In this document: in pieces, positions 1-43,385 of the stretch
Layout: each line of letters opens with the position of its first letter
How positions within the stretch are numbered: position 1 is the first letter of the stretch
Assembly: GCF_015523185.1 (NCBI RefSeq)
Contig: NZ_WAKV01000014.1
Span: 1-43,385, forward strand
Direction of reading: 5' to 3'
Length of the DNA stretch: 43,385 nucleotides
DNA from: Thermococcus sp.
Lineage (GTDB): Archaea; Methanobacteriota_B; Thermococci; Thermococcales; Thermococcaceae
The notes under the pieces: generated by a model
The model's input: only the letters and a program-made list of their open reading frames with translations
The model's database searches: none
Told to the model about the DNA's origin: nothing
Program-made: the position numbers and the translations under genes

Positions 1-1
1 G

Positions 2-265
2 GTAACCGTTGACGAGGTTAAGAGGGCCCTTGCGAAGGGCAGGAGGATACGGCTGGTTGCTACCGTCGAGGATGGGAATGTAACCGTCGCCCCCGAGGAG
101 GTAATGGGCCCGCTTGCGGTTTCGACTAATGAAAACGTTGCCCTAATCGAGAGCGACCTTCTCGGAAAGTTACTCATTAAAGGCGCTGGGGCCGGGCTCA
201 AAGAAACGGCCAGTGGTGTGGTGAGCGACCTGGTAAAGGCATCTCTAAGGCTCAGGGAAGGGTGA
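2..265 (+). CDS. hom: Homoserine dehydrogenase, C-terminal fragment (gene enters from left edge)
   Basis: An open frame runs from the window edge to TGA at 263-265 and encodes the last 87 or so residues. The end reads as the family's C-terminal catalytic segment: a GPLAV stretch, an IESDLLG region, then GAGAGLKETASGVVSDLVKA, matching the glycine-rich GPGAG..TASAVVSD signature that closes homoserine dehydrogenases. The enzyme reduces aspartate semialdehyde to homoserine with NAD(P)H, on the route to threonine and methionine. The N-terminal Rossmann domain lies outside the window. Its 3' end overlaps the convergent membrane-protein gene by 14 bases. Confidence 0.8.
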   Translation, partial: VTVDEVKRALAKGRRIRLVATVEDGNVTVAPEEVMGPLAVSTNENVALIESDLLGKLLIKGAGAGLKETASGVVSDLVKASLRLREG

Positions 266-665
266 TTTCCTCGTTTCCCAATTTTATCCTGAGTTTCACC
301 TTCCCGAAGCGATGTCTAATCGCGTGGACCTCCAGCGTTCCGCAGGGAGTTTCGAGTTTTTCCTCCTCGAAAAGCGGGAAGAAAGTTTTGGAGAGAACCT
401 TTCCCTTCGAGTCCCTGAGGATTAGGGTGGATGTGGAGTAATCCGGAATCAGGAGAAACATTTTTCCGTTACAGTCTAATCTAACTGCTCGGAATCGAGT
501 TGATAAAATAAGAAACGCTAGGGCGATGAAAACGTTGGGTAAAGCATAGATGAGTCTTTTAGTGGTTATTCCAACAACGAGAAGGACTAAGGGTAGGGTC
601 AAGAAAGTGATACCTGCCTTCCAGAGCTTTTCGTCCCTCACGAGGATTTTTCTAAGTTTAGTCAT
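252..665 (-). CDS. Small two-helix membrane protein, uncharacterised
   Basis: A 137-residue protein with a basic N-terminus, two closely spaced hydrophobic segments at about residues 18-36 and 39-57, and a C-terminal region of about 75 residues rich in beta-forming residues that would lie on one face of the membrane. The hairpin-plus-beta-domain plan is common among small archaeal membrane proteins, but I do not recognise the family. The ATG at 665 faces a short AT-rich gap shared with the divergent ASCH gene. Its 3' end overlaps homoserine dehydrogenase by 14 bases. The reading frame is unbroken with ordinary codon use, so it is probably real. Confidence 0.6.
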   Translation of the reverse strand: MTKLRKILVRDEKLWKAGITFLTLPLVLLVVGITTKRLIYALPNVFIALAFLILSTRFRAVRLDCNGKMFLLIPDYSTSTLILRDSKGKVLSKTFFPLFEEEKLETPCGTLEVHAIRHRFGKVKLRIKLGNEEITLP

Positions 666-723
666 CGTTATCCCGTGGCAATAACACTTTTTAACCCTGT
701 CTCTAGTTTAGAGCGGTGAAACC

Positions 724-1248
724 ATGGAGCACGTCATAGCGCTCCACCAAGTCTACGCGGAGCTGATATTCAGGGGTCTCAAGACAGTTGAAATTAGGAA
801 GAGGAAGGCCTTCGAGGAGGGCGACCTCGTTTTCCTCTACATAGCGCGGGGAAACCCCTACGAGCTCAGGGACACGCTGAGGAGACTTGGCCTCCATGAG
901 GAGCAGACCTTAACGAAGAGGGGGACGATAGCTGGAGGTTTTGAGGTGGGGGAGGTCATAAAGGCTGACCTCGATACCCTCTGGGAGATTGCAAAAGATA
1001 CGAGCGGTTTGACCCTCGTCCACGGCGAGAACGGGAAGAAATGGCTGGGCAATTACATAAGGGACTATGGCTACGTCTTTACAATAGAAAGGCCCTTTCT
1101 ATTCGAAAGACCTATGGGTAGGGAGGAGATGAAGGAGAGGTACGGAATCCACGTGGAAGGAATAATCCACCTCTCAAGAAAAACGAGAAAGCCCTGGGTT
1201 AGGGCCCTGATAGAGGACCTGCTCGCTAGGGAGTACTTTTACCCCTGA
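724..1248 (+). CDS. ASCH-domain (PUA-like) protein
   Basis: A 174-residue protein whose first 35 residues carry the ASCH signature GxKxxExR, seen here as GLKTVEIRK, followed by the usual GDLVFLY strand. ASCH domains share the PUA beta-barrel fold and are thought to bind RNA or nucleotides; some have nuclease or amidohydrolase activity. The middle and C-terminal parts (residues 60-174) are not assignable by eye. The start is fixed by a GGTGAAACC ribosome binding site directly before ATG 724. It is divergent from the membrane gene on its left and overlaps the 3' end of the ZPR1 gene by 10 bases. The specific substrate is unknown. Confidence 0.7.
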   Translation: MEHVIALHQVYAELIFRGLKTVEIRKRKAFEEGDLVFLYIARGNPYELRDTLRRLGLHEEQTLTKRGTIAGGFEVGEVIKADLDTLWEIAKDTSGLTLVHGENGKKWLGNYIRDYGYVFTIERPFLFERPMGREEMKERYGIHVEGIIHLSRKTRKPWVRALIEDLLAREYFYP

Positions 1249-1916
1249 TGTTCCTCCTTGCTTTCTTTAGTGTTCTCTGCCACTTCCGGTTCAACGACTT
1301 TGTAGGGTCCTAGGCTGAGTTTTTTGATTTCTTCTTCACTCAAAAGCCTGCTCTTGACCTTCTCACCTATCAGGGCGCTGTTGCCGAAGGGGTCCGCTAT
1401 CTTAACTGTCAAGGGTTTTTTGCCCTCCTTGACCTCTTCGATGTACTCTAGTATCTCATCGGCCTTCTTCACCGCCTCTTCGTCGCCCTCCTGTTTTTTG
1501 AACTCCCTCGCCATTAGAAGGGTCTCGCGGACCCTCTCTAGAACGCCTTCGACGTTGGTTATGAAGCCTTCCGCAGCGGGCCCGGGTTCAATCTTAACCC
1601 CTATCTCCTCAAGCTCTATCGTCCCGCTCTTGCTCCTCACGACCCTCGTGAAAAGGTCCTTCTCGTTCTCAACCCTTACTGTGTAGAGCTTCGGCGGCCT
1701 GTCCTCGAGTATCATGACGTCAGCGTTTCTGTAGCCACACTTCTCGCAGTATATCGTGCTCTCCATGACCTTGCCGAAGTATGGAATCTCGTGGATGTGC
1801 TGTATGGCCTTTAACGTCCCTTTTCCACCGCAAATTGGGCAGTCTCCAAGGCTTATGACCTGAACCTCGCCGAGCTCGGGATTAACGTTAACCTTCTCGC
1901 CTTTTTTTTCACCCAT
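1239..1916 (-). CDS. ZPR1-type zinc-finger protein
   Basis: A 225-residue protein opening with a four-cysteine zinc ribbon: CPICGG near residue 26 and CEKCGYRN near residue 54, with the intervening HIHEIPYFGKVMES segment typical of ZPR1. Downstream lies the ZPR1 beta-domain (KLYTVRVENEKDLFTRVVRSKSG) and a single copy of the core, as in archaea; eukaryotic ZPR1 has two. Eukaryotic ZPR1 is a chaperone for elongation factor 1A; an equivalent role with archaeal aEF1A is inference. The ATG at 1916 is preferred over the codon three triplets upstream because GGTGATGCTC lies directly before it. The acidic, lysine-rich tail is probably disordered. Confidence 0.85.
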   Translation of the reverse strand: MGEKKGEKVNVNPELGEVQVISLGDCPICGGKGTLKAIQHIHEIPYFGKVMESTIYCEKCGYRNADVMILEDRPPKLYTVRVENEKDLFTRVVRSKSGTIELEEIGVKIEPGPAAEGFITNVEGVLERVRETLLMAREFKKQEGDEEAVKKADEILEYIEEVKEGKKPLTVKIADPFGNSALIGEKVKSRLLSEEEIKKLSLGPYKVVEPEVAENTKESKEEHQG

Positions 1917-1948
1917 GAGCATCACCGGGGAAAGAACAGAAAAACGCC

Positions 1949-1956
1949 TTTATAAA
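1949..1956 (-). promoter_or_regulatory. TATA box of the ZPR1 gene inside a 14-base palindrome
   Basis: TTTATAAA lies about 36 bases before the ATG at 1916 and sits in the perfect palindrome GCCTTTATAAAGGC (1946-1959). The distance leaves a leader of roughly ten bases containing the GGTGATG ribosome binding site. The symmetry may only reflect a TATA box with matching flanks. Confidence 0.5.
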
Positions 1957-1992
1957 GGCATGGTATCGTTTGAAGTTTGAAAAATAAAAGCC

Positions 1993-2388
1993 TCACTTGG
2001 CGATTTTTATGTCCTCGGGGACGAGAATAAGTTTAATCTCGGCTTTGCATATCTTAGCCGCCTGTCCACCTAAGGCACTAACCATACCCTTAATTTGCTC
2101 AGCAACCTTCTCGAGGACATCGGGCCTCTTCTCGAGAGGCGTTAGGTCAACTAAAACGATGTTACCCTCCTGGAGCTCGCTGGAAATCCTTTCGAGGTCG
2201 GAGTAGCTGGTTACGGTTATCTTCTTCAAATAGCGAACCTGTGGTTTAATTAGTTCCTTAGCAAGAACATCTTCCTCAACGGGTACAACATCGATGTCAT
2301 GTCTGGGAGCAACCTCCTTCTTAACACTCGCGGGAGGTTTCATTTTAGGCTTGCTCTCCTTCTTTTTAAGGCTGTCAAACAATCCCAT
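1993..2388 (-). CDS. sepF: Cell division protein SepF (archaeal)
   Basis: A 131-residue protein with the three parts of SepF: an N-terminal amphipathic membrane-targeting helix (MGLFDSLKKKE), a proline/lysine linker to about residue 45, and a C-terminal alpha-beta core (VRYLKKITVTSYSDLERI, GNIVLVDLTPLEKR, then a helix and KLILVPEDIKI). SepF anchors FtsZ to the membrane at the division site in archaea with FtsZ-based division. The start has a G-rich ribosome binding site and two possible TATA boxes upstream. It lies downstream of the exosome cluster on the same strand with its own gap of about 50 bases, so it may have its own promoter. Confidence 0.85.
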   Translation of the reverse strand: MGLFDSLKKKESKPKMKPPASVKKEVAPRHDIDVVPVEEDVLAKELIKPQVRYLKKITVTSYSDLERISSELQEGNIVLVDLTPLEKRPDVLEKVAEQIKGMVSALGGQAAKICKAEIKLILVPEDIKIAK

Positions 2389-2439
2389 AGGTATTCCCCC
2401 CGGTTAATCGTAAAGCCGTTTAGTTTTATGTCTTTTCCT

Positions 2440-2721
2440 TTATAGCTCTTTCCCAAACTCTTCGGGATTCTCCTCACGGAGCTTGAAAAGGCCGAGGAAC
2501 GAGAGTATAAAGGCTGTTATCCCGGAAAGAATTACCAGAACGGTTGAAATGTTCCAGCCCTGTTTCCCCGCTATGTAGAGGCCCCAAACGAGAAGAGCCA
2601 GTCCCCAGAGGGCCGTTGTGAGGAGTAAATTCTTCTTCCTCTCCTCTCTCATGAGGAGGTAAACTGTTCTGACGGCAAAACCCGCAAAGATGACCGATGC
2701 GATTATACTCATAAAGTCCAT
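2440..2721 (-). CDS. Small three-helix membrane protein behind rrp42
   Basis: A 93-residue protein with three hydrophobic helices (about residues 3-22, 31-52 and 58-78), a positively charged first loop (REERKKN) and an acidic C-terminal tail. ATG 2721 is chosen because GGTGG lies five bases before it; a GTG three codons upstream has no such site. The gene begins 27 bases after the rrp42 stop on the same strand, which suggests co-transcription with the exosome genes. I do not recognise the family. A membrane component tied to RNA degradation or to the neighbouring SepF would be speculation. Confidence 0.65.
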   Translation of the reverse strand: MDFMSIIASVIFAGFAVRTVYLLMREERKKNLLLTTALWGLALLVWGLYIAGKQGWNISTVLVILSGITAFILSFLGLFKLREENPEEFGKEL

Positions 2722-2747
2722 GGCAACCACCGAAAAAGAGGAAAGAA

Positions 2748-3566
2748 TCAGGCTCCCCCAACGGCCTCAAGAACGATTTTCCTTATTTCTTCGGCCTTTT
2801 TGAAGGCGGTGTCAACTGCGTATATTACTTCCTCGAGCTTGAAGGCACCGCTCTCACCCTTTTGAGCGGCGGAGATGTGGCCGTTCTCGTCTGTGGTTAT
2901 GGTTATCCTGCCGTCCATGACGCGCTCTTCGTCGAGGTTCGGGTCAACTATCATGGTGTTGCCTATCTTGGCGAACGTAACTGGAATGGGTATTCTCCTC
3001 ACTGGGAGGGGCTCGTACTCGTCAAGTATCTTCACTTCACCGCTCTCCTCGTCGTATTCTATCTTTGGAATTCTGGTGCTCATCAGGGCCGCTATGGCCC
3101 CTATTCCGCTCGCGTCGAGCAAGTTGCCGTCGTGGTCCAAAACGTGAACGTCTATGAAGACAACCCTTACGAGTTTGCCCGGGACTATTACGAGCTTTTC
3201 AAGCTCAACGGCCTGGCTCTCTCTGATTCCCCTATCAACGACACGGGCGAGCTCTATGGCATTCTCGTCCGGTGGGCCGGGTTCAAACGTTGGCGAAGCC
3301 AGCGGGACGAGTTCGACGTTGGTCGTCATAACCCCTCTGTCCGGCAAATCTGGGAACGGCTCGCCGAGGTCAACCTTTATTCCAACAAGAACCTGCGTGT
3401 TGCCTAACTTGACCCACGCCGAGCCTTCGGCCTTCTCTATGACGTTCACCTTGATTTCCAAATCGCGGTAATCTTCGAAGGAGCGACCATCAATCCTCTT
3501 GCCCTCCCTGAGGAGATTTATGATGTGGTCGCGCATTATGCTGGCCATGACTTCCATCTCACTCAT
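2748..3566 (-). CDS. rrp42: Exosome complex component Rrp42
   Basis: A 272-residue RNase PH-fold protein and the non-catalytic partner of Rrp41 in the archaeal exosome hexameric ring. Recognisable segments are [14 protein letters not shown] near the N-terminus, [13 protein letters not shown], the [21 protein letters not shown] loop, RGIRESQAV and [17 protein letters not shown]. It lacks the phosphate-binding and catalytic residues of Rrp41 but contributes to RNA binding. ATG 3566 overlaps the 3' end of rrp41 by eight bases and has a GGAGGTGG ribosome binding site. Length and order in the operon match other Thermococcales. Confidence 0.96.
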
Positions 3567-4308
3567 TGCCTGCCACCTCCTGGGCTATGCGGAGATATTT
3601 TTCTTTAAGCGCTTCCCTCTGTTTCTGATAGACGGCCTTCGCTCCCTTGATGGCAAGTCTTACTGCCTCGATGAACTCCTCTCTTGTCAGGTAGCCGTCC
3701 ATTTGGAGGAGCGTTATGTCGTTCTTGAGTGGCATTATGGCAACGGGAACGTCGGCCTCACCGTAGTTGTCCTCGTCCTTGTTGAGGTCAAGAACGAGTT
3801 CGCCGTCTATCTTCCCTGCGGCGCACGCGGCTACGAGGTCCTTCATCGGTATTCCAGCGTCGGCCAAGGCGAGGGAAGCGGCGGTTATTCCAGCAACGCG
3901 CGTTCCAGCGTCCGCCTGGAGGACCTCTATGAAGACGTCTATTGCAGTTCTCGGAAACATTTCGAGAATCAAAGCCGGCTCGAGCGCTCCCCTTATAACC
4001 TTGCTTATCTCGACGCTCCTCCTGTCCGGGCCGGGCTTTTTGCGCTCTTCAACGCTGAAGGGAGCCATGTTGTAGCGAACGCGCAGGATTGCCCTGTCGG
4101 GCCTCTGGAGGTGCTTGGGGTGTATTTCCCTTGGACCGTAAACGGCCGCCATTATTTTGTTCTTGCCCCACTCAACGTAGGCCGAGCCGTCAGCGTTCTT
4201 GAGAACACCAACCTCCATTTTAATGGGCCTGAGCTCGTACTTCTTTCTACCGTCCAACCTTCTACCGTTCTCGTCAATGAGCTTTAAACCTTCAGGCCTG
4301 CCCATCAT
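3559..4308 (-). CDS. rrp41: Exosome complex catalytic subunit Rrp41
   Basis: A 249-residue RNase PH-type phosphorolytic 3'-5' exoribonuclease subunit. Key features are [19 protein letters not shown], the [16 protein letters not shown] strand, the [16 protein letters not shown] helix with RNA- and phosphate-binding arginines, and the [18 protein letters not shown] segment, followed by [21 protein letters not shown] with the catalytic aspartates. The frame is open 14 codons further upstream, but the tandem ATGATG at 4308 follows GGTGAGG and gives the N-terminus usual for Pyrococcus homologues. The start lies inside the end of rrp4 (17-base overlap), so translation is probably coupled. Confidence 0.96.
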
Positions 4309-5065
4309 CGTCCTCACCTTCCTTCTCATCAAGCTGGGGGATTTCCTCAATAACTCCCTGCTCCTTGAGTTCCTTGAGCCTTGAGAGCAGGTACTCCTTG
4401 ACCCTATCGGTTAATCCCTGGGTGTGGCTCTCACGGTCAACCTTGAGTATGGCCTCTATGGCGAGCTTCTCAAGTTCGTCGTTCCTTCCGCTCACCCAGA
4501 CCCAGCCGTTCTGGCCGACTATAATCCTCGTCCCGGTCAGTTTCTTAATCATGTTAATCATCGAGCCACCCTTTCCGATAAGTCTCGGAACCTTTGAGGG
4601 CGTTATCGTAACTAGCTGGCCTCCCCTGAGGGGGCCTCCCTTGAAGGGCATGCCCTTCGTCGTGAGGTCAATCTGGTTTATCTCGTTGAAGGCCTTCACC
4701 TTGGCGTAGATTATGTCTCCTATGTCGTAAATCTTCCTCAGGTCTGTCTTGAGCAGGTCAATGCGCTCCTCTACCGCATCCTGAACGCGTAGGTTCGCCT
4801 GATAGGGTGCCCCTATGTCAACAGTCCAGTTGGAGAACTTCACGTCTACTATCTTTCCGAGGACGTTGTCGCCGACCTCTGGTATGTAGGGCCCTTCCAG
4901 GGGAATCACCCTTATGAGGTCTCCTCGTATCTCAACGAGTCCTATAACCGTCGAGTAAATCCTGTTGCCTTCCCTGAAAGTCCCTCTACCGTTCTTAAAG
5001 GGTCCCTGGGCTAACAAAGTCCCAGGGACTACGAGTTCCCTTGGTTTTACAAAAATCCTCCTCAT
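4292..5065 (-). CDS. rrp4: Exosome RNA-binding cap subunit Rrp4
   Basis: A 257-residue cap protein of the exosome ring with three parts: an N-terminal domain ([14 protein letters not shown] to about residue 50), an S1 RNA-binding domain (about 60-135, [22 protein letters not shown]), and a KH domain with the [15 protein letters not shown] loop near residue 165. Rrp4 directs substrate RNA into the central pore. The C-terminus is a short acidic tail. Its ATG overlaps the TGA of the upstream SBDS gene in an ATGA junction, a direct sign of translational coupling in this operon. Confidence 0.95.
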
Positions 5066-5772
5066 AGTCCCTTCCTCTCTATAAGTTTAGTTACGGCAGT
5101 GCCCTTCGTCAGGGCGTTAAGCTTCTCATAAAACTCCTCCTCGACTCCTCCAGGAATCTCGATGAGGAACATCCACGAGCCGTCGCTTCCCCACTCCTCA
5201 CGCTTTATGGTTCCGAACTTTCTAACTTCGCCGTAAGCCTTTCCGACGTAGTCCCCCGGTATCTTGACGGCTATTATCTTAACCTCAAGCTTTATTGGGA
5301 GGAGCGGTCGGATTGCCTTTATCACCTTTGGAACCTGTGCCTCGGCATCTTTAAAGAGGTCTATGTGAACCCCAGCCTCTTCCATGGCCCTGAGGATTCT
5401 GTCAACTGGGTGGGGATAACCGGTTCTCGGGTCAACTGCATGTCTGTGGATTATCGTCGCTATGTAGCGCTTCTTCTCCTCGAGCATCTGCCTCCTCTGC
5501 TCCGCGGTGAGCTGAACTTCGCCCTTCTGGAGGATTATCTTCGCAACCTCGTAGGGGTCGCTGGTTCCGAATATCTTCTCCATCTCGTGTTCACTCGCTT
5601 TGTCTCCCTTGTGGGCATCTTTGAAAACGTAAGGGGTGGCGAGGATTTCCTCTATCGGGACTTCCTTGCCCTCTTTGAAGTCTCTAGCCAAGTAAGGGTC
5701 AACCAGTATCTCAAACGTCTCGCCGTGCGTCTTAAGACGGGCGATTACCGCTTTATCAACGCTAATCGGCAT
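5062..5772 (-). CDS. Ribosome maturation protein SBDS/SDO1
   Basis: A 236-residue member of the SBDS family. The N-terminal FYSH domain is seen as [48 protein letters not shown]; a helical middle domain carries [24 protein letters not shown] with [15 protein letters not shown]; and the C-terminal ferredoxin-like domain ends with [22 protein letters not shown]. In eukaryotes SBDS works with EFL1 to remove eIF6 from the large ribosomal subunit; the archaeal protein also associates with RNA-processing genes through this conserved cluster. The start has GGTGACGGGCG directly before ATG 5772. Confidence 0.95.
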
Positions 5773-5783
5773 CGCCCGTCACC

Positions 5784-6566
5784 TCAGTAGTTTTGGTCGA
5801 GCTCGGAGTAATCCTCGGCCTTCTCCTCGACTTCCTCCTCCTTAACTTCCTCGAGAACCTCGTTGAGGTACTTCTCAAGCTCCTCCTTCGGGAGCTTCTT
5901 CCATCTTCTCTCCTCCGTGGTTATGTAAGCTACCTCTATCGAGTCGGCCGTTGGCTCCTCGAGAGTCTTTGCGAGGGCCAGCACGGCGAGCTTTATTGCC
6001 CCTTCCCTGTCTATGTCGTCGCTGTAGTGCTCCTCAAAGATGGCCATCGCCACGTTCCTTCCACTGCCTATCGCCACCGCCTTCCACTCGAAGTAGGCAC
6101 CACTCGGGTCGGTCTCGTAGAGTTCCGGCTTCTCGTTAACGCCGGCCATGAGAAGGGCCGCTCCGAAGGGCCGTACTCCACCGTACTGGGTGTGGGCCTG
6201 CTTGAGGTCACATATCTTCTTCACCAGAACGGTGAGCGGAACCGGTTCGCCGTAGGTGAGGCGGTATATTTGAGCCTCCAGCCTGGCCCTATCAACGAGA
6301 ACCCTTGCGTCGGCTATTATACCACTCGGCGCTGCCGCTATGTGGTCGTCAATCTGGAAAATCTTCTCGTAACTCCTCGGTTCTATTAGCCTGCTCGTGA
6401 TTCTCTTCTCGACAGCGAGAACGACGCCGTCCTTCCACTTCACTCCCACAGCCGTTGCTCCCCTCTTTACGGCCTCTCTTGCATAGTTTACCTGGAACAG
6501 CCTTCCGTCCGGGCTGAAAACGGTTATCGCCCGGTCGTAGCCAGCCTGCGGTGGTACAAACGCCAT
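5784..6566 (-). CDS. psmA: 20S proteasome alpha subunit
   Basis: A 260-residue alpha-type proteasome subunit. It opens with the gate segment [23 protein letters not shown] and the alpha signature [13 protein letters not shown], followed by the usual [15 protein letters not shown] and the GYRPFG-equivalent [15 protein letters not shown]. The tail is strongly acidic ([14 protein letters not shown]). The seven-membered alpha ring gates access to the beta-subunit proteolytic chamber; no beta subunit is in the window. It heads the superoperon, with GGTGATG before ATG 6566, and the next gene follows after 11 bases. Confidence 0.96.
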
Positions 6567-6627
6567 TCTACATCACCCCTTTTTCTCACTCCTTTTCAAT
6601 AGTTGCCGGGTTTTCTATTAAGCTTTT

Positions 6628-6843
6628 CTATTCACCCCTAAAGGCTACCATCGCCATCTTCCTCGCGGTTCTCTTGGCAAGCTCAAGGGGTATGAAGGCC
6701 AGCGCGAAGATTATCAAGCCGAGGTAAAGGGAAGCCTTCCCGAGGGGTTTGAATATGAGCAACGCGAAGCCGAGCAGGAGCATCAGCAGTCCCACTGAGA
6801 TGAACTTGCGATACGTTTTTTCCAAAACCTTAAGCTCCCCCAT
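6628..6843 (-). CDS. Small two-helix membrane protein, uncharacterised
   Basis: A 71-residue protein with two hydrophobic helices at about residues 14-33 and 37-54, a basic N-terminal stretch and a basic C-terminus (LAKRTARKM). ATG 6843 is preferred because CCGGTGGTGAC stands directly before it; the open frame continues 27 codons upstream but without a ribosome binding site and across the neighbouring promoter. It is divergent from the HIT gene and lies upstream of psmA on the same strand with a gap of about 60 bases. I do not recognise a family. Confidence 0.6.
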   Translation of the reverse strand: MGELKVLEKTYRKFISVGLLMLLLGFALLIFKPLGKASLYLGLIIFALAFIPLELAKRTARKMAMVAFRGE

Positions 6844-6897
6844 GTCACCACCGGGGGCTTTTTTAAGCAGGAAGATTTTAAGCCTTTGGTGTTGCCG

Positions 6898-7365
6898 ATG
6901 GAATGCCCGTTCTGCAGGCCCCAAAAAGAACAGCTCATTTATGAGGACGACCTAATAAGAATTCTCCTTGATGCCTATCCCGCCAGCAGAGGGCATCTCC
7001 TCGTCGTTCCGAGGAGGCACGTTGAGCGCTGGGGAGAGCTCAGCGAGGAGGAAAAGCTGGCGCTTATCAGGGGCATGGAGCTCGCTATGGCAGTCCTCAG
7101 GGAGACACTGGAGGCGGAGGCATTTAACGTCGGCATGAACCTTGGAAAAGAAGCAGGCCAAACCGTTCCCCATATCCACCTCCACGTTATCCCGCGCTGG
7201 AAGGGAGACAGCAAAAACCCACGGGGAGGCGTTAGGAAGGCCGTCCTCGATTTGGAGGACGAGAACCTAAACCTGAAGGAGCGCTGGCTGATGAACAGGC
7301 TCAGCCCTAAAGAAGAGAAAGCCCTCAGGGAGGCCTTCAGTAAACATGGCTCTCGCTCTTCCTGA
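6898..7365 (+). CDS. HIT-family nucleotide hydrolase/transferase
   Basis: A 155-residue histidine-triad protein. The N-terminus has CPFC (residues 3-6), often a zinc site in this family, then GHLLVVPRRHV, and the triad HIHLHVIPRW with histidines at about 92, 94 and 96, the middle one being the nucleophile. HIT proteins split nucleoside phosphoramidates or dinucleoside polyphosphates such as Ap4A. ATG 6898 is chosen because GGTG lies six bases before it; the TTG/GTG codons just upstream are less likely. The 3' end overlaps the next, convergent gene by 29 bases. The exact substrate cannot be told. Confidence 0.9.
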   Translation: MECPFCRPQKEQLIYEDDLIRILLDAYPASRGHLLVVPRRHVERWGELSEEEKLALIRGMELAMAVLRETLEAEAFNVGMNLGKEAGQTVPHIHLHVIPRWKGDSKNPRGGVRKAVLDLEDENLNLKERWLMNRLSPKEEKALREAFSKHGSRSS

Positions 7366-7624
7366 GGAGTTCGAGCATCTTCAAGAGTCTCTCAACCTCT
7401 TCCTTTGAGTAGTGCTCCTCAACATCGCTCTCCGGATTCAGTTTCTCAAGCTCAGCCCTGAGCTTTTCTAAATCCTTCAGGTCCTCCTGAATCTCTACAG
7501 CCCTCTGGGCAAACTCGTAGCTGGTGAACGGACTTTCAAAAATCCTCTGCTGGTTCGTTACGAGTGCTATCCTTAGGTATCCAATCGTCTCGTCCAAAAG
7601 CTCGAGGAGTTCGCGAACTTTCAT
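7337..7624 (-). CDS. Short coiled-coil protein, uncharacterised
   Basis: A 95-residue, highly charged and almost wholly helical protein. The middle (about residues 35-60, VEIQEDLKDLEKLRAELEKL) and the end show heptad-like leucine spacing. No cysteines or catalytic motifs are seen. A TATA box sits 25 bases before ATG 7624, so the transcript is probably leaderless. The gene faces iorA across a promoter region containing a perfect inverted repeat at 7659-7675. The family is unknown to me; the good promoter and clean frame support a real gene. Confidence 0.6.
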   Translation of the reverse strand: MKVRELLELLDETIGYLRIALVTNQQRIFESPFTSYEFAQRAVEIQEDLKDLEKLRAELEKLNPESDVEEHYSKEEVERLLKMLELLRKSESHVY

Positions 7625-7645
7625 ATTGTAAATTTAGGGCAACGG

Positions 7646-7652
7646 TATATAA
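7646..7652 (-). promoter_or_regulatory. TATA box of the coiled-coil gene (leaderless)
   Basis: The minus strand reads CTTATATACC, centred 25 bases before ATG 7624. No ribosome binding site lies between, so transcription is predicted to begin at or next to the start codon. Confidence 0.6.
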
Positions 7653-7658
7653 GGGTTC

Positions 7659-7675
7659 TTCGAAAACTTTTCGAA
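7659..7675. promoter_or_regulatory. 17-base perfect inverted repeat between divergent genes, possible operator
   Basis: TTCGAAAACTTTTCGAA has two 8-base arms around one central base. It lies directly upstream of the TATA box of the minus-strand coiled-coil gene and about 25 bases before the probable iorA promoter element GGGTTTTAACCC (7700-7711). The position suits a dimeric regulator acting on one or both genes. The regulator is not known. Confidence 0.5.
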
Positions 7676-7738
7676 AATCTTGACGTCTTTTTGAAGGTAG
7701 GGTTTTAACCCTCCGGTTGTATTCTTGCCGGTGGTGTT

Positions 7739-9646
7739 ATGGAGGCCGTTAAAGCTCACCCTTCTGATTCAGTGAAGATAAAAGCTGAAAGGCGCGAAAA
7801 AAAGCTTCTTATGGGGAACGAGGCCATAGCCTACGGCGCTCTTGAGAGCGGTGTCGTTTTTGCAACGGGTTACCCAGGAACGCCTTCAACTGAGGTTATA
7901 GAAACCATCGCAAGGCTCAAGCCTGAGGTCTTCGCTGAGTGGGCGCCGAACGAGAAAGTCGCCTTAGAGGAAGCCGCCGGCGTTGCCTACACGGGATTAA
8001 GGGCTCTCGTTACCATGAAGTGCGTTGGTCTGAACGTGGCAGCTGACCCGCTAATGAGTCTGGCCTATTCGGGCGTTGAGGGTGGTCTTGTAATTCTCGT
8101 CGCGGATGACCCTGGGCCACACACCTCTCAAACGGAACAGGACGACAGGTATTATGGAAAGCTCTCCCTTCTCCCGGTTCTCGAACCAGCCGACCCGCAG
8201 GAGGCTCATGACATCATAAAGTACGCCTACGAACTGAGCGAGCGCTATAAGGTCCCCATAATCTTCCGCACGACCACGAGGGTAAACCACACGACGGCCG
8301 ATGTGGAAGTTGGAGAATTCGTCGAGCTAAACCGGAAGCCGGTCTTCAAGAAGGACATTGAAAGGTACGTGAGAGCTAGCATGGAGGGCAACAGGAAAAG
8401 GCACCGCTGGTTGAATGAGACTCTCGCTAAAATCGAGGAGGAGTTCAACTCGATGCCCTTCAACTGGGTCGAGGGGAGTGGAAAAATCGGAATAATCGTC
8501 GAGGGGGCGCCCTACAACTACGTGAGGGAAATACTTCCGAAGCTCAACGTGGACTTCAAGGTTCTCAAGCTCTCAACCCCCCACCCGCTCCCGAGAAAGC
8601 TCGTCCTTGACTTCCTGAAGAGTGTGGACTACGCGATAGTGGTCGAGGACGGCGCTCCCTTCCTTGAGGAGGAGGTTAAGATAGTGGCCTACGAGGCCGG
8701 CTTGAGAATCCCGATATACGGTAAGAGAACCGGCCACCTCCCGCTTGAAGGCGAGCTGACGCCGAGCCTCGTCAGGAACGCACTCTTAAGACTCATAGGC
8801 GAGGAAGGCGAAACCTACGAGAAGCCGGAGGAAGTCAAGTACGCCGAAAGCTTAGCACCTAAGAGGCCACCGGTGATGTGTCCCGGCTGTCCTCACAGAG
8901 GAAGCTACCGCGCCGCGTTAGATGCCCTCCGCGACCTCAAGCTCGGCCGCTACTCAGTTCCAATCCACGGTGACATAGGTTGTTACGCATTATCGCTCCT
9001 CCCGCCGCTCGAAGCTATCTGGACGGAATACGTAATGGGTGCGAGCATAAGCTTAGCGAACGGCCAGAGCGTCGTCATGGACAAGAAGATAATAGCAACC
9101 ATAGGCGATTCGACCTTCTTCCACAATGGAATCCAGCCCTTAATTGATGCCGTCTACAAGAACCTGAACGTTCTTGTCATGATACTCGACAACAGGACTA
9201 CAGCTATGACTGGCCACCAGCCACACCCGGGAACCGGTGGGAGTGAAACGGGAAGGAAATTCAACGAGATTGACATAGAGGCGCTGGTTAAAGCACTGGG
9301 TGTCAAGTACGTTAAGACAGTTGACCCCTACGACCTTAAGCAGACGAGGGAAGCGATAAAGGAGGCCATGCAGGTGGAAGGGCCGGCGGTGATAATAGCA
9401 AAGCGCGAATGCGTCATTCCGGTGATAAGGCGCGGTGAGATAGGCGAGATACCGCTTGTCGTTGAAGAGAAGTGCACCGGCTGTAAGGCGTGCATACTCC
9501 TGACCGGATGCCCAGCGCTCGTTTACGACCCGAAGACGAACAAGGTAAAAATAGACGGCCTGCTCTGTACGGGCTGTGGCGTCTGCAACCAGACGTGCCC
9601 CTTCGATGCCATAAAGTTCCCGAGTGAGCTGGAGAAGGGGGCTTAG
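7739..9646 (+). CDS. iorA: Indolepyruvate:ferredoxin oxidoreductase, alpha subunit
   Basis: A 635-residue thiamine-diphosphate and iron-sulfur enzyme subunit. The N-terminal half begins with GNEAIAYGALESGVVFATGYPGTPSTE; a central CPGCPHRG motif leads into the TPP-binding half (GDIGCYALSLLPP, GDSTFFHNGIQPLIDAV and the LDNRTTAMTGHQPHPG loop); two ferredoxin-type clusters follow, KCTGCKAC from about residue 578 and CTGCGVCNQTCP from about 609. With IorB it oxidises aryl pyruvates from aromatic amino acids to aryl-acetyl-CoA, reducing ferredoxin. GGTGGTGTT precedes ATG 7739. No iorB follows: the next gene is a convergent VapC that overlaps the stop codon by four bases. Confidence 0.95.
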   Translation: MEAVKAHPSDSVKIKAERREKKLLMGNEAIAYGALESGVVFATGYPGTPSTEVIETIARLKPEVFAEWAPNEKVALEEAAGVAYTGLRALVTMKCVGLNVAADPLMSLAYSGVEGGLVILVADDPGPHTSQTEQDDRYYGKLSLLPVLEPADPQEAHDIIKYAYELSERYKVPIIFRTTTRVNHTTADVEVGEFVELNRKPVFKKDIERYVRASMEGNRKRHRWLNETLAKIEEEFNSMPFNWVEGSGKIGIIVEGAPYNYVREILPKLNVDFKVLKLSTPHPLPRKLVLDFLKSVDYAIVVEDGAPFLEEEVKIVAYEAGLRIPIYGKRTGHLPLEGELTPSLVRNALLRLIGEEGETYEKPEEVKYAESLAPKRPPVMCPGCPHRGSYRAALDALRDLKLGRYSVPIHGDIGCYALSLLPPLEAIWTEYVMGASISLANGQSVVMDKKIIATIGDSTFFHNGIQPLIDAVYKNLNVLVMILDNRTTAMTGHQPHPGTGGSETGRKFNEIDIEALVKALGVKYVKTVDPYDLKQTREAIKEAMQVEGPAVIIAKRECVIPVIRRGEIGEIPLVVEEKCTGCKACILLTGCPALVYDPKTNKVKIDGLLCTGCGVCNQTCPFDAIKFPSELEKGA

Positions 9647-10089
9647 CCCCTCACTATTTTCAGAAACGAAACATTTTCAAAGTCCTTGTCAAACGTGGCG
9701 ATTTCGGTTATCCTGTGCTTTATACAAGTTGCAACTATAGTGGCATCATTAGGTAGAAGGCTGTATTTTTCAGATGTTCTCGCAATAACCTCGAAATTAT
9801 CCTCCTCATCGATGAGTTCAACACCTGCTAGCTCAATCAGCTCCATGACAAGAAAATAGGATTTTCGAAGAAGAACCTTGCCTTTTTCTTCCTTGACGAA
9901 CCTCTTGAGGTCGTGAATGTTTGTTATGCCCTCTCCTCGCGCTAGTTTTCTAAAAGAGACGTATATAGCTTCGTTCACGGTGGTTTTGCTTGTGACCTTG
10001 CTCGGGTGCTCAAGAATTGCCTCAGCACTTTCGCTCATTGGTGTCTCAAAGAGATAACTGTACATGACGTTTGCATCAATATAAATCAC
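9643..10089 (-). CDS. VapC-type PIN-domain toxin (pair 1)
   Basis: A 148-residue PIN-domain protein, probably an endoribonuclease toxin. Acidic residues expected in the metal site are visible: D5 in IYIDANV, E40 in TTVNEAIYV, D in LLPNDATIVA and D in IATFDKDF. GTG 10089 is chosen because it overlaps the end of the antitoxin gene (toxin start lies 14 bases inside it) and follows GGAGG; the frame is open 18 codons further but that would run deep into the antitoxin. The toxin's 3' end touches iorA. Its sequence resembles the second toxin of this window (30398-30886) in the VNEAIYV and LLPNDA-type segments. Confidence 0.85.
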   Translation of the reverse strand: MIYIDANVMYSYLFETPMSESAEAILEHPSKVTSKTTVNEAIYVSFRKLARGEGITNIHDLKRFVKEEKGKVLLRKSYFLVMELIELAGVELIDEEDNFEVIARTSEKYSLLPNDATIVATCIKHRITEIATFDKDFENVSFLKIVRG

Positions 10090-10291
10090 CAAACTCAGCC
10101 TCCAGTTCGTACTTCTGGAGTTCCTCAAAATCTGCCTTTCCAAGGATTCCTTTTAGTCTCCTAAAGTCACCTTTCGGTTTTTCTTTTCTTTTTTCCAGCT
10201 CTCGCTTAACGAGTTCGAGCTCTAAAAGACGTCTGAGTTCTTCGGGGTCAATGTTGTCAGGAACGTTCACCCTTATGGTTATGGTTGGCAT
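10076..10291 (-). CDS. VapB-type antitoxin (pair 1)
   Basis: A 71-residue charged protein. The first ten residues (MPTITIRVNV) form a beta-strand suited to a ribbon-helix-helix or similar dimer; residues 14-45 are helix rich in Leu, Glu and Lys; the acidic C-terminus (ELEAEFGDLY) would be the toxin-binding tail. GGTGATGCT precedes ATG 10291. It overlaps the toxin gene by 14 bases, the usual antitoxin-first layout. It would neutralise the PIN toxin and repress its own promoter. Confidence 0.8.
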   Translation of the reverse strand: MPTITIRVNVPDNIDPEELRRLLELELVKRELEKRKEKPKGDFRRLKGILGKADFEELQKYELEAEFGDLY

Positions 10292-10337
10292 AGCATCACC
10301 TGGGAGGTTTAAGGTGGAAAGGGTTAAAATCTATTTC

Positions 10338-11021
10338 TCACTCCCTCCACACTTCAAGCACCATGTACCTCCTCACGAGGGGGTTGGGATAAAGCTCCCA
10401 GCCGATTCCATCGGTTTCCGCTTCAATTTCCCCAAAGAGACCTCCTTCCCTCGGGTCTAGACTCTGCCCGTAGATTTTTCCGGGTCTTATCTCGACGCTC
10501 ATATACCTCGGAAGGCCAACAATGACTTTCCCGTTCTTCCTCGCGTAGTCGATAGCCCATTTGGCCGTATATATCCCCGAGTAAATCTCCGCTATCCTCA
10601 CTGGAACGCTCCACTTGCCTATCGCTATTATCTCTATTCCCGTTTCCTCCCAGAAAGCCTTTGCCAGGGGTTGCAGGTCCCTGGCGAGGTCCTTCCAGAC
10701 CTCCTTTCCGCGGTCGGTTATGCTCAAAGCGTCAATCGTTGGTTCGTCGAGCTTTCTAACCTCTATGCCACCTATCGTCGAGTCGAGGTGAATTACGTCC
10801 GGCTTAACTTCCCTGGCCAGCTCAACTGCCAGAAACGCCTCATCTTTTATCGCCTGCCTCCCGCTCATGTCGTAGTTGAAGGGGTCTGCATACCTTACCC
10901 TGCTCAGCGTCGCCGTCTTGTAGGGTTTTTCCACGAGCACCGCGACGGTTGCTATGAGACCTATCGGCTCGTAGTTCTTATCCAGTAACGCCCCACCGGT
11001 GTCGGCTGAAACAATCCTCAT
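10338..11021 (-). CDS. DUF4152-type protein, RNase H-like exonuclease candidate
   Basis: A 227-residue protein beginning MRIVSADTGGALLD, with conserved acidic positions in VKPDVIHLDSTIGG and a C-terminal segment SVEIRPGKIYGQSLDPREGG. It resembles the Thermococcales family represented by Pyrococcus furiosus PF2046, which has an RNase H-like fold and has been reported as a single-strand DNA 3'-5' exonuclease; that assignment is from memory of the family. ATG 11021 is chosen over a codon three triplets upstream because GGTGATTGCC stands directly before it. It is divergent from the next gene, with a 64-base promoter gap. Confidence 0.7.
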   Translation of the reverse strand: MRIVSADTGGALLDKNYEPIGLIATVAVLVEKPYKTATLSRVRYADPFNYDMSGRQAIKDEAFLAVELAREVKPDVIHLDSTIGGIEVRKLDEPTIDALSITDRGKEVWKDLARDLQPLAKAFWEETGIEIIAIGKWSVPVRIAEIYSGIYTAKWAIDYARKNGKVIVGLPRYMSVEIRPGKIYGQSLDPREGGLFGEIEAETDGIGWELYPNPLVRRYMVLEVWRE

Positions 11022-11085
11022 GGCAATCACCGTTAACGACCAATTACCGATATACTTTGACCCCCAAACACCTATGGTGAGACCA

Positions 11086-11460
11086 ATGGATGGAACCGTT
11101 TATGAAGCTTTGGGGAGGTACGTTGACAGTTTATCGAACTCCCTCTACTTGGGCACGGGAAGGGGGACGGTTTACCTTGAAGGCGAACCGGTAACTCCTG
11201 AGGACGTCAGGCTCTCGCTGTTCTTCTCCGGGAAGTCCATAGAGATAAGTTCCCTGTGGGGCAGGAAAAGGTATGGGGTACTCTACCTGAGGGGCTCGCC
11301 GAAGGTTCGAGTCCACTTGAGTAAAATTGAACTGCTCTTCCTGACGAGGAGGGGCCGTGTCACTGTCCGGCTAAACGCCGATAGGGGCTTTGCTAGAGTT
11401 CTCGTGAACACGGCCTCCCAGTGTAGTGGGGGCATAGGCTCGCTCTGGGTCAGGGGTTGA
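11086..11460 (+). CDS. Uncharacterised protein, beta-rich
   Basis: A 124-residue basic protein without membrane segments or signal peptide, made mostly of short alternating strands (GTVYLEGEPVTPEDVRLSL, GVLYLRGSPKVRVHLSKIELLFL, GRVTVRLNADRGFARVLV). A single cysteine lies near the C-terminus. I chose ATG 11086 because GGTGAGACCA precedes it; ATG 11074 is possible, and longer starts would overlap the divergent gene. A TATA-like GATATACTT lies about 35 bases upstream. I do not recognise a family. Confidence 0.55.
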   Translation: MDGTVYEALGRYVDSLSNSLYLGTGRGTVYLEGEPVTPEDVRLSLFFSGKSIEISSLWGRKRYGVLYLRGSPKVRVHLSKIELLFLTRRGRVTVRLNADRGFARVLVNTASQCSGGIGSLWVRG

Positions 11461-11466
11461 GTCTCG

Positions 11467-11784
11467 TCACCGCTCGGAACTCGGCAAACTCATCTTCCCC
11501 TTCAGTTCTTCCAGCTCATTCCTTAAAGCCCTTGCCGTTTCCTCGCATCCGGTCAAGGTGGAGAACTTCCTCAGGGCTTCCTCAAGCCTAGGATACTTCC
11601 CGAGGAAGCCTTCAAGTTTCTCGGCCGGGACGAGCATGCCCGTTTCCCTGTAGACTACCAGCGCGCCGAGGGTTTTCAGAGCGTCAAGGTACGCCTCGTA
11701 CGCCTCTCCATACCTGCCTTCTTCCACAAGCTGGTCCCCCCTTTCGATGTAGAGTTCAAACTTCCCAATGAGACCCTCTTCCAT
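11467..11784 (-). CDS. Helical protein, HEPN/TPR-like, uncharacterised
   Basis: A 105-residue all-helical protein. The first 45 residues (FELYIERGDQLVEEGRYGEAYEAYLDALKTLGA) resemble both a TPR helix pair and the start of HEPN/PaREP1-type domains; the RNase motif of active HEPN proteins (R followed by H five residues later) is not visible, so no nuclease function is claimed. GGTGGTAAC precedes ATG 11784. It lies divergent from the AI-2E permease gene with a shared gap of about 46 bases. Confidence 0.55.
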   Translation of the reverse strand: MEEGLIGKFELYIERGDQLVEEGRYGEAYEAYLDALKTLGALVVYRETGMLVPAEKLEGFLGKYPRLEEALRKFSTLTGCEETARALRNELEELKGKMSLPSSER

Positions 11785-11800
11785 GTTACCACCGGCGAAT

Positions 11801-11807
11801 TTTTATA
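11801..11807 (+). promoter_or_regulatory. TATA box of the AI-2E-type permease gene (leaderless)
   Basis: TTTTATA is centred about 27 bases before ATG 11831 and no ribosome binding site lies between. This supports ATG 11831, not the longer open frame that begins inside the divergent gene. Confidence 0.6.
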
Positions 11808-11830
11808 GGGTCCGATATAAAAACCCTGAG

Positions 11831-12868
11831 ATGAATGCCGAGGAACTCGCCTGGGGCGCGGTTATAGCTGTTATACTTTACGTAACGTGGAGGGTAGTGC
11901 ATCCCTTGATTACTCCCATCTTCTTTGGGCTCGTACTTGCCTATGCATCGTATCCCCTTCAGAGAAGACTCTCCAAAAGGGTCGGAAAAAAACGCTCCGC
12001 ACTGGCAATCAGCCTTTCGATGCTCCTCTTTGGCGGAGCTTTGACACTTGAACTGCTCCTCGTTTCTGTTCAGGTTGCTATGTCCTTCTATGACAGCGTT
12101 GTAAACGTCTTCAACTGGTTACTCACACTCTCGCTCCCTCCGGACGTCCTCAACTTCCTCCAGCACTTTCAGGACCAGGTAGTTCCAAAATTGGCTGACT
12201 ACGTTTCGAGGGAAGCCTTCTCAATTCCCTCCTACGTCCTTCAGCTCGTTGTTTTCTTCTTCACCTACTACTACGCCCTGGCCTACGGCGAGGAAATCAG
12301 AGAACAGGTTTACGCCCTCCTCCCAGATAAAAACCGTGAACTCGGCGAGGAAATCCTTGAAAGTGTGAACAAAACTCTGTCCGCCCTCGTCAGGGCATGG
12401 CTCCTCCTAAACGTCGCCAAGGGAATCCTCATGACGGTTGGTTTCATTATCTTCCGCGTTTCGGACCTGTACACGGCCATAGTTGCCGGTTTCCTGACCT
12501 TTGCTTTCTCCTTCGTTCCCCTCTTTGAGGGCTGGATGATTTGGCTCGCTGCGGCAGTGTACTTCGCCGTTGAAGGGGCATACCTCCACGCCCTTGGCAT
12601 AGCCCTCTACGGCTTTTTCCTTGTCTCGCCGATGCCAGACTACACGATAAGGCCCATGCTCGTTGCCAGGGATACGGAGCTTGATGAAACGTTGGTTTTC
12701 ATAGGGATGATTGGCGGAACATGGGCGATGGGGTTGAAGGGCCTCATAGTCGGGCCTATAGTCCTTAACCTTCTCCTCGTTCTGCTTAAAGAATGGAAAA
12801 GGCTCACAGAATCTTCACGCCGGCCTTCTTCAGTTCCTCAAGAGCTTTGCTCTCGTCATCAGGATTGA
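11831..12868 (+). CDS. AI-2E family (TqsA/PerM-type) membrane protein
   Basis: A 345-residue protein with the AI-2E family plan: two N-terminal helices (GAVIAVILYVTWRVV, IFFGLVLAYASYPLQRRL), a further helix pair, a long extramembrane stretch around residues 85-130, then five or so helices. The stretch near the end, TLVFIGMIGGTWAMGLKGLIVGPI, is the typical family ending. Family members include exporters of autoinducer-2 and, in other groups, sodium/proton antiporters, so the substrate is not known. The last 20 residues are charged and overlap the convergent nicotinamidase gene by 65 bases, a long overlap. Confidence 0.85.
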   Translation: MNAEELAWGAVIAVILYVTWRVVHPLITPIFFGLVLAYASYPLQRRLSKRVGKKRSALAISLSMLLFGGALTLELLLVSVQVAMSFYDSVVNVFNWLLTLSLPPDVLNFLQHFQDQVVPKLADYVSREAFSIPSYVLQLVVFFFTYYYALAYGEEIREQVYALLPDKNRELGEEILESVNKTLSALVRAWLLLNVAKGILMTVGFIIFRVSDLYTAIVAGFLTFAFSFVPLFEGWMIWLAAAVYFAVEGAYLHALGIALYGFFLVSPMPDYTIRPMLVARDTELDETLVFIGMIGGTWAMGLKGLIVGPIVLNLLLVLLKEWKRLTESSRRPSSVPQELCSRHQD

Positions 12869-13340
12869 TGCCCTTCACAGCGTCGCTCAGCAGGTAAACC
12901 TCAAAGCCGTATTTTAGGGCGTCTAAAGCCGTTGCCTTAACGCAGTACTCGGTAGCGACACCACAGATATAAACCCTCTTGACTCCTTTTTCCCTCAGAA
13001 TCTCAGCCAGGTTCGTTCCCTCGAAACCGGAATAGGCTTCCTTGTCTGGTTCGGTAGCCTTCGAGATTATAACCGCATCCTCCGGTAGGTCAACGACGAA
13101 CTCCGCCCCGGGCGTGTTCTGAACGCAGTGCCTCGGCCATGGTCCGCCCTGTTCCTTGAAACTTATGTGGTTCTCCGGGTGCCAGTCGCGGGTTGCAACT
13201 ATGAGAGCCCCCTTCTCCCTGAACTTCCTTATGTACTCGTTGCATTTCGGGATTATTTTGTCTCCCTCTGGAACGGGAAGGGCTCCCCCCGGCATAAAGT
13301 CCCTCTGCATGTCCACAACTATGAGTGCCTCCTCCGGCAT
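12804..13340 (-). CDS. Nicotinamidase
   Basis: A 178-residue isochorismatase-fold amidohydrolase converting nicotinamide to nicotinate for NAD salvage. The catalytic triad D10 (ALIVVDMQRDF), K94 (IISKATEP) and C133 (GVATEYCV) and the metal ligands D52, H54 (RDWHPENH) and H71 (WPRHC) are all present. The protein is nearly collinear with the structurally known Pyrococcus horikoshii enzyme. ATG 13340 is chosen because GGTGATACCT precedes it, and it gives the same N-terminus as that enzyme. Confidence 0.95.
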   Translation of the reverse strand: MPEEALIVVDMQRDFMPGGALPVPEGDKIIPKCNEYIRKFREKGALIVATRDWHPENHISFKEQGGPWPRHCVQNTPGAEFVVDLPEDAVIISKATEPDKEAYSGFEGTNLAEILREKGVKRVYICGVATEYCVKATALDALKYGFEVYLLSDAVKGINPDDESKALEELKKAGVKIL

Positions 13341-13384
13341 AGGTATCACCCTTCATGAATTTCTCTTGGAGAATTAATAAGCGT

Positions 13385-13789
13385 TTAAACCTCAAGTCTG
13401 TCCTTGAAGCGGGACATGTCTATCCCCTTCTCAAGGCCGAAGAGGTAAGCCAGAACCCTCTCGTCCAAATCGCCGTAGCGCTCGCGGAGGGCCTTTATAC
13501 CCTCCATGACCTCAAGCTCCGTCCATCCAAGGGCTCTCGCTATGTAAACCACCATCTCTCCCAGGAGGTTCTCCGGTCTTTCCTTCTCCTCGAGAAGGTC
13601 GAGTTTTGCTACGAGAACCCCATTATACTCCTCTAATAGGCCCTCCTCAAGCCATTCCTTGATTCTCTCCTTGGCCTCGCCAACCGAAAAGCGCCTCAAC
13701 TTAAAGCTCAGAATCCCGACTAACTCGCTCCTTGTAAACTCGGTCGAGCCTTTGACCTCAACTGCCTCCTTCAGCGGGTGCATTGCCAT
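13385..13789 (-). CDS. DUF2240-like helical protein
   Basis: A 134-residue soluble protein. Residues 1-60 (PLKEAVEVKGSTEFTRSELVGILSFKLRRFS, AKERIKEWLEEGLLEEYNGVLVAK) look like a winged-helix-type fold ending in a short beta hairpin, and the C-terminal half is helical. This fits the archaeal DUF2240 family, though I assign it only by general resemblance. ATG 13789 and ATG 13783 are both possible starts; the first fits a leaderless transcript from a TATA-like CTTTATCTAT on the minus strand. It is divergent from the thioesterase with about 45 bases between. Confidence 0.55.
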   Translation of the reverse strand: MAMHPLKEAVEVKGSTEFTRSELVGILSFKLRRFSVGEAKERIKEWLEEGLLEEYNGVLVAKLDLLEEKERPENLLGEMVVYIARALGWTELEVMEGIKALRERYGDLDERVLAYLFGLEKGIDMSRFKDRLEV

Positions 13790-13834
13790 CAAGCTTTTTA
13801 TTATCAAGGGATAGATAAAGTTTTGGTGTTGGAT

Positions 13835-14218
13835 ATGGAGCAGAGGACGCACAGACTGACCAATGAAAGGCTCGTTGGCAGGCCGTTGAAGATTGAACCG
13901 GGATGGGCTGAAGTCGAGCTTTTAACGACGGAAGAGATGGCCGTTGACGAGTACGGCCTCGTTCACGGTGGTTTCACTTTCGGCTTGGCCGACTACGCGG
14001 CGATGTTGGCTGTAAACGAGCCTACCGTTGTTCTCGGGAAGGCCGAGGTAAGGTTCCTGAAGCCCGTGAAGGTGGGGAATAGACTGATAGCCAAAGCAGA
14101 AGTCGTTGAAGACCTCGGACGGAAGAAGGTAGTTAAGGCTGACGTTTTTAGGGGGGACGAGAAGGTTTTTGAGGGAACCTTCCACTGCTATGTTCTCGAG
14201 AGGCACGTGCTCGAGTAA
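13835..14218 (+). CDS. Hotdog-fold thioesterase (PaaI-like)
   Basis: A 127-residue hotdog protein. The central helix motif VHGGFTFGLADYAAMLAVN and the following strands (VVLGKAEVRFLKPVKVGNRLIAKAEVVE) match acyl-CoA thioesterases of the PaaI/DUF4442 type, which hydrolyse acyl-CoA and usually act as tetramers. The start follows GGTGTTGGAT. The MFS gene begins 13 bases after the stop, so the two are probably one transcript; a link in function is not evident. Confidence 0.85.
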   Translation: MEQRTHRLTNERLVGRPLKIEPGWAEVELLTTEEMAVDEYGLVHGGFTFGLADYAAMLAVNEPTVVLGKAEVRFLKPVKVGNRLIAKAEVVEDLGRKKVVKADVFRGDEKVFEGTFHCYVLERHVLE

Positions 14219-14231
14219 TGGGGGTCAGAGC

Positions 14232-15404
14232 ATGGCCGAAGAAAAGGGGAAGGAAATCTTTGGAATAAGCTGGAACGTCTTTCTGCTCGGATTGGTCAGC
14301 TTTCTCAACGACATGAGCAGTGAGATGATTGCCCCCATCGTCCCGGCTTACCTCACTGAGGTTTTAAAAGCCGGAAAGCTTGCGAGCGGTTCGATAATGG
14401 GGGCAATAGAGAGCGCGAGTTCCCTCTTCAAGGTGGTCTTTGGCTACTTCAGCGATAGGTTCAAGAGAAGGAAGGCCTTCGTTTTCACGGGCTATGCTCT
14501 CTCGACCCTCGCCAAGGGCCTTCTGGCGTTCTCAAGAAACTGGGTTGATTTCCTTCTCCTCAGGCTCTTGGATAGAACCGGAAAGGGCATCAGGACGGCA
14601 CCGCGCGACGCGCTAATAGCCGAGTCCAGCAACGGAAAAACCGGGAAGTCCTTCGGCTTCCACAGGATGATGGACACCCTCGGTGCCGTTGCAGGTCCCC
14701 TCGTGACGGTTCTCTTAATCGGTTTTCTCTCCCACCTGCCAAAGGAGACCCTTTACCGGAGAATCTTCCTGTTCTCGGCAATCCCGGGTCTACTCTCGCT
14801 CGTTATAATAGTCCTCTTCGTCAAAGACCACGGTGGTGAAGTCAGGAAGAAGATAGGAGGTATCTCGTCGTTGAGGAGCCGGTCGCTCCAGCTGTTCCTG
14901 ATTGTGGTTGCTATTGGAACCCTCGGCAGGTACAGCTACGCCTTCACCCTCTGGAAGGCCGAGGAACTCGGCTACACCGTTCTTCAGGGGTCGGCTTTCT
15001 ACGCCCTCTTCAACCTCGTCTACGCCATTTCGGCCTATCCGATAGGGGTTTACTCCGACAGGGTAAGCAAGAAGGCCCTCATTGGCGTCGGTTTCCTCCT
15101 CTCGGCGTTGGCGAGTCTCTGCTTCGCCCTTGCAGAGGGTTTGGTTCTTCTCATAGTGGCCTTCGTCCTCTACGGCCTCTACATGGCAGTGATGGACACC
15201 GTTCCAAGGGCCTACATGGCCGAACTCGCTAGGGACTACGAAAAGGGAACTGTTATAGGGGCCTACCACACGGTGGTTGGGCTCTTTGCCTTTCCGGCTT
15301 CGCTGATTGCCGGCTACCTCTGGAGCGCCTATTCCTTAACCTATAGCTTCCTCTTTGCCTCCGTCATGTCATTTCTGGCATTCATTCTGCTCCAGTTTGA
15401 TTGA
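14232..15404 (+). CDS. MFS transporter
   Basis: A 390-residue major facilitator protein with about twelve membrane helices. The loop FGYFSDRFKRRKAFVFTGY matches the MFS A motif, and RLLDRTGKGIRTAPRDALIAES is the characteristic second signature of a drug-efflux-like archaeal/bacterial subgroup. The domain repeat is seen again as YPIGVYSDRVSKKALIGVG. ATG 14232 lies 13 bases past the thioesterase stop. The substrate is unknown. T-rich stretches follow the stop at 15416-15433. Confidence 0.88.
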   Translation: MAEEKGKEIFGISWNVFLLGLVSFLNDMSSEMIAPIVPAYLTEVLKAGKLASGSIMGAIESASSLFKVVFGYFSDRFKRRKAFVFTGYALSTLAKGLLAFSRNWVDFLLLRLLDRTGKGIRTAPRDALIAESSNGKTGKSFGFHRMMDTLGAVAGPLVTVLLIGFLSHLPKETLYRRIFLFSAIPGLLSLVIIVLFVKDHGGEVRKKIGGISSLRSRSLQLFLIVVAIGTLGRYSYAFTLWKAEELGYTVLQGSAFYALFNLVYAISAYPIGVYSDRVSKKALIGVGFLLSALASLCFALAEGLVLLIVAFVLYGLYMAVMDTVPRAYMAELARDYEKGTVIGAYHTVVGLFAFPASLIAGYLWSAYSLTYSFLFASVMSFLAFILLQFD

Positions 15405-15415
15405 CGTTCTGCCAA

Positions 15416-15433
15416 TTTTTTCTGCTCGTTTTT
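15416..15433 (+). terminator. Oligo-T terminator after the MFS gene
   Basis: Two T runs (15416-15421 and 15429-15433) directly follow the MFS stop and precede the next promoter. Archaeal termination depends on such T tracts without a hairpin. Confidence 0.4.
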
Positions 15434-15491
15434 GTTCATTTCCCGTCAAAAAGACTAAAAAACCTTGGGTCTATTGGATACGGGTGGTGAG

Positions 15492-16478
15492 ATGAGAATT
15501 CTAATCATCGGTACCGGCGGGACCATAGCGAGCACAAAGACCGAGAGGGGTTACAAGGCGAAGCTAACTGCCCGAGAAATCCTCAAGCTTGCCCGAATTA
15601 GTGGAAACGGGGTTAGTATTGATACCCGGGATGTTCTGAACCTTGACAGTACTCTAATCCAGCCAGAGGACTGGGTGACCATCGGAAAGGCCGTTTACGA
15701 GAACATTGACGAATACGATGGAATCGTAATAACCCACGGGACCGACACTCTAGCTTATACCTCCTCAGCTTTAAGCTTCATGCTGAGAAACGTCCCGATT
15801 CCCGTGGTTTTAACCGGCTCGATGCTCCCGATAACCGAGCCCAACAGCGACGCGCCGAGGAACCTGAAAACTACTTTGACGTTTGCCATTAATGGCTTCC
15901 CCGGGATATACGTGGCCTTTATGGACAAAATAATGCTCGGAACGAGGGTTTCGAAGGTTCACTCCCTTGGTCTGAACGCTTTCCAGAGCATCAATTACCC
16001 CGACATAGCTTACGTCAAAGGAAACGAAATCGTCGTGAGGCACAGGCCGGATATTCCCCAAGGAAAGCCCGCCTTTGACCCCTCCTTCGACCCGAACGTC
16101 GTTCACGTAAGGTTAACCCCAGGTCTTTCCCCAGAGGTCTTCCTTGCAATCTCTGAGAACGTTCATGGAATCGTCCTTGAGGGCTACGGCGCCGGAGGAA
16201 TCCCTTACAGGGGTCGGAACCTCCTTGAGGCAGTTTCGAAGGTTGCCCCCGAGAAGCCCGTGGTCATGACAACGCAGGCTCTCTACGGGGGTGTAGACCT
16301 CACGAGGTATGAAGTTGGCAGGAGGGCTCTTGAAGCTGGAGTAATCCCAGCTGGAGACATGACTAAGGAAGCAACTCTTGTGAAACTGATGTATGCCCTT
16401 GGAAAAACGAGGAACGTTAATGAGGTTAAGGAAATAATTGAGAAAAACATCGCCGGGGAAATCAGCTCAGCTTTTTGA
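15492..16478 (+). CDS. Type I L-asparaginase
   Basis: A 328-residue enzyme, the same length as Pyrococcus horikoshii asparaginase I. The first catalytic threonine is T11 in IIGTGGTIAS; the second site is THGTDTLAYT with T84-D85. Further family segments are VVLTGSMLPITEPNSDAPRN and EGYGAGGIPYRG. It hydrolyses L-asparagine to aspartate and ammonia, in the cytoplasm since no signal peptide is seen. GGTGGTGAG precedes ATG 15492. The 3' end overlaps the next, convergent gene by 17 bases. Confidence 0.93.
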   Translation: MRILIIGTGGTIASTKTERGYKAKLTAREILKLARISGNGVSIDTRDVLNLDSTLIQPEDWVTIGKAVYENIDEYDGIVITHGTDTLAYTSSALSFMLRNVPIPVVLTGSMLPITEPNSDAPRNLKTTLTFAINGFPGIYVAFMDKIMLGTRVSKVHSLGLNAFQSINYPDIAYVKGNEIVVRHRPDIPQGKPAFDPSFDPNVVHVRLTPGLSPEVFLAISENVHGIVLEGYGAGGIPYRGRNLLEAVSKVAPEKPVVMTTQALYGGVDLTRYEVGRRALEAGVIPAGDMTKEATLVKLMYALGKTRNVNEVKEIIEKNIAGEISSAF

Positions 16479-16674
16479 GTTCTTCGTCACCAATTAGAAG
16501 GGGCCTCGTCGCCTCCATTACATAACTGAGCTCCCATCTCACCTCTCCCCTATTCATGAGCTCGGCATAGCGTTTGGCCTTCTCTTCAGCCTCTTCAATG
16601 CTGGAAGCCTCAACGATTCTCCTCACGTACCACTTTCTGTCCCCAAAGCGGAGCTTGAACTCGGCAAGGAACAT
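16462..16674 (-). CDS. Small conserved-looking protein, uncharacterised
   Basis: A 70-residue soluble protein with a strand-helix-strand look: MFLAEFKLRFGDRKWYVRRIVEA, then a helix SSIEEAEEKAKRYAELM, then VRWELSYVMEATRPLLIG. The pattern of a strand followed by ASSIEEAEEKA resembles small alpha-beta proteins that add a variable side domain to larger complexes, but the family is unknown to me. ATG 16674 follows GGTGGTGCCT directly. Overlaps the asparaginase 3' end by 17 bases. Confidence 0.6.
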   Translation of the reverse strand: MFLAEFKLRFGDRKWYVRRIVEASSIEEAEEKAKRYAELMNRGEVRWELSYVMEATRPLLIGDEELKKLS

Positions 16675-16722
16675 AGGCACCACCGTTTATTGGTTACATG
16701 GAAGTTTTAAAATGTTGATGCA

Positions 16723-16977
16723 CTAGGGCTCCACTGCCAAATAAACCCCGCCCCTCTCGAAGGCCTCGAAAACCTTTCCTCCCTCTTTCGTTTTCAGCTC
16801 GACGAGGACCCTTTCCGGAGCCTTTTCCACATCAACTTCAACCTTCTGGTTGCTGAGCACCTGAATGAATGCATCTCCAAGCCTCTCGAACTCGAAAACC
16901 AGGTTTCTGTCTTCCCATCTCGTTCCCCTGAAGTTGACTCCGCCCATTCTAAAAGTTACCTCGAGAACAATTTTCAA
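16723..16977 (-). CDS. Small uncharacterised protein with TTG start
   Basis: An 84-residue soluble protein rich in alternating strands (KIVLEVTFRMGGVNFRGTRWEDRNLVFEFERL, VEVDVEKAPERVLVELKT). I place the start at TTG 16977 because GGTGAGTGC stands before it at the spacing used by its neighbours; the GTG three codons upstream is itself part of that ribosome binding site. It lies behind the HAN-like nuclease gene on the same strand but is separated by about 50 bases. No family recognised. Confidence 0.5.
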   Translation of the reverse strand: MKIVLEVTFRMGGVNFRGTRWEDRNLVFEFERLGDAFIQVLSNQKVEVDVEKAPERVLVELKTKEGGKVFEAFERGGVYLAVEP

Positions 16978-17026
16978 AGCACTCACCGGGATGAATAGAA
17001 AAAGGAAGTTAAAAACATTTGCAGGT

Positions 17027-19252
17027 TCATTCCTTTCTCTTCAGCTTCACGACCTGCTTTGCAAACTCCTCCAAAACCTCTTTTCTCATGCCTTCAAAGA
17101 ACTTAATAGAACCCGCGTAGCTGTGGCCGCCGCCTTCTATTCCAGCACTCGGCAGTTTCTCCTGGAGTTTTGGAATTATTGCGTTTAAGTCGAAGTCGTA
17201 TGAGGCCATCCCATCGCTGGCCCTCACCACGGCAAAGTCTGGACCATAAGCGAGCGTTAAGATTGGACTGTCCTCGCCGTACTTCTCCTTGAAGTGGTCG
17301 TGTATCAGACCGGAGAGCTTGCCAGGGGAGGGGTAGGAGAACTTCGGTGCGAAGAGCTCTACATCAATCGTGTTGAACCTTATGCCGTTTGGAAGAACGA
17401 CGCTCTTGACGTGAGGCAGGGAAGCCTTTAGGGCTTTCTCCTGCTTCTCCTTCACCTCCGGGTAAATCGCGTTTATGAGCTCGCGGTGCCTCTGCAGGTT
17501 GCCTGTCAGGAGGAGAATCTCGTCTATGATTCCGTGCCCATCCATGAACTTCCAGTAGAAGGCCTCGTGGTCTATTACCTCGGCTATTTTCTTCAAATCC
17601 TCCTCGGTCAGGCCCTTGGCCTTCTTCGCTATCTCAAGGTACTGGTAGAATTCAGGAGCTTTACTCCTGTCGCCTGTGCCAGCTATCGCAGGTAGGTGCT
17701 TTATCTTGTCCTCCACCTTGGGGTTGATGAAGCGAGCCACTTCCGTAGCAAGCATTCCTGCCGTTAATTCGTAGTAGCCCCTCTTGACGTGGTGGGGATT
17801 GACGTGAACATCGACGTATTCGTCAACCCTGGCCTTGTCCTCGCTAATCCACTCCCTCGGGTCGTGGTGGTCGATGACCACAATCGGAACGCCGTAGGCC
17901 CTTATGCGCTTGTACGCTGGAATGTCTTCGCTGGTTCCGCCGTTGTCCACGATGACAACCAAAGGCAGAGGGTCGCCGAACTTCTCATGGTCCTCAATCA
18001 TAAAGATTATGTCCTTGAGTACATCTTCAAGCTCGTAGAAAGGCGCCCTGCTCGGCCTTCTCTTGAAGAGCTTCCACCTCGCCTGCGGGTCGGGGGAGAT
18101 GCTCTCTATCAGCGGGACTATCGCGTATTCTAGTGCCAGACCTGAGGTGTATCCGTCTGTATCGGAGTGGTGCCTCAGCAGAATCGGCCTGCCTTCAAAG
18201 ATTGCCCGCCTAATCATGAATGCAGCTTTCATTATCTTGGGCTTGAGCTTCTCAAGAACCTCACTCTCCACAAGGAAGCCCACATCTTTAGGCTGGGCCC
18301 TCTTGTCCAGCTCGGCCTCTATCTGTTGCTTTACCCTCGCCGCGTCCGGCCCCCAGAGCCTCGTCATGTCGCTGACTTCTATCTGAATCTCCCCTGAGTG
18401 AAAGGCTATCTTTCCTATGATTTCAACAATATCGCCGACGCTTATGTTCGGGTAAGCCCTTACTCCCGGGGCCTCGAAGGCGGCTGCCCATGTTATTCCC
18501 GTTCCGTCGGTTATGGTGAAGACCGTTGGACCACCCGTTACCTGTATCTGCGTCACCCTGCCCTGTATTCTGACCGTTTTTCCAGCCATGTCCTTGCTCA
18601 GCTCGGCTATTGGTGTAACCGGAAGTTCCTTCTTAATCACAACGGTCTTGTAGTTCCTCTGGGGTGATTCGATGAGGTCAATTTCTCTCTTATCGGGCCT
18701 CACGTCAAGAACCTGGACGATTATTTCCTGCCCCGGTATGTACTCCCTTCCACCGAGGAGGTCCTTCCGCTTGATTAAACCGACAACGTGGGGATTGAGC
18801 TTGACGAAAACGCCAAAGCGCTCCACCCTGTCAATGGTTCCCTTGTAAAGGCTCCCTATCTCAACGTCCTCATAGTCACAGGTCTTGTCGAGAATGAAGA
18901 CAACCTTGTACTTTCTCAGGCAGTCCGGACAGACCCATGTGGTGTCCATTCCCGGCTCCCAGGGCCCTTTGATTTTACCGCATATATCACAGGCGAGGAC
19001 CTTTCCGGTTCCACCGCAGACTGGACAGGTGTCGTAAACCGGAACCGTTCCCTTGCCGTGGCACTCTGGACATGGGATTTCGTCAACCTCATCCTCAACT
19101 CCCAGGTGGTCGAGGTTTCTGTAGCCCTTCAGCTTATCGCCTATCTTGAAATCAGCCGGAACGTAGCCCCAGCCCTCGCAAACGGGGCACTCCTTCTCGC
19201 CAACCTTAACTTTCCCCGTTCCATGACATTCCGGACAGTCTTTGACTGCCAT
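17027..19252 (-). CDS. DHH-family RecJ-like nuclease with zinc, S1 and OB domains (probable HAN)
   Basis: A 741-residue multidomain nuclease. Residues 1-125 hold several CxxCxGxG zinc modules of DnaJ type (CPECHGTGK, CPVCEGWGY, CPECHGKGT, CPVCGGTGK) and a CDICG/CPDC ribbon; 130-205 is an S1 domain; 220-310 is an OB fold; the rest is DHH-DHHA1, with RHHSDTDGYTSG near 362, IVDNGGTSED, VVIDHHDP near 460 and GGGHSYAGS near 708. The architecture matches the second archaeal RecJ-like protein, the Hef-associated nuclease HAN reported as a 3'-5' exonuclease in stalled-fork repair. The alternative GAN protein is shorter and lacks these N-terminal modules. Confidence 0.85.
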   Translation of the reverse strand: MAVKDCPECHGTGKVKVGEKECPVCEGWGYVPADFKIGDKLKGYRNLDHLGVEDEVDEIPCPECHGKGTVPVYDTCPVCGGTGKVLACDICGKIKGPWEPGMDTTWVCPDCLRKYKVVFILDKTCDYEDVEIGSLYKGTIDRVERFGVFVKLNPHVVGLIKRKDLLGGREYIPGQEIIVQVLDVRPDKREIDLIESPQRNYKTVVIKKELPVTPIAELSKDMAGKTVRIQGRVTQIQVTGGPTVFTITDGTGITWAAAFEAPGVRAYPNISVGDIVEIIGKIAFHSGEIQIEVSDMTRLWGPDAARVKQQIEAELDKRAQPKDVGFLVESEVLEKLKPKIMKAAFMIRRAIFEGRPILLRHHSDTDGYTSGLALEYAIVPLIESISPDPQARWKLFKRRPSRAPFYELEDVLKDIIFMIEDHEKFGDPLPLVVIVDNGGTSEDIPAYKRIRAYGVPIVVIDHHDPREWISEDKARVDEYVDVHVNPHHVKRGYYELTAGMLATEVARFINPKVEDKIKHLPAIAGTGDRSKAPEFYQYLEIAKKAKGLTEEDLKKIAEVIDHEAFYWKFMDGHGIIDEILLLTGNLQRHRELINAIYPEVKEKQEKALKASLPHVKSVVLPNGIRFNTIDVELFAPKFSYPSPGKLSGLIHDHFKEKYGEDSPILTLAYGPDFAVVRASDGMASYDFDLNAIIPKLQEKLPSAGIEGGGHSYAGSIKFFEGMRKEVLEEFAKQVVKLKRKE

Positions 19253-19312
19253 TCTCTCACCCTACCTCGGTTGCTCTCTTGACTTAAAAACGTTAGCAGA
19301 TTCTACTCAATC

Positions 19313-19319
19313 TTTATAA
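19313..19319 (+). promoter_or_regulatory. TATA box upstream of DUF2391-type gene
   Basis: TTTATAA is centred about 30 bases before ATG 19346, which puts the start of transcription near 19342-19346. No ribosome binding site precedes the ATG. The same start would fit a C/D box RNA beginning just before 19346. Confidence 0.6.
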
Positions 19320-19340
19320 CCCTCTCTTTGATACGTTTCT

Positions 19341-19396
19341 CTGCGATGATGAGTGAATCCAATGCTGATGGGATGATGAACCCCGAACCTGAGCAC
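19341..19396 (+). ncRNA. Candidate C/D box guide RNA overlapping the coding start
   Basis: Box C ATGATGA at 19346-19352, box D' CTGA at 19365-19368, box C' ATGATGA at 19373-19379 and box D CTGA at 19389-19392 stand in the right order. The C-D' spacer is 12 bases, as usual in archaea; D'-C' is 4; the C'-D spacer of 9 is short. TGC (42-44) and GCA (93-95 of 19300) could close a short stem. All four boxes fall inside the first codons of the downstream gene, so coding coincidence is a real alternative. Confidence 0.3.
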
Positions 19397-19867
19397 GAGG
19401 TGATTGAACTGAAGAAGCTCCGTAAGAGTGTGGAGAAACTCACGAGGCAAGTTGAAAAGATTGAGGAGCAGAAAAAACCCGATTCCCTTGGCTGGGACGA
19501 CATAGCCCAGGAGATAGTCGGTGCGATAACCTTTGCCCTGCCCTTTCTCTTCACTGGGGAAGTCTGGGACGTTGCCAAGGACATTTCCGTTGAACGTTCC
19601 CTAGCTATATTCCTGATGACCCTTGTTCTGGCATACCTCTTCCTTACCAAGGCCAATCTCGCGAACCTGAAGCGTGAGGAGATATTCCATATTCCCAAGA
19701 GGCTCGTAACGGTAGCCTTGATTTCCTACGCTGTCTCGGCCTTTCTGATATACATTTTCGGAATAGACTACATAGCCCACTTCAACAGGCTCCAGTATCT
19801 CAACGCGACGGTTATAATAAGCACGTTCGCGGTCATAGGGGCAATAGCCGTTGATATGGTGAGGTGA
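19346..19867 (+). CDS. DUF2391-like membrane protein paired with a Toprim protein
   Basis: A 173-residue protein. The first 18 residues are low-complexity (SESNADGMMNPEPE), residues 20-50 form a charged coiled coil (LKKLRKSVEKLTRQVEKIEEQ), and four hydrophobic segments follow (EIVGAITFALPFLF, LAIFLMTLVLAYLFL, LVTVALISYAVSAFLIYIF, ATVIISTFAVIGAIAVDMV). It resembles the DUF2391 family of integral membrane proteins. Tandem ATGATG at 19346 has a TATA box for a leaderless transcript. The stop codon is followed immediately by the ATG of the Toprim gene, so the two are translated together. Confidence 0.7.
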   Translation: MMSESNADGMMNPEPEHEVIELKKLRKSVEKLTRQVEKIEEQKKPDSLGWDDIAQEIVGAITFALPFLFTGEVWDVAKDISVERSLAIFLMTLVLAYLFLTKANLANLKREEIFHIPKRLVTVALISYAVSAFLIYIFGIDYIAHFNRLQYLNATVIISTFAVIGAIAVDMVR

Positions 19868-20890
19868 ATGAGAATCGTAACCGGCAAAAAATGGGAGGCC
19901 TTTGGAAACGATGCCCTCCTTTTTCCGGAGTATGGCAAAACCCGGGATGAGCTCATCACCTTTGTGAGCTCTCTCACTGGAAACGAAACCCTTGTAACGG
20001 CCAGTCTTGAGCTGATTGACCTCGTTACCAGTCGCTTCAGGAAGGGTGATGGCAATGTTCTCCTCTACTCTGAGACAGGGAAGGCCCTAACGCTCAAGGA
20101 AACCTATGAGCTGAGGAAGTACCTTGACTTTGACGTTCGCGGAGGCTTCTTGGGGGAGAACGCTAGAACATCGGTCATCTTCGTTGAAGGAAAGACCGAC
20201 GCGAAGTTTTTCAAGGCGGTTTTCAAAAAGCTCTTCGAGTTCCGGGAGAGCAGAAAGGCCCCGGGGAGTTTGAGGTTCATAGAGCGCGTTTTTGAGCGCG
20301 ACAACTTCGACCTCCTAAAGAGGGAAAGCGACGGCCACTACCTCGCGGTGATTCCTAGCGAGGGGAACTCGGGAGTTATCAGGAATTTGGGGAACTTCCT
20401 TAGAGCTATGGACGTCTTTGGATTTGCTGTGGAAAGACTCGGTGTTGTCGTTGATGTTGACGAGGACAGGGAAAGTGCCCTCGCGTCAATAACCGGAAAG
20501 CTCTCCGGATTCCAGCACGAGAAAACAGAACTCGGCTACCGCGTCGGTGAAACGGAGGTGGTCCCGCTCATAATCGGCCTTCCCTTTAAGGACGAGCTCA
20601 TAGACTGGAGGAAGCCGACCGTTGAGGATTTGATGCTCCACCTCATAGCCCTGGAGGGACTGCTCGAGAAAATAAAGCCCGGTCTCAAAGCCCTCAACGA
20701 GAGCCTTGGAAGAAAGCTCAAGCCGAAGGAGGTTATGTATTTAGCTCTTTCAGCCTATGGCCACTGGGGAAACCTTGAAGGGTTTTACGAGCTCTTCGTC
20801 ATGCGCTCTAGGTTTAGAAACCTTAAGGCCGTTTTGAGAGATGCCGGGCTAATGGAGGGTCTCAGGCATCTCGCCTTTGCTGAGCGCTGA
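19868..20890 (+). CDS. Toprim-domain protein (DUF3226-like)
   Basis: A 340-residue protein with a Toprim core: E107-G108 in SVIFVEGKTDAKFF and the acidic DxD at D196/D198 in VVVDVDEDRESA, the metal-binding signature shared by primases, topoisomerases and OLD-type nucleases. The N-terminal 100 residues are not recognised; the C-terminal 130 are helical. No ATPase domain is present, unlike OLD proteins. It begins directly after the TGA of the membrane-protein gene, with GGTGAGGTG before the ATG. A nucleic-acid cutting or binding role is inferred from the Toprim residues only. Confidence 0.7.
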   Translation: MRIVTGKKWEAFGNDALLFPEYGKTRDELITFVSSLTGNETLVTASLELIDLVTSRFRKGDGNVLLYSETGKALTLKETYELRKYLDFDVRGGFLGENARTSVIFVEGKTDAKFFKAVFKKLFEFRESRKAPGSLRFIERVFERDNFDLLKRESDGHYLAVIPSEGNSGVIRNLGNFLRAMDVFGFAVERLGVVVDVDEDRESALASITGKLSGFQHEKTELGYRVGETEVVPLIIGLPFKDELIDWRKPTVEDLMLHLIALEGLLEKIKPGLKALNESLGRKLKPKEVMYLALSAYGHWGNLEGFYELFVMRSRFRNLKAVLRDAGLMEGLRHLAFAER

Positions 20891-20930
20891 TTTTTTAAGC
20901 TTTTTCCGGTTATTGTCTCTGGTGGGAAGT

Positions 20931-21629
20931 ATGAAGCTCGTCTCATTCGACGTCTGGAACACGCTCCTAGACATAAACGTCATGCTCGATGCCATGGCAG
21001 TTGAGCTCTCTAAACTCGTGGGGGCCTGTATAATAGATGTTGTTGAGGGCATAATGCTTACCCGTGAGAGAATCAAGGCCATGCGCTCCAAGCAGGTAGG
21101 AAACCCGGAGAGGGCCTTGGAGGAGAGCCAGGAGCTTTTGGCAGAGCTTCTTGGAATAAACGTTGAGCTTGTTAGAAGGGCCACTGCAAGAGCGGTTCTC
21201 AGGGTTGATGATGAAATCGTCCTGTCGGGAGCGAAGGAAACTCTGGAAGGCGTTAAGCGGAGGGGCCTAAAGATTACCGTCACTGGCAACGTGATGTTCT
21301 GGCCCGGTTCATACACGAGGCTCCTGCTCGAAAGATTCGGCCTTATGGACTACATTGAGGGAACGTTCTTCGCGGACGAGGTTAAAGCGTTCAAGCCCAT
21401 GAGGGAGATGTTCGAGAAACCTCTGAAAGCCTTCAACGTGAAACCAGAAGAGGCCATCCATATCGGCGATACATATGCGGAGGACTTTGAAGGCGCCCTA
21501 AAGACCGGCCTCTGGGCGGTCTGGATAAACCCGGAAGCTGAAGGGATTAGGAGAATCCACGAGCGGGGCTTTGAGGTGCCGAGTGTCGAGGGAATTTTGG
21601 AGGTGTTAGAGGAAATAGAAAAAAGCTAG
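20931..21629 (+). CDS. HAD-superfamily hydrolase with DxW motif
   Basis: A 232-residue HAD protein. Motif I is FDVWNTLLD: the nucleophilic aspartate is present, but the second aspartate of phosphatases (DxD) is a tryptophan, as in haloacid-dehalogenase-like members that have Tyr or Trp there. Motif II is VTGN, motif III the lysine of VKAFKP and motif IV GDTYAEDFEGA. A helical cap lies between about residues 15 and 95. Dehalogenase activity is not implied; substrates of archaeal members are mostly unknown. ATG 20931 follows GGTGGGAAGT. Confidence 0.85.
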   Translation: MKLVSFDVWNTLLDINVMLDAMAVELSKLVGACIIDVVEGIMLTRERIKAMRSKQVGNPERALEESQELLAELLGINVELVRRATARAVLRVDDEIVLSGAKETLEGVKRRGLKITVTGNVMFWPGSYTRLLLERFGLMDYIEGTFFADEVKAFKPMREMFEKPLKAFNVKPEEAIHIGDTYAEDFEGALKTGLWAVWINPEAEGIRRIHERGFEVPSVEGILEVLEEIEKS

Positions 21630-21645
21630 CAAAGGAGCTTGGCGT

Positions 21646-23970
21646 TCACTTCTTCCCCATTTTGAGCCACGCTCCCAGTCCGACCTGCTTCGTCTTCTGG
21701 TAGCGCAAGTCCTCCTTACGGTAACCAAAGGCCTTCAGAATTCTCTCTACAGCGGGCAGAACCTGGTTCTCGATGTAGTACTCTGCATCATATCGGTGCT
21801 TCGTCGGGTCGAACTCGTCGAAGGGTATCGCCCTGTCCCCAATCCTGCCTGAGCCCTTGAGGACGATGTAGCTTATAACTGTCCCAGGACGGATTTTTAT
21901 CCCCCTCGAGGCGAGGCGTTTTGCAACTGCCACGTGTGGGCCAGTGGCCTTGTAGTCCTTCAGGTTCCTCGTTATCTGCTCGTGGATGACGAGCTTCTCC
22001 GGTGGAACCTCGTACTTGCTGAGCTTTTCTGTCACTTCTTTAACAATCCTAACTGCCTCTTCAACGTCACCGTGCTTGAGTATAGCCTCCAAAACCCTCG
22101 CCTGCGTTTCTTTCGCTATCTCGCTCCAGTCACGCCTCACTATCTCAAGCCCGCGCGTCGTTATCTTGCCATCCTCGTCTATTAGGGCATACTTCTTTTT
22201 CGTCACGAAGAAGCCCCTGACGTAGAAGCCTTCATACTCGAGTTCAAGCAAACCGGGCAGTTTGGCGTTGATGTACTTGAGGAACTCCATCGCCTTCTTT
22301 TTGACCGTTTCGGCATCTGCCCTCGGAATCGTTGCGAAAAATCCATCGGTGTCGGCATACAGCACTTTAAAGCCAAATTTCCCCTCTATTTCTCTTATCG
22401 TGGTCTCTATGTACTCCCTGCCCCAGGCGGTAACGCTCTCGGCGCACTCCTTGCAGTACCAGCGGGCCTTTGCGTAGCCGTAGTAGCCGTAGAAGCTGTT
22501 GGCGAGGATTTTAATTGCGTGCTGCCTGTAATCGAGGAGTTTCTTCTCCAGCGGGTCGATAGTGGCCTTCATGCGCTTCTTTATCTTCTGTCTCTCCTCT
22601 AAAAGGTCGCCGAGAAGGCTTGGAATGAACCCCGGAAAGTCCTTGCAGAACTTATGGCCCACTTGAGGAGCCACATCGTATTCTTTACAGCCCTCCCTGT
22701 TGAGAGTGTCGGGCGAAACGTTGTGGGTGATTATTATCGAGGGGTAGAGGCTTCTAAAGTCTAAATACACAATATTGTTCCATAATCCCCGTTCCGGTTC
22801 CTTAACGTAACCACCGGCATAACTCTGTCTCCTCCTTGCAAGTTCCCTCTCATCGGGCTTGTTTGGAGCCAATTCGTTCCTCTCGTAGGCTTTCCTCAGG
22901 AGAAACCACTCCACAAGGTTGCCCGTACTCGAACGCGATACATCCCAGAGACTCTGGCCTATGAGCCTTGAAAGTTGCGCCTCCATCGGGAAGAACTCCT
23001 TTCCAAGCTCAAAAGTTACCTTGGCATCTTCCATCGAGTAGCGGGCTACCCTCTCTAATCCTTCGCCGGTCTCCCATGCAGTTGCTATCTCCTCAGCGTA
23101 GACCTTCTCCTTTGGCTTTCCAAAAATGGCTTCATAAACGGCCTCCAGCGTGTAGGTAGGCAGGTTTATCGTGCGCCTTATGACGGGGTACAGGTCGAAG
23201 TGAATTCTGCCCTTGACTTCAACGGCGAAGCGGTCTCCCATCCTCTGTATCTTCGGCTCGCTTCCATCTCTACCGAGAATAAACTTGACGCCGAGCTTTT
23301 CGGAGCGTCTCTTGAGGTAGGCGAAGTCGAAGTTGTCGCCGTTGTATGTGATGAGAACATCCGGGTCCTTCTCCTTGATGACTTTGAGAAAGCGCTTTAT
23401 CATCTCCTTCTCCGTTGAAACTACATCAACGTAGGGCAGGTTAATCTTTTTCCAGGTTATAACCCTAGCCCCTTCCTCGTCGGCGTAACTTATCATCAGA
23501 ATCGGTCCCTCTGCAAACTCTTCGCCCTCGTGGTAGAGCGTCTCGATGTCGAAGGCGAGCATTTTAAGTTCTTCATCGCCCTCCATCGGAATTAAGCCCT
23601 TGTCAATGAGGTAGCGCTTGGCAAATGGAATATCGTACTCGTAGATGTCTATCACAGCTGGATGTTCCCTGATTTTATCGCGTATCGCTGGAACGTCCTG
23701 AGGGTGGGTGAAGTAGAGCTTCCAGACCTCTATCGGCCTGCCGAGGAACTTCTTCTTAACTTTCTCGGCGCGCTTTACTTTGACGACCGTTCCGTGCCTC
23801 TTGGCGGTTATCTTTTTGATTTCCTCAATCGCTGAATCGTCTTTCAGGAGCGCGTAGAAGTAGGGCTCAAAGTCCCTATCGTACTCGATTTTAAACTCGC
23901 CGTTCTCCTTTTTGAAGACCCGAATTACAGGCTTTCCATTCTCAGTGATGTAGTCGGTATCGAGGATCAT
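21646..23970 (-). CDS. pol: Family B DNA polymerase, intein-free
   Basis: A 774-residue replicative/repair polymerase of the Thermococcus-Pyrococcus PolB type. The 3'-5' exonuclease site has D141 and E143 in [11 protein letters not shown]; the uracil-sensing pocket residue V93 is present; polymerase motifs are [28 protein letters not shown] and YADTDGFF, with the catalytic aspartates at about 540 and 542. The usual intein insertion points in these motifs are uninterrupted. ATG 23970 gives the standard N-terminus [10 protein letters not shown]; the frame is open nine codons further. The neighbours are a HAD hydrolase (convergent) and a divergent RNA methyltransferase. Confidence 0.98.
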
Positions 23971-24052
23971 GAGGAACACCTGAAGAAATGTAGACACGGG
24001 GGCTAATAAATCTCACCACCACCTTTTTAAACCTCCCAGCGAAGGGCCGAGC

Positions 24053-25408
24053 ATGGAGCTGTTTTATAGGATAAGCTTTCAGGAGGTAGTTGCGGACGCT
24101 TTAAGCTTAGTTGAGGAGCGTGAGCTCTCTTCCAAGCACGCCCTTGAGAGGGTCTTTAAGAAGGTGGCAGGAAGGGACCGTGAGAAGGCGAGAGGTTTGG
24201 CCCACGCTTACGTCTTCGAGATTGAGAAATGGCGCGCTAAAATAGACTTCATAATCAACTCGGTTTTGAAGGGCTCAACGGTTGAGGATTTGAACCCCTA
24301 TTTGGCGAACCTCCTCCGTATAGGGACGTTTGAGATACACTTCCGGAAGGTTCCGCCGGCGGTGGCGACCGACTCAATAATCCGCGTCGTCAAGGAGCGC
24401 TTTGACTTCAGCAGGGCAAAATTCGTAAACGCTCTGATGCACTCGATAGAGAAGTTCGACGTGGAGAAAGCGTTGAAGAGGCTGAAAGAGAAGGACAGAA
24501 TCGCGTGGTTGAGCGTTCGCTTCTCCCACCCGCGCTGGTACGTGGAATATGTTGTAGATTTGCTCGGCTACGACGAGGCTGTCCGTTTGCTCCTCAGCAA
24601 CAACAGGCCTCAGCGCTACTACGTCAGGGCCAACACGCTGAAGACGGACGTTGATTCTCTTAGAGATTACCTTGAGGAGAACGGTGTGAGGACCGCAAGA
24701 ACGCCCGTCCCAGACGTGCTAAAGGTTCTTGAATACAAAACGCCGGTCACGAGGCTCGACTGGTACAACCAGGGGAAGTTTGTGATTCAGGATTTGGCGA
24801 GCGCCTACGTCGCTCATGTCCTAAACCCGGAGCCGGGCGAGAGGGTTCTTGACCTGGCCGCCGCTCCGGGAAGCAAGACCTTCCATGCTGCATCGCTGAT
24901 GGAGAATAAAGGAGAAATCGTCGCGGTTGACTACTCCTACGACAGGCTCATGAGGATGAAGGAGAAGATGAAGCTCCTGGGGATTAAAAACGTCAGGCTC
25001 GTTCACGCGGACGGCCAAAGCTTTAGGGACAAGGCCAAATTCGACAGGATAATCCTCGATGCGCCGTGTTCAAGCTCAGGAACCTATAGGCAGTTTCCTG
25101 AGGTAAAGTGGCGCTTTGATGAAAAGAAGATTAAGCGCATTATAAGTGTCCAAAGGAACATGCTCCGTAACGCCTACGAGAACCTTCGAGACGGCGGTGT
25201 GATGACCTACTCAACCTGCTCGATTAGAGTTGATGAAGATGAAGAAAACGTGCTCTTCGCCGTTGAAAGGGTCGGGCTGGAGCTAATAAAGGAGAGTTTC
25301 AGCTGGGGGGATAGGGGATTCATGGAGGTTGGGGATAAGGTTTTCAGGGCATGGACCCACAGGCACGACTGCAACAGCTTCTTCATAGCAAAATTAAAGA
25401 AAAGATAA
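24053..25408 (+). CDS. RsmB/NSUN-type RNA (cytosine-5) methyltransferase
   Basis: A 451-residue protein with a NusB-like helical N-terminal domain (residues 1-135) and a Rossmann methyltransferase domain. SAM-binding motif I is VLDLAAAPGSKTFHAA near 265-280; motif IV is ILDAPCSSSGTYRQFPEVKW near 337; motif VI has the catalytic cysteine in TYSTCSIRVDEDEENV near 388. It makes 5-methylcytosine in tRNA or rRNA; the target cannot be decided by eye. The start has a GAAGGGCCGAGC leader and a TATA-like TTTTTAAA upstream. It is divergent from the polymerase gene. Confidence 0.9.
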   Translation: MELFYRISFQEVVADALSLVEERELSSKHALERVFKKVAGRDREKARGLAHAYVFEIEKWRAKIDFIINSVLKGSTVEDLNPYLANLLRIGTFEIHFRKVPPAVATDSIIRVVKERFDFSRAKFVNALMHSIEKFDVEKALKRLKEKDRIAWLSVRFSHPRWYVEYVVDLLGYDEAVRLLLSNNRPQRYYVRANTLKTDVDSLRDYLEENGVRTARTPVPDVLKVLEYKTPVTRLDWYNQGKFVIQDLASAYVAHVLNPEPGERVLDLAAAPGSKTFHAASLMENKGEIVAVDYSYDRLMRMKEKMKLLGIKNVRLVHADGQSFRDKAKFDRIILDAPCSSSGTYRQFPEVKWRFDEKKIKRIISVQRNMLRNAYENLRDGGVMTYSTCSIRVDEDEENVLFAVERVGLELIKESFSWGDRGFMEVGDKVFRAWTHRHDCNSFFIAKLKKR

Positions 25409-25419
25409 GAAAAGATATT

Positions 25420-28400
25420 CTAATGCTCTCCTATTGCTTCTCTGAGTATTTTCACAGCTTCTTTTTCAAGGAGATATGCTTTTCTGATTTCCCAGAACTT
25501 TGGAACTGGTAATGGAGTTCCTCTCCATAGTTTTTGTCTTATAGTGTTTAAATCATTGCTTCTCCATGCGTCCTCTATTAATTCTGTAGCATTGTTATGA
25601 AGCTCTAATGCTTTTTGAAGAGATTTATTGTTAATATTAAGCATGGTAGCATTCTGATAGAGAGCGTTGAACTCATCATAGTATTTGAAGAACCAGTTTG
25701 TCCAAACATATGACAACGTTATTATATTAGTATACAAGTTTTCTCCTTTCGACACCAATGTAGGTATGCTACCAATGACAATTACACTAAGGTCGAATCC
25801 ATTAACTGAAAATGGTAGTATAATACTCCCTCTTTCAAATGGCATTTGTCTCCATTTCCTGTTATCAAAGTCATATTGGAATACTTTAATTTGGTTAATG
25901 TCTGAGACATTGTTAATTTCGAGCTTAAAGTGGCCAAAGCCTGTTGACGTTATCACGAACGCTCTTAAGTTTTTAACTTCTGGAACATTTCCGATTATTT
26001 GTTTCAGAGTATCTTTTGAAATTTCATAAACTTCAATGTTATCAACATTAACGTCAGTTGAATATAGCCCAATATCATCAGGTGCTTCTAGTAATCTTGG
26101 CCTTACTGTTATCTCAATTGGAATCGTTAGTACTGAGTTAGTTCCTTGAATCAAGATTTTTCCTTTATAAGTTCCAGTTCTTGTGTTGAATGGAATCTTC
26201 AGAGCAACGTGAACTGGAACACTTTCATTGGGTGTCAGTGATATCACATGTGGATATGAAGTGTAGTTAATTGCGATTGAATCTTTTCCATCGGAGAGAC
26301 TTGTTACTCCGATCCTTGCTATGTCTTGAATAGCAGAGTTTATTGTGAAGTCCAAGTTTATAATCTTTCCACTTACTGTACTGAAGTTGAATCCTATAGC
26401 TGAGGCTTTGAACTTTGTTGATATGGGCTCATTTAAAACATAAACAGAGAATGTCGTCTGCCTCATAAATGGAACTCCATTAACTTCACCGCTCGCTTTT
26501 AGAGTTATTGTATAGCTCCCAGCTTCTTTTGGAATGTAGTATGTATAGTAAATTCCGTTCTTGTTGTTATCAAGTTCTAGATAGTCTATATTTCCATCCG
26601 GTTTAACTATGGTTGCGTTAATATTTCCCTTTACTGGATCACCATTTCTGGTTAAAACTCCAATGAGTTTTATTGGTTCACCAAGTTTGTATGTATTCTT
26701 TTCGGTAAATAGATCAACTGTTAAGTTGGTATCTGCAAGTACCATTGCTGTAACATTTTCTCCATTCTCAGAGACATCAACTGCGGTAATGTTCATCTTC
26801 CACTCTCCAGGGAGTGGATTCTTGACTTCATATATAGCGTAAGTATCACCCTTGGTGTATGTAAGGTTTGAATTGCTTTGGGCTATTTCTGGAGTTATTA
26901 CACTTCCATTGGGAGTTATTAGAGTTAGGTTAAATTTACTGCCAGACCAAGCTATAGAAAATTCTGCTGTTCTTACTGTGGGATCTACTAACACAGACCG
27001 GGTCGTACTTTCACCAGGTTTTAGTTCAATAGATTCGGAACCAAGTGTATTCCTATTCGTGATCATACCCTTTATGGAGTTATATATCTTTAAAAGAACT
27101 TCTGCTTTTCTTGCTTCGTAGTATTTTCCTCCAGTTATATCGGCTATTTTCATTAACAGATCAGAATTCAAAAATGGTCTGTTTTCAAGAGTATACCAAC
27201 CGCTTGTCAGTCCAATAGTGTAAACTTTCCATCCTTTGTCCCTAAACCACTTTGCTACTGTTATTGGATTGTATGGATCTCCCCAGTTATCATCGCCATC
27301 AGTTAAGAGCATTACATATTTTGGATAATTATCTTGAGCATTCGAAAGAATGTCATAAGCAGCTTTTAAGCCAACGCCGATATACGTGCCTCCTGATGCA
27401 TCTATTGTATCGATGAATGATTTAAGTCTATTTCTATCTTCTGCGCTTGAAATGTATAAGAGCCGGCCATCTGGCGGATAATATCTCACATTTCGGTCAA
27501 AATCAACAACAGCAACACCGTCACCTTTGTCCATCGAATCTACAAGCATTTTGGCGGCCTTTAGTCTTAAATCATTGTCATCACTTCCTTTCCAGTATCC
27601 ATCATAGGAGTGCATGCTCCCAGAGCTGTCTATTACTAGAACAACATCTATGTTGTCTGATAAGCTGTATATTATTGTATCTTTCTCAGTAATTTCTAAG
27701 CCATTGGAAAGCTCAATTGTTAAGTCATATTTTCCTTCGTTGTTCACGGGTGGAGTATAAACCTTATAAATAGAGTATCCGTTGGAGTCAGTTCCAAGGT
27801 ACTCAAATTTTGAGGTTAGTCTATGGTCAATCCATATTTTTTTCAGTAACTTACTTGCATCTATGTACGGGACTCCAGTAGAAAGTTTTATGTAAAAAGG
27901 CCGTGGATTATCGAAGGAACCCACATAAGCTGGTTTTTTAGAGCTAGGGCTTATTAGGACAGGTTTTATTACAATAAATATTGCTGAAGCATTATCCTTT
28001 CCATATTCAGGATTTTCCGCAGTAATGTGAACCTGATAAATTCCAGGTGAGAAAGAATTTGGTATTGTGAATGTTCCTTGGTAAATTCCTTCTGTTATCC
28101 TTTTCATGTTGTACACTTGGGATGAACCTTCTACATGGAATTTTACTATAGCATCAATGGGGTTACCTTTAGGTCCAACCACTTTGATATCAAACGTGAC
28201 AGTATCACCTGGGAGATATTTGGAAACATTATTTCCAAAGGATATCTCGGATATAGATATTTGAGGAGACCAAAACTTACTTCTAACTAACGACCAAAAT
28301 TCATTCCAAGATCTAGATTGCTTATTTCCTTCATATGAAAGGGCCCAAAAACCTACTCCTGCTAGTCTTTCTGAGATAATATAGTCAAATTTGATTCCTA

Positions 28401-29421
28401 ATGATTCCATGTCTTCATACCAAACTTGATACCATCTACACACAATTTTCCCATTGTCTGTTTTATAGTAATATTTACAATTTGTAGTATTATTGGAAGG
28501 ATATTCATACCAAGGAGTTTTGGATTTAGGATCCCACTTTTTACCATATTTAGAAGCTTCTAACAAAGCTTTGTACATCTTAATACTACTCCCATTACTA
28601 GGAACTCTCTCTGCATATGGCATTGGTGAAAAAGCTTCCCATTTATATCCATAAAGAGGTACTCCAAGTATTATTTTGTTCTTTGGGTAATACTCCTCTA
28701 GCCTCTCTACTGCTCTTGTTACTTTATCATATGGTGCTACTGGTCCTGTGTAGTGTGCATATTCCTTTTTTGGATCTTGATCATATTGACTAACATGAAA
28801 ATCATAGGCCATCAAAAATACTCCATCTATATATTGGGCAATGTTTTTGTTTCTATACATTTCTTCAATCCACCCAGAGACGCAAATAAACACTTGATAT
28901 TTAGGATGTAGCTTGAAATATAATTTCTTCAATAATTGTTCCATAAGGTATTTATTGTTTAAGAAGGGGTATACACTGTTCCATTCATGTCCATTTTCAA
29001 AATCTAGAATAACTCCATCTGCTTGGTAATGTTTGATAATATTATAAACATTTTCTACAAAGTTATCAGCATGAGTGGCCAGTATTTCATCTTGGATTTG
29101 AGGATTAAACGCAGTAATAGTTATTATGACCTTAATGTTGTGTTTTTGAGCTTCATTATGTATTTCCCAATATTTATAATTCAGTTGTGAAATATTCAAA
29201 TCTCCATTAGGTATGGCAGGTACACTGAAATATGCAATGTGTGTTAAGCTATTCCATTGGGGAGAATATAAGGAGTTAGCCCAACTAGGCCAAAATCCAA
29301 ATACTATTTTTGTTTTGGTATTATCAACTTTTGTAGTTGTTGAAGTTGCTCCGGATATTGGTATAGGTCTTAAGCTGACCAAAAACATAACTACTAATAA
29401 AAGACCAAATACTTTTTTCAT
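25420..29421 (-). CDS. Secreted GH18-like glycosidase fused to von Willebrand A and Ig-like domains
   Basis: A 1333-residue exported protein. A signal peptide occupies residues 1-24 (MKKVFGLLLVVMFLVSL). Residues 38-380 are a GH18 barrel with FGFWPSW, the catalytic helix motif D135-G-V-I-L-D140-F-E142, MAYDFHV and a closing VGFWALSYEG. Ig-like segments follow to about 590, then a VWA domain with a complete metal site: D598, S600, S602, T679, D708. More Ig-like segments and a helical C-terminus with no membrane anchor end it. The middle aspartate of DxxDxDxE is isoleucine; the acid E142 remains. Many N-x-S/T sequons suit an extracellular protein. The DNA is AT-rich (hand-counted lines 30-37% GC against 62% in a neighbour), suggesting transfer. 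Confidence 0.88.
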   Translation of the reverse strand: MKKVFGLLLVVMFLVSLRPIPISGATSTTTKVDNTKTKIVFGFWPSWANSLYSPQWNSLTHIAYFSVPAIPNGDLNISQLNYKYWEIHNEAQKHNIKVIITITAFNPQIQDEILATHADNFVENVYNIIKHYQADGVILDFENGHEWNSVYPFLNNKYLMEQLLKKLYFKLHPKYQVFICVSGWIEEMYRNKNIAQYIDGVFLMAYDFHVSQYDQDPKKEYAHYTGPVAPYDKVTRAVERLEEYYPKNKIILGVPLYGYKWEAFSPMPYAERVPSNGSSIKMYKALLEASKYGKKWDPKSKTPWYEYPSNNTTNCKYYYKTDNGKIVCRWYQVWYEDMESLGIKFDYIISERLAGVGFWALSYEGNKQSRSWNEFWSLVRSKFWSPQISISEISFGNNVSKYLPGDTVTFDIKVVGPKGNPIDAIVKFHVEGSSQVYNMKRITEGIYQGTFTIPNSFSPGIYQVHITAENPEYGKDNASAIFIVIKPVLISPSSKKPAYVGSFDNPRPFYIKLSTGVPYIDASKLLKKIWIDHRLTSKFEYLGTDSNGYSIYKVYTPPVNNEGKYDLTIELSNGLEITEKDTIIYSLSDNIDVVLVIDSSGSMHSYDGYWKGSDDNDLRLKAAKMLVDSMDKGDGVAVVDFDRNVRYYPPDGRLLYISSAEDRNRLKSFIDTIDASGGTYIGVGLKAAYDILSNAQDNYPKYVMLLTDGDDNWGDPYNPITVAKWFRDKGWKVYTIGLTSGWYTLENRPFLNSDLLMKIADITGGKYYEARKAEVLLKIYNSIKGMITNRNTLGSESIELKPGESTTRSVLVDPTVRTAEFSIAWSGSKFNLTLITPNGSVITPEIAQSNSNLTYTKGDTYAIYEVKNPLPGEWKMNITAVDVSENGENVTAMVLADTNLTVDLFTEKNTYKLGEPIKLIGVLTRNGDPVKGNINATIVKPDGNIDYLELDNNKNGIYYTYYIPKEAGSYTITLKASGEVNGVPFMRQTTFSVYVLNEPISTKFKASAIGFNFSTVSGKIINLDFTINSAIQDIARIGVTSLSDGKDSIAINYTSYPHVISLTPNESVPVHVALKIPFNTRTGTYKGKILIQGTNSVLTIPIEITVRPRLLEAPDDIGLYSTDVNVDNIEVYEISKDTLKQIIGNVPEVKNLRAFVITSTGFGHFKLEINNVSDINQIKVFQYDFDNRKWRQMPFERGSIILPFSVNGFDLSVIVIGSIPTLVSKGENLYTNIITLSYVWTNWFFKYYDEFNALYQNATMLNINNKSLQKALELHNNATELIEDAWRSNDLNTIRQKLWRGTPLPVPKFWEIRKAYLLEKEAVKILREAIGEH

Positions 29422-29441
29422 ACATATCATCTCCAGTTAAC

Positions 29442-29457
29442 ATTGTTTCCTAACAAT
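29442..29457. promoter_or_regulatory. Inverted repeat before the GH18-VWA gene
   Basis: ATTGTT-TCCT-AACAAT, two perfect 6-base arms with a 4-base spacer, ends 21 bases before ATG 29421, between the promoter region and the GGAGATGAT ribosome binding site. It could be an operator or a weak leader hairpin. The DNA is AT-rich, so chance is possible. Confidence 0.35.
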
Positions 29458-29626
29458 TTAGTTTTTTGGTGTTTTTTTACTTTTCTAAATCTTTATTGAA
29501 TTAGTTTTGATAGAATAAAATTTAGTTTGACAATATAATGATATCCTTATGAGAATTTTGTCATAGTGTTAAAATTACAAATAGCATAAAAACAAATACA
29601 AACCTCACAATTAACTATAGCTTGCC
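29458..29626. other. AT-rich intergenic tract ending abruptly at ~29620
   Basis: About 170 bases of very AT-rich DNA with no open frame, upstream of the GH18-VWA gene. It must hold that gene's promoter; no single TATA box stands out among the many AT runs. At about 29620 base composition jumps to that of the host genome exactly where the next open frame begins. Confidence 0.5.
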
Positions 29627-30016
29627 GTGTTTTTAGCAGTCTGGCTCGCGAGAAAGGAAACGACGAACAAAGCCAGAAAGGCCCTTGCTTTGACCGGTCT
29701 AATAGCCATCCTTTCCTTGGCTCTGGCACCCATCAACGTCCCCTTCGCCGTTAACACATTCGTTACCTTTACCGCAGGCGCATTGGCTCTAATTTACAGG
29801 GATGAACTTCTAAAGGGAATGCCCGCCTTCATGTACGGCTGGATCGGTGCGGGCATCGGATTCATACTGGCCATAATTGTTGTTCCTAGAGTGGTTACAG
29901 GGGACGTTGAAAGGGTTCTCGCGTTGGTGGGGCTTATGATCGTTTCAATGGTTGTTTTTCTGGCTCTCGGACGGAAGCTTCACTACAGACCCTTCAACAG
30001 ATACCCCAGTTATTAG
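29627..30016 (+). pseudogene. Membrane protein, probably 5'-truncated at the island edge
   Basis: A 129-residue frame with four or five hydrophobic helices (KALALTGLIAILSLALAPINV, FAVNTFVTFTAGALALIY, WIGAGIGFILAIIVVP, VLALVGLMIVSMVVFLAL). The first available start is GTG 29627, a few codons after an in-frame TAG and without a ribosome binding site or a well-placed TATA box. The hydrophobic start FLAVWLARKETTNKA looks like the end of a first helix. With the sharp composition change at this point, loss of the gene's 5' end to the AT-rich segment is likely. A short functional version remains possible. The family is unknown to me. Confidence 0.5.
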
Positions 30017-30036
30017 ATTCCTCATCTTTTTGATTT

Positions 30037-30155
30037 TTAGTGGAAAACAGCGTAGAGGGCAATCAGGTAGTACAACGCCGTGTAGGCTACGGCTTCTCTT
30101 CTCCATACTTTTCAATCATTTTTGCACTCAGCTCACGCTGTTGAAGAGTGAGGAT
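30037..30155 (-). pseudogene. Decayed gene remnant with frameshift
   Basis: The stretch between the membrane gene and the VapBC pair (about 258 bases) has no intact gene. On the minus strand two adjoining frames read like protein: ILTLQQRELSAKMIEKYGEE from 30155, and, after a shift near 30100, EAVAYTALYYLIALYAVFH ending in TAA at 30037. Joined, they resemble the last 40 residues of a soluble protein; upstream is a stop and no start. This is reading by eye and could be chance. Confidence 0.3.
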
Positions 30156-30245
30156 TTAAGGGAAGACATTATTCGAGACTATCACTTACTATCGTTGCCT
30201 GTTCCAGTAGTTGGACTAACCGTTTGGGATTGGGGATGGAAAGGG

Positions 30246-30251
30246 TTAAAA
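30246..30251 (+). promoter_or_regulatory. TATA element of VapBC pair 2
   Basis: TTAAAA within AGGGTTAAAACT is centred about 26 bases before ATG 30274, with no ribosome binding site between, which fits a leaderless antitoxin transcript. Confidence 0.45.
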
Positions 30252-30273
30252 CTATCTCATCCAATTCTCACAC

Positions 30274-30438
30274 ATGGAGAGCGTGGCACCTAACTTTGAG
30301 GAAGTCTTTGCGCTGGCTAACCTTCTCAGGACACGTTACCTTCCCGAAAAAAAGGGAAAGGGACGAAAGAAATTAAAAGGCTCCTGGAGGGAGCTTCGTG
30401 AATACATCGAAGAGTACAGGGACGTTTCTGGACAGTAG
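30274..30438 (+). CDS. VapB-type antitoxin (pair 2), short
   Basis: A 54-residue frame too short for routine gene calling. It reads MESVAPNFEEVFALANLLRT, then a strongly basic run (EKKGKGRKKLKGS) and an acidic helical end (WRELREYIEEYRDVSGQ). It directly precedes and overlaps the PIN toxin gene by 41 bases, the layout of VapBC operons. It is shorter than the antitoxin of pair 1 and lacks the N-terminal strand of that protein, so its DNA-binding part may be reduced. The start is supported by the TATA element 26 bases upstream. Confidence 0.6.
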   Translation: MESVAPNFEEVFALANLLRTRYLPEKKGKGRKKLKGSWRELREYIEEYRDVSGQ

Positions 30439-30886
30439 CGTCATGGTCAATACCATAGTCGAGACTGAGCTTACCAAGTTTACCGACAGAGTCTTTGAGA
30501 GATTTCCACTTATAACGTCTGAAACCGTTATAGACGAAAGTGTTTACGTAATAATCCGCAAGCTGTTCGCCGAAAGGGCAATCAAAAATCGATTCGATGT
30601 CAAAAGAAAACTTCAAACCCCTATGGGTGAGGAGATTATTGAGGAGGCCATAACACTCGTTATGAATCTCATCGAGGAGAAAAACGTGGCAATAGTTAGG
30701 GATGCGGACATATACCTAACGCTAGCAACTATGAAGAAATATCTGCTCCTTCCTCACGATGCTAAAATAATATCCACGATGCTTCAAAACGGCATCAGGG
30801 AGCTAACAACCTTCGACGAGGATTATAGAGTCGTCCCGGGTATTGTTCTGCTTCCGGAAGACTACTGGAGAACAGAGAAAGATTAG
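30398..30886 (+). CDS. VapC-type PIN-domain toxin (pair 2)
   Basis: A 162-residue PIN-domain protein, a probable RNase. D12 in TFLDSSVMVN, the acidic pair in TVIDESVYVI, D in LLPHDAKIIS and D in TTFDEDYR form the expected metal site. GTG 30398 is preceded by GGAGG at ideal spacing, inside the antitoxin gene. It is clearly related to the toxin at 9643-10089: the segments around DESVYVIIRKL and YLLLPHDAKI match NEAIYVSFRKL and YSLLPNDATI. The stop overlaps the convergent AMMECR1 gene by four bases. Confidence 0.85.
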   Translation: MNTSKSTGTFLDSSVMVNTIVETELTKFTDRVFERFPLITSETVIDESVYVIIRKLFAERAIKNRFDVKRKLQTPMGEEIIEEAITLVMNLIEEKNVAIVRDADIYLTLATMKKYLLLPHDAKIISTMLQNGIRELTTFDEDYRVVPGIVLLPEDYWRTEKD

Positions 30887-31500
30887 ACCAGAGGCTTCCT
30901 CCTCACGGGGCCCCTTGGATACTCCTCCTCAAATATCTCAGCCGTGAACCGGTAGACTTTAGTATCAGGGTCAAGCCAGCAGTCGGGTGGAAGGCCGGCC
31001 TTCCAGCAGGTCTGCGATAAAAACTCCTCTTCGTCCCAGCCCCACTCGACCGGCACCTGCGGGAGCAGTAGGCCGGAGTATATGCCCTTCTCAATGAGCA
31101 GACCGTCTCTGCCGACCTTTATTTTCTTGGGCCTCTCCTCTGGCGGACCTTCCACGAGTTCTGGAGGCGTTAAAACGCTGACCTCAACGACGATATCGTC
31201 CAACTCGCTCTCCCTAACCGGCGGAAAACGCGGGTCGTCAACGGCCGCGTAGATTGCCGCCTTTATAGTGGTCTCAACCAAGGGGTAAATCGGGAGAGGA
31301 AAGCCTATGCAACCCCTCAGGGCCATCTGCGGGGGGACGTTGTGCCTGTTGAGGGTCACAAAAACGCCCATCTTCTCCCATAGCTCCGGAGGAGTGTCCT
31401 CGGGTGGCTTTATTACTCTTCCGTGCCTCACGTACTCCTCAACGGCTTTTCTCGCGAGCCTGACGAGGAACTCGCCCCACTCGTCCTTTATTCGGTACAT
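30883..31500 (-). CDS. AMMECR1-domain protein
   Basis: A 205-residue member of the AMMECR1 (TIGR00296-type) family. The invariant LRGCIGF motif is at about residue 61, followed by PLVETTIKAAIYAAVDDPRFPPVRESELDDIVVEVSVLTPPE and the C-terminal QVPVEWGWDEEEFLSQTCWKAGLPPDCW. Structures from Pyrococcus are known; the biochemical role is not, though the family is often fused to or near MEMO-type proteins and radical SAM enzymes. ATG 31500 is chosen because GGTGAGGAAA precedes it. Confidence 0.92.
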   Translation of the reverse strand: MYRIKDEWGEFLVRLARKAVEEYVRHGRVIKPPEDTPPELWEKMGVFVTLNRHNVPPQMALRGCIGFPLPIYPLVETTIKAAIYAAVDDPRFPPVRESELDDIVVEVSVLTPPELVEGPPEERPKKIKVGRDGLLIEKGIYSGLLLPQVPVEWGWDEEEFLSQTCWKAGLPPDCWLDPDTKVYRFTAEIFEEEYPRGPVRRKPLV

Positions 31501-31592
31501 TTTCCTCACCCCTTAAAATTACCTCACGTTAGTTTATTAACCTATCGCAACCCTTAAATTACTGCCGATAGAGATTAAAGCGGGTGTCGAAG

Positions 31593-31895
31593 ATGGTCAT
31601 CGTTGAGTTCGTGGTTGTGCCCCTTGGGGAGAAGAGCCTCAGCAGATACGTTGCGGAGGTGATAAAGCTTTTAGAGAGGAAGGGCGTTAAATATCAGTTG
31701 ACACCCATGGCTACAATCATCGAGACCGAGACTGTAAGAGAGGCCCTTAAGATAATCGAGGAAGCTCATGAGCTTATGTTTGAACTCGGTGCCGAGAGGG
31801 TTTCGACGACGATAAGGATTGACGACCGCAGGGACAGGGAACGGCACATGGAAGACAAGGTAAAATCCGTGATGGAAAGGGTCAGGGGTGGTTGA
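31593..31895 (+). CDS. MTH1187/YkoF-type thiamine-binding-like protein
   Basis: A 100-residue ferredoxin-like protein: VIVEFVVVPLGEKSLSRYVAEVIKLLERKGVKYQLTPMATIIETE is the family's N-terminal half and SVTTIRIDDRRDR-type strand (here STTIRIDDRRDRE) its end. Members form tetramers and bind small ligands, thiamine in some cases. ATG 31593 follows GGTGTCGAAG. It overlaps the next gene by eight bases, so it is translated with the DUF373 membrane protein and the coiled-coil protein. Confidence 0.85.
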   Translation: MVIVEFVVVPLGEKSLSRYVAEVIKLLERKGVKYQLTPMATIIETETVREALKIIEEAHELMFELGAERVSTTIRIDDRRDRERHMEDKVKSVMERVRGG

Positions 31896-33063
31896 GATTA
31901 GGGTTCTCGTTCTGGCCATTGACCGCGACGACGACTTCGGGAAGAAGGCGGGAGTTAAGGGGCCGGTTATCGGGCGAGAGGCTTGTATAGACGCTGCCCT
32001 TAAGCTCAGCCTGGCAGACCCAGAGGACAGCGATGCCAACGTTGTTTACGCCGCAGTTAAGCTCGCCGATGAGCTCAAAGAAAAGGGGGAGTTCGACGAA
32101 GTCGAGGTCGCGATAATAACCGGCCACCCGAAGGTTGGGCTAAAGAGCGATATGGAGTTGGCAAGGCAACTTGAGGAAGTCCTCAAGGTATTCCCGGCTA
32201 ATGGCGTCATTCCCGTAACTGATGGCGCTGAAGACGAGCAGATTTTCCCGATAATAACTTCCCGGGTGCCGATAATAACCTCTCATCGCGTTGTGGTCAA
32301 GCAAAGTCCGGGTATAGAGACCACGTGGTACATCATAGTGAAGTACCTCAAGGAAATTCTGAGCGACCCGGAGGTCGCGAGGGTCGTCTTTGGAATTCCG
32401 GGTTTGATGGCGTTGCTCTATGGAATAGCAAAACTTGTAGGTGTCTGGTATCCCGAGAGCGAGAAGATAGTCTCTACGGTAATATGGGGAACCGTTCTTC
32501 TCATAATCGGTGGTATCTTCTTTGCCAAGGGCTTCAACTTCAGTCTGGGTAGCATGCTATCCTCCCTGCGGAGGGCGGTAGTTGAGCAGTTCGTTGTGGT
32601 TCTGTCTTTCGTTGCTGGAATCCTTATAATAATAAGTGGGGCGATTAACGCTTATCTCAACCTCGAAAGCTACTCCCTGGAACTAATAGGTAGCTATCCC
32701 GGGACATCTCTACTTGCGACTCTGATTTATCTTAATGCATTGTCCGTTTCCATCGCCTTGGGAATAGCGGTTATGATGGCCGGAAGAGTGATTCAGGCCT
32801 ACCTCAAGAGGGACCACCACATCTGGTACTATGCCTCTGCCCTCCTCATGACTCCAGCTTTATGGGTGACGATTGACCTAACTACCCGCTATGCTTTAGC
32901 TATACTCACGATTTCTGACATCGATGTTTTCCAGAAGTTGATCTTTGCGATATTTGATGTTATTCTTGCAGTCGTGATTGGTGTCTATCTCCGAGGAAAA
33001 GTTAGAGGGTGGGTAAAAGTTGAAACTGGAGGAAGCGATACGAAAATACGAACTAAGGCGTGA
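31888..33063 (+). CDS. DUF373 membrane protein
   Basis: A 391-residue protein in two parts. The cytosolic N-terminal domain (1-140) begins VEIRVLVLAIDRDDDFGKKAGVKGP and contains VAIITGHPKVGLKSD and VIPVTDGAEDEQI, acid-rich loops typical of DUF373. Residues 155-380 form about six or seven membrane helices. The function of DUF373 is unknown; the aspartate-rich loops suggest metal or nucleotide binding, which is inference. The GTG start at 31888 overlaps the upstream gene and follows AGGGGTG. The 3' end overlaps the coiled-coil gene by 44 bases. Confidence 0.85.
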   Translation: MVEIRVLVLAIDRDDDFGKKAGVKGPVIGREACIDAALKLSLADPEDSDANVVYAAVKLADELKEKGEFDEVEVAIITGHPKVGLKSDMELARQLEEVLKVFPANGVIPVTDGAEDEQIFPIITSRVPIITSHRVVVKQSPGIETTWYIIVKYLKEILSDPEVARVVFGIPGLMALLYGIAKLVGVWYPESEKIVSTVIWGTVLLIIGGIFFAKGFNFSLGSMLSSLRRAVVEQFVVVLSFVAGILIIISGAINAYLNLESYSLELIGSYPGTSLLATLIYLNALSVSIALGIAVMMAGRVIQAYLKRDHHIWYYASALLMTPALWVTIDLTTRYALAILTISDIDVFQKLIFAIFDVILAVVIGVYLRGKVRGWVKVETGGSDTKIRTKA

Positions 33064-34078
33064 AGAGAGCCTAAGACGGGCTGAAAAGCTCAGAAAAAAA
33101 TACAACAAATGGCTTGAAAAGAAGAAACGGGAACTTTTGAAAGCCCTTGAAAGGCTTGAAAGGGCCAAGCCTCCAAAGAAAGTCGACGAGAGGTTGCTCC
33201 AAATTGTGGAGGCAGATAGGAGAAACTATATAAGCGCCATGAGACATGCCCTGGAAGGCATTCGAACAATGGAGGAACTTGGAAAACGGCTCTCGGACAT
33301 CTCAAAGATTCATCTTGACTATGGAAAGCACGTCATGATCCTCTTCGAGAAGGAGATATACTCCATAAACTCTATCCTAAGGGAGCTCAGTGAGGGTTAT
33401 TCAGAGTTTATGAAGCAACTCATGGAGGTCCTTCCCCCCAAAATAGATGTCTCCAAAAAGCTGGAAGAGTTAAAAAGAACCCACGAGGAGTTCACCGAGA
33501 AAAAGAAAAAGCTGATTGAACTTGCAGGCCGAGTCGAGGAAGAGAGAAAGAAAGTGGAAGAGGTTCTGTCATCAAAGGAATTCCGCGATATTGAAAAGGA
33601 AATCAACGATGTTTCGAGAAGAATCCGCTCCATAGAACTTGAACTCCGCTCGAAGGTTTCAAAGCTCCAGAAGCCCCTCAAAAGAATGAGACTCGGGGGA
33701 ATAGCCGACGAAGTCGCCAGGGACAGTGGCGTTGCCCTTGAACGGCCGGAGGAGTTCATTTCGCTCCTCCAGTCTGTATACCCTCGTCTCGACGGAAAGG
33801 CCAAGAAATCCGCGGAGTGGTTGCTTGCCAATTTTGAATCGGAGCTTTTGGAGGTAAGCAAACTCAAGAAAGAGCTTGCTGAGCTCGAAGAACGGAAAAG
33901 GAACGTAGTTAAAAGCATTGAGCCCGCTCGTGAAGAACTCAGCTCTTTAGAGAATGAACTAGCCCTGATTTCCGAGGAACTTCACAAGCTCGAAAGGAAG
34001 CTCTCAAAAATTGAAAAAGAGCTCGAGGATGAGTTGAACAAGCTGGAAGAATACCTTGGCGAGAAAATCGAACGGTAG
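33020..34078 (+). CDS. Long coiled-coil protein coupled to DUF373 gene
   Basis: A 352-residue, highly charged protein. Nearly all of it is predicted helix with heptad spacing: residues 1-50, 75-210 and 270-350 are coiled coil, with a short globular part around 215-265 (GGIADEVARDSGVALERPEEFISLLQSVYPRLDGKAKKSAEWLL). No signal or membrane segment. TTG 33020 is the start, supported by GGGTGGGTAAAAG before it; it lies 44 bases inside the DUF373 gene. It resembles SMC-arm-like structural proteins only in composition. A role as partner or scaffold of the DUF373 protein is inferred from coupling. Confidence 0.7.
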   Translation: MKLEEAIRKYELRREESLRRAEKLRKKYNKWLEKKKRELLKALERLERAKPPKKVDERLLQIVEADRRNYISAMRHALEGIRTMEELGKRLSDISKIHLDYGKHVMILFEKEIYSINSILRELSEGYSEFMKQLMEVLPPKIDVSKKLEELKRTHEEFTEKKKKLIELAGRVEEERKKVEEVLSSKEFRDIEKEINDVSRRIRSIELELRSKVSKLQKPLKRMRLGGIADEVARDSGVALERPEEFISLLQSVYPRLDGKAKKSAEWLLANFESELLEVSKLKKELAELEERKRNVVKSIEPAREELSSLENELALISEELHKLERKLSKIEKELEDELNKLEEYLGEKIER

Positions 34079-34087
34079 CCTTATAAG
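34079..34087 (+). promoter_or_regulatory. TATA box of endonuclease IV-like gene
   Basis: CCTTATAAG begins right after the stop of the coiled-coil gene. Transcription would start near 34107-34110, with GGTGGTGAGGG leading to ATG 34121. Confidence 0.5.
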
Positions 34088-34110
34088 TTAGGCTTTCCTA
34101 ATTATTTAGG
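34088..34110. promoter_or_regulatory. TTAGG / CCTAA / TTAGG alternating repeats over the transcription start
   Basis: TTAGG at 34088-34092, CCTAA at 34097-34101 and TTAGG at 34106-34110 are evenly spaced nine bases apart, giving two overlapping inverted repeats. They fill the space between the TATA box and the ribosome binding site, a position suited to a repressor. Confidence 0.4.
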
Positions 34111-34120
34111 GTGGTGAGGG

Positions 34121-34966
34121 ATGTTCAGGGTTGATAGGCTACGCTTCGGAACCGCAGGAATACCGCTGTCAACTCCTAAGCGCTCAACGATAGACGGTAT
34201 AATCCACGTTAGAAACCTTGGTCTAGATGCCATGGAGCTTGAGTTCGTCCGCGGTGTTAACATCAAGCCCGAGCTGGCGAAGAAGATAAAGTACACCGCC
34301 AAAAAGCACGACGTTCTCTTAACGGCTCACGCACCCTATTATATCAACCTCAACGCGAGCGAGAAGGCCAAAGTTGAAGCAAGCAAGAGGAGAATAATCC
34401 AGAGCGCCGAGAGGCTTCACCAGGCCGGTGGCTGGAGCGTCGTTTTCCACGCCGGTTATTACCTCAAGCAACCGAAGGAGAGCGTTTACCAGAGAATCCT
34501 TGAGGCCCTGAAGGACGTGCAGAGAGAACTGATGGACAGGGGTGTTAAGGTCTGGCTCAGGCCGGAACTCACAGGAAAGCCGACCCAGTTTGGTGACTTG
34601 GAGGAGATAGTGAAGCTCAGCGAAGAAATGGAAATGGTTCTCCCGACGATAGACTTCGCCCATGCCCATGCAAGGAACAAAGGAAAGTGCAACTCAATCG
34701 AAGAGTGGCGCGAGATGCTGGCGTTTATTGAGGACAGGCTCGGCAGGGAGGCACTGGACAACATGCACATCCACATGTCGGGCATAGAGTACACCGAGAA
34801 GGGCGAGAGGAGGCACATCCCCCTCCAGGAGAGTGACATGAACTGGGAGGATTTACTCCGCGTTCTGAAGGAGTTCAGGGTGAAAGGCGTCGTCATAAGC
34901 GAGAGCCCCAACATTGAGGAAGATGCACTGCTCATGAAAAGGAAATACGAGGAGATAAAGGTTTAA
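34121..34966 (+). CDS. Endonuclease IV-like TIM-barrel protein
   Basis: A 281-residue TIM barrel of the AP endonuclease family 2 type. Candidate zinc ligands are seen in order: H in LLTAHAPYY, H in VVFHAGYY, E in WLRPELTGKP, D and H in TIDFAHAHAR, H in NMHIHMSGIEY and E in VVISESPN. Such enzymes cut DNA at abasic sites. The start follows GGTGGTGAGGG. It ends one base before the radical SAM gene on the other strand. A sugar-isomerase-like function is possible since the fold is shared, but the ligand pattern favours the nuclease. Confidence 0.85.
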   Translation: MFRVDRLRFGTAGIPLSTPKRSTIDGIIHVRNLGLDAMELEFVRGVNIKPELAKKIKYTAKKHDVLLTAHAPYYINLNASEKAKVEASKRRIIQSAERLHQAGGWSVVFHAGYYLKQPKESVYQRILEALKDVQRELMDRGVKVWLRPELTGKPTQFGDLEEIVKLSEEMEMVLPTIDFAHAHARNKGKCNSIEEWREMLAFIEDRLGREALDNMHIHMSGIEYTEKGERRHIPLQESDMNWEDLLRVLKEFRVKGVVISESPNIEEDALLMKRKYEEIKV

Positions 34967-36577
34967 TCAGTACGCCTCGACGAGACTTGGCTGAGCATAC
35001 CATCTGTGCTCCTCCACCTCAACCCGGAGTCCCTCTATGGGTTCTAACCTCTTGACCTCATAACCTTTGCTTTTGCCCCACTTCTCAATCTGTTTTATGA
35101 CGATTCTCGTTCCCAGCCGGGCTAGTGGGTAGAATGGTATCAGAAACGGGTTGTTCTTCATGACCGCGGGCAGTCCCCTTGTTACTTCTCTCATCATATG
35201 CTTCCAAGCGTAGTAAAGGTGCAGGAACTGGCCGTAGGTTATCATTTCGTCAATTCTATAGAACTCCTGGTTCCGAAGGAGACCCATCGGAACGAATGCC
35301 AGCGGTGTGACCGTGAAATGGGCTCTGTTGCCGAGCTTCTCCTCCAATTCCCGCTCCATCGTGACGATTAGTCGGGCGGTCATTATCTCGTACTCATCAG
35401 TGTCCCCGGGAAGGCCGAGTATCGTCGTGTAGGCGGGGAACCAGTAGTTCTTGTTGAAAACATACGTTCCGTTGAGGAGAACCCACGGCCACTCTTCGGG
35501 CGAGAAAGGCTTCATCTTGTTGTTCATGTACCTCCCGATGAGTTCCGGCGAGGCCGTCTCAAAGCCCACTTGTATTCCTATCCAGTGACTCGGCCCGGCT
35601 CCTACTATCTCGGAAATTCGTTCTATCATACCTGGAACCGCCAGCGCCCCAGCCACCGCGCCGTGTGTGGGATTTACGTTCTTCGTGTACTTCCTTGCGA
35701 CCTCAAAGAGCTCCACGACGGCTTCCGCGTTGGGATAGAAGTTCTTCCTGTCCTCAACCCGGTAAAGGAAGATGTCCTCGCTGTGGAGCCAGGCGTGGTC
35801 TATTCCGTTGTCAACGTTGAGCTTTATCTCCTCCCCTATCCTTTCGAGTGGCATGTAGCGGGCCACCCTCAGGTTGGGCTCGCAGAAGCGACATCCCCTG
35901 CCACAGCCTCTCATGACTTCAACGAGGCCCTTATAGGATGGGGCGACTATCGTTGGAATCTGCTCAACCCGGGGCCAGGTTTTTATGAATATCGTTTCGT
36001 CCCCACTTCCACTCTCTATATCGCGGAATAGCTCGCCGGCGACGTGGTCAACTTCACCTATGACAACGTGGTCTATTCCGAGCCTCTCCCGTTCCTCCTT
36101 CCTGAAGTCGAGTTGCCAGGCTCCTGGTCCACCAACGACGAGCTTGAACTTCAGGTTCTTTGTCTCCCTAACCCGGTTTATCCTCTCGACGAGCTCCCTG
36201 AACTTGACGCTCGTGTAGTTCTTCCACCGGCCGCCGTTCGTGAACATCATGCTCACAGGTCCGAGGCCAAGGGGGTCCATCTCGTACAGGGCAACCACGG
36301 TAGTATCCTCACCAATGAAGCGCTCGACGGTTCGCGGGTGGGCAACCACGACCTCATCCCGTCTGAAACCGTCCCGTAGCAGTGCCGCCTCAACCTTTCT
36401 GAGCCCGTAGGGAGCCTGACTTAGAACGCCGTTTTCGTCAGTTAGCTGAGTATCGAGGAGGCGGAAGACCCACTTGGGTAGCTTGTTGTAGGGTGCACAT
36501 CCTAAAAAATCGAGGAGGGGCACGTCGTGGTATGTGCTCGTCAGCGTTTCGTCGGTGGTAAGGACGATGCGTGTCAT
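34967..36577 (-). CDS. Radical SAM protein with B12-binding-like N-terminus
   Basis: A 536-residue protein. The N-terminal 190 residues have an alpha-beta fold with VALYEMDPLGLGPV, FKLVVGGPGAWQL and HVVIGEVDH, like B12-binding radical SAM proteins, although the DxHxxG cobalamin motif is not evident. The iron-sulfur motif is CGRGCRFC with C225, C229 and C232. The C-terminal part holds YTTILGLPGDTDEYE and THGAVAGALAVPGM. The reaction is unknown. The promoter has TATATAT about 37 bases upstream and GGTGGTGCACA precedes ATG 36577. Confidence 0.85.
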   Translation of the reverse strand: MTRIVLTTDETLTSTYHDVPLLDFLGCAPYNKLPKWVFRLLDTQLTDENGVLSQAPYGLRKVEAALLRDGFRRDEVVVAHPRTVERFIGEDTTVVALYEMDPLGLGPVSMMFTNGGRWKNYTSVKFRELVERINRVRETKNLKFKLVVGGPGAWQLDFRKEERERLGIDHVVIGEVDHVAGELFRDIESGSGDETIFIKTWPRVEQIPTIVAPSYKGLVEVMRGCGRGCRFCEPNLRVARYMPLERIGEEIKLNVDNGIDHAWLHSEDIFLYRVEDRKNFYPNAEAVVELFEVARKYTKNVNPTHGAVAGALAVPGMIERISEIVGAGPSHWIGIQVGFETASPELIGRYMNNKMKPFSPEEWPWVLLNGTYVFNKNYWFPAYTTILGLPGDTDEYEIMTARLIVTMERELEEKLGNRAHFTVTPLAFVPMGLLRNQEFYRIDEMITYGQFLHLYYAWKHMMREVTRGLPAVMKNNPFLIPFYPLARLGTRIVIKQIEKWGKSKGYEVKRLEPIEGLRVEVEEHRWYAQPSLVEAY

Positions 36578-36610
36578 TGTGCACCACCATTGGTATGAAG
36601 AAAATCTTGC

Positions 36611-36617
36611 ATATATA
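36611..36617 (-). promoter_or_regulatory. TATA box of radical SAM gene
   Basis: The minus strand reads GCGTATATATGC (36620-36609), about 37 bases before the ATG, leaving a leader of about ten bases with the GGTGGTG ribosome binding site. The remaining 90 bases up to 36706 are AT-rich with no other feature seen. Confidence 0.55.
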
Positions 36618-36706
36618 CGCTTTTCGGATTTCAGTAGTGTTTAAAGATAAAACTTCAATACTCTAATATACTAACTAAAAACTATTGTAAAAATGAATTG
36701 AAACCA

Positions 36707-37750
36707 CTAAGCCTTTTCAACTACTCCGTGCTTTTCCAAAATTTCGAGGACCTTCTCGACCGGCAGGACGTACCTAACATGACCGTTGCCCTTCATTGTC
36801 TTCGCCTCCAATAATGCGTTTATTATCGCCTCCTCGGTTGCCTCTGCAGTGGCTCTGAAAAGCCTGCTCAGTACGTTGTCCGGCAGAAAGCTCACCATTT
36901 CTGGTTCCTTTCCAAATGGAGTGCTCTGGGCAGTTGAGAAGGCCAGAACAACGTCGCCACTACCGTGGTATGCGTAGCCACCCGTTCTCGCAAGCCCTAT
37001 CACTGCCCTCTTCGCGAGTCTCTTCAACTGCCGGGCCGTCAGAGGGGCATCAGTGGCTACCACCATTGAAATGCTTCCTCTCCCGGAGATGCCCCTTCCG
37101 GGGTAGTCACTAAGGTAGAGTCCAACGGGGATTCCGGCGATGGTTAAATCCTCCCTTCTGCCAAAGTTCGCCAAGACGAGAGAAGCAACGGTGTACTCCT
37201 CACCGCCTATCTCGACAATCCTTGACGAAGAGCCTATCCCTCCTTTGAACTCAAAAGCGCTCATTCCCGTGCCGGCTCCAACAGAACCTTCCTCAAAGTC
37301 CAGTCTGGCATTTTTGAGGGCCTCGAAGTAATGCTCCTCTTTAACGGCCATCTTCTGGACGTTGTTGAGATAAGAGTCGTTACACTCCATGACGACCGGG
37401 GAGACGCTCTTCAAATCGGGATTGAGTTCAATCATATGCTTAACTACTGCGCTTGCCACGGTGTAGACGCTCAGCGTGTTTGTTAGAGCTATCGGCGTTT
37501 CGATGTATCCGAGCTCCTCAACTTGGATAAAACCAATTGGCTTTGAGTAGCCGTTCATGACGAAGGTTGCCGAGAAAAGCCGTTCCCTATATGGGTTCTT
37601 TACAGGTGGGAGGAGAACTGTAACGCCCGTCCTTACGTCGTCTCCTTCAACTAGCGTTGTATGGCCGACTTTAACGCTCAGGTCCGCTATCGAGTTCCTT
37701 TTTCCGTTCTCATAAAGGCCGATTTTTATTCCCAGCTCGGGGGCCTTCAT
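36707..37750 (-). CDS. P1/DmpA-family (S58) aminopeptidase
   Basis: A 347-residue N-terminal-nucleophile protein. It opens with ENGKRNSIADLSVKVGHTTLVEGDDVRTGVTV, the family's first block, then GYIETPIALTNTLSV and GSVGAGTGMSAFEFKGGIGSSS. The probable self-cleavage and nucleophile site is S226 in GRGSISMVVATDAPL. Members release N-terminal residues from small peptides, some prefer D-amino acids. ATG 37750 follows AGGTGGTACC; the open frame is 16 codons longer upstream but enters the promoter of the divergent ABC permease. Confidence 0.92.
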   Translation of the reverse strand: MKAPELGIKIGLYENGKRNSIADLSVKVGHTTLVEGDDVRTGVTVLLPPVKNPYRERLFSATFVMNGYSKPIGFIQVEELGYIETPIALTNTLSVYTVASAVVKHMIELNPDLKSVSPVVMECNDSYLNNVQKMAVKEEHYFEALKNARLDFEEGSVGAGTGMSAFEFKGGIGSSSRIVEIGGEEYTVASLVLANFGRREDLTIAGIPVGLYLSDYPGRGISGRGSISMVVATDAPLTARQLKRLAKRAVIGLARTGGYAYHGSGDVVLAFSTAQSTPFGKEPEMVSFLPDNVLSRLFRATAEATEEAIINALLEAKTMKGNGHVRYVLPVEKVLEILEKHGVVEKA

Positions 37751-37804
37751 GGTACCACCTCTTTTACGTTGGGAGAAGGATTTAACAAACTTGTCCAATC
37801 AACG

Positions 37805-37812
37805 CTTATAAA
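37805..37812 (+). promoter_or_regulatory. TATA box of ABC permease gene (leaderless)
   Basis: CTTATAAA is centred 26 bases before ATG 37835, with no good ribosome binding site between. This fixes the permease start well inside the longer open frame. Confidence 0.6.
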
Positions 37813-37834
37813 GAGGCAAAACCGAGTTGTGACC

Positions 37835-39460
37835 ATGAAACTCAGGACTGGTTACTTCATCGCGGTTCCCTCTCTTGCTTTCCTGCTGATTTTCTTCTAC
37901 CTGCCCCTAGCCGATATCCTACAATTGGGCCTCTGGGAAAACGGCCCGACATTACGGTTCCTCTCCTCTGTTTTGAGTAACTCCTACCACCGCTGGGTTA
38001 TTCTCTTCACAATCGGTCAGGCGTTGGCATCGACCCTTTTGACTCTCCTAATCGGACTTCCGGGAGCTTATATCTTCGCCAAGTATGAATTCCCTGGAAA
38101 GAGGCTAATCCGAGCCCTTTTGACGGTTCCATTCGTAATGCCCGGCATAATGGTGGCCCTTGGGTTTATCCTCCTCTTCGGAAAGGACGGGTTCATAGCA
38201 CATCTAATGGGCCATGACCCCGGTATAATCTACACATGGAAGGCCATCCTCCTAGCCCACGCCTTCTACAACTTTCCAGTTGTTGTTAGAATGGTCTCGT
38301 CGCTCTGGCAGAGGGTTAATCCCCACTACGAGGAGATGGCCAAAACGCTCGGCGCGAGGGGCTTTAAGCTCTTCTGGAAGGTTACCCTGCCCTTAATCTC
38401 GCCGGCAATCTTTGCATCTGCGATGCTTACGTTCGTCTTCTGCTTCCTGAGCTTTTCTGTCCCCTTAATCCTTGGTGGCTATCGCTACGTTACAATGGAG
38501 GTCGACATCTTTTCGACGGTAATGACGCTCCTAGATTTCAGAACCGGCGCGGCCCTAGCAGTTATCCAAATAACCCTCAGTGCATTCTTCATGTACATCT
38601 ACCTTCGTTCCCTCGATGCCTACTCAAAGAGGGAGGAGCAAAGAGTCCTTCAGAGGCCGGCGAGACTTACACGTGAAGACCTTTTCAGCCTCAAGGGACT
38701 GGGGATAATCCTCTATTCTGCCCTCGTTTTCGTCTTCATTGTTGTCCCCCTGATTGCCATAGTCTATGATTCCCTCCTCTATAACGGCCATCTGAGCCTT
38801 GAGAACTATCGCAGGGTTTTTTCCCCTGAGTACAACCCGATGTTCGGAATCTCGACCCTTGGAACGATTAAAAACTCCCTCCTTTTCGGCTTCACAACAG
38901 TTGTTCTCTCAATCATGATAGCCCTTCCCTTAGCGTATCTCCTTAACCGCCACGATTTCAGGGGGAAGGGGGTTCTCGACGTTCTCGTAATGCTCCCTCT
39001 CGCGAGCTCGCCGGTAACGGTCGCTCTCGGCTACATCATGGCCTTCCAGTCAACACCCCTCTACTACACCTTCTGGATTGTGGCCATAGCCCACTCGGTA
39101 ATTGCTTACCCCTTCGTTTTCCGCTCTCTCTCAACGGGACTCGGTAAGATAAAACGGAACCTGCGCGAAGCGGCCTTAGCCCTCGGGGCCAACGAGTGGA
39201 GGGCCTTTTTAAGGGTTGAGTTTCCCCTCGCCTTTGGAAGCTTCCTTGTCGGGGCAATCTTTGCCTTCGCGATGAGCATTGCCGAGCTCGGTGCAACCTA
39301 CATGCTTGCCAAGCCTGAATACACCACTATGAGCCTCGCGGTCTACAAGTTCTTAGGTGCGAGGCATTTTGGCAGTGCCTCGGCTTTATCTGTGCTCCTC
39401 ATGCTCGTTTCGGCAGTTGGATTCCTGATAATAGAGGGGGTCGGTGAGGAGGTATGGTGA
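37835..39460 (+). CDS. ABC transporter permease, fused double domain (iron/thiamine type)
   Basis: A 541-residue protein with about twelve membrane helices in two homologous halves. Each half carries the EAA loop that contacts the ATPase: EEMAKTLGARGFKLFWKVTLPLI in the first, REAALALGANEWRAFLRVEFPL in the second. The fused layout is that of FbpB/ThiP permeases for ferric iron or thiamine. ATG 37835 matches a leaderless start. The ATPase gene overlaps its end by seven bases. No substrate-binding protein gene lies next to it, so the cargo cannot be deduced from the window. Confidence 0.92.
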   Translation: MKLRTGYFIAVPSLAFLLIFFYLPLADILQLGLWENGPTLRFLSSVLSNSYHRWVILFTIGQALASTLLTLLIGLPGAYIFAKYEFPGKRLIRALLTVPFVMPGIMVALGFILLFGKDGFIAHLMGHDPGIIYTWKAILLAHAFYNFPVVVRMVSSLWQRVNPHYEEMAKTLGARGFKLFWKVTLPLISPAIFASAMLTFVFCFLSFSVPLILGGYRYVTMEVDIFSTVMTLLDFRTGAALAVIQITLSAFFMYIYLRSLDAYSKREEQRVLQRPARLTREDLFSLKGLGIILYSALVFVFIVVPLIAIVYDSLLYNGHLSLENYRRVFSPEYNPMFGISTLGTIKNSLLFGFTTVVLSIMIALPLAYLLNRHDFRGKGVLDVLVMLPLASSPVTVALGYIMAFQSTPLYYTFWIVAIAHSVIAYPFVFRSLSTGLGKIKRNLREAALALGANEWRAFLRVEFPLAFGSFLVGAIFAFAMSIAELGATYMLAKPEYTTMSLAVYKFLGARHFGSASALSVLLMLVSAVGFLIIEGVGEEVW

Positions 39461-40458
39461 GCGTCGAACTGAGAAACGTTGAAAAACGCTGGGAGGGATT
39501 TGAACTTCACGTTGACCTCTCCGTTAAAGATGGCGAGTTTCTCACGTTCCTTGGCCCGAGCGGTTGTGGAAAGACGACGACGCTGAGGATAATAGCGGGC
39601 CTTGAAAGGCCCGACTCCGGGAGGGTTCTCTTCAGTGGGAGGGACGTTACCGAACTGGAACCCTACGAGAGGAACATTGGCATAGTTTTCCAGGATTACG
39701 CGCTCTTTCCGCATATGACCGTGTTTAAAAACATCGCATTCGGCCTCGAGATGAGAAAGCTTCCAAGGGCTGAAATCGAAAAAAGGGTGAAGTGGGCCCT
39801 TGAGCTCGTCAAGCTGAAGGGCTTTGAGAACCGCTATCCCGAACAGCTCTCGGGTGGACAGCAACAGAGGGTTGCACTTGCTAGGGCCCTCGTTGTCGAG
39901 CCGGAGGTTCTTCTCCTCGACGAGCCACTGAGTAACCTTGATGCCAAGATAAGGGAGCGTTTGCGGTCTGAAATACGAAGAATTCAGCGTGAGCTCGGCA
40001 TAACGACGATTTACGTTACCCACGACCAGGAGGAGGCCATGGCAATAAGCGACAGGATAGCCGTCATGAACGTCGGAACCGTTGAACAGGTCGGAAAACC
40101 CTTGGAGCTCTATTACAGGCCAAGAACAGAGTTTGTGGCCCGCTTCCTCGGGACGGGTAACATACTGGAGCTTGAAGCCGAGAATGGGGTTGCGAGGCTC
40201 GGAAACCTTGAGCTTCGTGTTGGTGTTGACGGAAAGGTTAGGGTATTCTTCAGGCCGGAGAGCGTTATCATCACCAAAGGGAGCAATGCAGAGGTTGTTG
40301 ACTACGAGCTCCTTCCCGGCAGGATGAGGCTATACCTCGATGTTGAAGGCCGTTTAATAATCGCCGAGCGTCCCCTGCCGGATTTGCCCTTCGAAGCGAA
40401 TCATGTTCCTTCGAGGGTTGGGATAGTGATAAGGTCTTTTTCTCTTCTCGATTTGTAA
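39454..40458 (+). CDS. ABC transporter ATP-binding protein
   Basis: A 334-residue ATPase with Walker A GPSGCGKTTT near residue 34, the Q-loop VFQDYALFPHMT, the signature LSGGQQQRVALARAL, Walker B VLLLDEPLSNLDA and the H-loop VTHDQEEA. Residues 235-334 form a TOBE-like C-terminal regulatory domain, typical of importers in the FbpC/ThiQ/PotA group. It overlaps the permease gene by seven bases and has a GGTGAGGAGGT ribosome binding site inside it, so both are made together. Confidence 0.95.
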   Translation: MVSVELRNVEKRWEGFELHVDLSVKDGEFLTFLGPSGCGKTTTLRIIAGLERPDSGRVLFSGRDVTELEPYERNIGIVFQDYALFPHMTVFKNIAFGLEMRKLPRAEIEKRVKWALELVKLKGFENRYPEQLSGGQQQRVALARALVVEPEVLLLDEPLSNLDAKIRERLRSEIRRIQRELGITTIYVTHDQEEAMAISDRIAVMNVGTVEQVGKPLELYYRPRTEFVARFLGTGNILELEAENGVARLGNLELRVGVDGKVRVFFRPESVIITKGSNAEVVDYELLPGRMRLYLDVEGRLIIAERPLPDLPFEANHVPSRVGIVIRSFSLLDL

Positions 40459-40478
40459 CAAATTTATGTCAAAAAAAG

Positions 40479-40499
40479 TTTTATAAATCTGTTTTATAG
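40479..40499 (+). promoter_or_regulatory. Two TATA boxes before the NCS2 permease gene
   Basis: TTTTATAAA (40479-40487) and TTTTATAG (40492-40499) would start transcription near 40508 and 40525. Only the first leaves a leader containing the G-rich ribosome binding site before ATG 40533. Confidence 0.5.
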
Positions 40500-40532
40500 C
40501 CTTTTCTGTGTCAATCAAAGGGGGGGACGCTC

Positions 40533-41906
40533 ATGGGATGGTTTGAGGAGTACTTCCACTTTGAAAGGTATGGAACCAACATGAGAACTGAAATCCTTGC
40601 CGGCGTGACGACTTTCCTCACCATGGCGTATATCCTCTTTGTGAACCCCCAGATACTCAGCGCTGCAATGGGTAAAGAGGCGTTTGATTCACTCGTTGCG
40701 GTTACTGCGCTCTCTGCCGGCATAACGACGATTATCATGGGCCTTTACGCCAGAAAGCCATTCGCCCTCGCCCCGGGGATGGGGCTCAATGCGTACTTTG
40801 CCTATACCGTTGCCCCCAAGTATGGCTGGAGGGTTGCCCTCGCGGCAGTTTTTGTTGAGGGTCTGATTTTCATAGCGCTCACGCTGACAAAGGTCAGGAG
40901 TGCAGTAATCCATGCGATTCCAAAGAGCCAGAAGTACGCCATCGGTGCCGGAATAGGTCTGTTCCTCACTCTCATTGGCCTAAACGACGTTGGAATCCTC
41001 TCGGCTCAGGTGGAGGGTTCAAAGGACGCTATAATACCCCTCGGAAAGACCGTCCTCCTTTCGGGGACACTCAAGTTTACCGGACTTAACACGAGTGTTC
41101 TGCTTTCAAAAGAGGTTCTCCTGTTTCTCTTTGGTCTCCTCCTAACTGGCATTCTCATAGCGATGCGCATCAAAGGAGCCCTCCTGATATCAATCCTGAC
41201 GACAAGCGTTCTTGGTTGGATTACCGGAGTAGCACCTTGGCCGGAAAAGCTGTTCTCGACCCCTACAATAAGCTACACCTTCATGAAGATGGACCTCCAC
41301 GGTCTCATTAACGCCGGGGCCCTTGGTGTCGTCTTTGCTTTCTTCATGGTGGACTTCTTCGACACCCTCGGAACGGTAACAGGCCTCAGCGCCAAGGCTG
41401 GTTTTCTCACTAAGGACGGCAAGGTTCCAGATGCTGAGAAGGTTCTCTTGACCGATGCGATAGGAACTACCCTCGGTGCCGTCCTTGGAACCTCGACCGT
41501 TACCACCTACATCGAGAGCGCCGCTGGAATAGAAGAAGGCGGAAGGACAGGAATGACTGCCCTCGTCACAGGTCTGCTCTTCCTTGCGATAGGGCTCTTT
41601 ATTGCACCCCTGGCAAGTTCTATCCCAAGTTTTGCAACCGCTCCAGCGCTTGTCATAGTCGGCTACTACATGCTCAGCGCCCTTAAGGAGGTTGACTTCA
41701 GCGACCACACCGAGGCTTTACCCGCTTTCCTTGTGCTCATCACGATACCCTACACCTACTCCATAGCGGACGGAATAGGCGTTGGCTTCATAAGTTACAC
41801 CCTTCTCAAGGTCTTCAGCGGTCGCTGGAAGGAAGTCCACCCGTTAATGTACGTCTTGGCTCTGGTTTTTGTAACCTACTTTGCCTACCTCGGTGGTCTC
41901 TTCTGA
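40533..41906 (+). CDS. NCS2/AzgA-type purine permease
   Basis: A 457-residue membrane protein with about twelve to fourteen helices. The N-terminal TEILAGVTTFLTMAYILFVNPQIL and LAPGMGLNAYFAYTV are diagnostic of the AzgA branch of NCS2 transporters, which import adenine, guanine or hypoxanthine with protons. Further family segments are FFMVDFFDTLGTVTGLSAKAGF and GTSTVTTYIESAAGIEEGGRTG. A G-rich ribosome binding site precedes ATG 40533 and a T tract follows the stop. No purine riboswitch-like structure is evident in the short leader. Confidence 0.94.
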   Translation: MGWFEEYFHFERYGTNMRTEILAGVTTFLTMAYILFVNPQILSAAMGKEAFDSLVAVTALSAGITTIIMGLYARKPFALAPGMGLNAYFAYTVAPKYGWRVALAAVFVEGLIFIALTLTKVRSAVIHAIPKSQKYAIGAGIGLFLTLIGLNDVGILSAQVEGSKDAIIPLGKTVLLSGTLKFTGLNTSVLLSKEVLLFLFGLLLTGILIAMRIKGALLISILTTSVLGWITGVAPWPEKLFSTPTISYTFMKMDLHGLINAGALGVVFAFFMVDFFDTLGTVTGLSAKAGFLTKDGKVPDAEKVLLTDAIGTTLGAVLGTSTVTTYIESAAGIEEGGRTGMTALVTGLLFLAIGLFIAPLASSIPSFATAPALVIVGYYMLSALKEVDFSDHTEALPAFLVLITIPYTYSIADGIGVGFISYTLLKVFSGRWKEVHPLMYVLALVFVTYFAYLGGLF

Positions 41907-41916
41907 TTTCTTTTTT
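41907..41916 (+). terminator. Oligo-T terminator after the NCS2 gene
   Basis: The sequence TTTCTTTTTT follows the stop codon directly. It is the right kind of T tract for archaeal termination and lies between convergent genes. Confidence 0.45.
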
Positions 41917-41960
41917 AAGCGAAGAAGAGGGAATCGGTGATTAAACGAAAAGCGTTAAAA

Positions 41961-42383
41961 TCACTCGTCCAGTTTCTCCTTCAGGAACTGCTTGAGGACG
42001 TATGGGCACTGCTCCTGTATGAACTTCGCGAACTCCTTCATTCTCTTGACTGTGACCTCGCTCACGTAGTGCTCGAACTGGCAGGCGTCGTGCTCCGCTA
42101 TCTCGGGCGGGATTCCAAGTATATCCACGAAGAACTTCGTCAGGAAGACGTGCTTTGAATAAGTCTCTTCGGCTATTTTCTTGCCTTTTTCCGTGAGAAG
42201 AATCCTGTCGTACTTCTCATACTCTACGAGTCCCTTCTCGGCGAGCTTCTTGAGGGCATCAACAACGCTTGGCGGTTTGACATTCATTATCTTGGCTATG
42301 TCCTTCACCCTGATTACGCCCTTGTTTTTGTGAAGGATGTACATTGCCTCTAGATACTCCTCTTCCCTCTTGCTGACATGCAC
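41961..42383 (-). CDS. DtxR-family metal-dependent repressor
   Basis: A 140-residue regulator with a winged-helix DNA-binding domain (EEEYLEAMYILHKNKGVIRVKDIAKIMNVKPPSVVDALKKLAEKGLV) and a helical dimerisation domain. Metal ligands C101, E104 and H105 in the motif CQFEH match the primary site of DtxR, where cysteine favours iron; MntR has glutamate there. There is no SH3/FeoA domain. GTG 42383 is chosen because GGTGAGGGCC lies before it; the GTG three codons upstream is part of that site. It is divergent from dphB with an inverted repeat between. Confidence 0.9.
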   Translation of the reverse strand: MHVSKREEEYLEAMYILHKNKGVIRVKDIAKIMNVKPPSVVDALKKLAEKGLVEYEKYDRILLTEKGKKIAEETYSKHVFLTKFFVDILGIPPEIAEHDACQFEHYVSEVTVKRMKEFAKFIQEQCPYVLKQFLKEKLDE

Positions 42384-42430
42384 GGCCCTCACCGGGTTAG
42401 GTTTGCCAAAAACCTTTAAGTAGTTTTCCC

Positions 42431-42446
42431 AAAACTTAAAAGTTTT
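42431..42446. promoter_or_regulatory. Inverted repeat between dtxR-type gene and dphB, possible operator
   Basis: AAAACTT-AA-AAGTTTT has perfect 7-base arms. It covers the likely TATA region of dphB and lies just upstream of the TATA-like CTTAAAGG of the regulator gene. Autoregulation by the DtxR-type protein is a reasonable guess from position and symmetry. Confidence 0.4.
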
Positions 42447-42472
42447 AGGTGAATCGGCTATCGGTGGTGGCT

Positions 42473-43267
42473 ATGGCACTCTACTTCATTGGCCTTGGGC
42501 TTTACGACGAGAAGGACATAACACTTAAGGGTCTCGAAGTGGCGAGGAAATGCGATAGGGTTTTTGCGGAGTTCTACACCTCACTCCTTGCGGGGACAAG
42601 TATAGACAGGATTGAAGAGCTCATAGGCAAGCCGATAGTTAGGTTGAGCAGAGAAGACGTGGAGCTGAACTTCGAGAAAATTGTTCTCCCCGATGCAAAG
42701 GAAAAGGACGTTGCTTTTCTTACCGCCGGCGACCCGATGGTGGCGACGACGCATTCCGACCTGAGGATTAGGGCCAAAAAAGCTGGAGTTGAGAGCTACG
42801 TTATCCACGCCCCTAGCATATACTCGGCGGTGGCAATCACGGGACTCCAGATTTACAAGTTCGGAAAGAGTGTTACAGTGGCTTACCCCGAGAAGAACTG
42901 GTTCCCGACAAGTCACTACGACGTCATAAAGGAGAACCGCGAGAGGGGTCTTCACACGCTCCTGTTCCTCGACATAAAGGCCAACCAGAACCGCTACATG
43001 ACGGCAAATGAGGCTATGGATATACTCCTGAAGGTCGAGGAGATTAAGAAAGTAGGGATTTTTACGCCCGAGACCCTCGTCGTGGTTCTGGCGAGGGCAG
43101 GTTCCCTGAACCCGACCATAAGGGCGGGTTATGTAAAGGACCTAATCAACGAGGACTTTGGAAGACAGCCCCACGTCCTCATCGTTCCGGGAAGGCTCCA
43201 CATAGTTGAGGCAGAATATCTAGTTGAGTTCGCCAACGCCCCGGAGGAGATTCTGGAGGAAGTTTAG
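42473..43267 (+). CDS. dphB: Diphthine synthase
   Basis: A 264-residue SAM-dependent methyltransferase of the tetrapyrrole-methylase fold. It begins ALYFIGLGLYDEKDITLKGLE, carries VAFLTAGDPMVATTHSDLRIRAKKAG near residue 80-105 and ends with PHVLIVPGRLHIVEAEYLVEFA. It methylates the modified histidine of elongation factor 2 during diphthamide synthesis. ATG 42473 follows GGTGGTGGCT and gives the family's N-terminus; the open frame is eight codons longer. A tRNA gene follows 40 bases downstream. Confidence 0.96.
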   Translation: MALYFIGLGLYDEKDITLKGLEVARKCDRVFAEFYTSLLAGTSIDRIEELIGKPIVRLSREDVELNFEKIVLPDAKEKDVAFLTAGDPMVATTHSDLRIRAKKAGVESYVIHAPSIYSAVAITGLQIYKFGKSVTVAYPEKNWFPTSHYDVIKENRERGLHTLLFLDIKANQNRYMTANEAMDILLKVEEIKKVGIFTPETLVVVLARAGSLNPTIRAGYVKDLINEDFGRQPHVLIVPGRLHIVEAEYLVEFANAPEEILEEV

Positions 43268-43273
43268 CGAAAG

Positions 43274-43282
43274 CTTTATATT
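43274..43282 (+). promoter_or_regulatory. TATA box of tRNA-Val
   Basis: CTTTATATT, preceded by the purine-rich GCGAAAG that suits a TFB-recognition element, is centred about 30 bases before the mature tRNA 5' end. Confidence 0.6.
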
Positions 43283-43307
43283 TTTGTTTGCCTCCCATAC
43301 TCCGGGC

Positions 43308-43385
43308 GGGCCCGTGGTCTAGTCTGGTTATGACGCCGCCCTCACGAGGCGGAGGTCCGGGGTTCGAAGCCCCGCGGGCCCACCA
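43308..43385 (+). tRNA. tRNA-Val (anticodon CAC)
   Basis: The cloverleaf is complete: acceptor GGGCCCG pairs with CGGGCCC, the anticodon stem CCGCC/GGCGG encloses the loop CTCACGA with CAC at 43343-43345, and the T arm is CGGGGTTCGAAGCCCCG. The discriminator is A and the CCA end is encoded, as is common in Thermococcales. No intron is present. It reads GUG valine codons. The gene ends at the last base of the window. Confidence 0.97.

Follow-up and report, generated by a model that had tools for sequence, protein, structure and literature searches.

A secreted GH18-VWA protein of Thermococcus with a family-wide C-terminal four-helix module, encoded as an AT-rich insertion at a variable site

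Introduction

VARTIG is a variable locus specific to the Thermococcales that encodes a large secreted Ig-domain protein and for which recombination has been inferred (Makarova et al. 2021, PMC8416519). In all these respects it resembles the site described here, and among the variable modules described from thermococci it comes nearest. However, VARTIG has a constant N-terminal part, a variable C-terminal Ig part and a DNNxxxGG end, whereas the present system has variable heads and a constant tail without the DNNxxxGG motif. The genomic contexts of the two also differ.

Archaeal peptidoglycan hydrolases that kill bacteria have been described, and the enzymes tested came from a haloarchaeon (PMC12352652). 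Like the gene studied here, these hydrolases are patchily distributed and shuffled, and are thought to move by horizontal gene transfer. The survey, however, required a cell-wall-binding domain, and its text mentions neither GH18 nor Thermococci.

Among characterized glycosidases, the spore cortex-lytic SleL/YaaH/YdhD type shares with the present protein the GH18 fold and a D-F-E motif with a noncanonical -4 position, and it belongs to the top tier of its PDB matches. The present protein differs from this type in being archaeal, in lacking LysM and in being fused to VWA/Ig domains and a tail. Canonical GH18 chitinases of the Thermococcales belong to the same enzyme family and come from the same archaeal order, but they have a DGVDIDWEYP-type motif, show about 25% identity, differ in architecture and lie on a distant branch of the tree. 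The order of a VWA domain followed by a GBD/beta-sandwich domain is known from CLCA and hemicentin; the present protein differs from them in being archaeal and in having a GH18 head and a thermococcal tail.

In this study, we analysed positions 1-43,385 (forward strand) of contig NZ_WAKV01000014.1 of Thermococcus sp. (GCF_015523185.1), hereafter called the window. An earlier note, made from the sequence alone, had proposed that the window encodes a secreted GH18 glycosidase fused to a VWA domain.

Results

The 1333-residue chain described in the earlier note is encoded on the minus strand at 25420-29421, and its reading frame is open from end to end. A hydrophobic N-terminal segment, about residues 1-25 (29347-29421), is the predicted signal peptide. 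It is followed by the GH18 barrel at residues 40-363 (28333-29304; Pfam E=8.1e-26), so that the proposal of a secreted GH18 protein was borne out. The PF00704 score of 91.9 bits is above the curated cut-off of 29.6. Ig-like modules occupy about residues 402-581 (27679-28218), as judged from an MG2-like Ig match at residues 402-471 and from strands in the model. The VWA domain is at residues 592-779 (27085-27648; Pfam match 592-778, E=1.6e-14). It is followed by beta-sandwich/Ig modules (25780-27084), which include a GBD_Hemicentin match at residues 800-880, a Filamin-type Ig match at residues 925-985 and a further region to about residue 1214; sequence search of the PDB gave CLCA-like and filamin matches here. 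Thus, Pfam places Ig-like modules on both sides of the VWA domain, as had been claimed. The chain ends in a four-helix tail at residues about 1227-1332 (25426-25743), recognized by a tail profile and an AlphaFold model. All of these features are on the minus strand.

The GH18 barrel has the motif DGVILDFE at residues 135-142, in which D140 and the catalytic E142 (DxE) are present, and the MAYD motif at residues 204-207 is intact. The canonical chitinase motif DxxDxDxE is incomplete in that its second Asp is replaced by Ile. In an AlphaFold model covering residues 35-800, pLDDT of the GH18 part was mostly about 90, and the best PDB fold matches of the barrel were GH18 enzymes, namely ChiW, SleL, YdhD and others. 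Since the modelled barrel retrieves GH18 structures, the earlier assignment of residues 38-380 to a GH18 fold stands. ChiW (5gzu) was the top PDB match for both the model and the GH18 subfamily profile, its profile score being the sum over two domains, and SleL and YdhD were near the top. SleL, YaaH and YdhD were all found among the sequence and fold matches of the head. A Pfam scan of the protein found neither LysM nor any known peptidoglycan-binding domain.

The fusion is rare. The window GH18 detected relatives in 9 of 115 genomes of the phylum and VWA was found in 26, but only the window's own genome encodes both in one frame. An alignment of the GH18 subfamily, used against about 85,000 species genomes, yielded nine relatives, from Thermococcus, Thermoplasmata, DHVE2, ANME-1, Methanosarcinaceae and Dehalococcoidia; the scan worked from two short conserved patterns, and the gene runs off the end of some contigs, so that fusions could have escaped it. 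The members of this subfamily, including Thermococcus GH18-LTD proteins, are 31-46% identical to the window GH18. They differ from it in occurring singly, in tandem, or fused to amidases, a C25 peptidase or LTD, and no VWA was found in the subfamily chains scanned with Pfam. No paper on the GH18-VWA combination was found in the open-licence literature. These results support the earlier statement that no described archaeal system is known to have this architecture, and the architecture looks unique among the sequences compared.

Close relatives have the motif ADGxx[ILV]DF[E], with Ile, Ser, Cys, Val, Leu or Asn in place of the second Asp of DxxDxDxE. The catalytic Glu is retained in them, save in the first domain of tandem DHVE2 proteins (L173 5791-8070; L174), which has DFP instead. 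In a GH18 tree, the window GH18 is apart from the thermococcal DGVDIDWE chitinases, which form a long branch of their own. The SleL and LysM-GH18 proteins of bacteria are on the window's side of the tree, the support for this split being weak (0.51). The noncanonical motif and the tree position led us to reject the identification as a canonical chitinase. A viral origin was rejected as well, as no viral contig encodes a relative of this GH18, and so was a role as an anti-phage defence gene, as there was no PADLOC match.

Amidase_2 and Amidase_3 are families of N-acetylmuramoyl-L-alanine amidases. A Thermoplasmata MAG encodes a relative, 39% identical, in which GH18 lies between the two in the order Amidase_2-CARDB-GH18-Amidase_3 (1865 aa; L170 3751-9348); the fusion is known from one MAG contig. 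This protein is itself a candidate archaeal multi-enzyme peptidoglycan hydrolase. A more distant GH18 relative in Persicobacter (L224 1102-3404) is encoded directly upstream of a DUF4255 gene, and a link to a contractile injection system is possible there.

The MIDAS of the VWA domain is complete (DxSxS...T...D). Its five residues, D598, S600, S602, T679 and D708, are exactly where the earlier note had placed them. The VWA part of the AlphaFold model is of low confidence, only two sequences having covered the domain; the VWA assignment therefore rests on HMMs and on a PDB sequence match (4rck, 4.8e-13).

The gene differs in composition from its surroundings. Its GC content is 0.354, compared with 0.517 in the remainder of the window, and its codon-usage distance is 0.40 against 0.11-0.21 for eight neighbours. 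In a close relative (G045, L127), the RsmB-type protein is 96% identical but the GH18-VWA gene is missing. Similarity to this genome stops at 25408, the stop of the RsmB-type gene, and restarts at about 29626. Between the matching points G045 has about 200 bp, in which a membrane gene begins with its first ~42 codons. That gene is intact there (171 aa; L127 590-1105) and adjoins the RsmB-type gene, whereas the window copy (29627-30016, plus strand) lacks these codons. Thus, a cassette extending from 25409 to about 29626, which comprises the GH18-VWA gene and the region upstream of it, took the place of about 200 bp, and the membrane gene lost its start. Insertion also accords with the low GC and the foreign codon usage, and the enzyme gene is in all likelihood a recent acquisition. 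The AT-rich island of the earlier note is real in composition but consists essentially of one gene and its upstream region.

The insertion is at a variable site. On the left, the site is bordered by the conserved gene for an RsmB/F-type rRNA methyltransferase (24053-25408, plus strand), and AMMECR1 (30883-31509, minus strand) is its conserved right edge. A PIN-domain gene (30398-30886, plus strand) is a recurrent cargo. These assignments come from Pfam and from comparison of relatives. In some relatives the site is empty. Others have tail-bearing cargo, namely a tail protein of 354-368 aa (also in another genus), a PKD-tail protein of 1410 aa or a VWA-tail protein of 1526 aa, and others again have cargo of an unrelated kind, for example PIN, a membrane ORF or a gene pair with an ABC ATPase. 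The last is an ABC-type ATPase with a partner of 690-828 aa that has no Pfam match (L135 5703-8870; L129 5693-8460; L136, L151, L153). In G083, a tail protein of 371 aa adjoins polB. PolB frames are 1469-1739 aa long in some relatives (L032 1-5117; L162 759-5978; L161 9833-14242) against 783 aa in the window, and these lengths suggest that the site-adjacent polB carries inteins in these relatives.

One relative (G035) encodes at the same site a protein that is 73% identical to the window protein from residue 402 to near the end but has an unrelated head. The Ig modules between GH18 and VWA are 72-73% identical, and the signal peptides are 71% identical over residues 1-21 (blastp). The G035 head comprises about 550 aa (L032 9434-11090) and is largely helical-looking. 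It has no relative in the 115 genomes and no convincing Pfam match beyond an N-terminal Ig-like segment. The earlier note had stressed the joining of the VWA domain to a glycosidase. The two are indeed in one chain, but the VWA-Ig-tail body carries another head in this second genome. In a tail tree, the tails of the window, G035 and G033 proteins cluster with other tails of the site (0.82), and a second group of site tails is elsewhere in the tree; support is moderate because the domain is short. This clustering speaks for heads having been replaced over a single tail lineage.

The last about 105 residues were modelled by AlphaFold as a four-helix bundle (mean pLDDT 92), in keeping with the helical end noticed earlier. 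This end proved to be a shared C-terminal module of a whole family. A profile search found it in 80 of the 115 genomes, all of one family (f1), and in none of the phylum's other families. The module closes 74 distinct proteins of 136-4498 aa, with 1-9 residues between its end and the C-terminus. An N-terminal signal-like segment is present in 65 of the 68 that have a start codon. The window protein has the same layout, beginning with a signal peptide and having a profile match that comes within 10 aa of the C-terminus. Partner domains include S8 subtilases (pyrolysin-type), PKD, NosD beta-helices, Y_Y_Y, CARDB, beta-propeller and VWA; a papain-like match is weak. Many genomes also encode standalone proteins of 136-149 aa that consist of a signal peptide and the tail. 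The window's genome has three tail proteins: the GH18-VWA protein, an S8 protease and a standalone tail of 136 aa (L187 3198-3608), the last being a possible tail partner.

No relative of the tail was found in Pfam or NCBIfam, nor one of useful significance in the PDB by sequence or fold. The last 40 aa contain no CGP, the mark of the CGP-CTERM sorting signal. A transmembrane C-terminal anchor was rejected because a further strongly hydrophobic segment is present in just two tail proteins. The D[ND]NxxxG[GD] motif was found in 0 of the 74; this, together with the opposite polarity, led us to reject membership of VARTIG.

Discussion

The GH18 head probably cuts GlcNAc-containing glycans. Bacterial peptidoglycan would be its likeliest substrate, given its noncanonical motif, its tree position nearer to SleL/LysM-type GH18s and the relative between two amidases. 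The last of these, the Thermoplasmata protein, is the strongest clue. The matches to SleL, YaaH and YdhD and the Persicobacter relative beside the DUF4255 gene point the same way. Against peptidoglycan stand the first place of ChiW in the match lists, the negative Pfam result for peptidoglycan-binding domains, the weak support of the tree split and the single MAG contig behind the amidase fusion. The earlier note had suggested a surface enzyme acting on S-layer glycans, polysaccharide or a competitor's envelope. S-layer glycans received no direct support, and the comparative evidence puts bacterial peptidoglycan first with other GlcNAc polymers possible. We would rank chitin second and N-glycans third.

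Our reading of the whole, offered tentatively and at somewhat below an even chance, is that of a secreted surface protein with exchangeable heads. In this protein, the GH18 head of a noncanonical subfamily would cut bacterial peptidoglycan at its GlcNAc bonds, which could serve attack or feeding. The VWA/Ig body would be a stalk, and a divalent metal might allow it to bind its target, either a protein or a polymer. The four-helix module may be a docking tag that keeps this protein and other secreted enzymes attached by non-covalent contacts, either to the envelope of the producing cell or within a complex. The gene arrived as a single-gene cassette at the variable site beside the RsmB-type gene, where heads seem to be exchanged and the tail retained. 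The domains, the catalytic and MIDAS residues, the position and distribution of the tail, the different heads on a common body and tail, the variability of the site and the junction of the insertion are observations, whereas the substrate, the binding by the VWA domain and the docking role of the tail are inferences.

Other roles of the head have to be weighed against this. A nutritional enzyme might hydrolyse environmental chitin or exopolysaccharide while the VWA/Ig body grips the polymer. The best fold and profile match of the head is ChiW, a cell-surface chitinase, and Thermococcales reportedly grow on chitin (PMC8416519); but the motif is noncanonical, the head is apart from the thermococcal chitinases and Pfam finds no chitin-binding domain in the protein, so we regard this role as unlikely. 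The GH18 family also includes endo-N-acetylglucosaminidases, and the signal peptide and Ig modules suggest a surface setting. The head might thus trim S-layer N-glycans of the producer or of a competitor archaeon, with the VWA domain holding the S-layer protein. That no endo-GlcNAcase is among the best listed sequence or PDB matches of the head, and that the gene is lacking in almost every relative, where a housekeeping envelope enzyme would be expected, makes such envelope remodelling quite improbable. Slightly less probable still is an adhesin or decoy whose GH18 fold now only binds sugar. Catalysis has evidently been lost within the subfamily, as the DHVE2 relatives indicate, but Asp140, Glu142 and the MAYD motif are all intact in the window protein.

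A docking tag at the C-terminus would be the simplest reading of the tail, although its distribution would also fit a role in stability or secretion or a removable C-terminal propeptide. A stability cap or cleaved propeptide of thermococcal secreted proteins would be compatible with any substrate. It accords with the tail closing pyrolysin-type S8 proteases, which are noted for long C-terminal extensions (PMC12838322). However, the tail also closes proteins other than proteases, and it occurs by itself after a signal peptide, as would be unusual for a propeptide; we consider this explanation rather doubtful, if a serious one. Bolder than our preferred reading, and improbable to a somewhat greater degree than the cap or propeptide, is the claim that the tail, as a hitherto undescribed surface-docking module of archaea, serves to display secreted enzymes throughout the family, and that the RsmB-adjacent site is a head-exchange locus which supplies the surface with changing effectors, among them a peptidoglycan-cutting GH18 aimed at bacteria.

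Little is known about how archaea that lack sortase motifs and membrane anchors retain giant secreted enzymes at the cell surface. A C-terminal module common to pyrolysin-type proteases, adhesin-like proteins and a GH18 protein is a concrete and testable candidate for such surface retention. The combination of a constant body and tail with differing heads resembles the arrangement of polymorphic effectors, with a polarity opposite to that of VARTIG. If the proposed activity is true, the range of archaeal antibacterial enzymes would widen to the Thermococci through a hyperthermophilic GH18 that acts on peptidoglycan.
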